Source: Collinsella sp. OM04-5 (GTDB lineage: Bacteria > Actinomycetota > Coriobacteriia > Coriobacteriales > Coriobacteriaceae). From it: a DNA stretch of 59,807 nt. This document shows, piece by piece, positions 1-59,807 of the stretch. The position numbers were made by a program, and so were the translations under genes. The notes under the pieces are model-generated. The model did no database searches. It was not told where the DNA came from and saw only the letters and a list, made by a program, of their open reading frames with translations. The stretch covers positions 1-59,807 of the forward strand of contig NZ_QSUU01000016.1 in NCBI RefSeq assembly GCF_003439125.1, read 5' to 3'. Every line of letters begins with the position of its first letter. Position 1 is the first letter of the stretch.

Positions 1-290
1 AGGCGAACGCGGCCACCGCGGCCGAGCTCGTGAGGTGGCTGTGGGCCCTCGGCGCGATGTGCCGGGAGGGCGCGGATAGACATAAGCCCCCGTCCCGGCG
101 AGCCGGGCGGCCTTCGGGGACACCCCCGTTCTCGCTGTGCGCGCGGCGGCCGCCGCATGCGCGAAGACAGACTAGGGGAACCCCGCCGAAGGAGAGGATT
201 GCGGGCCGCCGGAGCGGTATCCGCGGATATGAGACTGAGCCGAAGGCGTCGATGACATGCCGGGGGCGGACCGGGACGGGTTTAACGGCA

Positions 291-326
291 GGCCCCGCCG
301 ACCGATTGCAAGCGGTCGGCGGGGCC
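291..326. terminator. Strong GC hairpin, possible terminator
   Basis: Perfect 14-bp arms (GGCCCCGCCGACCG and its complement) flank an 8-nt loop. Neither side is followed by a clear T tract, so it may be a terminator for a gene outside the window or a structural repeat. The direction is undecided. Confidence 0.4.
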
Positions 327-369
327 ATTGTGGCCCTTGACAGTGGATTGGGTCATATGAGCGAGACGG

Positions 370-457
370 CGTCAGCTGAGTCGATTTGGCCCGAAAGAGG
401 AGGGAGCACGCCTTATGGCGGCGACCGACGAATGAGCGCCAAATCGGCCAGCTGACG
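370..457. repeat. Long imperfect palindrome downstream of rnpB
   Basis: The left arm 370-390 (CGTCAGCTGAGTCGATTTGG...) is matched by the right arm 438-457 (...CCAAATCGGCCAGCTGACG), with about 18 of 20 bases paired and a ~47-nt middle. It starts ~23 nt beyond the 3' end of rnpB (minus strand). It could stop rnpB transcription, but no T tract follows, and it resembles the other long intergenic palindromes of this window. Confidence 0.6.
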
Positions 458-479
458 TCGTCGCAGCGTCAACAAGAAA

Positions 480-841
480 GCTGAGTGAGCCTGTAAGCCG
501 GGTTCTGTCGTGAACGGTCATTTATCTTGTCTGCACGTTACCGTGCAGCTCCACGCACGCTACCCGAACGCGGACCGGGCCGGCCCATAGCGTTCCTATT
601 CGCGCTTGCTCCGGATGGGGCTTGCCAAGCCGCCGTGTTGCCACGACGCTGGTGGTCTCTTACACCACCGTTTCAGCTTTTCCCTTTACGCCTTGCGGCG
701 CAGGTGGGAGTCTTCTTTTCTGCGGCGCTTTCCGTCGGATCACTCCGCCCGGCCGTTAGCCGGCATCCCGCCCTCTGGAGCCCGGACTTTCCTCACGCGT
801 GCTGCAAGCAGCACATCGCGCGACCGTCTGGCCCACTCAGC
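480..841 (-). ncRNA. rnpB: RNase P RNA (bacterial type A-like)
   Basis: Catalytic RNA of RNase P, which matures the 5' ends of tRNAs. On the minus strand the 3' end carries the diagnostic ACAGAACCCGGCTTACAGG, and the 5' part carries GAGGAAAGTCCGGGCTCC and the AGGGTG/GGTAA-type core words in degenerate form. The P1 helix is visible: GCTGAGTGGGCC at the 5' end (841 downward) pairs with GGCTCACTCAGC at the 3' end (up from 480) with a single G-U, which fixes both ends within a few bases. The length of about 362 nt is normal for the family. Confidence 0.95.
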
Positions 842-1126
842 AGTGCAAGAGTGTAGCACACCGTCGCTATTGGCAATGGCACAACACAAGCGTTCGACAC
901 GATAAACCAAGAACCACGCCATGCAGTACAATAGGCTTGTCGATGGGCAACGTCGTCAGTCGAGACGCGACCGCGCTCCGCACCCCTCCGTCTACTCAGT
1001 GCGTTCCCGCCTCCTCCCCGAGGCGGGATGTCGGCATATTTTATGCACCGACAAGCCAATAGCAAACGGATAGCCCGGACAAAATTGCGCCCGGGTAGCA
1101 TCGTGCATTTCACCGCCAAATGTAAA
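842..1126. other. Intergenic region between rpsA and rnpB
   Basis: No gene is seen. Apart from the rnpB promoter it holds two hairpins: CCCGCCT/AGGCGGG (1006-1027) and an adjoining dyad TGTCGGCATA/TATGCACCGACA (1029-1053). Their role is unknown. They sit in the 3' flank of rpsA and upstream of rnpB, both on the minus strand. Confidence 0.5.
850..876 (-). promoter_or_regulatory. Probable rnpB promoter
   Basis: On the minus strand TTGCCA (876-871) and TACACT (855-850) are separated by 15 bp, and TACACT is preceded by TGTGC. The -10 lies ~9 nt upstream of the inferred 5' end of rnpB, the expected distance for a stable-RNA promoter. The spacer is shorter than ideal. Confidence 0.45.
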
Positions 1127-1157
1127 AAGGGACCCGTCCATTACGGACGGATCCCTT
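1127..1157 (-). terminator. Rho-independent terminator of rpsA
   Basis: Read on the minus strand, AAGGGATCCGTCC pairs with GGACGGGTCCCTT around a 5-nt loop and is followed by TTTTT. It begins 23 nt after the rpsA stop codon. Confidence 0.85.
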
Positions 1158-1179
1158 AAACAAGTGATCGTCAACCGAT

Positions 1180-2346
1180 TTACTCGGCGTCGGTCTCCTC
1201 GTCCTTCTTCTCGGAAGGCAGCGGGGTAACCTCAATCTCGACGCCCAGAGTCTCAGCAGCAGACTTCATGGACAGGGAGATACGACGACGGTCGAGGTCG
1301 ATCTCCATGACCTTGACCTGAACCTTGTCGCCCACGTGGGTGACCTGAGAAGGCTGATCGACGTGCTTGTTGGCCATCTCGGAGATGTGCACCAGGCCCT
1401 CGATGCCCTCGCCCAGGTCGACGAAAGCGCCGAACGGGACAAGCTTGGTCACAGTACCCTCGACGATAGCGCCGACGGGGTACTTCTTGACCAGTGCGCG
1501 CCACGGATCCTCGGTGGTCTGCTTGAGACCCAGGGAGATGCGCTCACGGTTGAGATCGACGTCGAGAACCTCGACCTCGACCTCCTGGCCGACCTTGACA
1601 ACCTCGGAAGGATGGTTGACGTGGTTCCAGGAGAGCTCGGAGATGTGGATGAGGCCGTCGATACCGCCGAGGTCGACGAAGGCGCCGAAGTCGACGATGG
1701 AGGAAACGGTGCCCTGGAGACGCATGCCAGACTTGAGCTTAGACAGGATCTCGGAGCGCTCGGCCTTACGGGACTCCTCAAGCACGACACGACGGGAGAG
1801 GACAACGTTGTTGCGGTTGCGGTCCATCTCGATGACGCGGGCCTCGATGCGGGTGCCCATGTAGGAGGTGAGGTCCTTGACACGACGGAGGTCGACGAGG
1901 GAAGCGGGCAGGAAGCCACGCAGGCCGATGTCGAGAATCAGGCCGCCCTTGACAACCTCGATAACCTCGCCCTCGACGTTCTCACCGGAGTTGAACTTCT
2001 CCTCGATGCGGTTCCAAGCACGCTCGTACTCGGCACGCTTCTTGGACAGGACCAGACGACCGTCCTTGTCCTCCTTCTGGAGAACCAGAGCCTCGATGGG
2101 ATCACCGAGTGCAACGATGTCTGCAGGGTTAGCGTCCTTGCGGATGGACAGCTCGCGGACCGGGATAACGCCCTCGGACTTGAATCCGATGTCAACGAGC
2201 ACCTCGTCATGCTCGATCTTAACGACAGTGCCGTTAACGAGATCGCCCTCATCAAAGTCGGTAATCGTACCGTCGATGAGGTTGTTCATCTCCTCCTCAT
2301 TGACATCGTCAAGAGAGAAAATGGACGAGTTCTGAATCTCACTCAA
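1180..2346 (-). CDS. rpsA: 30S ribosomal protein S1
   Basis: Binds mRNA on the small ribosomal subunit and helps initiation. The 388 residues contain four S1 RNA-binding repeats, starting near residues 35, 123, 208 and 292. The last two carry the conserved GAFVDLGG...GLIHISE and GAFVDLGEGIEGLVHISE signatures, while the first two are the ribosome-binding type. Four domains is the short form seen in many Gram-positives rather than the six of E. coli. The start ATG at 2346 follows GAAAGGGGTCC. Codon choice is strongly biased to C/G-ending codons, as expected for a highly expressed gene. It is monocistronic and has its own terminator. Confidence 0.97.
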   Translation of the reverse strand: MSEIQNSSIFSLDDVNEEEMNNLIDGTITDFDEGDLVNGTVVKIEHDEVLVDIGFKSEGVIPVRELSIRKDANPADIVALGDPIEALVLQKEDKDGRLVLSKKRAEYERAWNRIEEKFNSGENVEGEVIEVVKGGLILDIGLRGFLPASLVDLRRVKDLTSYMGTRIEARVIEMDRNRNNVVLSRRVVLEESRKAERSEILSKLKSGMRLQGTVSSIVDFGAFVDLGGIDGLIHISELSWNHVNHPSEVVKVGQEVEVEVLDVDLNRERISLGLKQTTEDPWRALVKKYPVGAIVEGTVTKLVPFGAFVDLGEGIEGLVHISEMANKHVDQPSQVTHVGDKVQVKVMEIDLDRRRISLSMKSAAETLGVEIEVTPLPSEKKDEETDAE

Positions 2347-2661
2347 AGGTGGACCCCTTTCGAACTACGGGGCCCCGATTGCTAGGACCTACAGAAGGGT
2401 GCGACAAGCACACAACGTTTAGGAACACTCGGGAGCCGACAGATACTAATGTGACGCTTATGCAATCACGTTCGTATAGGTTACGGGGAAATGAGTTCGA
2501 TTTCAAGCGTGAACTGCGATTTTTTACTCGTGTGGAGACTTTTTCGTAATCTTATGAACACACGTCTCCGCAACTTGACGATAACCAGCCAGGCATTCGG
2601 CTTTGGGGTAAAGTATCCGGAGCCAACGATTCTAGATCGATTTTTCGAGAAAGGTGCCCGC
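2347..2661. promoter_or_regulatory. Divergent promoter region between rpsA and a HAD gene
   Basis: About 315 nt separate two genes that point away from each other, so it must hold both promoters and the rpsA leader. The middle (2440-2600) is clearly AT-richer than its surroundings. I could not assign -35/-10 pairs with confidence and see no further gene. Confidence 0.5.
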
Positions 2662-3420
2662 GTGCTCAAAGCAGTCGTTTTCGATATGGACGAAACGCTT
2701 CTTAGCATCAACCTCAACGCGTTCATCCTTCGCTATTTTAAGGATGTCTCTTCGATGCTCGCGGATATCGGGCGCCGCAGCCGCGGTGGCACGATGGCAC
2801 GCCTCGGCACCATCCTGGTCGACCTCAACGCCAATCGCCGCAGCGGCACGGACAACCGCACCAATCTTGAGTTTTACCAAGAAGAGGTCGAGCGCCGATG
2901 CGGGATCTGCCTCTCCGATCCCCTCATCTACGAGGCGTTTACCTACTATGACCGCGAAGTTCTTCCGTACAAGAACGACGATGTCATTAACGCTCACGCT
3001 ATGCCGGGTGCGCACGCCGCGCTCCAGGCCGTACAGGACGCTGGACTGCGTTGCGCGCTCTTTACCAACCCCAGCTTTCCCCAGGGAGCCATCGAGTGCC
3101 GCATGGGCTGGGGCGACCTGGCCGACGCCCCCTTTGAACTCGTCACGCACATGGGAAACACCACCCGCTGCAAGCCCGATGCCACCTACTATCTAGAGCA
3201 GCTTCAGGTGATGGGACTCGAGCCGCACGAGGTCCTTATGGTGGGCAACGATCCCAAGCGCGACTTCCCCAGTCCCGCCTGCGGCATTCAAACTGCCTAT
3301 GTTGGCCAGGGAAAACCCGGCCGAGCCACCTGGCGCGGAACCATGGAAGACTTCGCCCGCGATTTCAACGCCGTAGTAGAAGCCTTCTACGAACACCAAA
3401 TAGCCGACGAACTGTCATAA
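2662..3420 (+). CDS. HAD-superfamily hydrolase
   Basis: Predicted cytosolic phosphohydrolase of the haloacid dehalogenase fold; substrate unknown. I chose the GTG at 2662, which places the nucleophile motif VFDMDETLL at residues 6-14, because GAGAAAGG lies just upstream. The longer upstream frame starts without a ribosome binding site and is in noncoding-like sequence. Later motifs are a threonine/serine motif in CALFTNPS (about residue 135) and the acidic motif VGNDPKRDF (about residue 195), giving a complete HAD active site in 252 residues. It is a single gene facing away from rpsA. Confidence 0.88.
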   Translation: MLKAVVFDMDETLLSINLNAFILRYFKDVSSMLADIGRRSRGGTMARLGTILVDLNANRRSGTDNRTNLEFYQEEVERRCGICLSDPLIYEAFTYYDREVLPYKNDDVINAHAMPGAHAALQAVQDAGLRCALFTNPSFPQGAIECRMGWGDLADAPFELVTHMGNTTRCKPDATYYLEQLQVMGLEPHEVLMVGNDPKRDFPSPACGIQTAYVGQGKPGRATWRGTMEDFARDFNAVVEAFYEHQIADELS

Positions 3421-3424
3421 GGGT

Positions 3425-3480
3425 TAGTCGTTGGGGACGTTCTTAAAAGACTGGTCAAACAAGAACGTCCCCAACGACTA
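3425..3480. repeat. Perfect 20-bp inverted repeat (GGGGACGTTCTT type)
   Basis: Arms 3425-3444 and 3461-3480 are perfect reverse complements with a 16-nt loop. It starts 5 nt after the HAD stop codon. No T tract follows on either strand, so an ordinary terminator is unlikely. The arm word GGGGACGTTC recurs in degenerate form in the tandem repeat just downstream. Confidence 0.8.
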
Positions 3481-3487
3481 CCATGAC

Positions 3488-3541
3488 AAGGAGTGTCCCA
3501 ATGTGCCGGCAGATAAGGAACGTCCCTAAGTGCCGGCTTGG
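3488..3541. repeat. Two tandem copies of a 27-bp repeat
   Basis: Copies at 3488-3514 and 3515-3541 both read AAGGA-N-GTCCC-N-A-GTGCCGGC with about 20 of 27 bases identical. They lie directly between the 20-bp palindrome and the structured repeat element. Confidence 0.7.
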
Positions 3542-3548
3542 AAAAGGA

Positions 3549-3717
3549 CCGCCGGTAGAACAAAAGTCAGCGAGCGGGTCGCATTTGAGGCAAGGTGCCG
3601 TGAAATGAAAGGGCGCTGACCTTTCGGTCGCGCCCTTGAAATTGAACGGCAGATTGTCCAAATGCGGCCCGCGCAGCGTCGGCCGGTCCGCCGTTCGGCA
3701 GAACGGCGGAACCTCAG
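3549..3717 (+). ncRNA. Candidate structured RNA element, copy A
   Basis: Conserved word AGTCAGCGAGCG (3565-3576), then stem P1 GGGTCGCATTTG pairing with CAAATGCGGCCC (3659-3670), an inner stem GCCGT/ACGGC, a bulged hairpin AAGGGCGC-T-GACC/GGTC-GCGCCCTT with loop TTTC, and a 3' hairpin CCGCCGTTC/GAACGGCGG with loop GGCA. Copy B at 55509-55674 keeps the layout while the stem sequences differ. A P1 T-G wobble in each copy is compatible with a plus-strand RNA. It lies between two convergent genes. Function is unknown; it may instead be a dispersed DNA repeat. Confidence 0.6.
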
Positions 3718-3723
3718 GCGTAA

Positions 3724-5043
3724 CTAGCAAACCCGTGTTTTGCCGATCATAATGTTGAGGATTTCGACGTCGGTGTCCTTCATGCCCACACGGCCCACGT
3801 AGCCCATGCTGGCGATTGTCTGCTCGACGGTATCCTGAATGAGGCCCTCGCCGGCGCGGAAGCCGCGACCCTGCATAGCCATATCGTGGCCCAGAATCGC
3901 CGCATCAACGGCAGCCGAGATCTTGGCGGCACAGCTCGCCTTGGCGCCGTCGCACACGATGCCGCCCACGTTGCCAAGCGTATTCGAGACCGTCGCGCCA
4001 ATCTGTTCGCGCGTGCCACCGCACAGCCAGGCAATCGCAGCGCCGGCGCCGCACGCAGCGCAAATAGCACCGCAAAACGCCGAAAGCGCACCAATATAGC
4101 TCTTGATATGCACGGCGATAAGATCGGACAGCATCACGGCGCGCACCAGGCGCTCGTGGTCGCAACGCAGGTACTCGGCATACTCCATGACGGGCAATGC
4201 GCAGGTAATTCCCTGATTGCCCGAGCCGCACACAATGGCGACCGGCAGCGCGCAGCCGTTCATGCGAGCGTCGGATCCGGCGGCCGCACGGGCACGGGCA
4301 CGGCAGGCAACGTCATCGGCACGAGCACCCAGCAGCGTACGACCCACCTCGGCGCCCCAAGCGTGCGCAAGGCCCTCGGCACTGATTGCGCCATTCAGCT
4401 CAATCTGACGCTCAACGGCAGCGCGGGCGTCCTCAATGTCACCGTCCTCGATAAAGTCGATGATGGACTCAATCGACATGGGCGTGTCGGCCTTATCCGC
4501 CGCCCGCTCGGCCACCACGCGCTCGGCGCATGCAGCACACTCCCCCGCCGACTTGCCGCATACCGGAATACCGTCGAGGGTATGGCACGTGACATTGGTG
4601 TGGTGGTCGGTAATCTCGACGACCGCGGTATGGCCCCCAGCCGTCGCAGTCACCTTGATGTAGAGGTTGGGTACACCCTCGACAAGCGACACGTCGCAGT
4701 AACCAGCATCGGCGAGGAGCTCGGCCACGCGAGCACGATCTTCGTCGTTAACGCACTCGAGCACCTCGAGCGCGCTCTTGGCGTCACCGCCCACGGCACC
4801 CAGTACGGCCGCTGCTTCAATACCGTGCATACCGCCCGAATTGGGCACGGTCACGCTCTTAACGTTCTTGATGATGTTGCCCGAGCAGGCAACGTCCATA
4901 TGATCGGGCTCGCAACCGAGTGTCTGGCTCGCCAGCGCCGCTGCATAGGCAACGGCAATAGGCTCGGTGCAGCCGAGCGCACAGACAAGCTCGCGGTTCA
5001 AGACATCGCAAAAAGCGGCATCGCGGATGGAATCGGTAGGCAT
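3724..5043 (-). CDS. L-cysteine desulfidase family protein (UPF0597/YhaM-like)
   Basis: Likely breaks L-cysteine into pyruvate, ammonia and sulfide, using an oxygen-sensitive iron-sulfur cluster in the cytosol. The 439 residues match the full-length family: an early conserved ALGCTEPIAVAYA (residues 22-34) contributes a cluster Cys, followed by Gly-rich blocks such as GCALPVAIVCGSGNQG and a Cys-rich SAFCGAICAACGAGAA segment near residue 320. The ATG at 5043 has GCAGGAG upstream; the longer frame adds 29 unrelated residues. In databases the family is often labelled serine dehydratase alpha-subunit-like, so the exact substrate is inferred. Confidence 0.85.
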   Translation of the reverse strand: MPTDSIRDAAFCDVLNRELVCALGCTEPIAVAYAAALASQTLGCEPDHMDVACSGNIIKNVKSVTVPNSGGMHGIEAAAVLGAVGGDAKSALEVLECVNDEDRARVAELLADAGYCDVSLVEGVPNLYIKVTATAGGHTAVVEITDHHTNVTCHTLDGIPVCGKSAGECAACAERVVAERAADKADTPMSIESIIDFIEDGDIEDARAAVERQIELNGAISAEGLAHAWGAEVGRTLLGARADDVACRARARAAAGSDARMNGCALPVAIVCGSGNQGITCALPVMEYAEYLRCDHERLVRAVMLSDLIAVHIKSYIGALSAFCGAICAACGAGAAIAWLCGGTREQIGATVSNTLGNVGGIVCDGAKASCAAKISAAVDAAILGHDMAMQGRGFRAGEGLIQDTVEQTIASMGYVGRVGMKDTDVEILNIMIGKTRVC

Positions 5044-5314
5044 AGGTATCTCCTGCTTACATAACGGACTGGACTCTCGATAATAGTTAGCTCTTTTATT
5101 TGATAACAATGCATCAAAAACCGCAACCATAGTTCCGACGGACGGCGTTCAAGCGCAATCCGACGGCATTCATTCATGAAAAGCCGGTCTTGTTGCATGC
5201 TAAAGCGTTTGACCAAAAAACGCCCGAGCGTTTACACAAAAGTCGCGCTATCATGCAGTCGAACGCGGTAAAACCTTTAGCAATTCCGCCGCACGGACCA
5301 GAGAGGAACCACTC

Positions 5315-5782
5315 ATGAAGATTGGTATCGGTAACGACCACGCCGCCGTCGAGCTCAAGAACATCATTTCCGAGCACCTGAAGGAGCGCGGCTGTGAGGT
5401 CGTGAACTTTGGAACCGACACCTCCGAGAGCTTTGATTACCCCATCGCCGGCTACAAGGTGGGTAAGGCCGTTGCCAACGGCGACGTCGACCTGGGCATC
5501 CTGATCTGCGGCACCGGCGTCGGCATCAGCCTGGCTGCCAACAAGGTGGAGGGCGTTCGCGCCGTCGTGTGCTCCGAGCCCTTCAGCGCCAAGCTCTCGC
5601 GCATGCACAACAATACCAACGTGCTCGCCTTTGGCGCCCGCGTCGTGGGCTCCGAGCTCGCCAAGATGATTGTCGACGAGTGGCTCGACGCCGAGTTTGA
5701 GGGCGGTCGTCACGAGCGTCGCGTCAATCTCCTCAACGAGATCGACCAGACGCGCGGCCTTAAGATCGTCGACGAAGCCTAA
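5315..5782 (+). CDS. rpiB: Ribose-5-phosphate isomerase B
   Basis: Interconverts ribose 5-phosphate and ribulose 5-phosphate in the pentose phosphate pathway. The 155 residues begin MKIGIGNDHAAVELK, with the substrate-binding Asp8-His9 pair of the RpiB/LacAB family. The catalytic Cys motif ICGTGVGISLAANK is near residue 65, and SRMHNNTNVLAFGARVVG follows. The length is normal. The ATG follows CAGAGAGGAACCACTC. It is a lone gene with its own terminator. Confidence 0.95.
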   Translation: MKIGIGNDHAAVELKNIISEHLKERGCEVVNFGTDTSESFDYPIAGYKVGKAVANGDVDLGILICGTGVGISLAANKVEGVRAVVCSEPFSAKLSRMHNNTNVLAFGARVVGSELAKMIVDEWLDAEFEGGRHERRVNLLNEIDQTRGLKIVDEA

Positions 5783-5809
5783 AGATTCACAAAGCCATAC
5801 GCTAACGCC

Positions 5810-5847
5810 AGCCCCCGCCCGGAAGAAACATCCGGACGGGGGCTCTT
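5810..5847 (+). terminator. Terminator of rpiB
   Basis: GCCCCCGCCCGG pairs with CCGGACGGGGGC around a 9-nt loop, followed by TCTTTAGTAG; it starts 28 nt after the rpiB stop. Confidence 0.8.
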
Positions 5848-5885
5848 TAGTAGATTTGTGGGCGTTTACCAAAATCTACTGGAAT

Positions 5886-5920
5886 AAAAAGGGCGCCGCG
5901 GATGGAGTTCCGCGGCGCTC
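5886..5920 (-). terminator. Terminator of ndk
   Basis: On the minus strand GAGCGCCGCGGAA pairs with TCCGCGGCGCCC and is followed by TTTTTATTCC; it lies 39 nt past the ndk stop. Confidence 0.85.
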
Positions 5921-5958
5921 AAGCCACACGCTAACAGCTTTAAGGAGTCAAAGCTGGT

Positions 5959-6363
5959 TTAGCCAAAAAAGCGCTTGATCTCGATCTCGGCGTTCTCCAG
6001 GCAGTCGGAGCCATGGATCACGTTGGCGTTGACATCGACGGCAAAGTCGCCGCGAATGGTGCCGGGAGCGGCATCAAGCGGGTTGGTGGCGCCCATAAGG
6101 GTGCGCATCTTGGAGACAGCGGAGAGACCGGAAACGACCATCTTGACGACCGGACCGCTCGTCATAAAGTCACACAGACCGCCAAAGAAGGGCTTATCGG
6201 CCAGATGAGCATAGTGCTCCTCGACGGTGGCGCGCTCAAGCGTGGTCATCTCCATGCGCTCGATAACAAGGCCGCTGCGCTCGATACGAGCAACGATCTC
6301 GCCGATCTTGCGATCGCGCACGGCGTCGGGCTTAATCATGATGAAGGTCTTCTCGATAGCCAT
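5959..6363 (-). CDS. ndk: Nucleoside diphosphate kinase
   Basis: Transfers the gamma phosphate of ATP to NDPs through a phosphohistidine. The 134 residues have the standard start EKTFIMIKPDAVRDRKIG and the active-site block NVIHGSDCLENA with the catalytic His. The usual Ser after HGSD is Cys here, a conservative change. The start at 6363 follows GAAAGGCTACCTT; longer frames lack family similarity. It is monocistronic, with a terminator directly downstream. Confidence 0.96.
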   Translation of the reverse strand: MAIEKTFIMIKPDAVRDRKIGEIVARIERSGLVIERMEMTTLERATVEEHYAHLADKPFFGGLCDFMTSGPVVKMVVSGLSAVSKMRTLMGATNPLDAAPGTIRGDFAVDVNANVIHGSDCLENAEIEIKRFFG

Positions 6364-6660
6364 AAGGTAGCCTTTCAAGTAGGTTCGCGCGTGCCCAAGT
6401 CCCATTCCGGCACCCGCCTGGACTGCATCGTAACAGAGTTCTAGCTGCAGTTAAACAAAAAGCCGTTTATTGAAGCGTTATTATTTATTGAAGCGCTCCA
6501 TATGTGTCACTTCTGTTCCGAAGCCCGACTAGAGTACCATCCGCCCCACTTCCAACTGCACCGAACAGAACGGACGGTCGATTGCCGCCCGTGAACGCAC
6601 CCCCTTCACAACCTGCGCAAATGTCCTACAAAAGTTCTCGACAAGCTCTTTCCTTCTCTA
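6364..6660. promoter_or_regulatory. ndk upstream region with a tandem 12-bp direct repeat
   Basis: No gene is seen in this ~300-nt stretch. About 105-130 nt upstream of ndk the exact 12-mer TTTATTGAAGCG occurs twice (6466-6477 and 6484-6495), 18 bp centre to centre. This looks like a tandem operator or promoter element, but no regulator can be named. Confidence 0.45.
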
Positions 6661-6695
6661 TAACAAAACGGGCGCCTACCGTAGCGGGCACCCGT
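6661..6695 (-). terminator. Terminator of argH
   Basis: Read on the minus strand ACGGGTGCCC pairs with GGCGCCCGT and is followed by TTTTGTTATAG. It lies ~45 nt past the argH stop codon. Confidence 0.75.
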
Positions 6696-6740
6696 AAAGG
6701 CAAGATATGGTGAACGCACCAGACAGACGCATCCAATAAG

Positions 6741-8171
6741 CTAATTAGCTCCGTGGCCCATCTCGACGACCTTAGTCAACGAGCCAAACACACCCTCATC
6801 GGCCGCAAGCTGCGCTTCGGCGCGCCCCAACTGCACGGCAACGGCGGCGGGAGCGGTGCCGCCCTCGGTCGTGCGCGCGGCGACAATCGACGGGATGTCA
6901 AGCGCCTCGGTAATATCGCGCTCAAAGAGCGGGCTTGCTTCCTGGAACACCTCAAACGGCAGGTCCTCAAGATTGCAGCCGCGCTTCTCACACATCAGGA
7001 CCAAATGCCCCACCACGGCGTGCGCCTCGCGGAACGGCAGACCGCGCTTGGCCAGGTAGTCGGCAACGTCGGTGGCGGCAAGGTGACCCACGCCGCACTC
7101 GCGTGCCATGGCGCCCTCGTTGACGGTCCAAGTCGAAATCATACCGGCCATAACCGACAGGCACTGCATGAGCGTGCGGGCGGTATCGAGCGCGCCCTCC
7201 TTGTCCTCCTGCAGGTCCTTGTTATAGGCCAACGGCAGACCCTTCATGGTCACCAGCAGCTGGACCAGGTTGCCGTACACGCGACCGCTCTTGCCGCGAA
7301 TAAGCTCGGCAAAGTCGGGGTTTTTCTTCTGAGGCATGATGGACGAGCCGGTGGAGTACGAATCGGACAGCGTGATAAAGCCAAATTCAGAGCTCGACCA
7401 CAGCACGATCTCCTCGGAAAGACGCGACAGGTGCATGGCCATGACGGAGCCGGCGTAATGCAGATCGAGCAGGAAATCACGGTCGGAAACAGCATCGAGT
7501 GAGTTAGGAATCACACCCGCAAAGCCAAGCTCGGCAGCCGTCATCTGGCGATCGAGCGGATAGCTCGTACCGGCAAGCGCAGCAGCACCCAGCGGGCAGT
7601 TGTCGGCGGCATCAAAGGCGGCCTTCAGACGTGTAAAGTCGCGCGCGAACATCCAGGAATACGCCAGCAGATGATGTGACAGCAGCACGGGCTGAGCATG
7701 CTGCATGTGCGTGTAACCCGGCAGAATCACCTTGTCGTACTTCTTGGCCGCATCCACCAGCACGTGGCGCAACTGCAGGTTGGCCTCCATGAGCTCCTTG
7801 GCCAACGCCTTGACGCCCAGGCGCGTATCGGTCGCCACCTGGTCGTTGCGCGAACGCCCGGTATGCAAGCGCTTGCCGGCCTCGCCGATGCGACGCGTCA
7901 GCTCGCTCTCGATGGACATATGGATGTCCTCGTCGTTGATATCGAAGGTGAAGTTGCCGGCATCGATATCCTGTTCGATTCCGGTCAGGCCCTCGGCAAT
8001 CGCCTGCTCATCCTCGGCACTGATGATGCCCTGGGCCGCCAGCATCTTGGCATGCGCCTTAGAACCGGCGATATCCTGCTTATAGAGATGTTTGTCGACC
8101 GGCAGCGACGCGCCAAACTCCTGCGTGACCTCGGCCACTCCCGCCTCAAAACGACCGCCCCAAAGAGCCAT
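6741..8171 (-). CDS. argH: Argininosuccinate lyase
   Basis: Splits argininosuccinate into arginine and fumarate, the last step of arginine synthesis. The 476 residues start MALWGGRFEAG as typical ArgH, with HTGRSRNDQVATDTR near residue 110, HMQHAQPV near residue 160 and the superfamily signature GSSIMPQKKNPD near residue 280. The start at 8171 has AGAAAGGGGACAG upstream; a longer frame adds 25 unrelated residues. It lies downstream of argG on the same strand, with a small reading frame in between. Confidence 0.97.
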   Translation of the reverse strand: MALWGGRFEAGVAEVTQEFGASLPVDKHLYKQDIAGSKAHAKMLAAQGIISAEDEQAIAEGLTGIEQDIDAGNFTFDINDEDIHMSIESELTRRIGEAGKRLHTGRSRNDQVATDTRLGVKALAKELMEANLQLRHVLVDAAKKYDKVILPGYTHMQHAQPVLLSHHLLAYSWMFARDFTRLKAAFDAADNCPLGAAALAGTSYPLDRQMTAAELGFAGVIPNSLDAVSDRDFLLDLHYAGSVMAMHLSRLSEEIVLWSSSEFGFITLSDSYSTGSSIMPQKKNPDFAELIRGKSGRVYGNLVQLLVTMKGLPLAYNKDLQEDKEGALDTARTLMQCLSVMAGMISTWTVNEGAMARECGVGHLAATDVADYLAKRGLPFREAHAVVGHLVLMCEKRGCNLEDLPFEVFQEASPLFERDITEALDIPSIVAARTTEGGTAPAAVAVQLGRAEAQLAADEGVFGSLTKVVEMGHGAN

Positions 8172-8289
8172 GGAACTGTCCCCTTTCTCCAAATACCAAA
8201 ACAAGCGCCCAAAGCAATGCGCCATGTCGCTAAAGCGATTTTTCAACCGCCAGTTTTACACAATCCCTACCGTGCGCGGGACCATGTTG

Positions 8290-8460
8290 CTAATTTGCAA
8301 AGAAGTGACGCACCAGGCACTTGGCGCCCAACGTCTCCCTCCGGATGTTGCCTTGCGAACCATCGATCCAAGCCTTCAGGCTCACAGGAACGTCCTCGAC
8401 CTTTGCAGCATCGAACTCGGGCGCGAGGGCAAGTAAGGCATGCGCGATAGCGTTGAACAT
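8290..8460 (-). CDS. Small hypothetical protein (56 aa) between argG and argH
   Basis: A 57-codon frame from ATG (8460) to TAG (8290) with a good ribosome binding site, GAGGAG, 8 nt upstream. The product begins MFNAIAHALLALAPEFDAAK and ends ETLGAKCLVRHFFAN. It has an N-terminal amphipathic helix, one Trp and one Cys, and no signal peptide or known domain that I recognise. Third codon positions are mostly G/C, as in a real gene. It is on the same strand as argG and argH, which favours cotranscription. A role in arginine metabolism is only a guess from position, and it could be a leader-type or unrelated small protein. Confidence 0.55.
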   Translation of the reverse strand: MFNAIAHALLALAPEFDAAKVEDVPVSLKAWIDGSQGNIRRETLGAKCLVRHFFAN

Positions 8461-8510
8461 AATGGATACTCCTCATATATATAGGCACAGAGCCGCCAAA
8501 TTGATAGAAG

Positions 8511-8540
8511 GAGCCCCGCCGGACAACCCCGGCGGGGCTC
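8511..8540. terminator. Hairpin between argG and the 56-aa frame
   Basis: GAGCCCCGCCGG pairs perfectly with CCGGCGGGGCTC (12 bp, 6-nt loop). On the minus strand it is followed by CTTCTATCAATTT, a weak T-rich tail, so it may act as an attenuating terminator after argG. Confidence 0.55.
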
Positions 8541-8693
8541 GGACTCAGCCGCAGGCGCGGCGTCATATATGCGGGCGGAACGTAGGGGCCACCGATGTTA
8601 AGAAGTGTCAGCAAGCATAACGAAAGGTAGGGACCCCGTGCGCCCGTTTTGTATCACGCGGATGGGCCGCGCGGATACCAAGGAAAGGAGGCG

Positions 8694-9920
8694 CTAGGCC
8701 TGGGCGGCAGCGGAGCTGGGACCCTGGACCTTTGCCCACGTCTTGAGCGACAGCGTATCGATCTCGATAAAGCCGGCGCTGGCCTTCTCGTCAAACGTGG
8801 TGTCGCGGTCGTAGGTAGCCAGACCGTAGTCGTAGAGGCTGAAGGGGCTCTTGCGGCCGACGACATGACAGTTGCCCTTAAAGAACTTCAGACGGACGGT
8901 ACCGGTCACGAACTTCTGGGTGTCGGCCATAAAGGCGTCGAGCGCGTTCTTGAGCGGGCTGTACCACTGGCCGTTGTACACGGCAGTGGCCCAATCCTGC
9001 TCGAGCTTAATCTTGGTCTTGAGCAGGTCGCCCTCGACGCAGATATCCTCGAGTGCCTTGTGGGCGGTGATGAGCGTCAGGGCGCCGGGAACCTCATAGC
9101 ACTCGCGGCTCTTAAGGCCCACCAGACGGTCTTCGACCAGGTCGAGACGGCCAAAGCCGTTGTCGCCCGAGATCTTGTTGAGTGCGATGATGATCTCGGA
9201 GAGCTTCATCTTCTTGCCGTCGACGGCGACGGGCTTGCCGGCCTCAAACTCAATCTCGGTATACGTCGGGGTGTCGGGCGTGTCCTCGGGATTCTTGGTC
9301 ATAACCCAGGCGTCGTCGAGCGGCTCGTTCCAGGGATCCTCCAGGTGGCCGCACTCAATGGCACGACCCCACAGGTTGTCGTCGATGGAATAGGGGTTGT
9401 CGTTGGCACCCTCGGGAACCGGCACGTTGTGGGCGTGAGCATAGGCGACCTCGTCGGGACGGCACTTAAGATCCCACTCGCGAACCGGGGCGATAACCTT
9501 AAGCTCGGGGTCGAGGGCCTTGACGGCAGACTCAAAACGAACCTGGTCGTTACCCTTGCCGGTGCAGCCGTGAGCGACGTAGGTCGCGCCAAACTCGTGA
9601 GCGACCTCGACAAGCTTCTTGGCGAGCAACGGGCGGGACAGGGCGGAGAGCAGCGGATACTTGTTCTCGTACATAGAGTTTGCGGCGATAGCCTTAGTCA
9701 GGAACTCATCGGAGAACTCGTCGCGCAGATCGAGCACCTGGCAATCCAGAACGCCCAGGTCGAGGGCCTTCTGCTTCTTGGCGTCCAGACCGGTCTCCTC
9801 CTGGCCCACGTTGCCGCAGACACAAACAACATCGAGATTCTTCTCGTCCTGGAGCCACTTGACACATACGGATGTATCAAGACCACCGGAATATGCGAGA
9901 ACGACTTTTTCCTTGCTCAT
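8694..9920 (-). CDS. argG: Argininosuccinate synthase
   Basis: Joins citrulline and aspartate with ATP to give argininosuccinate. The 408 residues open with the PP-loop ATP-binding motif AYSGGLDTS (residues 9-17), followed by the family blocks ATYVAHGCTGKGNDQVRFE (about residue 115) and YSIDDNLWGRAIE. The length is normal. The start at 9920 has GAAAGGAAACAG upstream. It heads the argG, small ORF, argH set on the minus strand. Confidence 0.97.
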   Translation of the reverse strand: MSKEKVVLAYSGGLDTSVCVKWLQDEKNLDVVCVCGNVGQEETGLDAKKQKALDLGVLDCQVLDLRDEFSDEFLTKAIAANSMYENKYPLLSALSRPLLAKKLVEVAHEFGATYVAHGCTGKGNDQVRFESAVKALDPELKVIAPVREWDLKCRPDEVAYAHAHNVPVPEGANDNPYSIDDNLWGRAIECGHLEDPWNEPLDDAWVMTKNPEDTPDTPTYTEIEFEAGKPVAVDGKKMKLSEIIIALNKISGDNGFGRLDLVEDRLVGLKSRECYEVPGALTLITAHKALEDICVEGDLLKTKIKLEQDWATAVYNGQWYSPLKNALDAFMADTQKFVTGTVRLKFFKGNCHVVGRKSPFSLYDYGLATYDRDTTFDEKASAGFIEIDTLSLKTWAKVQGPSSAAAQA

Positions 9921-10473
9921 GGCTGTTTCCTTTCGCCCTTGGTAGCTAGTTAGAACATCGGTCAGTTGCAAGTCATTTCGAGGTCAAAAACCGTGCAATA
10001 TCAGGTAAAATAGCAAAAAGCAGCACAACATGCCCTAGAAACATGCAGCAATGTCGTGCTAAAACCCAACGACCTCAAAATGACTCTGTTGAGGCAATTC
10101 GCCCCATACGGACAGAGACGATTGTTATCGTCGTCGGGAAATTGCGCGCTGGCGTCGGATGGCATTGTCTGCAGTAGTGATGATCTTTACGAACTGCATC
10201 TGCCTCTCCTTTCACCTATCGCCGGGCGCAATTCTAATATCGCAAACGGTACCTTTTCCTCGGTAAGCGGTGCTTTTGCCGTCTCCGTTTTCGATGGTCG
10301 CTATATTACGCTAAAGTGCCTGCTGTACAAGCGACAAATTCAAATTTCTGAAAAGTTTTTTCATTAGTTTGTGAATTGCAGTGCAAGTACGCACCATTCC
10401 TGCGAAAATACGCTCGATTACATAGCAGAGGGTCATTACGCCCGAAACAATCTGGAAACGGAAAGGCGCATTT
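9921..10473. promoter_or_regulatory. Divergent region upstream of argG with nested dyads
   Basis: About 550 nt without a supportable gene; a 103-codon plus frame inside has no ribosome binding site. It carries a nested palindrome: outer arms 9971-9985 and 10071-10085 (AGTCATTTCGAGGTC, one mismatch) enclose inner arms 10022-10031 and 10051-10060 (AGCACAACAT, one mismatch). The rest (10090-10470) is AT-richer and must contain the promoter of the plus-strand HAD gene. No ArgR box could be assigned with confidence. Confidence 0.5.
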
Positions 10474-11301
10474 ATGCAGACTTATGAATCAGACGCCAAC
10501 ATCGGCAACATTAAACTCATCGCCGTCGACATGGACAAGACGCTGCTCACCGACGAGCGCGTGTTGCCGCAGGGTCTTGATGAGCGTCTGGACAAGCTCG
10601 CCGACGCCGGCATCGTATTCTGCCCCGCCAGCGGACGTCCCGCTCCCAAGCTCGAGGAGATGTTCGAGGGCATCAAGAACCGCCTTGCTTTTTGTCCCGA
10701 CAACGGAGCCTGCGTCATCTATCGCGGCAGCTATATCTATAAGAGCAACATCGATGTGGCGCTGTATCAGCAGGTGCTCGCTCGTGCCTCGGAGGACCCG
10801 CGCGCCGTTCCCGTCCTGTGCTGCTACGACGAGTTCTATGTGCTCGCCCGCGACCATCAATTCCACGACGAGATCAGCGTCTACTACAACACGATCAACT
10901 ACGTCGACACCTTTGAGGGCATTGATATCGAGTCCAATAAGATCTCGATCTTTTTCCCTGCCTACGATGCCGAGCCCGCGTTCCGCGAGACCTATAACCC
11001 CGCGTTCTCGGATCAGCTCTATGTCACCAATGCCGGCCGCGAGTGGATCGACTTTATGAACCTGGGTGTCGACAAGGGCGCCGGCGTCGCGCATCTGTGC
11101 GAGCAGTTGGGCATTGATATCGCCGATGCCGCCGCCGTGGGCGATACCTACAACGACATCCCCATGCTTGAGCGCGTCGGACACAGCTTTATCGTGGACA
11201 ATGCCGAGGAGCACATGAACGCGCATGCCAAGTGGCGTATTCCGAGCAACAACGACGGGGGCGTACTGACGCTCATCGACGCCATCTTGGCGGCTCGTTA
11301 A
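10474..11301 (+). CDS. Cof-type HAD hydrolase
   Basis: Predicted sugar-phosphate or nucleotide phosphatase of the Cof/YbiV branch; substrate unknown. In its 275 residues the nucleophile motif VDMDKTLL lies at 17-24, CPASGRP follows near residue 52, and the C-terminal acidic motif GDTYNDIPMLERVGHS is near residue 220. Between them sits the C2-type alpha/beta cap. The Cof family is usually 260-290 residues long. The ATG at 10474 has GGAAAGG upstream. It is monocistronic with a terminator. Confidence 0.9.
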   Translation: MQTYESDANIGNIKLIAVDMDKTLLTDERVLPQGLDERLDKLADAGIVFCPASGRPAPKLEEMFEGIKNRLAFCPDNGACVIYRGSYIYKSNIDVALYQQVLARASEDPRAVPVLCCYDEFYVLARDHQFHDEISVYYNTINYVDTFEGIDIESNKISIFFPAYDAEPAFRETYNPAFSDQLYVTNAGREWIDFMNLGVDKGAGVAHLCEQLGIDIADAAAVGDTYNDIPMLERVGHSFIVDNAEEHMNAHAKWRIPSNNDGGVLTLIDAILAAR

Positions 11302-11375
11302 CGGGGCTCGTCGGACCCAGCCGGGCGCCAAGATGGCGTCTTGAGTGTCTAGATACTTAGCTGAAATGATTTGAG

Positions 11376-11417
11376 CAGAGGGGAGCTCCTTGTTGGGAGG
11401 GGCTCCCCTCTGTTTTG
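11376..11417 (+). terminator. Terminator of the Cof-type HAD gene
   Basis: AGAGGGGAGC pairs with GCTCCCCTCT over a ~15-nt loop, followed by GTTTTGGTT. Confidence 0.75.
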
Positions 11418-11512
11418 GTTACTGTGGGACAAATTAATCAGTAGTGTTTGTCCCAAATCTTAAGTATGTGGGGGCTTGCGTCTTGGGCGAGCTTGCCTTA
11501 CGGAGTGCTTCC

Positions 11513-14263
11513 CTATTTCGCGTCGGCCCAGGTTATGCCGGTGCTGGCTTCGGCGATCAACGGTACGCGGAGGTCTACGACGTGTTCCATGACGTCGCGG
11601 ACCATGGTGGTTAGGCGCTCGACTTCGTCGACGGGGCACTCAAAGTCCAGTTCGTCGTGTACCTGCAGGATCATGTGAGCGGCAAAGCCTTCTTCTTCCA
11701 GACGGCGGCTCACGCGGGCCATCGCAATCTTGATGATGTCGGCGGCGGTACCCTGCATGGGGTGGTTCATGGCCGTGCGCTCACCAAAGCCGCGGAGCTG
11801 CGGGTTTTTGGCCTTGAGCTCAGGAATATGGCGACGGCGGCCGTACATGGTCTCGGCGTAGCCCGTCTGCTTGGCACGTGCCACCACATTGTCGAGGAAC
11901 GTGCGCACGCCCGGGTAGGCCTCGTAGTAACGGTCGATCATGTCGCGTGCCTCGGCCATCGAGATATGCAGCGACTGCGACAGGCCGTAGGCCTGCTGAC
12001 CATACACGATGCCAAAGTTCACGGCCTTGGCGCGGCTGCGCAAGTCGGGCGTCACCTCGGACACCGGCACGCCAAACACGCGCGCGGCCGTCTCGGCATG
12101 GAAGTCCTCGCCCTCGTTAAAGGCGCGCACCAAGTGCTCGTCACCCGAAAGATGTGCCAGCAGACGCAGCTCGATCTGCGAGTAGTCCACCGCCAAAAAG
12201 ACGCTTCCCTCGCCTGCCGAAAACGCCGTCTTGACAGTACGCCCCAGCTCCGAGCGAGTCGGAATATTTTGCAGATTGGGGTCGCTCGAAGACAGACGCC
12301 CCGTCGCCGTGATGGTCTGGTTGTACGTGGTGTGCACACGGCCGTCACCACGGCGCAGCGGGCCCAGGGTGTCCAGATAGGTGGATTTGATCTTAGACTT
12401 CTCACGCCAGTCCAAGATCAGACGCACGATTTCGTGGTCACGCGCAAGGTCGCTCAGCACCTTGGCGTTGGTCGAATAGTAGCCGCGCTTAGTCTTCTTG
12501 AGGCCCTTGGTCGGAAGCCCCATCACATCAAAGAGCACATGCGACAGCTGCATGGGACTGCCAATATTAAAGGTCTCATCACCCGCTAGGTCGCGAATGC
12601 TGCGCTCGACCTCGGTGATCTGGGTCGCCAGGCCCTCGGACAGATTACGCAGGCGGTCGGGATCCACGAGCATGCCCGCGCGCTCCATCTTGGCAAGCAC
12701 CGGCACGAGCGGCATCTCGATGCCATCGAACACGTTGGCAGCGTTCTCACGGGCCATGCGGTCGCGCAGCGGCGCCACGAGCGTCAGCGTCAGGGCCGCA
12801 GTGCGGGCAGCGGGAACAGGAGCGTGCTCGCCGGCACCCTCCGCGCCGCGCGCCGCAGGCAGCGCCATCTGCAGATAGGTATCAGCCAGATACGCCTCAT
12901 CAAACTCGGAGCGGTCGGAATCCAGCAGGTAGGCGGCGACCACGGTATCGAAGATGCGCGTGGAATCGACGGCCAGCGGATCCATAAGCTCGGGCTCAGA
13001 AGAATCAATGGGCGAAAGCTCATGCAGCAGCGCCTTCATATCCGGGCTCGCCACACGGCCCTCCATAAACAGGCGCGCGAGCACGCCAGCGATCACGCCG
13101 CGGACGAAGTTGAAGCCCTCAACCTCAGCCGCCGCACCGCTGTCGCCCTCCTCGAGCGCGAACAGGCCCTTGGACGTCGCCAGCCACAGCGTGCGCGTCA
13201 GTCCAAAGAGCGCGCCCTCTTCCTTGTCGTCGTCCACCACGGCGGCGACCCACTCGCCGGCATCAATCGCGCGGGAGACCTCAGCCGCAACGGCGCCAAG
13301 CGCGTCGGCATCGCCGGCGGCGGCACGCGAAACGGCAGGCATCTCAAACGCGCTGCCAGCGGCCGCAGCCCCACCCTCGCCGCCAATCAGCGAGAGGAAA
13401 CGGTTCTGCATGGCCGTGATGCCGAGCGTGCCCAGCGCCGCGGACACCTCGTCGGCAGAAAACGCCGGGAAGGACGTTGCGTCAAAGTCGAGCTCGACGG
13501 GCGCATCGGTGCGGATGGTCGCCACCTTACGGCTCAGCAGCGCGTCGTCGATGTGTGCACGCAGGTTCTCGCCCATCTTGCCCTTGACCTCGTCAGCGTG
13601 CGCAATGACCTCGTCCAGGCTGCCGTACTGTGCAATGAGCGCACTCGCCTTTTTGGGGCCGATGCCCGGTACGCCGGGAATGTTGTCCGACGTATCGCCC
13701 TTCAGACCGTAAAAATCGGGCACGAGCGCCGGCGTAATGCCGTGATACAGGTCGTCTACGCTCTCGGGCGTCATGATCGCCACGTCGGACAGGCCCTTGC
13801 GAGTCGAGACCACGTTAACGTGCTCGGTCACAAGCTGATACATGTCACGGTCGCCGGTCACCAGCAGCATGTCACAGCCGGCCTGCTCGCCCAGGCGCGC
13901 CATAGTGCCCAGGATGTCATCGCCTTCCCAGCCCTCGGACTGCAGAATCGGCACATTGAGCGCACCGAGCAGCTCCTTGATCATCGGAAACTGCGCATGC
14001 AGATCGGGGTCCATGGGCGGGCGTTGCGCCTTATACTGCGGCAGCATCTCCATGCGCACGCGCGGTTTGCCCTTGTCAAACGCCACGACCACACCGTCGG
14101 GGTTAAAGGCATCGATCATCTTAAGAAACATGTTCAGAAAGCCAAAGATCGCGTTGGTGGGGCGACCGTCCGGCGCGTTCATGGTGGGCGGCACGGCGTG
14201 GAAGGCGCGGTGCATGAGCGAGTTGCCGTCGATAACGGCAAAAGTGCGGCGCTTGTCAGACAT
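11513..14263 (-). CDS. polA: DNA polymerase I
   Basis: Gap-filling and Okazaki-fragment polymerase. The 916 residues comprise an N-terminal 5'-3' nuclease (FAVIDGNSLMHRAFH at the start, GLKGDTSDNIPGVPGIGPKKA near residue 195), a middle domain of about residues 310-540, and the family A polymerase. Motif A VDYSQIELRLLAHLSGDE is near residue 690, motif B RSRAKAVNFGIVYGQQAYG near 745 and motif C LQVHDELDFE near 870. The middle domain shows no D-x-E exonuclease motif, so proofreading is probably lost, as in many Gram-positive Pol I enzymes. The start at 14263 is the first Met of the conserved nuclease; the upstream 13 codons have no support. Confidence 0.97.
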   Translation of the reverse strand: MSDKRRTFAVIDGNSLMHRAFHAVPPTMNAPDGRPTNAIFGFLNMFLKMIDAFNPDGVVVAFDKGKPRVRMEMLPQYKAQRPPMDPDLHAQFPMIKELLGALNVPILQSEGWEGDDILGTMARLGEQAGCDMLLVTGDRDMYQLVTEHVNVVSTRKGLSDVAIMTPESVDDLYHGITPALVPDFYGLKGDTSDNIPGVPGIGPKKASALIAQYGSLDEVIAHADEVKGKMGENLRAHIDDALLSRKVATIRTDAPVELDFDATSFPAFSADEVSAALGTLGITAMQNRFLSLIGGEGGAAAAGSAFEMPAVSRAAAGDADALGAVAAEVSRAIDAGEWVAAVVDDDKEEGALFGLTRTLWLATSKGLFALEEGDSGAAAEVEGFNFVRGVIAGVLARLFMEGRVASPDMKALLHELSPIDSSEPELMDPLAVDSTRIFDTVVAAYLLDSDRSEFDEAYLADTYLQMALPAARGAEGAGEHAPVPAARTAALTLTLVAPLRDRMARENAANVFDGIEMPLVPVLAKMERAGMLVDPDRLRNLSEGLATQITEVERSIRDLAGDETFNIGSPMQLSHVLFDVMGLPTKGLKKTKRGYYSTNAKVLSDLARDHEIVRLILDWREKSKIKSTYLDTLGPLRRGDGRVHTTYNQTITATGRLSSSDPNLQNIPTRSELGRTVKTAFSAGEGSVFLAVDYSQIELRLLAHLSGDEHLVRAFNEGEDFHAETAARVFGVPVSEVTPDLRSRAKAVNFGIVYGQQAYGLSQSLHISMAEARDMIDRYYEAYPGVRTFLDNVVARAKQTGYAETMYGRRRHIPELKAKNPQLRGFGERTAMNHPMQGTAADIIKIAMARVSRRLEEEGFAAHMILQVHDELDFECPVDEVERLTTMVRDVMEHVVDLRVPLIAEASTGITWADAK

Positions 14264-14429
14264 ATTAAATACCTCGCTTTGGACTGGGCACGGTTTGCTC
14301 ACTCCAGTTTACACGCTCCCCGCCCCGCGGCCACCGCACATCAAGCTCCCCCGCCACCGTGAGCCCGCGCGTGATACGATGGCTCACGGTACATCAACCA
14401 GCACGATCGATCCGAAAGGAGCCTGCGTC

Positions 14430-15827
14430 ATGGAGCGTCCCTGCGCATGGAAAAAGTACACGCCACAGCAAGTCGAGGAGCTCGAGGAGCTTTGCCGCGG
14501 CTATAAGCAGTTTTTGAGCGAGAACAAGACCGAGCGCCTGTGCGTCAAGACCGGTATCAAGATGGCCGAGGAGGCGGGATACGTCGACCTGGAGACTGTG
14601 ATCGCCGAGGGACGCGCGCTCAAGGCCGGCGACAAGGTGTACGCCGCCAATCACGGCAAGGACCTCATGCTCGTCAACCTGGGCACCGCCCCGCTCGAGC
14701 AGGGCTTTAACATCCTGGGCGCCCACGTTGACTCGCCGCGCCTGGACCTTAAGCAGAACCCCGCCTTCGAGGCCGGCGACATGGCTTATCTCGACACGCA
14801 CTACTATGGCGGCGTCAAGAGCTACCACTGGGTCGCTTCCCCGCTCGCGCTCGTAGGCGTCATCTGCAAAAAGGACGGCACCACCGTCGACATCAACATC
14901 GGCGACAAGGCCGACGATCCGGTCTTTACCATCTCCGACCTGCTGATCCACCTCTCGAGCGAGCAGATGGCCAAGCCCGCCAAGGACGCCGTCGACGCCG
15001 AGATCCTCGACGTGATCGTGGGCGGCCGCCCCGTCAAGTTTGACGAGGACGACAAGGACGCCCCCAAGGAGCCCGTCAAACAGATGTTCCTGGACATCCT
15101 CAAGGAACAGTACGACGTCGAGGAGGAGGACTTCCTCTCTGCCGAGATCGAGGTCGTGCCCGCCGGCCCCGCCCGCGACATGGGTCTCGACCGCTCCATG
15201 ATCTTGGGCTATGGCCACGACGACCGCGTCTGCGCCTACCCCTCCATGCTCGCTCAGATCAACGTGGCAGACGTCGAGCGCACGAGCATCACGCTCATCG
15301 TCGACAAGGAGGAGATCGGCTCCGTGGGTGCCACCGGCATGACGAGCCGTTTCTTCGAGAACACCGTCGCCGAAATCATGACGCTCGCCGGCGAGAGCAG
15401 CCCGCTGGCCCTGCGCCGCGCACTCGCCCGCAGCCGCATGCTCTCCTCTGACGTGTCCGCCGGCTTTGACCCGGGCTACGCCGGCAAGTTCGAGACCAAG
15501 AACGCAGCCTTTATGGGTCGCGGCCTGTGCTTTAACAAATACACGGGCAGCCGCGGCAAGGGCGGCTCCAACGACGCCGACGCCGAGTACGTGGCCCTCA
15601 TCCGCGACATCATGGACGAGGCGGGCGTTGACTTCCAGACCTGCGAGCTCGGCCGCGTCAACGCGGGCGGCGGCGGCACCATCGCCTACATCATGGCCGA
15701 GTACGGCATGAACGTCATCGACTCCGGCGTTGCCGTCCTGTCCATGCACGCCCTGTGGGAGGTCGCTAACAAGGCCGATATCTACGAGGCCTATCGCGGC
15801 TACAAGGCCTTCCTCGAGCGCGCCTAA
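14430..15827 (+). CDS. M18 family aminopeptidase
   Basis: Zinc aminopeptidase I family; removes N-terminal residues (often acidic or aliphatic) from peptides in the cytosol. The 465 residues carry the metal-binding blocks LGAHVDSPRLDLK (about residue 100), DKEEIGSVGATGM (about residue 295) and a C-terminal SMHALWEVANKADIYE, all characteristic of M18. The ATG at 14430 follows GAAAGGAGCC; the open frame continues far upstream, but that part is antisense to polA and is not coding. It is divergent from polA. Confidence 0.92.
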   Translation: MERPCAWKKYTPQQVEELEELCRGYKQFLSENKTERLCVKTGIKMAEEAGYVDLETVIAEGRALKAGDKVYAANHGKDLMLVNLGTAPLEQGFNILGAHVDSPRLDLKQNPAFEAGDMAYLDTHYYGGVKSYHWVASPLALVGVICKKDGTTVDINIGDKADDPVFTISDLLIHLSSEQMAKPAKDAVDAEILDVIVGGRPVKFDEDDKDAPKEPVKQMFLDILKEQYDVEEEDFLSAEIEVVPAGPARDMGLDRSMILGYGHDDRVCAYPSMLAQINVADVERTSITLIVDKEEIGSVGATGMTSRFFENTVAEIMTLAGESSPLALRRALARSRMLSSDVSAGFDPGYAGKFETKNAAFMGRGLCFNKYTGSRGKGGSNDADAEYVALIRDIMDEAGVDFQTCELGRVNAGGGGTIAYIMAEYGMNVIDSGVAVLSMHALWEVANKADIYEAYRGYKAFLERA

Positions 15828-15840
15828 CCGACCCTTCATC

Positions 15841-15908
15841 AGTTGCGGTGAAATACGGACTAAACTGGCCCATAAACGGCCAAGACAGACCGTATTCCAC
15901 CGCAACTT
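15841..15908. repeat. AGTTGCGGTGAAATA palindrome, copy A
   Basis: Arms AGTTGCGGTGAAATACGG and CCGTATTCCACCGCAACT enclose a ~30-nt middle with a GGCC/GGCC inner dyad. A second copy at 55208-55276 has the same arms but different inner stem bases. This copy lies 13 nt after the aminopeptidase stop and ends 22 nt before yaaA, so it could attenuate or terminate between them. Confidence 0.75.
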
Positions 15909-15930
15909 CCTTCTTGGCAGAGGAGAGTCC

Positions 15931-16740
15931 ATGCTGCAGGTCATCATTTCGCCCGCCAAGCAAATGCGCGCGGCCCAAGATGCTTTTGAAGTCCAGGGCA
16001 TTCCACCCTCTGCGCACGAGACGGCTCGCCTCCACCGCGCATTGCTAGATATCGAGCGGAATGAAGGCAGCGGCGGCCTGCAGGCGCTGTGGAACGTGAG
16101 TGACAAACTGCTGGGACCTTGCCTCAACACCCTGCGTGAGTTCCGGCCCATCCTGAATAACGGCGATCTTGACAATCCCGCACTCGCCCGTCACCTCTCC
16201 CCTGCCGTCATGTCCTATCACGGCATTCAATACCAGAGCATGGCGCCCGAGGTCATGGATGCCGCACAGCTCGCATGGCTGCAAGACCATCTGTGGATCC
16301 TCTCGGGCCTTTACGGATGCGCACGCCCCTTTCATGCCGTTGAACCGTATCGACTGGAGATGGGCGCGAAGCTCGCCGTCGACGATGCCCGAAACCTCTA
16401 CGCGTTTTGGAGCGACAAGCTCGCGCGGGCTATCGCCCCGGCAGGCTCAAACACCACGATCGTCAACCTCGCCAGCGTAGAGTATGCCAAAGCCGTTCTG
16501 CCCCACCTCGCGGGCGACGCCACGGTCGTCACATGCCTCTTTGGCGAAGGCATCCGCAACGGCAAGCCCATCCAGCGCTCGACCGCCAGCAAAAAGGCGC
16601 GCGGCGCCATGGTGCGGTGGATGGCAGAAAACAAGCTCGAGGATACAAGCGAACTTACCGCATTCAACATCGGCTATCGTCACATCCCCGAGCTTTCAGA
16701 CAAAGACTCCCTGGTTTTCATGAACGCGCGGGCACAATAG
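15931..16740 (+). CDS. yaaA: Peroxide stress protein YaaA (UPF0246 family)
   Basis: Family member linked in E. coli to lowering free iron under peroxide stress; biochemical activity is not settled. The 269 residues show the family hallmarks: IISPAKQM near the start, AVMSYHGIQYQSM near residue 95, LSGLYGCARPFHAVEPYRLEMGAKL near residue 125, NLASVEYAKAV near residue 180, and a KKARGAMVRWMAENK C-terminal block. The start at 15931 has AGAGGAGAG upstream. It follows a palindromic repeat and points the same way as the aminopeptidase. Confidence 0.88.
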   Translation: MLQVIISPAKQMRAAQDAFEVQGIPPSAHETARLHRALLDIERNEGSGGLQALWNVSDKLLGPCLNTLREFRPILNNGDLDNPALARHLSPAVMSYHGIQYQSMAPEVMDAAQLAWLQDHLWILSGLYGCARPFHAVEPYRLEMGAKLAVDDARNLYAFWSDKLARAIAPAGSNTTIVNLASVEYAKAVLPHLAGDATVVTCLFGEGIRNGKPIQRSTASKKARGAMVRWMAENKLEDTSELTAFNIGYRHIPELSDKDSLVFMNARAQ

Positions 16741-16763
16741 GCCCACCGTTTCCAAACACCCCG

Positions 16764-17285
16764 TTACTCCGCCAAGCCATCGGCCTTTGCAATCTCGCTC
16801 GTCGAGCCATCTTGATAAGTAATCTTTACGTGCTCGACCTCGGACACCGTAACACCCGCAGGAGGCTCCAGACGCCATTCCGTCAGGGCGATATCCATGG
16901 TCGTGGGGACGTCTCCCCGGTCTTTGAGCTGCACCGTCAGCGTTTTAAGCGCCACGTCGTAAGTCACGCGTTCGATTTCTTCACCAGGAATCGACCCACC
17001 ACTCAACTGCAGCTGCACAAACTCGTCGCGCGGATACCAATAGTCGCCTGGAACGGCGAGCGTATTGGCATTACCGCCAGTACTCCTCACCGTCATAATC
17101 GGTAGGCTATCATCAGCCTCGAACTCCCATGCAGCGCCGCCGTGACCGCCAAACGTCCAGATACAAAAGGCAATCACCAGCACGGCAAGCACCGCAAAAC
17201 CAATCGCGACAAGGCCATGGTGCGCACGGCTTTCCTCGGCCGATACATCCCATTGCGTCTCTCGATATAGATGCTTGTCTTCCAT
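16764..17285 (-). CDS. Membrane-anchored hypothetical protein
   Basis: I do not recognise the family. The 173-residue frame begins MEDKHLYRETQWDVSAEESR, has one hydrophobic helix at about residues 25-45 (LVAIGFAVLAVLVIAFCIWTF), and then a ~125-residue domain rich in beta-type segments, with Trp/Tyr and acidic residues, that would face outward. The start at 17285 is preceded by GGGGAGGCGAAC. The open frame extends much further upstream but only as antisense to thiC. The gene lies convergent to yaaA and divergent from the thiC riboswitch. Confidence 0.75.
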   Translation of the reverse strand: MEDKHLYRETQWDVSAEESRAHHGLVAIGFAVLAVLVIAFCIWTFGGHGGAAWEFEADDSLPIMTVRSTGGNANTLAVPGDYWYPRDEFVQLQLSGGSIPGEEIERVTYDVALKTLTVQLKDRGDVPTTMDIALTEWRLEPPAGVTVSEVEHVKITYQDGSTSEIAKADGLAE

Positions 17286-17356
17286 GTTCGCCTCCCCACA
17301 GGCACGCTCGTTAGGCCAATCGTACCCATTCGAGCTATACTTGAGCCCATTACATA

Positions 17357-17450
17357 AACGGGGAGCTTGCAGGACAAGACGGCAGGCTGAGACTGGGCGC
17401 GCCCGCCCTGACCCGCAAACCTGATATGGGTAATGCCAACGAAGGGAGCC
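17357..17450 (+). promoter_or_regulatory. TPP riboswitch (THI element) of thiC
   Basis: Contains GGGGAGCT, GGCTGAGA, the variable arm, ACCCGCAAACCTGATATGGGTAATGCC and CGAAGGGA in the correct order for the thiamine pyrophosphate aptamer. The 3' end of the aptamer (GAAGGGAGC) is also the ribosome binding site of thiC, whose ATG lies 7 nt further. This argues for translational control by hiding the Shine-Dalgarno when TPP binds. No separate terminator hairpin is seen. Confidence 0.95.
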
Positions 17451-17456
17451 GTGCCA

Positions 17457-18791
17457 ATGAGCACACAGACCGAGCCCAAGCTCGTCACGCAAATCGACTT
17501 CGCCCGCGCCGGGCAGATCACGCCGCAGATGAAGGAAGTCGCCGAGCGCGAGCATCGCGACCCCGAGTACATCCGCGAGCGCGTGGCCGACGGCCGCATC
17601 GCCATTCCCGCCAACATCGTGCACATCAAAAAAGGCATGCGCGCCTTTGGTGTCGGCGAGGGCCTGTCTACTAAGGTCAACGTCAACCTGGGCATCTCGG
17701 GCGATAAAGCCGATGCCGCCGAGGAATGGAAGAAGGTCAAGATCGCCGAGGACTTTGGCGCCGACGCCATCATGGACCTTTCCAACTCGGGCAAGACGCG
17801 CCAGTTCCGCCAGCAGCTCATCGACGAGACGCCGCTCATGGTGGGCACCGTCCCCATGTACGACGCCATCGGCTACATGGAAAAGCCGCTGGTCAAGCTT
17901 ACCAAGGATGACCTGTTCGAGGTCGTGCGCGCGCACGCCGAGGACGGCGTGGACTTTATGACCATCCACTGCGGCATCAACAAGTCGGTCACCAAGACCT
18001 TTAAGGAGACCGGCCGCTTGATGAACATCGTGAGCCGCGGCGGCTCGCTGCTGTTTGGCTGGATGGAGGTCACCGGCAACGAAAACCCCTTCTACGAGTA
18101 CTTTGACGAGCTGCTCGAGATTTGCCACGAGTACGACGTGACGATTTCGCTCGGCGACTCCTGCCGCCCGGGCTGCCTCTACGACTCCAACGACGCCACC
18201 GAGACCGCCGAGATGATCGAGCTGGGCAAGCTGTGCAAGCGCGCTTGGGCCGCCGGCGTCCAAGTCATGGTCGAGGGCCCGGGTCACATGGCGCTCGACG
18301 AGATCGCCGCCAACATGAAACTGCAGAAGCGCCTGTGCCACAACGCCCCGTTCTATGTGCTCGGGCCGCTGGTGACCGATATCGGCGTGGGTTACGACCA
18401 CATCACCGCTGCCATCGGCGGTGCCATCTCCGCCAGCTCCGGTGCCGACTTCCTGTGCTACGTGACGCCGGCCGAGCACCTGTGCCTGCCCAACGCCCAG
18501 GACGTGCTCGATGGCCTCATGGCCACTAAGATTGCCGCGCACGCCGCCGATATCGCCAAGAAGGTACCGCACGCCCGCGACATGGACGACAAGATGGGCC
18601 AGGCACGCCGCAAGCTCGACTGGGATGCCATGTGGAAGTGTGCTCTCGTCCCGGTCACCGGCAAGAAACGCTACGAAGAATCCCCCGCCGCCACCGAGGG
18701 CACCTGCACCATGTGCGGCAAGATGTGCGCCGTCCGCACCGTTAACAAGGTGTTCGAAGGCACGACGATCGACCTCGGCATGGAGGACTAA
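17457..18791 (+). CDS. thiC: Phosphomethylpyrimidine synthase ThiC
   Basis: Radical-SAM enzyme that turns aminoimidazole ribotide into hydroxymethylpyrimidine phosphate for thiamine. The 444 residues are the short ThiC form, without the N-terminal extension of the E. coli protein. Visible blocks are NVNLGIS, DAIMDLSNSGK, GTVPMYDAI, HCGINKS, GDSCRPGCLYDSND, VEGPGHMALDEI and a C-terminal iron-sulfur motif CTMCGKMC with CX2CX3C spacing. The start at 17457 uses the Shine-Dalgarno built into the TPP riboswitch. thiD follows about 180 nt downstream. Confidence 0.96.
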   Translation: MSTQTEPKLVTQIDFARAGQITPQMKEVAEREHRDPEYIRERVADGRIAIPANIVHIKKGMRAFGVGEGLSTKVNVNLGISGDKADAAEEWKKVKIAEDFGADAIMDLSNSGKTRQFRQQLIDETPLMVGTVPMYDAIGYMEKPLVKLTKDDLFEVVRAHAEDGVDFMTIHCGINKSVTKTFKETGRLMNIVSRGGSLLFGWMEVTGNENPFYEYFDELLEICHEYDVTISLGDSCRPGCLYDSNDATETAEMIELGKLCKRAWAAGVQVMVEGPGHMALDEIAANMKLQKRLCHNAPFYVLGPLVTDIGVGYDHITAAIGGAISASSGADFLCYVTPAEHLCLPNAQDVLDGLMATKIAAHAADIAKKVPHARDMDDKMGQARRKLDWDAMWKCALVPVTGKKRYEESPAATEGTCTMCGKMCAVRTVNKVFEGTTIDLGMED

Positions 18792-18882
18792 CTCGTCACC
18801 GGAGCCACAATCGGTAACATGGTGTTCGTCAATTGTTGACGTGTGAACATTTGCTTACATTTGCGTAAAGATTGCATCGCCC

Positions 18883-18912
18883 GCCCGGGTTCGACATAGA
18901 GTCGGCCCGGGC
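18883..18912 (+). terminator. Probable terminator after thiC
   Basis: GCCCGGG/CCCGGGC, with inner CGAC/GTCG extending the stem, is followed by ATCTTTATAATG. The tail also contains TATAAT, which could be the -10 of thiD. Confidence 0.55.
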
Positions 18913-18969
18913 ATCTTTATAATGCTGGCTTAAAGACCCATTTGATTCCGACCGAACAAGGGAGCAAAC

Positions 18970-19800
18970 ATGGATCGCAGTAAGGTACCTGCCGTCCTGT
19001 CCATCGCAGGATCCGATTCCAGCGGTGGCGCCGGCATTCAGGCCGACATCAAGACCATCACGGCGCACCGCCTGTATGCCGAGACGGCCATCACCGCCAT
19101 CACCGCACAAAACACGCTCGGTGTCACCGCCGTGCAGAATATCTCCCCTGATATCGTCGCTGCGCAGATCGACGCCGTATTTGACGATATCCGCCCCAGC
19201 GCCGTCAAGATCGGCATGGTTTCCTCTGCCGAGATTATCGAGGTTATCGCCGACCGCCTGAGCGCCTGGAACGCGACAAACGTGGTCGTCGACCCCGTCA
19301 TGGTAGCCACCTCGGGCGCACGGCTGATTACCGAAGATGCCGCCGAGGCGCTCACCCGCCGCCTGTTCCCACTAGCAACCGTCATCACGCCCAATATTCC
19401 CGAGGCCATGGCCCTGCTTGACTACGAGGTCGACTCCGAGCGCACACAGCAAAATGCTGCCATGCTCCTCACCCGCCGCTTTGGTTGCGCATCCCTCGTT
19501 AAGGGTGGGCATCTTGTCAACGAGGCTAACGATGTATTGGCCGAACCCGCGCCACTCGATGACGAGGGCAACCATCTGGGCGATCCGCTCACCACGTGGT
19601 TCCGCCACAAGCGCATCGAGACCGACAACACACACGGCACCGGCTGCACGCTTTCGTCCGCCATCGCCTGCGCGCTGGCCCAGGGCATGGATCTTGCCGA
19701 CGCCGTCAACGGCGGCAAGGCCTACCTAACCGGCGCTCTGGCCGCCGGCCTGAACATGGGCAAAGGCTCCGGCCCCGTCAATCACATGTGGCAATATTAA
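18970..19800 (+). CDS. thiD: Hydroxymethylpyrimidine/phosphomethylpyrimidine kinase
   Basis: Phosphorylates HMP and then HMP-P, the steps that follow ThiC. The 276 residues show SIAGSDSSGGAGIQADIKT (about residues 11-30), AITAQNTLGV, VDPVMVATSGARL and the ribokinase-fold anion-hole motif THGTGCTLSSAIA near residue 220. The length is normal for a stand-alone ThiD with no ThiE fusion. The ATG at 18970 has AAGGGAG upstream. It probably has its own promoter, because a hairpin separates it from thiC. Confidence 0.95.
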   Translation: MDRSKVPAVLSIAGSDSSGGAGIQADIKTITAHRLYAETAITAITAQNTLGVTAVQNISPDIVAAQIDAVFDDIRPSAVKIGMVSSAEIIEVIADRLSAWNATNVVVDPVMVATSGARLITEDAAEALTRRLFPLATVITPNIPEAMALLDYEVDSERTQQNAAMLLTRRFGCASLVKGGHLVNEANDVLAEPAPLDDEGNHLGDPLTTWFRHKRIETDNTHGTGCTLSSAIACALAQGMDLADAVNGGKAYLTGALAAGLNMGKGSGPVNHMWQY

Positions 19801-19818
19801 GATTCGCAGCCCAAAACC

Positions 19819-19847
19819 GCCGCAAAGGGGACAGGCACCTTTGCGGT
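19819..19847. repeat. Short palindrome CCGCAAAGG
   Basis: CCGCAAAGG and CCTTTGCGG flank GGACAGGCA just after thiD. It may be a terminator remnant or a small REP-like element; no T tract follows. Confidence 0.5.
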
Positions 19848-19866
19848 GGCTCCCACAAACATCTCG

Positions 19867-20004
19867 ATCTGTAACAGTAACTCGGCAAAATCGACCCTAG
19901 ATGTTACAGATCAAGACAAACAATCGATATCGACCTAAATAATCTTAATCTGTAACATCTAGCCCGTTTTCGGCCTTGGAACTGTTACAGATCAAGACAA
20001 ACAA
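19867..20004. repeat. Pair of ATCTGTAACA palindromes in mirror order
   Basis: Unit 1 (19867-19922) and unit 2 (19947-20004) each begin with TCTGTAACA, end with TGTTACAGA and then carry the tail TCAAGACAAACAA. The interior of unit 2 resembles the reverse complement of the interior of unit 1 near both arms (ACATCTAG against CTAGATGT). So the two palindromes are mirror images, while the tail keeps one direction. They fill most of the 250-nt gap between thiD and the convergent GDSL gene. Confidence 0.75.
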
Positions 20005-20052
20005 ACGAAACAAGCCCCCGCAAGGGGAACTCTGTGGTGGTTTGGGGCCGTG

Positions 20053-20712
20053 CTACTCACCGAGCATCTCTTGGAGCTTGGCTGCCACGGCATGTCCCAA
20101 GCTCTCGTGGCTTTCGGGCATCATATGCAGATAGTCGATATCGCCCGGCTCGGCAAACTCGGCGGCATTCAAAAAGTCGCAGCCAAACTGCTCGGCCACG
20201 TGCGCATAGTACTCGCCAAAATGTTCAGATGCCTCGACGGAACGCTCGTCAAAATCGGTCATATATACATCGGCGATCTGCGGCTTGATCTTGATAGGAG
20301 CCATCAGCAGGATGCGCGGGCAAGGCGCAGCGTCGGTCCACGGAAACGCGCGGACGGCGCGAATCAGCGCCATGGCGCCACGGGCGATATCGGAAGCTGT
20401 CACGTTAAAGACCGTCTTACAGTCGTTGGTGCCCAGCATGATCACAATGGCGTCCAGCGGCTTATGGGCCTCGAGCAGCATCGGAAGCGCGCGAATGCCG
20501 TTGAGGTTAGTGTCCAGATGGCACATGTCGTCGCGTACCGTCGTGCGGCCGTTGAGGCCTTCTTCAATTACATGCCAGCCCTCGCCTAAGTCACGTTGGA
20601 CCACGCCACACCAGCGCACATCCTGCGCATAGCGCACCGCGGTACCGTCGCGCATGCCCGCCGGATCATAGCCATAGGTGTTGCTGTCACCAAAGCACAG
20701 AACGTTTTTCAT
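20053..20712 (-). CDS. SGNH/GDSL-family hydrolase
   Basis: Predicted esterase or lipase; substrate unknown. In 219 residues the nucleophile block FGDSNTYG (Ser10) is at the N-terminus, NGRTT (the Gly/Asn block) near residue 54, and LGTNDCK (oxyanion Asn) near residue 94. The Asp-His pair is probably DYLHMMPESH near residue 195. The start fits MKNVLCFGDS with GAGGAG upstream. No signal peptide is seen, so it acts in the cytosol. It is convergent with thiD. Confidence 0.88.
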   Translation of the reverse strand: MKNVLCFGDSNTYGYDPAGMRDGTAVRYAQDVRWCGVVQRDLGEGWHVIEEGLNGRTTVRDDMCHLDTNLNGIRALPMLLEAHKPLDAIVIMLGTNDCKTVFNVTASDIARGAMALIRAVRAFPWTDAAPCPRILLMAPIKIKPQIADVYMTDFDERSVEASEHFGEYYAHVAEQFGCDFLNAAEFAEPGDIDYLHMMPESHESLGHAVAAKLQEMLGE

Positions 20713-20731
20713 CTTGAGCTCCTCATTCAGT

Positions 20732-20766
20732 AAAAAGCCGACGGGGGCAACCCCTCCCGTCGGCTT
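20732..20766 (-). terminator. Terminator of the macrodomain gene
   Basis: On the minus strand AAGCCGACGGG pairs with CCCGTCGGCTT and is followed by TTTACTG; it begins 25 nt past the stop codon at 20791. Confidence 0.8.
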
Positions 20767-20790
20767 GGCATATCACATCGCGCGCACCGC

Positions 20791-21930
20791 TTACAGGTAC
20801 TTGCGCCAGTCATCCTCGTCCTCATCATCCTCGACTGCTGTCTGGGCCTGCTCGGCGGCGCGAGCGGCTGCGGCGCGGGCGGCAACCTGGGCATAGGACT
20901 CCTCGTTGCGCTCGGGGAAGTTTGCCAGCACGTGCTCGAACTTGGCAAAGTCCTCATCCCAGCGCGTAGAGGGCACGGCAAAGAAGACCTGCTTGACCTT
21001 GAAGTCGCCCGACGCGAGCTCCTTGCGGAAGAGCTCGGCCACGGCCTCGGCATCAAAGCCGTTGTTCTCGCAGCCCCAAGCACCCAGCACGAGCTTCTCG
21101 CGACCAAGCTCATCGCAGATGGCAAGGACAAAGCGGATGCGGTCGCGCAGGGCATCCAGCAGAGCATCGTCGCTCACGCGATACTCCTGGCGGGCGCGCC
21201 TAACGTTGGGCGCGGCGGCCACGATCACGTCGGCGTATGCATGCACGTGGTTGCGGTCGAAGCGCACCGCAGGCACCACCAGCGCACGGTTGCGGTAGAG
21301 CTCGCAGTTGATGTTGCGGCGACGGTTCTCGCCGTACCACTTACGCTGCTTATCGAGAACGTTGTACAGATACGAATCGGCGCACAGCGTGGCCTCCTGG
21401 CCCAGATAACCCTGAATATATCCACCGCCCGGATTGGTAAACGAGGCAAAGGCGAGCACGGCCATGTCGCAGAACTGCGCATAGCCGCGACCGTTATCGA
21501 GGATTGCCTGCGTGGCGGAGGCATCAAGCACAGTGACCTCGGGCAGGACCGGAGCGGGCTCCTCAGCAGCAGGCGCGGACTCGACTTCGTCGGTCTCCTC
21601 TGCGGGCGCAGGTTCAGCCGCAACCTCAGCCTCGGCGGACGCAACCTCAGCCTCGGCGGACGCAACCTCAGCGGACTCAGACTCCTCGGCAACCGGCTCC
21701 TCGGCAGCCGCAGCCTTCTGGGCCTTGGCCTTCATCGCCGCGACAAAGCCGGCAGGCATACCGTCGAATTCGCGAACGCCGGCAAGCGAGCGCTCGATAT
21801 CCTTGGCACACGCCTCGGACACAGTTGCCACGTGACGCTCGGCGGCCTTGGCGCGGGCCTCGCGCTTGGGGTTGGGCTGTCCCGCGCGGTTGGGCCTGCG
21901 GTTACGGTTCCTGTTGTCGACGTCTGCCAT
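20791..21930 (-). CDS. PARG-like macrodomain protein (TIGR02452/DUF2263 type)
   Basis: Family expected to bind or cleave ADP-ribose. The 379 residues include a Lys/Arg-rich start, a ~60-residue Ala/Glu-rich stretch (about 70-130) with the repeat AEVASAE, and the macrodomain: FASFTNPGGGYIQGYLGQEA at about 161-180, ADVIVAAAPNVRRA near 240, and LVLGAWGCENNGFD near 290. Canonical bacterial PARG has GGG-X6-8-QEE; here it reads QEA, so the second, catalytic Glu is missing. It may bind ADP-ribose without cutting it, or use another residue. The low-complexity insert is encoded by a short in-frame tandem DNA repeat near 21625-21680. Confidence 0.8.
   Translation of the reverse strand: MADVDNRNRNRRPNRAGQPNPKREARAKAAERHVATVSEACAKDIERSLAGVREFDGMPAGFVAAMKAKAQKAAAAEEPVAEESESAEVASAEAEVASAEAEVAAEPAPAEETDEVESAPAAEEPAPVLPEVTVLDASATQAILDNGRGYAQFCDMAVLAFASFTNPGGGYIQGYLGQEATLCADSYLYNVLDKQRKWYGENRRRNINCELYRNRALVVPAVRFDRNHVHAYADVIVAAAPNVRRARQEYRVSDDALLDALRDRIRFVLAICDELGREKLVLGAWGCENNGFDAEAVAELFRKELASGDFKVKQVFFAVPSTRWDEDFAKFEHVLANFPERNEESYAQVAARAAAARAAEQAQTAVEDDEDEDDWRKYL
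21620..21682. repeat. In-frame 24-bp tandem repeat inside the macrodomain gene
   Basis: The unit CGCAACCTCAGCCTCGGCGGA occurs twice in direct succession, with a degenerate third copy before and a partial one after. It encodes EVASAEA-type repeats in the acidic linker, and copy-number variation would change linker length. Confidence 0.7.
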
Positions 21931-21995
21931 ACGTGGCCACCTTTCCTGTCGCTGCCGCTATCGGCTTTTTCCCATCCATGATACCCCGCCGCGCA

Positions 21996-22024
21996 CAAAA
22001 AAGACGGCCCCGCAGGACCGCCTT
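21996..22024 (-). terminator. Terminator of the Bax-inhibitor-1 family gene
   Basis: On the minus strand GGCGGTCC pairs with GGGGCCGTC (two wobble pairs) around TGC and is followed by TTTTTTGTG; it lies ~50 nt after the stop. Confidence 0.75.
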
Positions 22025-22071
22025 TCGCATCGTTTTACCGCGTCCGACAAGAAACGCTGCAATCCCCCGCG

Positions 22072-22767
22072 CTAGTCGCGACGACCGAGGATGTTCAGGA
22101 TGCGCAGGAACACGTTGATAATGTCCACGAACAGGTTGGACGCCATGAGCACCGCATTGGGCAGCGTGGGTGGCACCGTCGTGGCAACATAGGTGTCGTA
22201 ACCAATAAAGCCGGCGAACACCACGATCACGATCAGGTCGGTGATGGTCTGCGAGACGCCCATGAACATCAGCACGATCTCAACCAGAATCGTGGCGAGC
22301 AGAATGCCAAAACCGATGCCATATACGCGCTGGAAAAACTTGGGGAACGTCACGCCCAAGGCGCCAAAGACAAAGGTGATGGCGGCCGTGGCGATAAAGG
22401 CAGTGTTGATGGTGGGCAGGTCGTAGTTGGCAAGGCCAAACGACGCGGTCAGGCCAAAGGTACTCGCAAAGATTACGTAGCCCACAAGGGACAGGCCCAC
22501 GGACTGCTTGCTGGCGGCAGCTGACATCATGACGATGCCGACAATGGTCAGGATAAACGAGCCAAAAACCAGCGGCAGGGCGGCCCCGCTCATCATCATG
22601 CGCGCAAACGACATGGTGCTCGTAAAGTAGGCGCCGGCGCCCATGGCGCAAAAGCCCAAGAAGATCAGGGCAGACATGGCGAGATTGTACGCGCGCGGCG
22701 ACATCTCCTTGGCGCGGCTTGCGCCGGTCTCGACGGGGCCGTTCTGATAGCCCTGGATATCGTTCAT
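22072..22767 (-). CDS. Bax inhibitor-1/YccA family membrane protein
   Basis: Integral membrane protein of the BI-1 family; bacterial members act as pH-gated calcium leak channels or FtsH modulators, and the role here is inferred. The 231 residues have a ~25-residue cytosolic head (ending GASRAKEMSPRAYNLAMSA) and seven hydrophobic helices. FVDIINVFLRILNILGRRD at the C-terminus is the usual family ending, and FIGYDTYVA with the conserved Asp is near residue 190. The start at 22767 has AAAGGACGAAG upstream. Confidence 0.92.
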   Translation of the reverse strand: MNDIQGYQNGPVETGASRAKEMSPRAYNLAMSALIFLGFCAMGAGAYFTSTMSFARMMMSGAALPLVFGSFILTIVGIVMMSAAASKQSVGLSLVGYVIFASTFGLTASFGLANYDLPTINTAFIATAAITFVFGALGVTFPKFFQRVYGIGFGILLATILVEIVLMFMGVSQTITDLIVIVVFAGFIGYDTYVATTVPPTLPNAVLMASNLFVDIINVFLRILNILGRRD

Positions 22768-22851
22768 AGCTTCGTCCTTTCAAAAAGCGCCGCGAATGAC
22801 GGCGCAGCAGATGACAAGATTCCTACCATTGTACCCGAACGCCGTGCGTCC

Positions 22852-23190
22852 CTACCTACGGCGCTCGCCCTCGAGCGTGCGGTCAAACGCCCAGACCCAC
22901 CAACGCATCACGTGGGCCTGCGAGCCGTCCGGCCGTTCGCGCGCCTGGTCCTCCAGATACAACTCGGTCGCGTGCCCGCCAAAACGCACCTTATAGGTTG
23001 CCGTACGAATGCCGTGAACCGTCAGGCCAAACCCAGTGGTCGAGACAATCTCGTCAATCGTAAAGCAACGACCGTCGACCCAGCAGACGGTGACCGGCAC
23101 GACCTGTCCGCCCGCGAGGATGCGAGCCACGACGTCCACATACTGCTTGTGCACGCGCCGAGTTTTGCCATCTGTCTGTCGATATTCCAT
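22852..23190 (-). CDS. Small hypothetical protein (112 aa)
   Basis: No family recognised. From the ATG at 23190 the product begins MEYRQTDGKTRRVHKQYVDV, is basic and beta-rich, has a TVHGIRTATYKVRFGG core and ends in a Trp/Arg-rich tail (MRWWVWAFDRTLEGERRR). The choice of start is uncertain: AATAGGAGG lies only one base from this ATG, so a downstream or upstream start (next ATG 23208) is possible. It looks cytosolic, with no membrane segments, and is divergent from pit. Confidence 0.6.
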   Translation of the reverse strand: MEYRQTDGKTRRVHKQYVDVVARILAGGQVVPVTVCWVDGRCFTIDEIVSTTGFGLTVHGIRTATYKVRFGGHATELYLEDQARERPDGSQAHVMRWWVWAFDRTLEGERRR

Positions 23191-23440
23191 GCCTCCTATT
23201 ATCGAACGCATGTTTGCATGTTGTAAAGCGAACAGGCTGTGGTTTTGGGGTGTTGGGGCGCGCGCACGTGTCCTCATGGTGTGTTAGCAAAAAGAACACC
23301 CACGGTCAACAGGGCTAATATTCATTTTTAGTGCCAAAAAATTCACTGCTCCCATCAGAACTCGGTAAAGAAACCCGCAGGAGGTGATACGATTTATCAT
23401 GTTTCTGTAACGTGCCTGCAAACTTCGAGAAAGCCCATAT

Positions 23441-24490
23441 ATGGACGTAACGTTCTCAACCTTCCTCGGCCAACTTGTGTCGAACCCAGTCCTTGCCGTC
23501 ACCGTGATCCTCGCGCTCGGCGCCATCTTCGTCAATGGATGGACCGACGCACCCAACGCCATCGCGACCTGCGTCACTACGCGTTGCATGCCCGCCCGCG
23601 CCGCTATTCTCATGAGTGCCGCATTCAACTTCCTTGGCGTGCTCATCATGACGCACTTTAACGCGAGCGTCGCCAACACCATCTCCCATATTGTCGACTT
23701 TGGAGGAAACAGCACCATGGCGCTCGCCTGTCTGTGCGCGGCGCTGTTCTCCATCGTCGTCTACGGCGCCACAGCGTCGCGTTTTGGCATCCCCACCTCG
23801 CAAAGCCACAGCCTTATCGCCGGCCTGACCGGTGCCGCCATCGCCCTCGGCGGTGCGAGCAGCGTCAACGTCCACGAGTGGATGAAGGTCATCTACGGCC
23901 TGGCGCTCTCCATCGGTCTGGGCTTTGTCATGGGCTGGGTCCTGTGCAAGCTCGTCTCGATTCTTTTCGCCGCCGCCAACAGGCGACGTGCCAATGTCTT
24001 CTTTAAATACGCTCAGATCGCGAGCGCTGCGGCCATGAGCTTTATGCACGGCGCGCAGGATGGACAGAAGTTCATCGGCGTGCTCTTTTTAGGCGTGGCC
24101 TTTGCCAGCGGCCAGACGAGCGTCGGCGATGCCGGCATCCCCATCTGGATTATGCTGCTATGCTCGGCCACCATGGGCATCGGCACCAGCGTGGGCGGCG
24201 AGCGCATCATCAAGTCCGTTGGCCAGAGCATGGTCAAGCTCGAAAAGTACCAGGGCTTCTCCGCCGACCTGGCGGGCGCCGCGAACCTGCTGCTTGCCAC
24301 CCTTACCGGCATCCCCGTGTCCTCCACACACATCAAGACCTGCGCCATCATGGGCGTCGGTGCCGTCAAGCGCCTCTCGGCCATCAACTTCGGCGTCGTC
24401 AAGGACATGATGTTCACCTGGTTCTTCACCTTCCCCGCCTGCGGACTCATCAGCTTTGTCATGGCCAAGCTGTTCATGATGTTCCTCTAG
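23441..24490 (+). CDS. pit: Inorganic phosphate transporter, PiT family
   Basis: Low-affinity phosphate/cation symporter in the membrane. The 349 residues form about ten hydrophobic helices with the two PiT signature repeats: NGWTDAPNAIATCVTTR near residue 32 and the C-terminal GIPVSSTHIKTCAIMGVGAVK near residue 290. GIPTSQSHSLIAGLTGAA lies between. The length is normal for the short bacterial PiT. The ATG at 23441 starts directly before the first helix. The DUF47 gene follows 67 nt downstream, the usual Pit-accessory pair. Confidence 0.94.
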   Translation: MDVTFSTFLGQLVSNPVLAVTVILALGAIFVNGWTDAPNAIATCVTTRCMPARAAILMSAAFNFLGVLIMTHFNASVANTISHIVDFGGNSTMALACLCAALFSIVVYGATASRFGIPTSQSHSLIAGLTGAAIALGGASSVNVHEWMKVIYGLALSIGLGFVMGWVLCKLVSILFAAANRRRANVFFKYAQIASAAAMSFMHGAQDGQKFIGVLFLGVAFASGQTSVGDAGIPIWIMLLCSATMGIGTSVGGERIIKSVGQSMVKLEKYQGFSADLAGAANLLLATLTGIPVSSTHIKTCAIMGVGAVKRLSAINFGVVKDMMFTWFFTFPACGLISFVMAKLFMMFL

Positions 24491-24557
24491 TCAAACCGAA
24501 CGTCCATCTGGACCGCAACACTTCGCCCACCCGTCTTCACCTCGAAAGGACCCACCC

Positions 24558-25181
24558 ATGGCAAAGAAACCCGATTCGTTCTACTTTGACAACTACGTCG
24601 CCTGCGCCGACCTTGCTGTCCAGGCCGCAGAGTTGCTCATCAAGATTTTCGAGAACTTCGATCCCGCAAAGATTCACGATATGCTCGACAAGATGCATGC
24701 GATCGAGCATGCGGCCGACAAGAAGCACCATGAGCTTGAGGACGCCCTGCTCACCGCCTTTATCACCCCGCTTGAGCGCGAGGATCTGGACCTGATGAGC
24801 TGCTCGCTCGACACCGTGCTCGACCGTATCGAGGGCGTCGTGCAGCGCGTCTACTTCACCAACATCCAGAGCATCCATCCCGATGCCATCGTGATCGCCC
24901 ACAAGGTGACCGACGCCTGCCGCGCCATGAAAGACCTGATGGTCGAGCTGCCTAACTACCGCAAGTCCAAAACGCTGCGCGAGCTCGTCATCCAGATCAA
25001 CACCATCGAGTCCGAGGCCGACGAGCTCTATATCAACGCCATGCGTAACCTGCACGTTAACGGCAAGGACCCGCTCGAGGTCATCGCTTGGCGTGACGTG
25101 TACGCCTTCCTGGAGTACTGCGCCGACTGCTGCGAGAATGTGGCCGATGTCGTGGATTCGATTGTCATGAAGAACAGTTAA
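24558..25181 (+). CDS. DUF47 family (PhoU-like) Pit accessory protein
   Basis: All-alpha PhoU-like protein that is encoded next to pit in many bacteria and is thought to control phosphate uptake through it. The 207 residues contain the family blocks FENFDPAKIHDMLDKMHAIEH, FITPLEREDLDLM (metal-binding type acidic cluster) and NTIESEADELY, ending AFLEYCADCCENVADVVDSIV. The ATG at 24558 has CGAAAGGA upstream. It is cotranscribed with pit. Confidence 0.93.
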   Translation: MAKKPDSFYFDNYVACADLAVQAAELLIKIFENFDPAKIHDMLDKMHAIEHAADKKHHELEDALLTAFITPLEREDLDLMSCSLDTVLDRIEGVVQRVYFTNIQSIHPDAIVIAHKVTDACRAMKDLMVELPNYRKSKTLRELVIQINTIESEADELYINAMRNLHVNGKDPLEVIAWRDVYAFLEYCADCCENVADVVDSIVMKNS

Positions 25182-25186
25182 TTGGG

Positions 25187-25294
25187 GGTACGTGTCCCGG
25201 CGGCGAAGGGCCGGCCACGGTTTGCTTTCTCACTCCGGCTGCTTTGCAGAGTCGTTCGAAAGTAAACCGTGGCCGGCCCTTCGCCTTACGTACC
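25187..25294. repeat. ~108-nt palindrome after the DUF47 gene
   Basis: GGTACGT-N-CGGCGAAGGGCCGGCCACGG on the left (25187-25220) and CCGTGGCCGGCCCTTCGCC-TTACGTACC on the right (25268-25294). The inner arm is at least 22 bp with no mismatch. It starts 6 nt after the stop codon, so it may serve as the operon end, though no T tract follows. It is much longer than an ordinary terminator. Confidence 0.8.
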
Positions 25295-25464
25295 ACCATT
25301 GGGAACTTTGGCTGATAGATTTAGCGCGATGGGGGTTTGGCTGAAGGGACCTTTGGTATCCGTTCGGACACTTTGGCCCTTGATGAGCGTTTGGCTGATT
25401 GCTGCTTTGGGTACTCTTTGGGTTACTTTTGGTTTGTTTGATTTTTAATTTTAGGAGGGCTTGT
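25295..25464. promoter_or_regulatory. T/G-rich leader before the nitroreductase gene
   Basis: The stretch is strongly T- and G-rich on the plus strand, with repeated TTTGGCTGA/TTTGG words (25311, 25341, 25392, and others). It ends in an excellent Shine-Dalgarno AGGAGGG at 25453-25459. The composition is unlike any other intergenic region here, and no gene is seen. Confidence 0.55.
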
Positions 25465-25995
25465 ATGTCTTATTTGGATCTGGCTCGTGGTCGGTATTCT
25501 TGTCGTTCTTTTGAGGACCGTCCTGTTGAGCAGGCTGTGGTGGATGCCATTGTTGAGGCTGGGCGTATTGCTCCTTCTGCTTGTAATAATCATCCAGCCC
25601 GTGTGATGGTGCTGGATACGCCTGAGCTGTTGGAGAAGGCTGCTGCTTGTCAGCCTCGGTTTGCTCGTGATGGGTCTATCTTTGGCGCTCCGCTCATCTT
25701 CCTTATTTGCTGCGTTACCGATGATGCTTGGGTACGCCCGTATGACCAGATGAATTCCAGTGAAATCGATACGTCCATCGTGTGTGATCAGATGATGATG
25801 GAGGCCACCGAGCAGGGCCTAGGAACGTGCTGGGTATGCCATTTTAAGCCTGAGGTGGCACAGGAGCAGTTCAATCTGCCCAAGGGCGTCTATCCCTATC
25901 ACATGCTCGTCTGTGGCTATCCCGCCGACCACATCGCCGATCCCGAGCATCGCGAGGCCCGCACTATTCCCCTCTCCAACTTCCTCCTCAAGTAG
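25465..25995 (+). CDS. Nitroreductase family protein
   Basis: Flavin (FMN) oxidoreductase of the nitroreductase fold; substrate unknown. The 176 residues open with the FMN-binding block ARGRYSCRSFEDRPVE (residues 6-21), then GRIAPSACNNHPA near residue 33, and end with a GLGTCWVCHFKPEVA...GYPAD block that closes the flavin site. The start at 25465 follows AGGAGGG; an upstream ATG in frame would add hydrophobic residues of no family similarity. The first ~70 codons use many T-ending codons (TCT, GTT, CGT, CTT), while the last ~100 use the local C/G-ending pattern. This suggests a mosaic or recent 5' replacement. Confidence 0.88.
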   Translation: MSYLDLARGRYSCRSFEDRPVEQAVVDAIVEAGRIAPSACNNHPARVMVLDTPELLEKAAACQPRFARDGSIFGAPLIFLICCVTDDAWVRPYDQMNSSEIDTSIVCDQMMMEATEQGLGTCWVCHFKPEVAQEQFNLPKGVYPYHMLVCGYPADHIADPEHREARTIPLSNFLLK

Positions 25996-26042
25996 TTTTT
26001 GGACATACCTTAAAATCTACCCTTGACCGCTCACCCGTCGCT

Positions 26043-26079
26043 GAGTTCTGCGCCACTATGTGCAGGGCTCGGTTTTTTT
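26043..26079 (+). terminator. Terminator of the nitroreductase gene
   Basis: GAGTTCTGC pairs with GCAGGGCTC (two G-U pairs), followed by GG and TTTTTTT. Confidence 0.8.
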
Positions 26080-26104
26080 ATGTTACGCACCCCGGCACAG
26101 TCAT

Positions 26105-26134
26105 AAAAAAGGACCCGCAAGCTGCGGGTCCTTT
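26105..26134 (-). terminator. Terminator of divIVA
   Basis: AAGGACCCGCA/TGCGGGTCCTT is nearly perfect; on the minus strand it is followed by TTTTTTATGAC. It starts 26 nt past the divIVA stop. Confidence 0.85.
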
Positions 26135-26160
26135 CTAGGCACTAAATTGTAGGCCGAATG

Positions 26161-26835
26161 TTAGTCCAGGTCGTCGGCAGCAAAGTTGTCGATCGGGGCA
26201 AAGGGATCGGCCACGGGGACAACCGGGTCAGCGACGGGCAGCGGCTCAGCGGGAACAGTCACCGCAGGAGAAGCGGCAGAACCGACCGGCGTGGAGGCCA
26301 TGAGGTCGGCCGGGAAGGAGTTCTGGGCATCGTCCATGAAGTGCTGGATGAGCTTGAGGTACTCGGCCTTGAACTCCTCGCGGGAAGCCTTGAGACGATC
26401 GATTTCCTCGAGCTCGGCCTGCTTCTCGGTCAGAGCCTGGCGGATAACCTCGCGGGCCTTAGCGTCAGCCTCGTTGCGGATACGCTCAGCGTTCTCGTTG
26501 GCATCGTTGACGATGGTCTCAGCGGTCTGCTGGGCAGCGATCAGGGCAGCGGAAATCTGGCGCTCCTGAGCGGAGAAGTCAGGGGCGGGAGCAGCCACGG
26601 GGGCGGCAGGAACGGCTTGGGCGGTGGCATCCTGAGCCTGGGCAAGCTGAGCCTGCGCATCGGCAAGCTGCTGCTCGGTAGCAGTCAGGCGACCCTTAAG
26701 GTCGACGATCTTAGCGAGCATAGCGTCAACCTCGGAGGACAGCGTCTCCAAGAAGACGTCGACCTCGGCGGGATCGTAGCCACGCTTGGCCTCAGAGAAA
26801 GTCTGAGCCTGGATGTCTGCAGGGGTAATAGCCAT
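26161..26835 (-). CDS. divIVA: DivIVA domain-containing protein
   Basis: Coiled-coil protein that binds curved membrane at poles and septa and organises division or polar growth. In 224 residues the N-terminal DivIVA motif ITPADIQAQTFSEAKRGYDPAEVDVFLE is split around residues 3-30, followed by a long Ala/Gln/Glu-rich coiled coil (about 33-75 and 95-170) and a Pro/Ala-rich acidic tail ending AADDLD. The ATG at 26835 has AAAAAGGAGACTTG upstream. It is last in the run yggS, sepF, yggT, divIVA. Confidence 0.93.
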   Translation of the reverse strand: MAITPADIQAQTFSEAKRGYDPAEVDVFLETLSSEVDAMLAKIVDLKGRLTATEQQLADAQAQLAQAQDATAQAVPAAPVAAPAPDFSAQERQISAALIAAQQTAETIVNDANENAERIRNEADAKAREVIRQALTEKQAELEEIDRLKASREEFKAEYLKLIQHFMDDAQNSFPADLMASTPVGSAASPAVTVPAEPLPVADPVVPVADPFAPIDNFAADDLD

Positions 26836-26896
26836 AACAAGTCTCCTTTTTCATCGCCTCGGCGCTACACGCCCGACGTAAGTTACTAAGTCAGTT

Positions 26897-27178
26897 CTAT
26901 ACGAGTATACCTATAAGAAGCTGCAGAACCAGCCTCTGCACCAACTGCAACGCAATAATCGCAACGACCGGCGAAAAATCGATACCGCCCATCGGCGGGA
27001 TGAAACGACGGAACAGGTTGAGCCACGGACCGCACACGCTATCGAGCACCGCAGCAATATCCTGAAGCAAACCACCCTGCTTCATGGGAATCCACGTCAT
27101 AAAGCAGTAGACGACAATGAGCGTGGAATAGAAGTTGAACAGCGTGTTGACCAGCTGGACGATAGTGTAGATGTTGAT
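26897..27178 (-). CDS. yggT: YggT family membrane protein with an apparent ATC start
   Basis: Small two-helix membrane protein found next to sepF and divIVA, probably part of cell envelope or division work. The family's first helix lies in INIYTIVQLVNTLFNFYSTL and the conserved CFMTWIP...CGPWLNLFRRFIPP follows, but no ATG, GTG or TTG precedes that helix in frame. The only well-placed start is ATC at 27178, six bases after GAGGAG (ATT at 27184 touches it). The first ATG, at 27100, would give a 67-residue product without helix one. At 93 residues the full form matches family length. Coordinates assume the rare start. Confidence 0.75.
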   Translation of the reverse strand: MNIYTIVQLVNTLFNFYSTLIVVYCFMTWIPMKQGGLLQDIAAVLDSVCGPWLNLFRRFIPPMGGIDFSPVVAIIALQLVQRLVLQLLIGILV

Positions 27179-27199
27179 GGGAATCTCCTCGTCTTGTCT

Positions 27200-27922
27200 T
27201 TACTTAAGGTAGCCGTCGGCACGAAGCTTCTTGAGATCGGAATCTTTGACCTCGCAACCGGCGGGCAGCACCATGAACACGCGGTCGCCCACCTCCTTGA
27301 CCGTGGCGCCCAGACCGCAGGCAAAGCCGTAAGAGAAGTCCAAGACGCGCTTGGCAACTTCGGTGCGTACGCCCACAAAAATCAGTGCGACAGGCTGCTT
27401 GGTGCGAACGCGGCGCACCACGGTCTCCACGTCGTCATAGCTCTCGGGGCGCAGGACATAGGCCGGCAGCTGCGGCGTGGCGTTGATGATATTGCTCGCA
27501 TAGGCCGAGGCATCGCTCGGTGCAGGCGCGGGTGCAGCGGCGGCACGGGCGCGGGTGTTCTCGGCGTAGCTCGACGGCGTGTCATAGGCACCAGGACGAT
27601 AACCGCTCGCAACGCTGTCCTGCGAGCGCGAAGGCGGGTTATACGTCGTGGCATGGCGGGAGTCATCGCCGACCAGCTGACCGGAGCGCGTATACACGGC
27701 AACCGACTCAGCTTCACCGCGGCGCGTCTGACCAAGCAGGCCGTTGCTCGGCTCGTCTTGGGTGTAGAAGCCCTCGCCCGAAGCACCGCCGTAGCCGTTG
27801 CCCTGATAACTATCGTCATAGCCGTCATCGTAGCCGTAGTCGTCGTCCTGGCCATAACCCTGGTCGTAACCCTGCTGGCCGCCCAGGTGCATCTTATTTT
27901 TAATCTCGTCAAGGAAGCCCAT
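27200..27922 (-). CDS. sepF: Cell division protein SepF
   Basis: Membrane-binding partner of FtsZ that replaces FtsA in most Gram-positives; no ftsA is present here. In 240 residues there is an N-terminal amphipathic membrane anchor MGFLDEIKNKMHLGG, a Gly/Tyr/Asp-rich disordered linker (about 18-130), and the C-terminal SepF fold with VLRPESYDDVETVVRRV, RVLDFSYGFACGLGATVKEVG and VFMVLPAGCEV. The start at 27922 is preceded by GAGAGGACACAACC. The next gene, yggT, begins 21 nt past the stop. Confidence 0.95.
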   Translation of the reverse strand: MGFLDEIKNKMHLGGQQGYDQGYGQDDDYGYDDGYDDSYQGNGYGGASGEGFYTQDEPSNGLLGQTRRGEAESVAVYTRSGQLVGDDSRHATTYNPPSRSQDSVASGYRPGAYDTPSSYAENTRARAAAAPAPAPSDASAYASNIINATPQLPAYVLRPESYDDVETVVRRVRTKQPVALIFVGVRTEVAKRVLDFSYGFACGLGATVKEVGDRVFMVLPAGCEVKDSDLKKLRADGYLK

Positions 27923-27981
27923 GGTTGTGTCCTCTCGCGGTTTAGTGCAGGCGCCCCGATAATCAGTGCGCACTTCAGAGC

Positions 27982-28719
27982 CTATTTTACTGCAAACTCC
28001 GGGCTAAATACTACCCTGCCCAGGCGAACGAGCGTAGAGCCCTCCTCAAGGGCAGGCTCAAAGTCCTCGCTCATGCCGCAGGAAAGCTCAGGCAGGTTCA
28101 AATCGGGATGCGCCGCCTCCAGCTCATCCCTCAGCTCACGAAGCCCCGCAAAGGTGCGGCGTGCCACATCCTTATTCCCCCGGGGCGCCATAGTCATAAG
28201 CCCCTGCACGCAAATTCCCTCAAGTTCCGCAAGCTCACCCGCGGCGGCGCGAATCTCATCGGGCGAAAAGCCTCCCTTCGACTCCTCACCACTCACATTG
28301 ACCTCAATGAGCACACGCTGGGGGCCGGCGAGCTCGCCTGCCTCAATCTTGCGGACAGCACGGCTCGAGATCGCCTGCGCCAGATGCAGCGAACCCACCG
28401 AGTGAATCAGCTCGGCTGAGCCCAGCACCGCATTGATCTTATTGGTCTGCAGGTTGCCGATCATATCGAAGCGCACCTCGGGCAGCTCCGGATGCTCCGC
28501 CAGACCCGTGAGCTTGCGAACCAGCTCCTGCGGGCGGTTCTCGGCAAAATGGCGATACCCCGCCTGGATGGCGGCAACGGTCTCATCGACACCAACGGTC
28601 TTGGACACGGCAATGAGGCTCGCGGCGTCGTGGGGACGGCCTGCGCGATCGAGCGCCGCATAAAAACGTTCCAGAATCTGCTCGCGGCGAGCGCGCATCA
28701 AGTCCAAATAGTTATCCAT
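27982..28719 (-). CDS. yggS: YggS/PLPBP family pyridoxal-phosphate-binding protein
   Basis: PLP homeostasis protein with the alanine-racemase barrel fold and no known catalytic role. In 245 residues the PLP lysine is in LIAVSKTVG (near residue 45), followed by HFAENRPQEL, RFDMIGNLQTNKIN, HSVGSLHLA, LIEVNVSGEESKGG and a C-terminal LSCGMSEDFEPALEEGSTLVRLG, all standard. The start at 28719 follows CGGAGGCGATTGGCA. Its place directly before sepF matches the conserved yggS-sepF-yggT order of many Gram-positives. Confidence 0.95.
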   Translation of the reverse strand: MDNYLDLMRARREQILERFYAALDRAGRPHDAASLIAVSKTVGVDETVAAIQAGYRHFAENRPQELVRKLTGLAEHPELPEVRFDMIGNLQTNKINAVLGSAELIHSVGSLHLAQAISSRAVRKIEAGELAGPQRVLIEVNVSGEESKGGFSPDEIRAAAGELAELEGICVQGLMTMAPRGNKDVARRTFAGLRELRDELEAAHPDLNLPELSCGMSEDFEPALEEGSTLVRLGRVVFSPEFAVK

Positions 28720-28769
28720 TGCCAATCGCCTCCGCTGACGGCCAAACAAGTAGTCCCATGCTAACGCAA

Positions 28770-28801
28770 GAGCGCGGCCCCGCATGTGCAAGGCCGCGCT
28801 C
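28770..28801 (-). terminator. Hairpin after phoU
   Basis: GAGCGCGGCC pairs with GGCCGCGCTC over a 12-nt loop, ~38 nt past the phoU stop. The minus-strand tail is TTGCGTT, so termination is plausible but not strong. Confidence 0.6.
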
Positions 28802-28838
28802 ACTTAGGTATTTACAATCTTTCGACGAACGGGATTAC

Positions 28839-29696
28839 TTACTCCTCGTCGTCCTCGTCATCGTCCTCGTCCTCAAGATGATCGAGCAGGTAGCGAAGTC
28901 CCTCGCTGACCTCGTTAACGGGCACCTTGGCAACGTAGCGCGCATCGACGGCGGGCCTCATGATGACGCCCTCGCCCGAAGGCACGCGCATGCTCTCGAG
29001 CTCGTCCTCGTCCGTGCGGGCGATATCGCCGGCATTCATGCGCTGACCAGTCAGCAGGAAGGTCAGGCGGCAGGCGGCATCGATGGAAATCGAGGCGATG
29101 CGATCGAGGTAGCGCGAAACCATGATGGCGCGGCGCAGGTCGTCATAGTTGCTGTCGTCGTCCATAAAGTCGCCCGTATCCATACGGTTAAAGGTGCGGA
29201 AGAACTTCTCGTAGGCGGCGTGCACTGGCTCGTCCTCGACGGCCAAGTTGCAGATGATGGACATGTCGTTGGTGACGAGCGCAGAAAGCGAAGAGCCCAG
29301 CACCTGGTAGACGGCCTCAGCCTCGGCCTCGACCGTGCCGACAAGCTCCTTGGGCAGCGAGATGTCGGCCTTGATCATATGACGCGTGGCACGGCAGATC
29401 TGACGGACCTTATCGGTCATGCGTTGCAGGTTAAAGTCGACGTAGATGATCGTCTGAAGCAGGCGGAAGTCGGAGGCGACCGGTGACTGCGTGGCAATCA
29501 GGTTGTAGCAGACGGCCTCCAGGTTGGCGCAGCGTGCGTCAATCGAAAGCGTGCGCTTCTTGGTCTTGGTGGCGAGCTTGCGGTCGTCGGTCACATAGGC
29601 CTTAACGGCATCGTGGAGGGCCAGATCGACGGCCTCGTAGATGCTCAGCATCTCGTGGCGGGCCTCGATGAGCTGACGGGAAAACAGTTTACGCAT
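28839..29696 (-). CDS. phoU: Phosphate signalling protein PhoU
   Basis: Links the Pst transporter to phosphate signalling. The 285 residues consist of two three-helix PhoU repeats with metal-binding type acidic/aromatic motifs (AIMVSRYLDRIASISIDAACR near residue 180; IIYVDFNLQRMTDKVRQI near residue 85). The C-terminus is a run of Asp/Glu (EDEDDDEDDEE), an unusual acidic tail. The start at 29696 has GATTGGAGTGAACC upstream. It is last of the pst genes; no PhoR/PhoB pair is in this window. Confidence 0.93.
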   Translation of the reverse strand: MRKLFSRQLIEARHEMLSIYEAVDLALHDAVKAYVTDDRKLATKTKKRTLSIDARCANLEAVCYNLIATQSPVASDFRLLQTIIYVDFNLQRMTDKVRQICRATRHMIKADISLPKELVGTVEAEAEAVYQVLGSSLSALVTNDMSIICNLAVEDEPVHAAYEKFFRTFNRMDTGDFMDDDSNYDDLRRAIMVSRYLDRIASISIDAACRLTFLLTGQRMNAGDIARTDEDELESMRVPSGEGVIMRPAVDARYVAKVPVNEVSEGLRYLLDHLEDEDDDEDDEE

Positions 29697-29788
29697 GGTT
29701 CACTCCAATCAGTTGGGTGCGGTCATGCCGCCCGCACAGTGAATACGCACCGGACCAGGTCCGATCGGCTTGGGACTAGTCGCACCGA

Positions 29789-30592
<804 letters not shown>

Positions 30593-30604
30593 GGGACTCC
30601 TTAA

Positions 30605-31510
30605 CTAGCGACGCTTGCGCGACAGGAAGCGCGCAAACAGGTTGAAGGCCAGAATGATCACCATCAGCAAGAGCGCGGTGCCGTAGGCTGCGTTCATGTT
30701 GATGCCGTCGTTGGCAAGCAGGTACAGGTGAACGGTCATGGGGCGGCCGGAATCGAGCGGCGAGATAGGTAGATTGATGGCCTGGCCCATGGTGTAGAGC
30801 ACCACGGCGGTCTCGCCAATGGCACGGCCGATGGCAAGGACAATGCCCGTGGCAATACGGCCAAAGGCAGAAGGAAGCACGATCTTGGAGACAACCTGCC
30901 ACTTGGTGGCGCCCAGGCCATACGCGCCCCAACGGATATAGCGCGGAACGGCGCGAATGGCCTCTTCGGTGGTGCGCATGACGATGGGAAGCATCAAGAG
31001 CGCAAGCGCCAGAGCGGCCGAGACCATCGAAAGGCCCAGACCCATAGCCTCGACAAACAAGGCGTAGCCAAACAGGCCCATAACGATGGAGGGCACCGAG
31101 GCCAAAGCGTCAGCAGCGTAGCGAATGAGCTCGACGATCTTGCCCTGCTTGGCGTACTCGGCCAGATAGACGGCTGCCAGCACAGCGATCGGCGTGCAGA
31201 TAAGCATGGCGAGCGCCGTCACATAGACGGTCGAGACGATCGTGGGCCAAATACCGCCCTCGGCGTTGACGCCCTGGGGCCAACCGAAGATAAAGTCGAG
31301 CGAGATATGCGGCAGGCCGTTAATGACCACATAGGCAATGATAGCGACCAGCACCAGCGTGGTGATGTAGGCAGCCGCGCGGAATACGCCGAGCATGATC
31401 TTGTTGGACAGGTCCTTGTTGATGCGACCCTTCTTGCCGTGGGAAAGGGCACGCTTGATGCGCTCGCGCGACGAGGTCGTATCGACCGTCGTGTCAACGG
31501 AATCGGACAT
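30605..31510 (-). CDS. pstA: Phosphate ABC transporter permease PstA
   Basis: Membrane subunit of the Pst importer. The 301 residues have a charged N-terminal tail of ~45 residues, then six helices. The inner-membrane-component motif EEAIRAVPRYIRWGAYGLGATKWQVVSKIVLPSAFGRIATG (EAA loop) lies near residue 190. The start at 31510 is 3 nt past the pstC stop, with AGAAGAGGGGGTAGG as ribosome binding site. Confidence 0.96.
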   Translation of the reverse strand: MSDSVDTTVDTTSSRERIKRALSHGKKGRINKDLSNKIMLGVFRAAAYITTLVLVAIIAYVVINGLPHISLDFIFGWPQGVNAEGGIWPTIVSTVYVTALAMLICTPIAVLAAVYLAEYAKQGKIVELIRYAADALASVPSIVMGLFGYALFVEAMGLGLSMVSAALALALLMLPIVMRTTEEAIRAVPRYIRWGAYGLGATKWQVVSKIVLPSAFGRIATGIVLAIGRAIGETAVVLYTMGQAINLPISPLDSGRPMTVHLYLLANDGINMNAAYGTALLLMVIILAFNLFARFLSRKRR

Positions 31511-31513
31511 AGC

Positions 31514-32440
31514 CTACCCCCTCTTCTTCTTGGAAACCAGGCGGACGATGCCCACCAGCGTGGCGGAAATGATAAACAGGACCACGCCCATGCCGAACAG
31601 CGCCGAGCGATGCAGACCCGAGGAATAGCTCATGTCGAGCGCAATCTGGCTCGTGAGCGTCGAGATGGGGCTCGCAATGCTGTCGGGAATAACCGGGGCG
31701 TTACCCACGACCATGAGCACGGCCATGGTCTCGCCGATGGCACGGCCCATACCCAGCACGATGGCATCCACGATACCCAGCTTGGCGGCAGGTAACACGA
31801 CCTTATAGATAGTCTGCCACTTGGTGGCGCCCATGGCATACGATGCCTCGCGAATGCCCATGGGAATGGAATTGAGAGCATCGATGGTAAGCGTCGTGAT
31901 GGTGGGCACGATCATAATGGCGAGCACGAACCACGCCGTCAGCGCGCCAAAACCAAGACCGCCGGTCAGTTGTGCGATAAACGGGCGGATGATGATCATG
32001 CCAAAGAAGCCATAGATGATAGAAGGGATGCCGGCCAACAGGTCAACGGCAGGGCTGATGAGCTTGCGCACGCGCTTGCTGGCGATCTCGACCAGATACA
32101 CGGCCGTGCCCACGCCTAGGGGCACACCCATGGCGAGTGCACCGACGGTCACCAGACCCGAGCCGGCAAGCAGCGACACGATGCCGTAGTGACCCTCAGA
32201 GGGCGCCCACGTAAAGCTAAAGAAGTCCGCCAGACCGATGTCGGTAAAGACGGGCAGCGCCGAGTACGTGGTAAAGACAAAAATCAGGATGACGGTAACG
32301 ACCGCCAAGAACGCGCAGGCAAAGAAGATCCACTGCAGCGCCTTCTCCTTGATATAGGTACTGCGCGATACGAGCGCCAGCTCGCGCTTCTTGGGCGTCT
32401 GAACATTCCGCTCAGTCTGGGAGTTTTCCTGTGCTTCCAT
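31514..32440 (-). CDS. pstC: Phosphate ABC transporter permease PstC
   Basis: Second permease of the Pst importer. The 308 residues have six helices, a PLGVGTAVYLVEIASKR segment, and the EAA loop MGIREASYAMGATKWQTIYKVVLPAAKLGIVDA near residue 195. I chose ATG 32440 (AAGGGGAG eight bases upstream, one base after the pstS stop). A GTG at 32449 would overlap pstS but has no spacing for the ribosome binding site. Confidence 0.95.
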   Translation of the reverse strand: MEAQENSQTERNVQTPKKRELALVSRSTYIKEKALQWIFFACAFLAVVTVILIFVFTTYSALPVFTDIGLADFFSFTWAPSEGHYGIVSLLAGSGLVTVGALAMGVPLGVGTAVYLVEIASKRVRKLISPAVDLLAGIPSIIYGFFGMIIIRPFIAQLTGGLGFGALTAWFVLAIMIVPTITTLTIDALNSIPMGIREASYAMGATKWQTIYKVVLPAAKLGIVDAIVLGMGRAIGETMAVLMVVGNAPVIPDSIASPISTLTSQIALDMSYSSGLHRSALFGMGVVLFIISATLVGIVRLVSKKKRG

Positions 32441-32441
32441 G

Positions 32442-33278
32442 CTACTCACTCCCCTTCTCGTCGTTGGTGACGGGGATAAAGCCCGCCTCGCGAATCTGCT
32501 TGTCCATCTTTTCGGACGTCACATAGTCGATGTAATCCTGCGCCTGCTGCGAAGGCGCACCCTTCACAAAGAAGTAAAGGTCGCGTGAGATGGGATAGCC
32601 GCCGCTCGCGACCGTCTTCTCGGACGCCTCAACATGATTGACCGAGACGGCCTTGACCGAGGTCTTGGCGTTGAGGCTATCGACGAAGCCCAGCGAAATG
32701 TAGCCAATGGCACCGCGCGAACGAGATACCACGTCGCGCACCTGGCCCGTGCCCGAAAGAACGGCGGAGCGGCGATCGAACGGGGTGCCGTCCATCACGA
32801 TGGTGCGGAATGCTTCACGCGTGCCAGACGCCTCGTCTCGGTTGATGACCTGAATCTTCAGGTCCTCGCCACCGACCTCTTTCCAATTAGTAATCTTGCC
32901 GGCATAGATATCGCGGAGCTGCTCGGTCGAGAGGTTATCGACCGGGTTATCGTCGTTCACGATGACCGCGATACCGTCGTGGGCAATGACGATGGGAGTC
33001 AGGCCCAGATCCTGTTCGTCGGCATTGAGTCCACGGGAGGAGCTGGCGATATCGGCCGTGCCAGCGCTGACGGCTTCGATGCCAGCGGAAGAGCCCAAAC
33101 CGGAAACGAGCACGTCGATGCCGGTCTCCTCCTTAAAGCCCTCTGCCGCAATCTCGGCGATAGGAAGGCAGGTCGTGGAGCCGGCCACGGTAATGGAAGA
33201 GGTAGAAGATCCCGAAGAACAGGCGCACAGCGTAAGCGTAAGCACAGCGGCGCTCAGGACCGATACGATCTTTCTCAT
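32442..33278 (-). CDS. pstS: Phosphate-binding lipoprotein PstS
   Basis: Extracellular phosphate receptor tethered to the membrane. In 278 residues there is a signal peptide with lipobox LCAC, giving lipidated Cys20. Phosphate-loop blocks TVAGSTTCLPIAEIAAEG, GTADIASSSRGLNADE, RDEASGTREAF and RSRGAIGYISLGFVD follow. The ATG overlaps the stop codon of pgeF by four bases (ATGA), so translation is probably coupled. It is the first gene of pstSCAB. Confidence 0.96.
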   Translation of the reverse strand: MRKIVSVLSAAVLTLTLCACSSGSSTSSITVAGSTTCLPIAEIAAEGFKEETGIDVLVSGLGSSAGIEAVSAGTADIASSSRGLNADEQDLGLTPIVIAHDGIAVIVNDDNPVDNLSTEQLRDIYAGKITNWKEVGGEDLKIQVINRDEASGTREAFRTIVMDGTPFDRRSAVLSGTGQVRDVVSRSRGAIGYISLGFVDSLNAKTSVKAVSVNHVEASEKTVASGGYPISRDLYFFVKGAPSQQAQDYIDYVTSEKMDKQIREAGFIPVTNDEKGSE

Positions 33279-34075
33279 AGCATCACGCCGATCGCAGCAT
33301 GGCGCCCACAGGTGCCGTCCTCGTTACGGTAGGAATAAAAGCGGTCGTTCTGACGCACAGTCGAAAGCTGGGTATCCACGATATTATCCGCGTCCACACC
33401 GATATCTACCAACGCCTCACGAATGGCGGCAGATAGATCGAGCATGCGAGAAGCGCCCGCATCGATGCACGAAAACTCGGCGGCAAAGCGGTCCATGAGT
33501 TCCTGGGATACCTCATATTCGTCAGCCAAGATATGGGGGCCGATATAGGCGGAAACGTCGCTCGCATCGCAGCCGGCAGCATCGCAAAGCGCCTGGCACG
33601 CCTTGGCAGAAATACGTGCAATCGTGCCCTTCCAACCGGAGTGCACCACGGCAAATCCGCCAGGGGCCACCAGCACCACGGGAACGCAGTCGGCAAAGCA
33701 GAGCAGCACGGGCACGTCATGAGCCGTACAGACGATGGCATCGCAGCCCTCGGCAATCTGCTCGCGAACAGCCTCAAGATCGTCGGCACCGTTCGAAGTC
33801 ACCGTAACGATATGGTCACCATGTACCTGATTGGGCACGAGCAGATTATGCTCGCACTCAGTGGCGCCCATAGCTTCGAGCGCTCGACGACGATTTTCTT
33901 GAACAGCAAAGGGGTCATCGCCTACATGCGAGCCCAGGTTGAGCGAGGAGTACGCATCTTCAGAAACGCCACCGGTGCGCTCGGTAAAGGCAAAGCGGAC
34001 ATCGGATGTCGCGCCCTCCACCAACGTAACTCCATCATGGTCGACACGCGAAACGTTGTCCGCACGTGCTGCCAT
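33275..34075 (-). CDS. pgeF: Purine nucleoside phosphorylase/polyphenol oxidase family protein (YfiH/PgeF)
   Basis: Zinc enzyme of the YfiH/LACC1 family, active on purine nucleosides or, in E. coli, as a peptidoglycan editing factor. The 266 residues contain the conserved TERTGGVSEDAYSSLNLGSHVGDD, NQVHGDHI, CDAIVCTAHDVPVLLCFADCVPVV with metal Cys, HSGWKGT and GRHAAIGVML blocks. The start at 34075 follows AGGAGGCTTTAGT. It sits just upstream of pstS with overlapping stop/start codons, an unusual partner for the pst operon. Similar proteins often neighbour ftsZ, and ftsZ is next door. Confidence 0.9.
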   Translation of the reverse strand: MAARADNVSRVDHDGVTLVEGATSDVRFAFTERTGGVSEDAYSSLNLGSHVGDDPFAVQENRRRALEAMGATECEHNLLVPNQVHGDHIVTVTSNGADDLEAVREQIAEGCDAIVCTAHDVPVLLCFADCVPVVLVAPGGFAVVHSGWKGTIARISAKACQALCDAAGCDASDVSAYIGPHILADEYEVSQELMDRFAAEFSCIDAGASRMLDLSAAIREALVDIGVDADNIVDTQLSTVRQNDRFYSYRNEDGTCGRHAAIGVML

Positions 34076-34228
34076 ACTAAAGCCTCCTAATAACACAAGT
34101 ACCGCGGCGTCGCCGCGCAGTCCGCGTTTATACGGCTGTCATACTTCCTTAAAAGGATACCCGCAGCGGTAGGGACCAAACGTAAAGGGAACGTAAGGAG
34201 ATTGGAGGCTTTCGTTTACAAACGAGAA

Positions 34229-34263
34229 ACAAAACGGGGTGCATCCAAATGGACACACCCCGT
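34229..34263 (-). terminator. Terminator of ftsZ
   Basis: On the minus strand ACGGGGTG pairs with CACCCCGT over a ~14-nt loop and is followed by TTTTGTTTCTCG. It begins 23 nt past the ftsZ stop. Confidence 0.8.
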
Positions 34264-34285
34264 GCAGGTCGTTGAGAAAAACGAA

Positions 34286-35440
34286 CTAGAAGCTACCGCG
34301 CTTCAGGAAGTCGGGAAGCTCGAACTGGTCGTTGCCAAAGTTGGGCAGCTCGGTACCACCGACGTTGCGGGTCGGAGCTGCCTGAGCCGGGCTGGCAGCC
34401 GGGGCGGTGCGCTGCGGCTCAGCGGAGGCAGCGGCCTTGCTCTGAGACTGCTGAGCAGCAAAGAGCTCATCCTGACGGTTGACGTTGGAGTCGGAGAAGC
34501 CCGTAGCGATGACGGTGATACGCACCTGATCGCCCAGGGACTCGTCGACAACGGTACCGAAGATGATGTTGGCCTCGGGGTCGACGGCGTTGGCGACAAC
34601 GTCGGCGGCGTCGCTGATCTCCTGGATGCCCAGGTCCTTGGAACCGGCGATGGAGAGCAGCACGCGCGTGGCACCATCGATGGAGCTCTCGAGCAGCGGG
34701 CTGGAGATGGCCTGCTGGGCAGCGTCGACGGCACGAGTATCCCCAGAAGAGGTACCGATACCCATCATGGCGGTACCGGCCTGCTTCATGATGGTCTTAA
34801 CATCGGCGAAGTCCAGGTTGATGATACCGGGGACGGTGATGAGGTCGGTGATGCCCTGGGTGCCCTGGGAAAGGACGCCATCGGCAATCGCGAAGGCCTC
34901 GAGCATGGTGGTCTTCTTCTCGGCGATGTCGAGCAGCTTATCGTTAGGAATGACGATCATGGTGTCGACGCAATCGGAGAGGGTCTTGATGCCCTCCTCG
35001 GCGCTCTTCTTACGCTTGCGGCCCTCGAAGGTGAAGGGCTTGGTCACGACGGCGACGGTCAGTGCGCCGACCTCGTTCATCGCGATATCGGCAACGATGG
35101 GAGCAGCGCCGGTACCGGTGCCGCCGCCCTCGCCGCAGGTGATAAACACCATGTCGGCGCCAGCGAGCGCCTCGGCGATGTCGTCGCGGGACTCATCGGC
35201 AGCCTTGCGGCCAACCTCGGGATTGGCGCCGGCGCCCAGGCCGCGGGTAAGGTCGGTGCCGATGTGCACCTTGATATCGGCATCAGAGATCGCGAGTGCC
35301 TGAGCATCGGTGTTGATGGCAACAAACTCGACGCCGCGGATGCCCTCTTCGATCATTCGATTGACCGCGTTGGTACCGCCGCCGCCGACGCCGACCACCT
35401 TAATGACGGCAAGGTAGTTGTTGATCTCTGTCTCGTGCAT
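34286..35440 (-). CDS. ftsZ: Cell division protein FtsZ
   Basis: Tubulin-like GTPase that forms the division ring. The 384 residues contain [15 protein letters not shown] near residue 18, the tubulin signature [13 protein letters not shown] near residue 103, NFDF-type [16 protein letters not shown], and the C-terminal peptide [11 protein letters not shown] that binds SepF and other partners. I chose ATG 35440, which has CGGAGGACC upstream; an upstream in-frame start adds ten residues with no support. It ends the dcw cluster, with its own upstream region and terminator. Confidence 0.98.
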
Positions 35441-35639
35441 GTCGGTCCTCCGAACAAAGGTTATAGCCATAGCATGGGTCGACCCCTGCGCACATTAACC
35501 TTCAGGTTGAAAGTAAATGCAAAGGTAAACCGTATTATGTTTGCACATTATGAACGTATCAGTCAAATAATTGACCGTGAAAACCAAACAAACCAGATAA
35601 ACGGCGTGGTATGGCCCCTCAACAAAGCATCAACCAGCG
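35441..35639 (-). promoter_or_regulatory. ftsZ upstream region with dyads
   Basis: The 199-nt gap holds a dyad TTAACCTTCAGGTTGA (35495-35510) and a second perfect dyad GTCAAATAATTGAC (35562-35575). On the minus strand the first dyad lies in a 19-bp spacer between TTGCAT and TAATGT, the layout used by MerR-family regulators. A related dyad is found upstream of mraZ at 50021-50036. A separate TTGACT (35566-35561) could serve another promoter. Confidence 0.55.
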
Positions 35640-36896
35640 CTACGAGGTCGGAGCATTCCTAAATGTGTAGTTGCCCGGAGAGCGCACATTGATATACGTT
35701 ACGCCCTCTACCTGCGAAAGCAACTTGGTGACTACGCGTTCCTTCTTGGCGATATCGTCCGAATCGCCCAGCGACACCTCAATGCCGTTATTGAGGTTTG
35801 CCGAGATGGCTTCGACCGAAGGCGTGGAAATATCCTTGACTTGTCCCAAGAACTCGCTCGAAAAACCACGCACATAATCCAGGCCGGCCTTAACGGCTTT
35901 GGAGTTCACCGCCTGGCCGGAAACCGGAGCGACATCCGCCGAGACATCAGTCAATAACACCGCGCCATAATGCTTGGCGAGCGCCAGCGCGGCATCGATT
36001 CCGGTCAAGGTATTTGAGCCCTGCCCTGTCGTGATGACGTTGCCCTGGTCGTCCACTTCGACCGACGTCGACAGCGGGGCGATCCAGGTGTCATCGTCTC
36101 CGATAGCCCAGGCAAGGTCGTCGGAGCTGATATACGCAATGGCGATAACTTTACGCTCCGTCGGCGTGATGATAAGCGTATGGGGAAACTGGCGCTGGAC
36201 ATCCACGCCCGAAACCCACGGGTTCTGCTTGAGATCCTCGGTAATCTGGTCGGGATCGACGTTAAAAAGCGACGTTCCCTCGGGCAAGTCGATCAGCTGG
36301 ATAGCATCGTGCTTCGTCACATGCTCGCTGCCTTGAATCTGAATATCAGTGGCAGTAAACAGTCCAGAGTTGATCACCACGATGGCAACGACGACGAGCA
36401 CGGCCAAGACGGCCAGAACGCCGCCCACGATTTTGCCTTTGCCTGTAACGACAGAAGCGGCATCTGATGTTTTATTTGCCATCGCTCCAAGTGAAGATAA
36501 CGGGTTGAAACCTTTTTTACTCGAAGGCTTCTTGGCGGTAGCCGGCACCGATGTCAGCGAGCGCGGTTTCGATGCGCCCAGCGTGAGACCTGGACGCGCC
36601 GCTTTAGTTCCCGTCGAGGGCTTGGGAGCTGCCATGGGACGGGCAGGCTTGGCGCCCATAACAGGCTTTGACGTCACCGAGGGACGCGAGGACTTTTTTG
36701 CGGCCGGACGATTACCGAGCTGCGAGCCGACGACCGGACGACTGGTCTGTCGAGCATGCCTGACAGACTTAGAGTGCGCGACGGTATTGCGTTGAGGTTT
36801 GGCAGGCGCGCCGGAACGCCCTCCGGCGCGGCGGAAGGTGGGTTTCGATGCTCTAGAAGCCGAGGAATTTAACTTCCGGTCTGAGCTCGATGCCAT
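35640..36896 (-). CDS. ftsQ: FtsQ-type divisome protein (POTRA domain)
   Basis: Single-pass membrane protein bridging early and late divisome parts. The 418 residues have a very long, basic, Ser/Pro/Ala-rich cytosolic tail (1-150), one helix (GGVLAVLAVLVVVAIVVIN, about 157-175), a POTRA domain (LFTATDIQIQGSEHVTKHD...) and the FtsQ beta domain. The tail is much longer than the ~25 residues in E. coli and is similar to other high-GC Gram-positives. The start at 36896 follows GGGAGGCGT and overlaps the murB end by 44 nt. Confidence 0.9.
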   Translation of the reverse strand: MASSSDRKLNSSASRASKPTFRRAGGRSGAPAKPQRNTVAHSKSVRHARQTSRPVVGSQLGNRPAAKKSSRPSVTSKPVMGAKPARPMAAPKPSTGTKAARPGLTLGASKPRSLTSVPATAKKPSSKKGFNPLSSLGAMANKTSDAASVVTGKGKIVGGVLAVLAVLVVVAIVVINSGLFTATDIQIQGSEHVTKHDAIQLIDLPEGTSLFNVDPDQITEDLKQNPWVSGVDVQRQFPHTLIITPTERKVIAIAYISSDDLAWAIGDDDTWIAPLSTSVEVDDQGNVITTGQGSNTLTGIDAALALAKHYGAVLLTDVSADVAPVSGQAVNSKAVKAGLDYVRGFSSEFLGQVKDISTPSVEAISANLNNGIEVSLGDSDDIAKKERVVTKLLSQVEGVTYINVRSPGNYTFRNAPTS

Positions 36897-37764
36897 ACGC
36901 CTCCCTCACCTTTCCGTGCACATGTCTGATAACCGCGGCAACGTCATCGGCCGTGGCAGTTCCGTTATTAACGATAAAATTAGCGTGAACGGGCGAAACT
37001 TCCGCGCCGCCAATCGAAAAACCCTTTAATCCACAATCCTCGATAAGCTTGCCCACACTCGCATCGGGCGGGTTGCGAAAGACAGACCCGCAGGATGCGC
37101 GACCCATGGGCTGCGTACGCTTGCGCCTTGTAAGGTACCGCTCCATGCGCTCGCGAATGTCGGCCTTGGGCGCCGGTTTAAGCTTGAGCACGCACTCGAG
37201 GATGATCTCATTGCGGGGAAGGCTACATTCGCGGTAGCCCCAAGAGATCTCGGACCCCGCATAATGCTTGATACCGGATGCCGGGTCAAACGTTACGACA
37301 TCCTCAACCAGCGAGCCAATCCACTCGGTCCGCGTGCCGGCATTCATAGATATCGCACCGCCGACCGAACCAGGAATGCCAACGGCAAACTCAAGGCCCG
37401 AGAGGCTACGCGACAGGGCATCGTTGACCAGGCGCGCAAACATCACGCCCGCACCGACCGTCAGCGTACAACCGTCATCGGCAACAACCGTGCGCTGGAA
37501 CTCACGTCCGAGCGAAATGACGGCACCGCGATAACCGCCATCGGCAACCAGCAGATTGGAGCCCTTGCCGATGATGACCCACGGCACCTGCTCGCGATCG
37601 AGCACCGCCACGGCGCGGCGGAGGGCATGATAGCTATGGCACGTCACAAAGAGGTCGGCCTTGCCGCCGATACGATAGCTCGTATGACGCGCAAGGCGCT
37701 CGTCCTCGATCACATCCGTGTCGATCATGCCCGAGAGCGCCATGACGGCGTTAAACAGACCCAT
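36853..37764 (-). CDS. murB: UDP-N-acetylenolpyruvoylglucosamine reductase
   Basis: FAD/NADPH enzyme that finishes UDP-MurNAc. The 303 residues contain HTSYRIGGKADLFV near residue 28, VIIGKGSNLLVADGGYRGAVI, GIPGSVGGAISMNAGTR and the catalytic Ser in GRASCGSVFRNP near residue 228, as in type IIb MurB. The ATG at 37764 is 5 nt past the murC stop with a weak ribosome binding site, so coupling to murC is likely. It overlaps ftsQ by 44 nt. Confidence 0.96.
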   Translation of the reverse strand: MGLFNAVMALSGMIDTDVIEDERLARHTSYRIGGKADLFVTCHSYHALRRAVAVLDREQVPWVIIGKGSNLLVADGGYRGAVISLGREFQRTVVADDGCTLTVGAGVMFARLVNDALSRSLSGLEFAVGIPGSVGGAISMNAGTRTEWIGSLVEDVVTFDPASGIKHYAGSEISWGYRECSLPRNEIILECVLKLKPAPKADIRERMERYLTRRKRTQPMGRASCGSVFRNPPDASVGKLIEDCGLKGFSIGGAEVSPVHANFIVNNGTATADDVAAVIRHVHGKVREAYGIELRPEVKFLGF

Positions 37765-37769
37765 TAGAC

Positions 37770-39188
37770 TTAAGCGTCTTTCTTGGCAGTCAGATACTCA
37801 ATGAACTCGGGACCGACGGTCGTAACGTCGCCGGCACCCATGGTGAGCAGCAGGTCGCCCTCGCCCACCATCTGCTCGAGCTCCTGATTGAGCTCAAGAC
37901 GGCTGGAGCAGTACACGACCTCCTTGCCAGGATGCTTGGCGCGCACGGTATCGGCGAGCATCTTAGAGGTGACACCCGGAATGGGCATCTCGCCAGCCGA
38001 GAACACATCAATCAGCAGCAGTTTATCGGCATTGGCAAATGCATCGGCAAAGTCCTCGCACAGGGCCTGCAGGCGCGAATAGCGGTGCGGCTGGAACACG
38101 ACGTCGACGTGCTTGTAACCCAGCGACGAAGCGGCAGCAAGCGTCGCCTTGATCTCGGTGGGGTGATGGCCGTAATCATCGACCACGGTGATGCCATTGA
38201 TATCGCCCACGTGGGTAAAGCGACGGCGGACGCCCTCAAAGCTCGAGAGCGCCTTGGCGGCGGCGTCGATGTCAAGGCCCAGGACATGGGCGACGGTGAG
38301 CACCGCCGTGGCGTTGAGCATGTTGTGGCGACCGGGATTGCTCTTGATCTCCACAGCGCGCTCAGTGCCGTCCTCAAAGCGAACGATAAAGTCACTCTGG
38401 ATGCCCTTGACATCCGGGTGCATGCAGACGATGTCGTTGCTCTCGGCAAAGCCGTAGGAAAGCACGTGACGGCCCGTCGACTTGGCGAGCTCGACCAGAT
38501 GCGGGTCCTCACCGCAGACGATGACGGTGCCGTCCTCGCCCACCAGGCTCATGAATTTGGCGAAAGTTGCCTCGATCTCCTCGATACCCGAGTAGTGATC
38601 GAGGTGGTCGGCCTCGACGTTGGTCACAATGACTACGTTGGGGTTCAGGAACAGGAAGGAGCTGTCGGACTCGTCGGCCTCGGCGACAAAGTAGTCGCCC
38701 GAGCCGTTCTTGCCGTTCGTGTCATAGCCCTCGACGATGCCACCGATCAGGAAGCTCGGATCCAGACCCATGCGGTCGAGCATGGTGGCACACATCGAAG
38801 ACGTGGTGGTCTTGCCATGCGTGCCGGCAACAGCGACGGTGGTGTAGCCGTGACCCAAAGCAGAGAGCATCTTGGCACGGGGCCACACGGGAATACCAAG
38901 CTCGCGAGCGCGCACGAGTTCAGGGTTGGACTCCGGAATAGCGGTGGAGACAACAACCACGTCGGGCTTGACCTCGTCGATCGTGGCGGCCTCATGGCCC
39001 ACATGCACCTTCACACCAGCGCGGGTAAGCTGGCGGATATAACGTGACGTCTTAAGGTCGGAGCCGGTAACGGCATAACCGCGCTCGTGCAGAACGAGGG
39101 CGATGCCGCTCATGCCGGCGCCGCCGATACCGATAAAGTGGGCGCTCTTAAACTCGGGCGCGGAGGTTGCAGTCTGGGAATCAGCCAT
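37770..39188 (-). CDS. murC: UDP-N-acetylmuramate-L-alanine ligase
   Basis: Adds L-Ala to UDP-MurNAc. The 472 residues start with the nucleotide-sensing FIGIGGAGMSGIALVLHERGY, have the ATP loop VAGTHGKTTTSSM near residue 116, HNMLNATAVLTVAHVLG, and DDYGHHPTEIKATL near residue 345. I chose ATG 39188 (CAAGGAG upstream); a longer frame adds nine residues. Confidence 0.97.
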   Translation of the reverse strand: MADSQTATSAPEFKSAHFIGIGGAGMSGIALVLHERGYAVTGSDLKTSRYIRQLTRAGVKVHVGHEAATIDEVKPDVVVVSTAIPESNPELVRARELGIPVWPRAKMLSALGHGYTTVAVAGTHGKTTTSSMCATMLDRMGLDPSFLIGGIVEGYDTNGKNGSGDYFVAEADESDSSFLFLNPNVVIVTNVEADHLDHYSGIEEIEATFAKFMSLVGEDGTVIVCGEDPHLVELAKSTGRHVLSYGFAESNDIVCMHPDVKGIQSDFIVRFEDGTERAVEIKSNPGRHNMLNATAVLTVAHVLGLDIDAAAKALSSFEGVRRRFTHVGDINGITVVDDYGHHPTEIKATLAAASSLGYKHVDVVFQPHRYSRLQALCEDFADAFANADKLLLIDVFSAGEMPIPGVTSKMLADTVRAKHPGKEVVYCSSRLELNQELEQMVGEGDLLLTMGAGDVTTVGPEFIEYLTAKKDA

Positions 39189-39285
39189 GTGCTCGTGTAC
39201 TCCTTGCGTAAACACTGCCTGTAACCCGTTAACTGTACCGCACCTACCGCATCAGCGCGAGGGCGACCGAAGATATCCCGTCTAA

Positions 39286-40401
39286 CTAACGCAAACCCTC
39301 TACTGCATCCGCCAGAAGAGCGGCGGCTCTATCCTGAGCCAGACCACGCGCCGCCTGACGCATGGCGTCGCGCGCCGCCGCGTCATCGACCAGGTGCAGC
39401 AGCTCATCGGCAAAGGCAGAACCGTCGATATCGGCATCGGCGCAGAGCACGCCGGCCCCGGCGTCGACCAGATAACGGGCATTGGTGGTTTGGTGGTCGG
39501 CCGTCGCATGCGGGTACGGCACGAGCACCGAAGGCACGGCGAGCGCAGCGATCTCGGCCACGCTCGATGCTCCCGAACGCGATAGCACCAAATCGGCAGC
39601 AGCCAGCATGTCGCCCATGTTGTCGATGTAAGGCTGGACGCGGTAACGCTTCGCCTCCTCGAGCGTCAGCGCCAAAGCGCGCTCGGTCTCCTCAAAGCCG
39701 TCGGCACCCGTCGAATGCAACACATAGAGGTTCTTGCGCGAAAGCAGCTCGTTTTTGAGCGAAGCCACGCGCTCGTTGAGGTGCTGGGCGCCGAGTGAAC
39801 CGCCAAAGACGAGCAGCAGCGTAGCGTCCTCGGGAACGCCAAGTGCCTTGCGGCCGCGAGCGCGATCGCCCTCGATCACCGAGCGACGTACGGGGTTGCC
39901 GGTCATGAGCACGTGGTCAGGGTCACCTTCGCGCTCAAAGACCGAGCGCGCTGCCGGCACCGAGATGCACACGCGAGCGGCGTGGGAGTTCATCATCTTG
40001 TTGGCCAGGCCCGGAACAGAGTTCTGCTCATGTAGCAGATACGGAACGCCTGCGCCCTTGCACCACCCCAGCAGCGGAACCTCGACATAGGCACCAAAAC
40101 CGATGGCAGCATCGGGCTTGCCGACCTTTGAGAAATGACTGGCGAGCGCACGCTTGGCCTTGTTGACACGCCACAGCGAGGTCAGCGCCGTCCAGGGACG
40201 GGAGCGGTCGAAGCCCGTGACCGTAATGGGCACAAAATCAAACCCAGCCTCGGGGACCAGACGACCCTCGAGCTTGCGCGACTGGCCCACGAACACAACG
40301 TGGTGGCCACGGTCATGCAGCTCCTCGGCCAAAGCGAGCGCGGGGTTAATGTGTCCTGCCGTGCCGCCGGCTGCAATAGCAACGGTCATCTTATCGGTCA
40401 T
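39286..40401 (-). CDS. murG: Lipid II synthase MurG
   Basis: Membrane-associated glycosyltransferase that adds GlcNAc to lipid I. The 371 residues have G-loops AAGGTAGHINPALALAEEL at the N-terminus and FGGSLGAQHLNE near residue 190. The donor-binding SRSGASSVAEIAALAVPSVLVPYPHATADHQTTNA is near residue 265. The start at 40401 overlaps the ftsW end by 11 nt. Confidence 0.97.
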   Translation of the reverse strand: MTDKMTVAIAAGGTAGHINPALALAEELHDRGHHVVFVGQSRKLEGRLVPEAGFDFVPITVTGFDRSRPWTALTSLWRVNKAKRALASHFSKVGKPDAAIGFGAYVEVPLLGWCKGAGVPYLLHEQNSVPGLANKMMNSHAARVCISVPAARSVFEREGDPDHVLMTGNPVRRSVIEGDRARGRKALGVPEDATLLLVFGGSLGAQHLNERVASLKNELLSRKNLYVLHSTGADGFEETERALALTLEEAKRYRVQPYIDNMGDMLAAADLVLSRSGASSVAEIAALAVPSVLVPYPHATADHQTTNARYLVDAGAGVLCADADIDGSAFADELLHLVDDAAARDAMRQAARGLAQDRAAALLADAVEGLR

Positions 40402-41917
40402 GGTAGTCCCTTCGTACACGCGGTCCCTGGTCGTCGGTGCGCAAACGCGCCGACGGGTCCGAGTTCAAATCGATTCGATTATATCCGCCGCCCGCGCTGC
40501 GAGGGCTGGGGCGCTGCGGACGACCTTGCGGCGCCGTTCGCTGACGCGGACGGGCTGCCGGCTCGGTCGCAGAGCCATCCAGAACGGTAAAGCCGTTACG
40601 CGAAGATCGCTCGCCGCGTACGTGGGGCACGCCGGCGGTACTCTCATCCATAACGGCAAAGCTCTCGCGGCGACGGTCGTACTCATCGCGACGGGCGCTC
40701 TCGTACGAAACGCGCAGGATCAGACCGGCAAGCATAAGCGACACAATAATCGACGAACCGCCGTAGCTAATAAACGGCAACGGTTTGCCCGTCATGGGAA
40801 ACACGTTGAGGATGCCCAGCGCATTGATCAAAAACTGCACCGCGAGAATGACCGCGGAGCCAGACGCCATGAGCGCGCCCCGACGATCGGTCGCCTGCTC
40901 GGCAATGCGAAACGCCGAGTAGATCAGCATCGCAAACACCAAGAAGAACAGCACGGTTCCGACAAAACCGACTTCCTCGCCAATGATGGCCAGGATGTAG
41001 TCATTGTGCGCCTCGGGCAGATACGAGTACTTCATGGTTGAGTTGCCGATGCCACGGCCGAACAGACCGCCCGAGGCAAAGGCCATGATGGCAAGCGTGG
41101 CCTGATAGCCGTCACCATACTCGTCGGCCCAAGGGTTCAAGGCAACCTGAATACGCACCATACGGTACGGCTCTGCAACAAGCGCAATCACGATCACGAG
41201 AATGCCGAAGATTATCACGCCGATGATAAATTTGGGGTCGAGACCCGCAAACAACGCCATGCACATGAGGGTCAGCAGGATGATCAGGACGGTACCGAAA
41301 TCGGGCTGGATAAAGATCAGAAAGAGCGGAATGCCCAGGTAGATGCCCATCTTGCGAAGGAATTCGTTGATGTTGCCACCGGGCGAAAAAAAGCGATCAA
41401 GCATGATGGCCGAATACGCAATGGCAAATGGCTTTAAAAACTCGGAAGGCTGGAACTGAATGCCGGCGATGTTGAGCCAGCGCGTGGCGCCACGGCTGCC
41501 GCTGCCCACCAAGAACACCAGAAACAGTAGCCCTATCATGCCTATGAGGAAGATCCTGAGCACATCCTCCCCAAACCAGCTGTCCGGCAAAACGCGCACG
41601 ATGGCAATCAGCGCCAGAACACCGACCACGGCAAACGCAGCCTGTCGACCCAGAAAAAACGTCGCTGAGCCATTCTCGTGCAGCGCCTCGACCGAAGACG
41701 CCGAGTACACCATCAGCAGGCCAAAACACACCAAGATAAACAGACAGGCCATGAATATCAGACGGGGGCGCATGATGCGGGCGGGAACGCCGGCAATATA
41801 GCGTTCGCTAAACGACTGCCCGCCGCGACCGGAACGCGGTGTGCTACGCCGCGAGGAAGCACGGTCCGAGTCGGGCCTCCTCATACCTTGTCGGGGGCTC
41901 TCCTCTCTCACCGGCAA
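40391..41917 (-). CDS. ftsW: Peptidoglycan polymerase FtsW (SEDS family)
   Basis: Septal glycan polymerase with ten predicted helices. Motifs include GLLMVYSASSVEA, ATRWLNIAGIQFQPSEFLK (the catalytic-region Asp motif follows in IQPDFGTVLII), PEAHNDYILAIIGEEVGFVG and FPMTGKPLPFISYGGSSI. The C-terminal ~95 residues are an Arg-rich cytosolic tail. The start is uncertain: TTG 41917, GTG 41911 or ATG 41884 are all in frame within an Arg/Ser-rich N-tail. I give the longest, which begins four bases after the murD stop. Reading runs on into the murG start. Confidence 0.93.
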   Translation of the reverse strand: MPVREESPRQGMRRPDSDRASSRRSTPRSGRGGQSFSERYIAGVPARIMRPRLIFMACLFILVCFGLLMVYSASSVEALHENGSATFFLGRQAAFAVVGVLALIAIVRVLPDSWFGEDVLRIFLIGMIGLLFLVFLVGSGSRGATRWLNIAGIQFQPSEFLKPFAIAYSAIMLDRFFSPGGNINEFLRKMGIYLGIPLFLIFIQPDFGTVLIILLTLMCMALFAGLDPKFIIGVIIFGILVIVIALVAEPYRMVRIQVALNPWADEYGDGYQATLAIMAFASGGLFGRGIGNSTMKYSYLPEAHNDYILAIIGEEVGFVGTVLFFLVFAMLIYSAFRIAEQATDRRGALMASGSAVILAVQFLINALGILNVFPMTGKPLPFISYGGSSIIVSLMLAGLILRVSYESARRDEYDRRRESFAVMDESTAGVPHVRGERSSRNGFTVLDGSATEPAARPRQRTAPQGRPQRPSPRSAGGGYNRIDLNSDPSARLRTDDQGPRVRRDYHDR

Positions 41918-41920
41918 CCC

Positions 41921-43327
41921 CTATTCCATTTGCGATTTCGCTGCAGCGGCAAGCTGGGCCACATAGTCCTTAAACACGCGGCCGCGCTCCTCATAGCCCG
42001 AGAACTCATCGAACGAAGAGCAGGCAGGAGAAAGTAAGATCACGTCGCCACGGCTCGACAGCGAACGAGCAACGTCCACGGCATCGCGTAGGTCATCCGC
42101 CTGGGCGATATCCACATCGCCATCGACATCGGCCTCGTCCATAGCGGCGGTGAAGCGCTCGCGCGCATCGCCAAAGCAGACGACCGAGCGCACGTTATCC
42201 ATAACAACGCGCGCGAAGTCCGTGAGCGGCGTGCCCTTATCGTGGCCGCCGAGCAGCAAGATCACGTCGTCATCGGGAAATGCCGTCAGCGCCTTCTCGA
42301 CCGCGTCGGTGTTGGTCGCCTTGGAATCGTTGACGTAGCGCACACCGTCAATCTCGCCGCACGGCTCCACGCGATGCTCGAGCGGCTGGAACGAGGCCAG
42401 ACCGCGGCGGACACCATCGACATCGGCACCGACGGCCAGAGCAGCCGTGGCGGCACATAAGGCATTGATGACATTGTGATGGCCCGAGATCTTGAGCTCG
42501 GACGTGGCGACAAGCTGAGTCTCGACGCCCTTTAGGCGCACGACCATTTTGCCGTCGCGCACAAAGGCGGCATCTGCACCCTCGGGCTCGTCAAAAGCGA
42601 CCTTGCAGATGCGGCGACCCGGCGTATAGATGTACTCATCGAACTCGTGAATGCCGGCGTCTTCGACGTCGACAACCACCAGATCGTCATCGACCATATT
42701 GTCAAACAGCTTGATCTTGGCAAGCGCATAGTTCTTATGGCTCTTATGCCAGCCCAAGTGGTCGGGAGTGATGTTGAGCAGCACCGCCACGCGAGGGTGG
42801 AGCTCGGTGGTCGTAGCAATCTGATAGCTCGAGAGCTCAGCCACAAACCACTCGTTGTGGGCTCGTCCGTCAATCTCGTTGACCGGCGGCTCGCCGATGT
42901 TGCCGACAGCTACGCTGGCCTCGCCGGCAGCCTTGAGCAGATAATCAGTCAGCGACGTGGTGGTCGTCTTGCCGTTGGTGCCCGTGATGGCAATCCAGTT
43001 ATCGGGCGACAGGCGATAGGCAAACTCGGGCTCACCCATAATCTGGGCGGCATGCTCGCGCCCGGCCTTAAAGAAGCCCGAGAACTCCGAGATGCCCGGG
43101 CACGTCACGCATACGTCATAGGCGCCCTCGACCTGTTCGGTCCCATAGACAAACGACGCGCCAGCAGCCTCGAGCGCACGCGTGGCGTCATTGGGCTCAG
43201 AGGTGCCGCCGCCATACACGGTAACGGCGCTTACGCGCTCTGGATGTGCCAGCGCCCAGCGGGCGACATCGAGACCGGATTTGCCCTGACCCAAAACGAG
43301 CAGGCTAAAGACATCAGCAAGAGGCAT
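41921..43327 (-). CDS. murD: UDP-N-acetylmuramoylalanine-D-glutamate ligase
   Basis: Adds D-Glu to the growing peptide. The 468 residues have LVLGQGKSGLDVARWAL at the start, ATP loop ITGTNGKTTTTSL near residue 114, LNITPDHLGWHKSHKNYA near residue 185, and YVNDSKATNTDAVEKAL near residue 330. The ATG at 43327 has a weak GTGGTCTTTC leader, 9 nt past mraY, which suggests coupling. Confidence 0.97.
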   Translation of the reverse strand: MPLADVFSLLVLGQGKSGLDVARWALAHPERVSAVTVYGGGTSEPNDATRALEAAGASFVYGTEQVEGAYDVCVTCPGISEFSGFFKAGREHAAQIMGEPEFAYRLSPDNWIAITGTNGKTTTTSLTDYLLKAAGEASVAVGNIGEPPVNEIDGRAHNEWFVAELSSYQIATTTELHPRVAVLLNITPDHLGWHKSHKNYALAKIKLFDNMVDDDLVVVDVEDAGIHEFDEYIYTPGRRICKVAFDEPEGADAAFVRDGKMVVRLKGVETQLVATSELKISGHHNVINALCAATAALAVGADVDGVRRGLASFQPLEHRVEPCGEIDGVRYVNDSKATNTDAVEKALTAFPDDDVILLLGGHDKGTPLTDFARVVMDNVRSVVCFGDARERFTAAMDEADVDGDVDIAQADDLRDAVDVARSLSSRGDVILLSPACSSFDEFSGYEERGRVFKDYVAQLAAAAKSQME

Positions 43328-43336
43328 GAAAGACCA

Positions 43337-44356
43337 CTATCCCAACTGGAAGAACAGAGCAAGGCCAACGGCACCAAAGGCCGCAGCGATAATCCAAAAA
43401 CGGATGACGACCTTGGTCTCGGCCCAGCCCTTCTTTTCGAAATGATGATGGATGGGCGCCATAAGGAAGACGCGCTTGTGCGTAAAGTGGAAGTAGACAA
43501 CCTGAATCATGACCGACAGAGTCTCAACGATAAACAGGCCGCCGATGATGAGGGAGACGACCTCGGTGTTAGTCATGATGGACGTACAGGCAAACGCGGC
43601 GCCCAGAGCAAGCGAGCCGGTATCGCCCATAAAGATGCTCGCCGGATAGCAGTTGAACCACAGAAAGCCCAAGCAGGCACCGGCACACGCGGTGCAGAAG
43701 ATGGACAGGTTCACGTCTCCGTGCAAAAACGCCATGGCAGCCATGGCGAGCATGGCAATCATGGAGGTGCCGCCAGCAAGACCGTCAAGGCCATCGGTCA
43801 GGTTCACGGCATTGGAAAGACCAGCGATCATCAGCCAGCAAAAGACAATATAGAGCCACGGGAACGAAAGGCCGCAGATGGTGGTCGAAAGCACGCCAAG
43901 GTCGATCGTCAGGCCGCCGGGAAAACGAATCTCGGGGGCGACGCCGCACCAGTTGACGGCAAGCACCGTAAAGGTGACACAGATAATGGTTAGGCCGATC
44001 ATCTTGGCATGCGGCGTCAGACCGAGCGAGCGCCCATGCGTAACGGAGGTCAGATCGTCGATCAGGCCCAGCACGCCGGTCGCCAGCGTGGCGAGCAGCA
44101 CGAGCACGAGCTCGGTGGTGAGCTTGCCCATCAGCAGGCAGGTCAGCGAGATCGCGACGAGGATGACAACGCCACCCATGGTGGGCGTTCCCTGCTTAAC
44201 CAAATGACGCTTGGGGCCGTCGGCACGAACCTGCTGGCCGATACCCTCGACCTTGAGCAGCTTAATCCACCACGGCATGAGCAGCAGCGCAATGGCTGCG
44301 GCGATGCCAAGCCCCAAAAAAGCCTGATACGTTGGATACGAGGGATTGCCGAACAT
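43337..44356 (-). CDS. mraY: Phospho-N-acetylmuramoyl-pentapeptide transferase
   Basis: Ten-helix membrane enzyme that makes lipid I on undecaprenyl phosphate. The 339 residues carry GTPTMGGVVI near residue 53, the Asp pair in LGLIDDLTS near residue 98, NAVNLTDGLDGLAGG near residue 180, GDTGSLALGA and the C-terminal MAPIHHHFEKKGWAE. The start is 3 nt after the murF stop. Confidence 0.98.
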   Translation of the reverse strand: MFGNPSYPTYQAFLGLGIAAAIALLLMPWWIKLLKVEGIGQQVRADGPKRHLVKQGTPTMGGVVILVAISLTCLLMGKLTTELVLVLLATLATGVLGLIDDLTSVTHGRSLGLTPHAKMIGLTIICVTFTVLAVNWCGVAPEIRFPGGLTIDLGVLSTTICGLSFPWLYIVFCWLMIAGLSNAVNLTDGLDGLAGGTSMIAMLAMAAMAFLHGDVNLSIFCTACAGACLGFLWFNCYPASIFMGDTGSLALGAAFACTSIMTNTEVVSLIIGGLFIVETLSVMIQVVYFHFTHKRVFLMAPIHHHFEKKGWAETKVVIRFWIIAAAFGAVGLALFFQLG

Positions 44357-44359
44357 GGG

Positions 44360-45784
44360 CTAGCACACACCTTCCACAAAGCGGTCGAGCTCAACAAAGC
44401 GGGAACCCTTGACCAGTACAACATCATGTTTTTCAAGCGCGCCGCCCATGCGGTCGAGCACCTGCTGATAATCGGAGAACACCTGGATGCGGTCCTCGTC
44501 CATGCCCATCATGCGCGCGGCATCGGCCATAAGCTGGGCCAGCTCACCACCCACGCACGCCAGCATGTCGAGCTTCTTGGCGGCGGCATAGGCGCCCACG
44601 AGCTCATGCATGCGAGGAGCCTCATCGCCCATCTCGCCCATCTCGCCCAGGATCGCCATGCGAGACCCCGTGCATGAAAGCGAGCACAGCAGATCGAGGC
44701 CGGCTGCCATCGATTCGGCGCTGGCGTTATAGGAATCGTCGATGATGCGTGCACCGCTCTTGGCGCGCTTGATCTCCTGGCGGTGCCCGGTGATCGTAAG
44801 ACCCCTAAAGGCAGCATCGATCTGCTCGGGCGTCACGCCCAGGCGATAGGCAACCGCGGCGGCCTTAACGGCATTAGGAACGGACTGCACGCCGGGGATG
44901 GCAAGCATGGTATCGATTGTCTCGCCCTGACCAAAATCGAGCGTAAAGACCGGACGGCCCTCGTCATCAACGCGAACGTCGCGGGCGCGGACCTCATCAT
45001 CGTCAGAGACACCGGCCAGCATCACGTCGATACCAGCAGGCTGGGCGAACGTATCGCGAATGAACGGCGTAAAATCGTCCTCGCCGCCCAAAACCAGCAG
45101 CGGCAAATAGTCGCCGGCGGCGCACATGCCCTGGACAATCTCGGCCTTAGCGCGGGCGATGTTCTCGCGGCTGCCCAAAATGCCGATATGAGAGGTGCCG
45201 ATCTTGCTCACGATGGCAAGGTTGGGATTGGCGGACTGGGACAGGCGCTCGATCTCGTGGAAATGATTCATGCCCATCTCGAGCACCAGGACCTCGGTAT
45301 CGGCCGGAGCGGAAAGCACCGTGAGCGGCATGCCGATCAGGTTATTGAAATTGCCCTTGGTGGCCCAGACACGATAGCGCTTGGCGAGCACAGCGGCGAG
45401 AACGTCCTTGGTCGTCGTCTTGCCGATGGAACCGGTAATGCCAACGACCAGGCAGCCAAGCTCCAGGCGATACGCGTGCGCCAAACGCAGCAGAAACTCC
45501 TCGGGATCATCGGTCAGCAAGATGGCACAGCCCTTGTCCTGCGCCAGCGAGACCAGCTCGGCCTCGGGCTCACGCGTCATCACGACGGCGCCGGCACCCG
45601 ACTGGACGGCACGGGAAGCAAAATCATTGCCGTCGACGTTTTCACCGGGAAAGGCGACGAAAATCGTCCCTTCCTCGACCTGGCGCGAGTCGATAACGCA
45701 CCCGCGGCATACCCGATCGACTTCTCCCGTCACGGTTCGGGCCCCTGTTGCGGCCGCGAGGTTGTTGACGGCGATCTCTATCAT
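44360..45784 (-). CDS. murF: UDP-N-acetylmuramoyl-tripeptide-D-alanyl-D-alanine ligase
   Basis: Adds D-Ala-D-Ala to the UDP-MurNAc tripeptide. The 474 residues contain the MurF-type N-terminal DSRQVEEGTIFVAFPGENVDGNDF, the ATP loop VVGITGSIGKTTTKDVLAAVL near residue 114, EMGMNHFHEIERLSQ near residue 165, and DDSYNASAESMAAGL near residue 345. The start at 45784 follows AGGGGAGCTGCA. It directly follows ftsI, where murE would normally sit. Confidence 0.97.
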   Translation of the reverse strand: MIEIAVNNLAAATGARTVTGEVDRVCRGCVIDSRQVEEGTIFVAFPGENVDGNDFASRAVQSGAGAVVMTREPEAELVSLAQDKGCAILLTDDPEEFLLRLAHAYRLELGCLVVGITGSIGKTTTKDVLAAVLAKRYRVWATKGNFNNLIGMPLTVLSAPADTEVLVLEMGMNHFHEIERLSQSANPNLAIVSKIGTSHIGILGSRENIARAKAEIVQGMCAAGDYLPLLVLGGEDDFTPFIRDTFAQPAGIDVMLAGVSDDDEVRARDVRVDDEGRPVFTLDFGQGETIDTMLAIPGVQSVPNAVKAAAVAYRLGVTPEQIDAAFRGLTITGHRQEIKRAKSGARIIDDSYNASAESMAAGLDLLCSLSCTGSRMAILGEMGEMGDEAPRMHELVGAYAAAKKLDMLACVGGELAQLMADAARMMGMDEDRIQVFSDYQQVLDRMGGALEKHDVVLVKGSRFVELDRFVEGVC

Positions 45785-45912
45785 TGCAGCTCCCCTGTAA
45801 ACCTAAATAATGCTATCGGCGTATTGTATCCCAGCGCCGCGCATGCGTGGTGCAGGGCATGTGAACACCCCTCATATGGGACAACAAACCACGCCCCAAA
45901 GATTGTAACCCC

Positions 45913-47778
45913 CTACTTCGTGTGTGGGATACCCAGCACGTCGAGCGCGTTGGCCATAATGGACTGGAACGGCACCGCAGCGGCATCTGAGCCGCTCGGC
46001 GTTCCGTCGAGCGTGATATAGCACAGCACCTTGGGCGATTGTGCCGGTGCAAAGCCCATAAAGGACGACATGTAGTTCTCCTTGAGGTAGCCGCCGTTCT
46101 CGTCGGCACGTTCGGCCGTACCGGTCTTACCCGCCACGTCATAGCCGTCAACCGCGCCGCCAACGCCCGTTCCCTCCGACACGACCGTCTGCATGCACGA
46201 TGTCACCTGGGATGCGGCGTCCTCCGAAATCGCGCGCTCGCCTTCGCCCCAGTCCTTCTCGTCGCCTTTGCTGGACTTATAGAAGTGCGGGGTCATCATC
46301 ACGCCGCCGTTGGCGATGCCGCCCACGGCACGTGCGATCTCAATCGGTGAGACAGACAGCGCCTGTCCAAAGCTCATCGAGCCCAGCGTGGCGCCGTCAT
46401 ACTGGTCACGCTCCTTGACGATGCCCAGGCTCTCGCCCGGAAAATCGACACCAGAGCTGTGACCGATGCCCCACTTGTCCACATAGGCGGCAAAGTCGTC
46501 GGCACCGATCTTGCGCCCCACCAGGACAAATCCCACGTTGGACGAACGGCGCATCATCTCGCGCACATCCATGGTCATGGCGTAGTCGCGCTTGTCGGCA
46601 TCGGTGACGGTATCGTCGCCCACCTTGATGCTCGCCGGCACCTCAAACGACGTACTCGACCGCACGACACCCAAGTCGAAGCCGGCGCCCGCCACGAGCG
46701 TCTTAAAGACCGAGCCGGGCTCGTAGGCGTCGGTGACCAGGCGCAGGTTCATATCCTCGGTCTTGGCGTTTTCCAAATTGGTCTGGTCGTAGGTCGGATA
46801 CGAGCAGGCTGCCAAGATCTCGCCTGTCGTAGGATCGGTGACCAGCGCCGAGCCGTTCTTGGCCTTTGTCTTCTCGACAGCCTCTGCCAGGGCATCCTCG
46901 GCCGCACGCTGGATATTGACGTCGAGCGTCGTCACGAGATCAACGCCGTCGACCGCAGCCACCTTTTTATAGGCACCGCCCGCGATATAGCTGCCGTCCC
47001 TCGCGCGCTCGCGTACGAGAGAACCGTTCGTGCCGGTTAGAAGCTTGTTGTATTGCTTTTCGAGACCAGTCAAGCCGTCGTTGTCTACATTCACTACACC
47101 CAGCACCTGCGATGCCAGATTGCCGTATGGATATACGCGCTTCATGGCCTGCTCAAAAAGCACGCCGGGCAGGTTCTTCTTCTCCAGCGCCACAGCATCG
47201 TCTTCGTCCACCTGGCGCTTGATATACACCCAGGTTCCATCGGACTCAACGAGCTTGCGGCAGGTCTTTTTATCGATTCCAGTTGCCTTGACCAGCGCCG
47301 ACACCGTCTTGTCAACATCCTCGACAAGCTGCGGGTTCACAGCGATGTTGCGACATTCGACCGACGACGCCAGCACGTTACCGTTGCGGTCGTAGATGGT
47401 GCCACGTTTGGCATAGAGGGTCTGCGCAAGCAGGCGACGCGCATCGGCACGCTCGCGCAGTTTATCGGCTTCGACAATTTGATAGTCGGCAAGGCGAAAG
47501 ACGCCCAAGCCCAAGCCAAGCCCAATGAATCCCATGACGGCTTTGCGGCGAGGCAGCGGCGTGCCTGTGAGCCATTCGGTCGACGAACTCTTGCGCGACC
47601 TAGTGTTATGCACTTGAGGGCCGCCCGAGCCGCGAAGTCGCGACGCCGGGTCGTTGCCACGGGACTGCCCGGCGTTGTAAGATTGCCGACCCGTTCCTTG
47701 ATAACCAGAACGTCCCCGCGACGAGGGACGTCCAGAACCGCGGCCCCCATCGGAACCGCGGCGATAGTCATTTGTCAT
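45913..47778 (-). CDS. ftsI: Penicillin-binding protein 2/FtsI (septal transpeptidase)
   Basis: Class B PBP that cross-links septal peptidoglycan. The 621 residues have a Gly/Ser/Arg-rich cytosolic tail of ~75 residues, one helix (VMGFIGLGLGLGVFRLADY, about 80-98), a dimerisation domain beginning LYAKRGTIYDRNGNVLASS, and the transpeptidase: SVFK active-site Ser near residue 358, SSN near 412 and KTGT near 551. The start at 47778 follows ACGGTAGCTGAGT with a weak ribosome binding site. It is 17 nt past the ftsL-like gene. Confidence 0.96.
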   Translation of the reverse strand: MTNDYRRGSDGGRGSGRPSSRGRSGYQGTGRQSYNAGQSRGNDPASRLRGSGGPQVHNTRSRKSSSTEWLTGTPLPRRKAVMGFIGLGLGLGVFRLADYQIVEADKLRERADARRLLAQTLYAKRGTIYDRNGNVLASSVECRNIAVNPQLVEDVDKTVSALVKATGIDKKTCRKLVESDGTWVYIKRQVDEDDAVALEKKNLPGVLFEQAMKRVYPYGNLASQVLGVVNVDNDGLTGLEKQYNKLLTGTNGSLVRERARDGSYIAGGAYKKVAAVDGVDLVTTLDVNIQRAAEDALAEAVEKTKAKNGSALVTDPTTGEILAACSYPTYDQTNLENAKTEDMNLRLVTDAYEPGSVFKTLVAGAGFDLGVVRSSTSFEVPASIKVGDDTVTDADKRDYAMTMDVREMMRRSSNVGFVLVGRKIGADDFAAYVDKWGIGHSSGVDFPGESLGIVKERDQYDGATLGSMSFGQALSVSPIEIARAVGGIANGGVMMTPHFYKSSKGDEKDWGEGERAISEDAASQVTSCMQTVVSEGTGVGGAVDGYDVAGKTGTAERADENGGYLKENYMSSFMGFAPAQSPKVLCYITLDGTPSGSDAAAVPFQSIMANALDVLGIPHTK

Positions 47779-47795
47779 ACTCAGCTACCGTCTTG

Positions 47796-48266
47796 CTACT
47801 GAGCGGTCGCGGTCGCGTTGGCGCCCGCGGCTGCATCCTGCGAAAAGTCAAGTGTAACGCTCTCGCTGGGCTCCACCATGCCATAAGCGCCCGCAAGGTC
47901 GCGAATGCGCGTGTCGGCGCCATAGACCGAATGCATGACCTCCAGGTCGGAGCTCTCATCGGTCGCCTTTTCGAGCGTGTTGGTAAGCTCGGCGTTGCTG
48001 TTGAGCACCTGGGCCGTAACGCCGGCGAGCGCCACGCGGGCGACGCCGATCGTCATGAAGATAGCCGCAATGATGCAAAACGTTTTAAGAACGCTCATGA
48101 AAACCGGGCTTACCGCCTGGTTTGCCTGACGGCCCGCGCCCGTGTAGACATCAAAGCGCGGCGTGCGCTGCTCACGGGGAGCAACGGGGGCCTGCGGCGT
48201 CTCACGATAGGCGGGCATGGCGTTCATATCATAGGCGAGTGCTGCGTTTGAAGTGTTGTAGCCCAT
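47796..48266 (-). CDS. FtsL-like small divisome protein
   Basis: By position (between rsmH and ftsI) and topology this is FtsL, a partner of FtsQ/FtsB; sequence similarity alone would be weak. In 156 residues there is a ~55-residue cytosolic part, one helix (FMSVLKTFCIIAAIFMTIGVARVAL, about 56-80), then a short coiled-coil-like stretch (AQVLNSNAELTNTLEKATDESSDLE) and a small C-terminal domain with IRDLAGAYGMVEPSES. The extracellular coiled coil followed by an RDLA-type motif is typical of FtsL/DivIC. Confidence 0.75.
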   Translation of the reverse strand: MGYNTSNAALAYDMNAMPAYRETPQAPVAPREQRTPRFDVYTGAGRQANQAVSPVFMSVLKTFCIIAAIFMTIGVARVALAGVTAQVLNSNAELTNTLEKATDESSDLEVMHSVYGADTRIRDLAGAYGMVEPSESVTLDFSQDAAAGANATATAQ

Positions 48267-48356
48267 GATATGCCGCCTCCCATCCCGAGTACGTTGGTAG
48301 TGTGTTTAAGCTTCGTTTATGGTGCGAGCGGGAGGTCCAATATCGCGCGGTCGCGC

Positions 48357-49322
48357 CTACAGACGCTGCGCCACGCGGATTTTGGCTGATCTCGCCCGAG
48401 GGTTGCGCTCAACCTCATCAGGCTGGGCAACCAGGGGTTTGCGGGTGATGACCTTGAGTATCGGCACGTTGCCGCACACGCACACCGGAATCTCCGGCGG
48501 ACACGTGCACCCCTGGCTCATCTCCTTAAAGTGGTTCTTTACGATACGGTCCTCGAGCGAGTGATACGAAATGACGCAGATACGTCCGCCCGGGTTGAGC
48601 CACCTGGTGGCGGCATCAAGCCCTCGTTCGAGCACATCGAGCTCGTGATTGACCTCGATGCGAATGGCCTGGAAACTTTTCTTGGCCGGGTGTCCACCAT
48701 GCCGACGAGCGGCAGCTGGGATACCCGCCTTGATGATCTCGACAAATTGGCCGGTGGTTTCGATCGGTTCTTGCTCGCGGCGGCGCACGATCTCGCGCGC
48801 GATCTGCGAGGCGAACTTCTCTTCGCCGTAGACGCGTAGAATCCGGGCGAGGTCGTGTTCGTTATAGGTGTTGATGACCTCAGCTGCGTTTAAGGTGTTA
48901 TTGCCCGGATCCATCCGCATGTCCAATGGGGCGTCCTCGTTATACGAAAAGCCCCTGCCAGGGATATCGAGTTGCGGTGACGAAACGCCCAAATCGAACA
49001 GGAAGCCATCGACCCCGGGCACCTCGGCCGAGCAAAGCAGCTCGTCCAAGTCGCCGAAGTTGCCCTTCAGCAGCTGGTGCGGTACGCCGGGAACCTCGCG
49101 GTCCAGACGGGCGCCAGCGGCCTCGAGGGCCATGTCGTCCTGATCGACGCCGAGCAAAAGGCCGGTCTCCCCCACCTGCGCGGCCATCTTTACCGAATGG
49201 CCGGCACCGCCAAGGGTGCAGTCGCAGACGACGGAGCCGCTCTTTAGCTGCAGCGACTCAAGCACTTCGCCGAGCATGACAGGTTCATGCCGATATTCTT
49301 GTGTCAAGATCCCACGCTCCAT
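48357..49322 (-). CDS. rsmH: 16S rRNA (cytosine-1402-N4) methyltransferase
   Basis: SAM-dependent enzyme that methylates N4 of C1402 in 16S rRNA. The 321 residues have HEPVMLGEVLESL near residue 12, the SAM motif VCDCTLGGAGHS near residue 33, FLFDLGVSSPQLD near residue 105, PLDMRMD, and the C-terminal ISYHSLEDRIVKNHF near residue 250. The ATG at 49322 fits the normal N-terminus. It is 20 nt past mraZ and is the second gene of the dcw operon. Confidence 0.97.
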   Translation of the reverse strand: MERGILTQEYRHEPVMLGEVLESLQLKSGSVVCDCTLGGAGHSVKMAAQVGETGLLLGVDQDDMALEAAGARLDREVPGVPHQLLKGNFGDLDELLCSAEVPGVDGFLFDLGVSSPQLDIPGRGFSYNEDAPLDMRMDPGNNTLNAAEVINTYNEHDLARILRVYGEEKFASQIAREIVRRREQEPIETTGQFVEIIKAGIPAAARRHGGHPAKKSFQAIRIEVNHELDVLERGLDAATRWLNPGGRICVISYHSLEDRIVKNHFKEMSQGCTCPPEIPVCVCGNVPILKVITRKPLVAQPDEVERNPRARSAKIRVAQRL

Positions 49323-49342
49323 CCGTTACCCGTGCCTTGCCC

Positions 49343-49777
49343 TTACGAGAAGAAGAGGTCCAGCAGGGCCTCATCGTCATCGTCCTCATCGGCCGCGGCG
49401 CGATCCCAAACCTCAAGGTGGTCGTAGTTGCCCACAACCGTGACCTCGCGGTCGAGGTTCGCCTGCTTGCGGAGAGACTCAGAAAGACCGATACGACCGG
49501 CGCTGTCCACGTCCATCGACGTGGTGCGCTTGTTGATCGCCCTCATGAGCTTCTGGTCGTTGATGTCGCGCGGGTTAAAACCCTCGTGGCCCTCACGACC
49601 CGCGAAGAGTCCTTCGACCCACTTATCGAAGGCCTCGGCAGAGAACACGTACAGAGCATCGACATCCAGGGCTTTGAACACGCGAACGTGCTCTCCAAGC
49701 TCCTCGCGAAGGGGTGCAGGCAGGGACAGACGACCTTTTGCATCGAGATTGCGCTCATATGCACCAGTCATTCCCAT
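49343..49777 (-). CDS. mraZ: Transcriptional regulator MraZ
   Basis: AbrB-like ring-shaped DNA-binding protein that represses its own dcw operon. The 144 residues contain two MraZ repeats: GAYERNLDAKGRLSLPAPLREEL near residue 5 and MDVDSAGRIGLSESLRKQANLDREVTVVGNYDHLEVWD near residue 90. The acidic tail (DEDDDDEALLDLFFS) is usual in Actinobacteria. The ATG at 49777 has GAGGGGAGGG upstream. Its own binding boxes are seen at 49875-49920. Confidence 0.96.
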   Translation of the reverse strand: MGMTGAYERNLDAKGRLSLPAPLREELGEHVRVFKALDVDALYVFSAEAFDKWVEGLFAGREGHEGFNPRDINDQKLMRAINKRTTSMDVDSAGRIGLSESLRKQANLDREVTVVGNYDHLEVWDRAAADEDDDDEALLDLFFS

Positions 49778-49874
49778 GTGCGCCCTCCCCTCGGTTACTC
49801 AGATGGCACGTACGCGGGGAACCACCCCGCCTGTCGACGTCATCAATAATATGGGGAACCGCCCCATTTTTCAA

Positions 49875-49920
49875 CACCTTTCCCCACCCCTTCCCCCACC
49901 CCTCCCCACCATTCCACCCC
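49875..49920 (-). promoter_or_regulatory. MraZ operator: five GGTGGGG boxes
   Basis: Read on the minus strand, GGT(G)GG-type boxes recur with starts ~10 nt apart (8, 10, 12 and 10): GGTGGAAT, GGTGGGGAGG, GGTGGGGGAA, GGTGGGGAAA, GGTG. MraZ is known to bind tandem TGGG-type repeats one helical turn apart upstream of its gene, so this fits autoregulation. The last box ends about 97 nt before the mraZ start. Confidence 0.75.
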
Positions 49921-49941
49921 CAATATGTTGTAAAACACCCC

Positions 49942-49955
49942 CGAGCATATGTTCG
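49942..49955. promoter_or_regulatory. LexA-box-like dyad upstream of mraZ
   Basis: CGAGCATATGTTCG differs at one position from the Gram-positive SOS box CGAACATATGTTCG. It is flanked by two CAATATGTTG motifs (49921-49930, 49962-49971), also partly palindromic. The region lies ~165-180 nt upstream of mraZ. Confidence 0.5.
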
Positions 49956-50018
49956 AAAACACAATATGTTGTGTTTGCAGCAAAGGCGGGATGCCACCTG
50001 TAGAACCACGCCCGCGAA

Positions 50019-50044
50019 CCTCAACCTTCAAGTTGACCTTGAGG
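50019..50044. promoter_or_regulatory. CCTCAACCTTCAAGTTGA dyad upstream of mraZ
   Basis: Arms TCAAC/GTTGA and outer CCTCAA/TTGAGG. The inner 16-mer shares 13 of 16 bases with the dyad in the ftsZ leader (35495-35510). It sits ~240 nt upstream of mraZ. Confidence 0.5.
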
Positions 50045-50136
50045 CGATTTTTACGTCCCTTTACACGCCGTTCACATCGCCCCCAAACTCCCCCACCCAC
50101 GGTACACACGGCCCACCGCCGCGTCGGTGTCTAGCG

Positions 50137-50206
50137 AAAAATGGGACGAGCCCCAGATTGCCCATGCGCGCGCAAAAGCACGCCGCGGCAATCTGGGGCC
50201 CGTCCC
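50137..50206 (-). terminator. Terminator of xerD with 20-bp stem
   Basis: On the minus strand GGGACGGGCCCCAGATTGCC pairs with GGCAATCTGGGGCTCGTCCC (one wobble) around a ~24-nt loop and is followed by ATTTTTCGCTAG. It begins 33 nt past the xerD stop. The long stem resembles the other intergenic palindromes. Confidence 0.75.
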
Positions 50207-50239
50207 CAAATACCTATAGATATGCAGGCCAGCGATGTG

Positions 50240-51181
50240 TTAACGATGTGCCAGCGGGTGCGCCGCCAGATAGACCTCGGTCAGTTGCGTACGATCGACA
50301 TGCGTGTAGACCTGCGTGGTCGATATATCGGCATGTCCCAAGATCTCCTGTAGCACACGGAGGTCCGCACCGCCCGCAAGCATATGGGTGGCAAAGGAGT
50401 GACGCAGCGTATGGGGATGGAGTCCCACCAGCCCCACCTGGCGCCCGTAGCGCTCACAGATGGCATGGATGCCCTGGCGCGACAGACGGCGGCCGTTCTT
50501 ATTTAAAAAGACCGCCGAGGTCTCGGTTCCGTGGGCATGGGCCGCCAAGCGAGAACGCCCCTTAGTTATATAGCGCGTCAGAGCTCGCGCCGCGCTTCCC
50601 ACCAACGGGGACAGGCGTTCCTTTGAGCCCTTACCGCGAACGAGCACAAAGCCATCGTCGATATGGATATCGCCCACATCGAGCCCCACCAACTCACTCA
50701 CACGCAAGCCGCATCCGTAGAGCACTTCCAAGATGGCATGGTCGCGCAAGCCCATCTCGCCCTCGGGGAAGTCTTGATCGAGCAGCGCCGAGACATCCTC
50801 CACCGATAGATACTCCGGCAAACGCTCAGCCTTTTTAGGCAGGCGCAACGCCGCCGTTGGATTTTGGGCCACAATCCCATCGCGCACCAAAAAGGCATGC
50901 AGGCCCTTCACGGCCGCAAGCGCACGCTCCACCGAGGCATCGGAATAGCCCCCATCGCGACGGTCGGCGACAAAGCCCTCCACGACCTGACGAGTCACCT
51001 CATCAAAAGACATGATGCCCGCCCGCTCCAGATACGCGCAGTACGTCGTCAGGTCACGACGATAGGCCGCAATCGTGTTGCGCGCCAAACCCCGCTCGAC
51101 CGCGAGGTAATCGAGATACTCCCCCGCCGCCACGGCGAGCGACGAGGGAGTAGCTTCGGTATGTTCTTTGTTCGCCGGCAC
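50240..51181 (-). CDS. xerD: Site-specific tyrosine recombinase XerD
   Basis: Resolves chromosome dimers at dif. The 313 residues have a SAM-like N-domain (YLDYLAVERGLARNTIAAYRRDL) and a C-domain with catalytic Arg in YGCGLRVSELVGL (about residue 157), Lys in VRGKGSKERL, the HTLRHSFATHML block (His-x-x-Arg, about 250), HADISTTQVY and the Tyr of VYTHVDR (about 292). The GTG at 51181 starts two bases past the pyrG stop, so translational coupling is likely. No better start is in frame. XerC versus XerD is not fully certain. Confidence 0.9.
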   Translation of the reverse strand: MPANKEHTEATPSSLAVAAGEYLDYLAVERGLARNTIAAYRRDLTTYCAYLERAGIMSFDEVTRQVVEGFVADRRDGGYSDASVERALAAVKGLHAFLVRDGIVAQNPTAALRLPKKAERLPEYLSVEDVSALLDQDFPEGEMGLRDHAILEVLYGCGLRVSELVGLDVGDIHIDDGFVLVRGKGSKERLSPLVGSAARALTRYITKGRSRLAAHAHGTETSAVFLNKNGRRLSRQGIHAICERYGRQVGLVGLHPHTLRHSFATHMLAGGADLRVLQEILGHADISTTQVYTHVDRTQLTEVYLAAHPLAHR

Positions 51182-51183
51182 CC

Positions 51184-52851
<1,668 letters not shown>

Positions 52852-52969
52852 TTACCTGCGCTTCCCGTAGAAGTTGTTTATCCACATCTTACGGGTCTTC
52901 ATTGTAATACTCGCGCCGCGGACCGTCCGCAATTTTTCTCGCGTGCGATTGCATTTCTCAATCTTGAAA

Positions 52970-52999
52970 CAAAACGCCGCCCGGTTTCCCAGGCGGCGT
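52970..52999 (-). terminator. Terminator of the winged-helix gene
   Basis: On the minus strand ACGCCGCC pairs with GGCGGCGT and is followed by TTTTGTTTC; it lies 24 nt past the stop at 53024. Confidence 0.8.
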
Positions 53000-53023
53000 C
53001 GCTATGGCAAGGGTTACATGCTG

Positions 53024-53362
53024 CTATCGATCAGCAACCTCGTCCTCAAGCATTTCTTGAACGAGCATGCCGGTACGGACGCCCTCAAGATACCACTCGC
53101 CACGTTCGGTGAGGCAAATGCCATTTGCAAGCTGACCGCCGTCGTCGCTATAACGCGAGACGACATCAATCATGCCTTCGGAATCCAAGCGATCGATTGC
53201 CGCGCGGGCACGATACGGCGAAACCCCCACGCGCTCGGCAAGCGTTTTGCGCGAGAAACCATACGGCCCGCCATTGTCTTCGGTTTGCTGGTCGATCTCC
53301 ATCAACACCAGCACCTCGACACGCTTCATATCGTTGACACTCGCACGACCCTTGCCCGCCAT
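53024..53362 (-). CDS. Winged-helix DNA-binding domain protein
   Basis: Probable transcription regulator; targets unknown. From ATG 53362 (GAGGAGG upstream) the 112 residues begin MAGKGRASVNDMKRVEVLVL, followed by a helix-turn-helix FSRKTLAERVGVSPYRARAAIDRLDSEGMIDVVSRYSDDG (about residues 35-75), then a wing and a C-terminal dimer-type helix (LEGVRTGMLVQEMLEDEVADR). No sensor domain is visible. A longer frame upstream adds 18 residues without a ribosome binding site. It lies between pyrG and the DUF1846 gene, with terminators on both sides. Confidence 0.75.
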   Translation of the reverse strand: MAGKGRASVNDMKRVEVLVLMEIDQQTEDNGGPYGFSRKTLAERVGVSPYRARAAIDRLDSEGMIDVVSRYSDDGGQLANGICLTERGEWYLEGVRTGMLVQEMLEDEVADR

Positions 53363-53551
53363 AGCAGCCTCCTCAAACCGAGCACGAGCATCTAACGCGC
53401 CGTGCGCGACCGACACACCTCACGATGGCAGGTAATATCCATCATGCGGCATCCCGCTAAGGATGAAACAGTTACGGTTATTGTATACCGCTCAAATTGT
53501 TTCTAGGCAGGTAAACAGCTATTTTTCGCCGAAATAGACGCTTTATTGATC

Positions 53552-53584
53552 AAAAAGCCGTACCGGGCGCTAACCCGATACGGC
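53552..53584 (-). terminator. Terminator of the DUF1846 gene
   Basis: On the minus strand GCCGTATCGGG pairs with CCCGGTACGGC (one mismatch) and is followed by TTTTTGATC; it starts ~35 nt past the stop. Confidence 0.8.
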
Positions 53585-53618
53585 CAAAATGCAATGCAAT
53601 TACCGCGGTGCTTCAAAC

Positions 53619-55100
53619 TTAGCGATGGAAGAAACCGCGGCGCTCAAACTTGGGCTCGCAGCACACGTTGATACCCAGTTTGCGCAGTACCGTCTCGTCC
53701 GTCGGCGAGATAATCACGCTAAAGAAGGCATCGCAACCGCGCAGCTGCTCCAGGCCCGAAAGGACGCGAGCGGCCGTCTCACTCGTGGCCGAGGTGATCG
53801 ACAGCGCCATAAGCGTCTCGTCGGTGTGGAGGCGCGGGTTTTTGCTGCCCAGGAAATGCGTCTTGAGCTTGCTGATGGGCTCGATCGCCTCATCGCTAAT
53901 GACCTCGAGCTCAAGGTCGACGCCCGAGACATGCTTGAGGGCGTTCATAATGAGCGAACTTGCGGCGCCCAGGCGCGTGGAGGTCTTACCGGTCACCACG
54001 GAGCCATCGGGCATGACCATGGCACCCACGGGACCACCCGTCAGCTGCTCCCTGGTGAGGGCCGCCGAGCGCGCCGGTGAGTAGTTCTTATCGATGCCGG
54101 CTTTCTTCATAATAATCTTGAGACGGTCGACTTGCTCATCGCCCACGCCGGTACGGCGCACATTTTCGACCGCGGTAAAGTAGCGGCGGACGATCTCCAT
54201 CTTGGAAGCGTCGCGGCAGGCATCGTCATCGGTGATGGCAAAGCCGACCATATTGACGCCCATGTCCGTAGGGCTCTGGTAGGGGCTCTTGCCCAGGATC
54301 TTTTCCATCAGGGCACGAACTACCGGGAAGGCCTCGACGTCGCGGTTGTAGTTGACCGTGGTCTTGTTGTAGGCCTCAAGGTGGAACGAATCGATGATAT
54401 TGGCGTCGTCGAGGTCAGCCGTGGCGGCCTCGTAGGCAATATTGACCGGATGCGTCAGAGGAAGATTCCAGACCGGGAAGGTCTCGAATTTGGCATAGCC
54501 GGCGGCGGTACCGTGCTTATGCTCGTGATACAGCTGCGAGAGGCAAGTGGCGAGCTTGCCCGAGCCAGGACCGGGCGCCGTCACGACGACGAGCGGACGG
54601 GTGGTCTCGACAAACTCGTTCTTGCCATAGCCGTCGTCGGACACGATCAGGTCGACGTCGTGCGGATAGCCCTCGATGGGATAGTGGAGCTTGGCGGGAA
54701 TGCCGAGCGCGTTCAGGCGGTTGCGGAACACATCGGCAGCGGGCTGGCCGGCGTACTGGGTGATGACCACGGCCGCGACAGCAAAGCCGTTGCCGCGGAA
54801 CAGGTCAACCAGGCGCAGCACATCCTCGTCATAGGTAATGCCAAGGTCACCACGAGCCTTGTTCTTCTCGATGTGGTTCGCGTTAATGGCGATGATGACC
54901 TCGACGTCGTCGGCTATGCTCTTGAGCATGCGAAACTTGCTGTCCGGCTCAAAACCCGGCAGCACGCGGCTCGCGTGATAGTCGTCAAACAGCTTGCCGC
55001 CAAACTCCAAATACAGCTTGCCGCCAAACTGCGAGATGCGCTCCTTAATATGAGCGGCCTGCAGCTCGATATACTTCGCGTTGTCGAAACCCTGGCGCAT
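53619..55100 (-). CDS. DUF1846 domain-containing protein
   Basis: Large conserved cytosolic protein of unproven function, common in gut Firmicutes and Actinobacteria. The 493 residues start MRQGFDNAKYIELQAAHIKER. A GGKLYLEFGGKLFDDYHASRVLPGF block and a P-loop-like VVVTAPGPGSGKLATCLSQLYHE near residue 180 suggest nucleotide or phosphate binding. TFPVWNLPLTHPVNIAYEAATADLDDANIID follows. The ATG at 55100 has GGGAGCC upstream; eight extra residues further up are unsupported. It is monocistronic. Confidence 0.9.
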   Translation of the reverse strand: MRQGFDNAKYIELQAAHIKERISQFGGKLYLEFGGKLFDDYHASRVLPGFEPDSKFRMLKSIADDVEVIIAINANHIEKNKARGDLGITYDEDVLRLVDLFRGNGFAVAAVVITQYAGQPAADVFRNRLNALGIPAKLHYPIEGYPHDVDLIVSDDGYGKNEFVETTRPLVVVTAPGPGSGKLATCLSQLYHEHKHGTAAGYAKFETFPVWNLPLTHPVNIAYEAATADLDDANIIDSFHLEAYNKTTVNYNRDVEAFPVVRALMEKILGKSPYQSPTDMGVNMVGFAITDDDACRDASKMEIVRRYFTAVENVRRTGVGDEQVDRLKIIMKKAGIDKNYSPARSAALTREQLTGGPVGAMVMPDGSVVTGKTSTRLGAASSLIMNALKHVSGVDLELEVISDEAIEPISKLKTHFLGSKNPRLHTDETLMALSITSATSETAARVLSGLEQLRGCDAFFSVIISPTDETVLRKLGINVCCEPKFERRGFFHR

Positions 55101-55207
55101 ATATGGCTCCCGTCCCGTTTCCATTTAATGTCTTAGGCGATTATAACGGAGCCTGCCCTCCCCGATGCCCAGGCCATCAACAGGCACCAACCAAACACGC
55201 CATCGAT

Positions 55208-55276
55208 AAGTTGCGGTGAAATAGCTCCTGTTTAACCCCTCAAGACGGCCAAACGGGAACTATTCCACCGCAACTT
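55208..55276. repeat. AGTTGCGGTGAAATA palindrome, copy B
   Basis: Arms AAGTTGCGGTGAAATAG and CTATTCCACCGCAACTT are those of copy A (15841-15908). The inner stem differs: CTCCTGTTT pairs with AAACGGGAA here, against CGG/CCG in copy A. It lies ~108 nt upstream of the DUF1846 gene. Confidence 0.75.
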
Positions 55277-55283
55277 CCCCTTT

Positions 55284-55500
55284 TGGCGCAAAGTAACCTG
55301 ACCCCTTTGCACCAACAGCAGAAACGTCGCGGGCAGAGAACGGACAGCGAACAGGCACCAGAGCGAGCAAGCCGCCCCCTGCGCCAACAATGGCAGCGCC
55401 GCAGGTTGAGCATAAGTCAGCGAAAGCCCACCAGAGCGAGCAAGGTGACGTGAAAGAGGAGGGCATGGCGCAAAGCAATCTGACACCTTTACACCAACAA
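55284..55500. repeat. Degenerate tandem repeats, partial copies of the structured element
   Basis: The block TGGCGCAAAG-N-AA-N-CTGACNCCTTTNCACCAACA occurs at 55284-55318 and 55466-55500. Between them a partial copy of the element (GGCAGCGCCGCAGG-TGAGCATAAGTCAGCGA...GTGACGTGAAAG, 55392-55455) lacks the 3' half. A weaker version lies at 55315-55380. This is a graveyard of decayed copies beside full copy B. Confidence 0.6.
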
Positions 55501-55508
55501 AGGCAGCG

Positions 55509-55674
55509 CCGCAGGATGAGCATAAGTCAGCGAGCGCCGTCCAGGACGTACAAGTTGGCATGAAAAAGGCAAGGCATAGACCTTTTGGTCATGCCTTGCC
55601 TTTTGAATGACAAATTGTCGTCCTGGGCGGCGCGCAGCGTCGACCGGTTCCGGCGTTTGGTAAAACGCCGGAAC
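55509..55674 (+). ncRNA. Candidate structured RNA element, copy B
   Basis: AGTCAGCGAGC is conserved (55526-55536). P1: GCCGTCCAGGACG pairs with CGTCCTGGGCGGC (55618-55630), one wobble. Inner stem TTGGCAT/ATGACAA. Bulged hairpin AAGGCAAGGCAT-A-GACC-TTTT-GGTC-ATGCCTTGCCTT. 3' hairpin CCGGCGTTT/AAACGCCGG with loop GGTA. The layout equals copy A (3549-3717) while stems are rewritten. The flanking word GCGCAGCGTCG is kept in both. Confidence 0.6.
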
Positions 55675-55728
55675 GCAAGTCGCCCCCTCCCGCGCACGGA
55701 ACGGGAGGAGGCTAAAGGTAGGAGTCTA

Positions 55729-55787
55729 CCGGTGGGGTTACCCCACCGGACAGACGATGACCAGGTGATCCTTTACAGGATCGTCAT
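55729..55787. terminator. Hairpin cluster at the 3' end of the arginine deiminase operon
   Basis: A perfect 21-nt palindrome CCGGTGGGGTTACCCCACCGG (55729-55749), then a stem of GATCC/GGATC extended by ATGAC/GTCAT (55757-55787). It begins 28 nt past the antiporter stop on the minus strand. No clear T tract follows, so it may protect the 3' end rather than terminate by itself. Confidence 0.5.
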
Positions 55788-55814
55788 GGTTTCCGTGGGG
55801 TACCCAAGGGGTAG

Positions 55815-57293
55815 TTAGAGCATCACGCAAGCGACGGTCAGGATGATGGCGCAGACGACGGAGAGAGCGACGATGAGCTTAAGAGCAAACTTGAGCCAGG
55901 TCGTCCACTCGATCTTGGCCAGAGCAAGACCGCCCATGATGGCGCCGGAGGTCGGGGTGAACAGGTTCACGACACCGATGGCGGCGGAGAAGATCATGAC
56001 CATGACCTCGGGCGAGAAGCCGAGCTTAACAGCCAGCGGTCCCATGATGGGCATGGAGACAGTAGCCATACCGGAGGTCGAGGGGATCAGGAAGGACAGG
56101 CCGAAGTAGACCAGGAAGCTCATGGGAGCGAAGATCACGCCGGACAGGCCAGCCAGAGCATTGGCGGCAGCGTCGAGGACGTAGACGTCGAGGCCGGTGC
56201 TAGCCATGAGGACGGAGATACCACGGGCGAGGGCGATGACGAGGACAACGGACATCATGTCGGCAGCGCCGGTGATGAAGGTGTTGACGATCTGCTTCTC
56301 GGACAGGCCGCCGATAATACCGATCAGGACAGCCATGAGGAAGAACCAGGTGGAAGCCTCGTCGAAGTACCACTGACCAATGGGCAGGCCGGTGATCAGG
56401 GCAGACCAGCCCTGAACGATGGCGTTACCGTCGGCGTCATAGACAGCGCCAGCATCGAAGAAGTTGGCGACGCCCTCGTTAAGGTCGGCCAGCGGGATGA
56501 AGCCGACGATCATGACGACGAAGGTGAAGGCAAAGGCGATCAGAACACCCTTCTGACGACCGGTGAGCTTGACCTCCTTGTGAACCTCGGAAGCAGCCTT
56601 GCCGTGAGCCTCTTCGGCGTCCTTGAGCTCCTGCATCGAAAGGATGGTGGAACCCTTGTCAGCCTTGACCTTCTTGGCATAGCTCATGACGAAGAGGATG
56701 GACATAACAGTGGTAACAATCCACAGGACGGCACCGAGGCCGATGATGATGGACTGGTTGACCTCAATGCCAACGCCAGTCAGAGCGTCAACGGCAGCAC
56801 CGACGGCAAACGGGTTAACCGTGGAGCCGAGGCAGCCGCAGCCAGCGCCGAGCAGGACGGTGGCAGCGCCGACCATGGGGTCGAAGCCAGCAGCCATCAT
56901 GGTGGCGGCGAGCAGGGCGTAGAAGGGAACGGTCTCCTCGCACATACCATAGGTGGTACCACCGAGGGAGAAGATGAACATCAGCACGGGAATGAGCATG
57001 ATCTCATTGCCCTTAAGCTTCTGCACCAGAACAGCAATGCCGTTGTCCAGGGCGCCGGTCTCGGTCATCATGCCGAGGAAGCCGCCGAGGATCATAACGA
57101 AGAGGCAGACGGGCAGAGCGTCAGCGAAGCCCTTGACCGGGGCGGTGCAGAAATCGCTCAAGCGGGCAGCGGTAACCGCGCCACCGGACGTACCGGAGAC
57201 GATAACGGTAACAACCGCGACGATTGCCAGCAGAGCAAGAAGAATGGTGAACGATGAAGGCATACCGCGCTTTTTCTTAGCGGTCTCAGTCAT
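55815..57293 (-). CDS. YfcC family permease, probable arginine/ornithine antiporter
   Basis: Membrane transporter of ~12 helices. The family includes basic amino acid antiporters, and its place after arcA and arcB points to arginine-ornithine exchange. In 492 residues it has a short Lys-rich head, FVMILGGFLGMMTETGALDNGI near residue 75, SLGGTTYGMCEETVPFYALL near residue 118, GAGCGCLGSTVNPFAVG near residue 155 and LSFLIPSTSGMATVSMPIMGPLA near residue 405. I chose ATG 57293 (GGGGGG nine bases upstream) over ATG 57302. It is the third gene of the arc set. Confidence 0.85.
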   Translation of the reverse strand: MTETAKKKRGMPSSFTILLALLAIVAVVTVIVSGTSGGAVTAARLSDFCTAPVKGFADALPVCLFVMILGGFLGMMTETGALDNGIAVLVQKLKGNEIMLIPVLMFIFSLGGTTYGMCEETVPFYALLAATMMAAGFDPMVGAATVLLGAGCGCLGSTVNPFAVGAAVDALTGVGIEVNQSIIIGLGAVLWIVTTVMSILFVMSYAKKVKADKGSTILSMQELKDAEEAHGKAASEVHKEVKLTGRQKGVLIAFAFTFVVMIVGFIPLADLNEGVANFFDAGAVYDADGNAIVQGWSALITGLPIGQWYFDEASTWFFLMAVLIGIIGGLSEKQIVNTFITGAADMMSVVLVIALARGISVLMASTGLDVYVLDAAANALAGLSGVIFAPMSFLVYFGLSFLIPSTSGMATVSMPIMGPLAVKLGFSPEVMVMIFSAAIGVVNLFTPTSGAIMGGLALAKIEWTTWLKFALKLIVALSVVCAIILTVACVML

Positions 57294-57388
57294 AGTTCTC
57301 ATCCCCCCTTCATAAATCATTTACTGATCTCGCCCGAAGCGGCTCTTCCGTGCCGTGCATGTCGCTCGGTGCGAGATTTTTACCAGAC

Positions 57389-57424
57389 AAAAGCGCTCGG
57401 GGTGCGCAGCAATGCACCCCGAGC
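57389..57424 (-). terminator. Terminator of arcB
   Basis: On the minus strand GCTCGGGGTGC pairs perfectly with GCACCCCGAGC and is followed by GCTTTTGTCTGG. It lies between arcB and the antiporter gene, so the antiporter may rely on readthrough or its own promoter. Confidence 0.75.
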
Positions 57425-57440
57425 GAGATGCTAGATGCTC

Positions 57441-58436
57441 TTACTTGAGCGTAGCGTACATGACAGCCTTGATGGTGTGCATGCGGTTCTCGGCCTCGTC
57501 GAAGACCTTGGAAGCGGGGCTCTCGAAGACCTCGTCGGTGACCTCCTGCTCGGTGATGCCGAACTGCTCGCACTTCTCGGCGCCAATCGTGGTGTTGGTG
57601 TCGTGGAAGCTGGGCAGGCAGTGCAGGAAGATGGCACCCGGGTTGGCCATAGCCATGACCTCGGAGGTAACGCGATACGGAGTGAGCTGAGCGATGCGCT
57701 CGGCCCAGACCTCGTCGGGCTCGCCCATGGAGACCCACACGTCGGTGTAGAGAACGTCGGCACCGGTGACGCCGTCCTTGACGTCGGTGGTCAGCTTGAT
57801 GGTGCAGCCGTTAGCCTCAGCGATGGGCTTGCAGGCCTCGATGACGTCGTCAGCGGGCATGCACTCCTCGGGGCCGCAGGCCACGAAGTTCATGCCGAGC
57901 TTGGAGCAGACGACCATGAGGGAGCGAGCGACGTTGTTCTTGCAGTCGCCCATGAAGACGAGGGTCTTGCCCTTGATGTCGTAGTTGAAGTTCTCCTGGA
58001 CGGTCAGGATATCGGCGAGCATCTGGGTGGGGTGCCACTCGGTGGTCAGGCCATTCCATACGGGCACGCCAGACTTAGCAGCGAGCTCCTCGACGTCGTC
58101 CTGGGCAAAGCCACGGAACTCGATGCCGTCATACATGCGGCCGAGAACGCGGGCGGTGTCCTCGATGGACTCCTTCTTGCCCATCTGGGACGAACCGGGA
58201 TCGAGGTAGGTGACGCCCATGCCAAGATCCATGCCGCCGACCTCGAAGGCGCAGCGGGTACGAGTGGAGGTCTTCTGGAAGAGCAGAACGATGTTCTTGC
58301 CCTCGAGATAGCGGTGAGGAACGCCGGCGCGCTTCATGTCCTTGAAGTTCTTGGAGAGCTTGAGCAGGTACTCGATCTCCTCGGTGGTGAGGTCGAGGAG
58401 CTTGAGGAAGCTACGGCCGGAGAGGTTAACACCCAT
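57441..58436 (-). CDS. arcB: Ornithine carbamoyltransferase (catabolic type by context)
   Basis: Converts citrulline and phosphate to ornithine and carbamoyl phosphate in the deiminase pathway (the same reaction works in synthesis as ArgF). In 331 residues: STRTR carbamoyl-phosphate site at 57-61, HPTQ at 135-138, the ornithine loop SMGEPDEVW, and FLHCLPSFHD near residue 270. The start at 58436 follows GAAAGGATTTGAACC. No carbamate kinase gene is seen in the window. Confidence 0.93.
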   Translation of the reverse strand: MGVNLSGRSFLKLLDLTTEEIEYLLKLSKNFKDMKRAGVPHRYLEGKNIVLLFQKTSTRTRCAFEVGGMDLGMGVTYLDPGSSQMGKKESIEDTARVLGRMYDGIEFRGFAQDDVEELAAKSGVPVWNGLTTEWHPTQMLADILTVQENFNYDIKGKTLVFMGDCKNNVARSLMVVCSKLGMNFVACGPEECMPADDVIEACKPIAEANGCTIKLTTDVKDGVTGADVLYTDVWVSMGEPDEVWAERIAQLTPYRVTSEVMAMANPGAIFLHCLPSFHDTNTTIGAEKCEQFGITEQEVTDEVFESPASKVFDEAENRMHTIKAVMYATLK

Positions 58437-58481
58437 GGTTCAAATCCTTTCGAAGAAATGAATTACGTAAGTATTAGTGTT

Positions 58482-58529
58482 GCCCGTTTGACGGGCGAAA
58501 CCGGTGCGGTTGTAGGGGGACCGCACCGG
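58482..58529 (-). terminator. Two hairpins between arcA and arcB
   Basis: CCGGTGCGGT/ACCGCACCGG (58501-58529) and GCCCGT/ACGGGC (58482-58496) follow the arcA stop. The minus-strand tail after the larger stem is TTTCGCC, so partial termination or mRNA processing could set a higher arcA level. Confidence 0.55.
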
Positions 58530-58541
58530 AAACGGAAAGAC

Positions 58542-59783
58542 TTAGAGGTCCTCGCGCCAGAAGGGCATGCTCATGCAGCGCGGGCCGCCGCGGCCGCGGG
58601 AGAGCTCGGCGGAGGGCACGACGAGAAGGTCCAGGCCCTCCTTGTACAGCACGTCGTTGGTGACGGTGTTGCGCGCGTAGACGCAGATCTTGCCGGGCTC
58701 GACGCACAGGGTGTTGGAGCCGTCGTTCCACTGCTCGCGGGAGGCCGCGATCGGGTCGCCGCCGCCGCAGGGGATCAGCTTGACCTGGTCGACGCCGGTG
58801 GCGTCCTCCAGGACGTGCTCGAGGGTGTCCTCGATCAGGCGGATGTTCACGTCGCCCGGGTTCTTGCCGGCGGTCAGCTCGTAGACGCGCAGGGTGCCCA
58901 TGATGGCGGGGTGGATCGTGAACTTATCGACGTCGATCTGGGTGAAGACCGTGTCGAGGTGCATGAAGGCGCGGGAGACCGGGATGTCGAAGGCCAGGAT
59001 GCGCTCGACCTTGGAGTCGGAGTTCCAGAAGATGTTCTGGGCCATGACGTCGATGGCGGCCGCCTGGGTGCGCTGGGAGATGCCGACGGCGAGGGTCTTC
59101 TCGTTGATGTTCAGCACGTCGCCGCCCTCGGTGTGGAACTGGCAGTCGCGGCGGAAGTACAGGGAGACGTCCTTGTAGTCGGGGTGGTACTTGAAGACGT
59201 ACTTGCCGTACAGGGTCTCGCGGTTGCGGGTGACCGAGTACATGCGGTTGAGGTTGACGCCCTCGCCGACGACCGCGAACGGGTCGCGGGTGAAGTAGAG
59301 GTTGGGCATCGGGTCGATGATCAGGTCGGACTCGGACTCGGAGTTGACCAGGGAGTCGAGGGTCGTGGACGCCGTGAGGGGCATGTCGATCTCGGCCTTG
59401 GTCATGCCGGCCATGGTCTTCTTGACGAACTCGAGGTTGTCCTCGATGGAGTCCAGCTTCTCGCGGACGATCTGCGGCATCTGCTGGCCGCGGATGCCTG
59501 CCTCGGCGATGTACTGGTCGGTGAACTCGGCGCGGGCGCCGGGGACCTGGTCGAACACCTCTGCGACGAGGTTCTCGAGGTAGAGCACCTCCACGCCCTG
59601 GTCCTTAAGGATCTGGGCGAAGGTGTCGTGCTCCTGCTGCGCGACCTCCAGGAACGGGACGTCGTCGAACAGGAGTCGCTCGAGCTCGTCGGGCGGCAGG
59701 TTGAGGAGCTCGTCGCCGGGACGGTGCAGGCAGACCTTCCTGAGCTTGCCGATCTCGGAAGGCACGTGCAGACCTTTCGTCAT
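58542..59783 (-). CDS. arcA: Arginine deiminase
   Basis: Hydrolyses arginine to citrulline and ammonia, giving ATP and acid resistance. The 413 residues contain LRKVCLHRPGDELLNL near residue 14, LYFTRDPFAVVG near residue 158, FHTEGGDVLNIN (catalytic His/Glu region) and the C-terminal active-site Cys403 in GGPRCMSMPF. The start at 59783 follows AAAGAAAGGTAGGAGGCC. The gene is the most GC-rich coding stretch of the window, with almost only C/G-ending codons. It is first of the arc genes; its promoter lies beyond the window. Confidence 0.96.
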   Translation of the reverse strand: MTKGLHVPSEIGKLRKVCLHRPGDELLNLPPDELERLLFDDVPFLEVAQQEHDTFAQILKDQGVEVLYLENLVAEVFDQVPGARAEFTDQYIAEAGIRGQQMPQIVREKLDSIEDNLEFVKKTMAGMTKAEIDMPLTASTTLDSLVNSESESDLIIDPMPNLYFTRDPFAVVGEGVNLNRMYSVTRNRETLYGKYVFKYHPDYKDVSLYFRRDCQFHTEGGDVLNINEKTLAVGISQRTQAAAIDVMAQNIFWNSDSKVERILAFDIPVSRAFMHLDTVFTQIDVDKFTIHPAIMGTLRVYELTAGKNPGDVNIRLIEDTLEHVLEDATGVDQVKLIPCGGGDPIAASREQWNDGSNTLCVEPGKICVYARNTVTNDVLYKEGLDLLVVPSAELSRGRGGPRCMSMPFWREDL

Positions 59784-59807
59784 GGCCTCCTACCTTTCTT
59801 TCGGGCC

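Follow-up and report, generated by a model that had tools for sequence, protein, structure and literature searches.

A high-copy, covarying long-hairpin repeat set antisense behind gene ends in Coriobacteriia, probably a mobile REP-like element

The structured element found in a Collinsella contig belongs to a high-copy family of patchy taxonomy, the copies of which share a covarying structure on one strand, lie antisense at gene ends, occur as filled and empty alleles and exchange stem, flank and terminal-hairpin types between loci. With moderate confidence, we read this element as a non-autonomous, mobile, REP-like interspersed palindromic repeat of Coriobacteriia, with a long hairpin whose single-stranded fold is under selection. 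The family, apparently large and not described before, occurs in gut relatives of Collinsella and Eggerthella. Genes are often followed by palindromic repeats, and it has long been asked why these lie at stop codons and which of their features are under selection. Both questions become readable in this element, in which tens of copies per genome keep the shape and two short feet while other sequence varies, and of which close relatives supply many natural filled, empty and swapped alleles.

The window, that is the whole stretch of 59,807 nucleotides of Collinsella sp. OM04-5 DNA that was analysed, had been described in a first-pass annotation as carrying a divergent two-copy element. Both copies are real and correspond to positions 3566-3713 (copy A) and 55526-55674 (copy B). 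They have in common AGTCAGCGAGC, the hairpin tip, GCGCAGCGTCG and the 3' hairpin, and folding gives for each of them one long imperfect hairpin followed by the 3' hairpin. In a shuffle test of the fold, the z values were -8.6 for copy A and -11.8 for copy B, and 0 of 200 shuffled sequences folded as well. Direct reading agrees with the annotation that the P1 arms differ in sequence between A and B with pairing kept, each copy having one U.G wobble on the plus strand. A third copy of the window (copy C, E 3e-19) was recognised by the covariance model described below; its 3' end is located 2 nt before the RNase P RNA (478-839, minus strand) and its 5' foot is interrupted by an IS110-type end. 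The 3' end of copy A lies 10 nt from the stop codon of a converging gene. Copy B is an exception in placement, with 140 nt and other hairpins between it and the end of the converging gene. Hairpins of the form GTTNCG...AAC were attached to an element core in all 84 cases encountered in the loci scanned. The features are collected in Table 1.

Table 1. Positions of the element copies and associated features in the window.
Feature	Position	Strand	Basis or remark
Copy A, 5' foot GTCAGCGAGC	3566..3575	+	No variation among the 52 aligned copies, which were themselves found with GTCAGCGAGC
Copy A, P1 5' arm	3576..3587	+	Folding
Copy A, tandem G.A internal loop, GUGAAA side	3600..3605	+	Other side 3642-3647; direct reading and folding
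Copy A, apical bulged hairpin	3611..3635	+	Folding
Copy A, P1 3' arm	3659..3670	+	Folding
Copy A, 3' foot GCGCAGCGTCG	3671..3681	+	No variation among the 52 aligned copies, which were themselves found with GCGCAGCGTCG
Copy A, 3' hairpin	3685..3713	+	
Copy A, converging gene, serine dehydratase alpha (PF03313)	3724..5130	-	Stop codon 3724-3726
Copy B, 5' foot	55526..55535	+	
Copy B, long hairpin	55536..55631	+	P1 arms 55536-55548 and 55619-55631; folding
Copy B, 3' foot	55632..55642	+	
Copy B, 3' hairpin	55647..55674	+	Folding
Remnant of another copy upstream of B, truncated 5' half	about 55416-55470	+	Direct reading
Copy C	345..475	+	Covariance model, 75.5 bits
IS110-family end in the foot	1-358		Also in L287, L309, L310, L341, L343, L426 and L428

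The complete unit is about 190 bp long and consists of a short 5' module, the foot GTCAGCGAGC, the long imperfect hairpin, whose length is near-constant, the foot GCGCAGCGTCG and usually a terminal hairpin of 25-29 nt; according to folding, the two feet are only partly complementary. The foot-gap-foot pattern was detected in 28 of 43 genomes of the genus and the reversed control pattern in none of the 43. Among the matches listed, which include chance hits, the pattern also appears in records of Collinsella, Slackia, Adlercreutzia, Gordonibacter, Enteroscipio, Ellagibacter and Thermophilibacter, and in Eggerthellaceae, Coriobacteriaceae and Atopobiaceae records. A crude stem-pairing filter passed 103 and failed 53 of the 156 pattern matches from the fetched loci and the window; this filter is imperfect, failing some Coriobacteriia copies (L052, L061) and passing one Nocardia match (L056). 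The covariance model was built from an alignment of 52 non-redundant copies, L056 being left out as lying outside Coriobacteriia. In Collinsella genomes the model found matches in 38 of 42 at E 0.001, with best E-values reaching 1e-30, and the description as a two-copy element has to be abandoned, as 20 of these 42 genomes hold 36-51 matches each and the other 22 hold 0-31. Across the class, matches at E 0.0001 were obtained in 35 of 119 genomes and 18 of 70 genera, all of them from three families of one order. It should be noted that such per-genome counts are slightly inflated by opposite-strand echoes and deflated by a ceiling of 80 (genus) or 28 (class) candidates scored in each genome. 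Two genomes were followed at the level of single copies: G003 (a single contig), with 37 element places after removal of 6 of 43 matches, of which three were weak (E 0.02 to 0.9) and three repeated counted places on the opposite strand, and the Eggerthellaceae genome G101, with 42 matches.

That this is a conserved structured RNA, as first proposed, holds for the covarying structure, which is found across many genomes. An RNA gene as such is not supported; the element is a high-copy interspersed repeat that is polymorphic between strains. Covariation persists in the larger alignment of 77 copies, where its score is 0.78 compared with 0.19 after shuffling, kinship not being modelled. In these 77 model-aligned copies, 95.5% of the cells pair, against 64.2% when shuffled and 29-52% when slid by 1-3 columns, and both-side changes number 556 against 146 in shuffles; the covariance-model alignment leans towards its own structure and the tests model no phylogeny. 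Pairs with a both-side change (23 of 26) are barely above the shuffled expectation (20.8; 20 of 500 shuffles reach 23). A separate MAFFT alignment analysed with RNAalifold yielded 26 pairs, 21 of them with at least one compensatory change.

The preference for the plus strand, also proposed from the window alone, is general, since this strand out-folds its complement in 52 of 52 copies, by a mean of 10.8 kcal/mol, and G.U pairs exceed A.C pairs by 58 to 27 in the same set. Over the modelled pairs of the 77 copies, the corresponding counts are 132 and 35, or 83 and 34 when the tandem-wobble columns are removed; a tandem U.G/G.U wobble is present in 19 of the 77 rows. With a simple pattern, the tandem G.A loop, GAAA on one side and UGA(A,G) on the other, was recognised on both sides in 36 of the 77 copies, on one side in 26 and on neither in 15. 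On the complementary strand, mismatches (U.C and A.C) would stand in place of G.A and G.U. The apical loop is mostly C-UUNN-G, with CTTCTG in 13 and CTTCGG in 12 of the 77 copies.

The probability that the family results from chance similarity or an alignment artefact is negligible. Pattern hits outside Coriobacteriia, four viral ones included, do look accidental, and the 53 failures in the pairing filter, for all its errors in both directions, point the same way; for the Coriobacteriia copies this reading is refuted by the E-values, by the empty reversed control and by covariation far above the shuffled and slid controls. Carriage by phages was likewise rejected, all four viral hits failing the pairing filter.

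In comparison with known RNA families, nothing in the window scored above the gathering threshold except RNase P, and no Rfam 15 family matches the window copies at threshold, so that routine RNA annotation would overlook the element. Rfam hits obtained close to the copies under permissive settings amounted to noise, microRNA included. The annotation had left undecided an identity with the Collinsella-1 motif (RF01700), which is also structured, non-coding and from the same genus. The two are different: the RF01700 model has no match in the window, and in the four genomes searched with it a second match never occurs within one genome, while G003, with its 37 element places, has none. The literature drawn on, in part, comprised PMC3733652, PMC2817692, PMC2864571 and PMC8040213. 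No prior description was found in open-access text; the supplementary lists of PMC8040213, with thousands of candidate RNAs, some from Collinsella, may contain the element.

The first-pass annotation had further held that no neighbouring gene family explains the copies. This is correct as to gene families; neighbours are not irrelevant, however, as in most cases the 3' ends of the element and of a converging gene directly adjoin. In G003, the right-hand gene converges for 35 of 37 copies and its stop codon lies within 40 nt for 31 of 37. In copies with a terminal hairpin, the stop is mostly found 27-32 nt past the modelled core; in those lacking this hairpin, it is at most 9 nt past the core or slightly inside it. 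The copy at 384321 is 2 nt from the RNase P RNA. Among GTDB loci, 59 of 69 right-hand genes converge, 48 of them within 60 nt, with some GC-rich loci miscalled by the gene model. In G101, where contexts were read for 30 of the 42 matches, 25 of 27 called right-hand genes converge and 20 do so within 60 nt. These G101 counts were obtained with a Collinsella-trained gene model, a choice checked with Pfam, which supports 19 of the 20 close genes on the converging strand; a model trained on the G101 loci themselves gave 6 converging genes of 26 and was judged to have been trained on antisense frames. The neighbours are unrelated to one another and include aminoacyl-tRNA synthetases, a peptide release factor, QueA, PurH, UvrD, SecY, a sigma factor, GreA and ABC proteins, among others. 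The stop codons adjoining the element are 22 TAG, 8 TAA and 1 TGA against a background of 100, 82 and 8, a shift that is not striking.

Orientation is also strongly linked to replication in both G003 and G101. In G101, 40 of 42 matches follow a switch of strand between 1.64 and 1.96 Mb, and 81 leading were counted against 8 lagging genes, the origin being assumed near coordinate 0. With the origin of G003 taken at dnaA, 6 of its 37 copies break the replication trend, five of which still converge on a gene. The gene rule thus fits better, with two exceptions in G003 compared to six for the replication rule. In the same genome, about 530 kb opposite dnaA (1.75 Mb), from 0.38 to 0.91 Mb, contain none of the counted copies, the 37 being elsewhere. 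Shorter relatives with the same inner hairpin, another closing stem and no feet occur at G003 positions 198436, 1385467, 1482029 and 1805120, and end within 0-9 nt of a stop codon.

A tentative alternative is that the copies are cis-acting 3'-end elements, which would end, insulate or stabilise transcripts at gene boundaries and turn over by gene conversion among functional copies. Its variants, a terminator of the preceding gene or a barrier that keeps antisense transcription out of the gene, are equally tentative. The near-zero distance to the stop, the mostly fixed orientation behind very different genes in two families and the copy directly behind the RNase P RNA are in agreement with such a role, and in several element-free strains the corresponding site has an ordinary terminator (by eye) or another long hairpin. 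By contrast, no terminator-like site (a hairpin with a U-tract) was seen near copies A or B where shuffled sequences lead one to expect 0.8-1.2, other copies being read by eye, and at locus 1482029 a downstream hairpin-containing stretch is kept with or without the element. Moreover, it is the strand complementary to the mRNA that carries the conserved tandem G.A and the G.U pairs, and copies are patchy even inside one genus.

The fold would also suit small RNA genes acting in trans, in which the folded strand is transcribed, converges on the neighbouring gene and ends in the shared 3' hairpin, an explanation that we regard as very unlikely. The strong RNA-like covariation, the tandem wobbles on one strand and the UUCG tips, which are frequent though not commonest, are consistent with it, as is a sense-orientation copy of Gordonibacter (L093, 5366-5483) located between two His_biosynth (PF00977) genes. 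However, no shared promoter is evident, given that the 5' flanks vary from copy to copy and are exchanged; in G101, 17 of 25 left-hand genes have their start at most 60 nt from the element, where a promoter would have little space; and an RNA acting in trans would not need to abut stop codons. The finding of no promoter-like site beside copies A or B is uninformative, as only 0.1-0.3 would be expected by chance. As to the form that is selected, the tandem wobbles and UUCG tips lean towards RNA, whereas the absence of a shared promoter and the little upstream space lean towards DNA. By adjacent sequence, the histidine site of L093 apparently recurs in Enteroscipio (L105) and at G101:1309575.

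Mobility is indicated by the comparison of alleles. At the site of copy A, 8 of 22 tested alleles are empty, the convergent genes meeting at CTAG (five alleles) or TTAA (three), and 8 of 22 contain an insert of 192-193 nt with GTAG on its left and CTAG on its right; two more inserts measure 200 and 252 nt. One and the same pattern was used, which left 4 of the 22 alleles unmatched (the window, L249, L266 and L269), the window site holding other repeats too; nine more distant loci (L270-L278) were read by eye only. The TAG repeats flanking the insert resemble a target duplication, but the stop codons there are themselves under selection. At several other loci, the alleles look like replacements rather than clean insertions.

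Exchange between loci was followed at 12 gene ends of G003, 11 of which were compared with up to eight other genomes, taking in 80 of 96 matches and none for locus 2038778. The element was strictly recognised in 41 of 92 gene-end instances, by a pattern that missed feet that were altered or interrupted by an insertion sequence, and short forms; ten stem types were distinguished, six of them at more than one locus. Between orthologous pairs, which are not mutually independent, the stem type differs in 66 of 91. At locus 1932957 the terminal hairpin stays with the locus while the stems change, and in the chimera L386 two types meet in the apical region that they share. In some strains, a complete newer element has beside it the remaining 5' half of an older hairpin, both at the RNase P RNA site and at locus 1550293; these remnants resemble the one beside copy B. 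A second, unrelated long-hairpin family, holding a GTTTATCGCGAGTTCCGCAC-like or related sequence, was observed behind stop codons in L368-L371, L373, L374 and L352 (G003 loci 1550293 and 1205019), and the element can take the place of its 3' half. Yet another hairpin repeat, CTAAGTGAGTAGACTTTTT ... AAAAAAGTCTACTCACTTAG, lies behind a different gene in L332-L334, L336 and L337.

The search for a mobilising enzyme was directed at Y1 transposases and found no mobiliser. Y1 transposases are present in 36 of 42 genomes of the genus (83 matches), namely in 30 of 30 genomes with at least eight element matches and in 6 of 12 with fewer (Fisher p 1.8e-4). No clear element was found beside Y1 genes at 33 loci (32 distinct, of the 83 matches), where the search returned only one match of 21 bits, and RAYT was rejected as the mobiliser on this ground. 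Since the Y1 loci examined lack the element, the correlation with copy number may reflect a general richness in repeats. Of the 18 RAYT-type loci inspected, most have their gene surrounded by other inverted repeats. Several Y1 genes of these Collinsella genomes lie between long inverted repeats whose core is GGGGAC or GGGAC and which differ from the element in sequence and architecture. Beside copy A, positions 3424-3540 of the window hold other repeats (TAGTCGTTGGGGACGTTC and similar) with a GGGGAC core, which is the core of the inverted repeats around some Collinsella RAYT-like Y1 transposases. Several Y1 genes resemble the TIR-flanked transposases presented in PMC3733652.

That paper (Di Nocera et al. 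2013) describes REPs as palindromes of 20-40 bp with an unpaired GTAG or CGTC tag. Most of them follow coding regions, and in two species the 3' end of a convergent ORF is mostly less than 20 bp away; the GTAG ends often supply TAG stops; the CGTC stems are of 8-9 bp and begin with A-T pairs. The element resembles REPs and BIMEs in being a high-copy intergenic palindrome near ORF 3' ends, often with an adjoining TAG stop, and an IS target, and its 3' foot GCAGCGTCG has CGTC just before the hairpin. It differs in its size of about 190 bp (192-193 nt for the insert), in its long imperfect hairpin with conserved internal loops, strong covariation and mostly fixed antisense orientation, in a terminal hairpin of about 12 bp whose first pairs are unlike those of the CGTC families, and in not lying beside the RAYT genes examined. 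As it behaves like a REP but falls outside the definition by size and tag and is not adjacent to RAYT genes, we place it as a variant of REP-type repeats. Like MITEs, it is short, non-coding and multi-copy, with an empty/filled polymorphism and a possible short target duplication at the copy A site; unlike them, it appears to lack perfect terminal inverted repeats and is mostly fixed in orientation to genes, and no parent transposon was seen in a transposase search limited to Y1. Integron attC sites lie directly behind the stop codon of a gene, with the folded strand antisense to it. The element shares this position and strand; however, its feet misfit the core-site consensus, no cassette arrays were seen around it and its neighbours are ordinary core genes.

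If the copies are indeed mobile REP-like repeats, spread would involve recognition of the folded single strand, either ssDNA or RNA. Shape and feet would then suffice, and any sequence keeping the shape and the two feet would survive. Non-allelic recombination would overwrite existing copies, with breakpoints at the feet and the hairpin apices. Persistence behind stop codons may be explained by an insertion that repeats the stop tetranucleotide and leaves the gene intact, and copies in mRNA would then serve as 3'-end hairpins. Several observations argue against this reading: the search of Y1 loci gave no mobilising enzyme, the alleles at several loci look like replacements, insertion tolerance alone leaves the fixed orientation and near-zero distance unexplained, the unit is far longer than REPs, and the favoured strand is on the leading-strand template. 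IS608-type insertion has a strand preference opposite to this orientation. A SINE-like or single-strand-templated mobile element, whose heritable identity would be an RNA-like fold and not a sequence, and which would copy itself exactly behind transcript 3' ends and then evolve through swaps of whole hairpin cassettes between sites, is an unlikely form of mobility; the targets it supposes, 3' ends of mRNAs and of RNase P RNA alike, are unlikely to the same degree. Should the folded strand move single-stranded, a new route of repeat spread would be at hand; should it be RNA, this would be a large unlisted RNA family of common gut bacteria.

Finally, the right end of an IS110-family element (PF02371, PF01548; transposase read in L428) falls exactly in the 5' foot at several loci, among which copy C is included by its matching end sequence. 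The 5' foot is apparently a target of this family, and these ends in the foot offer a natural test case for bridge-RNA targeting.
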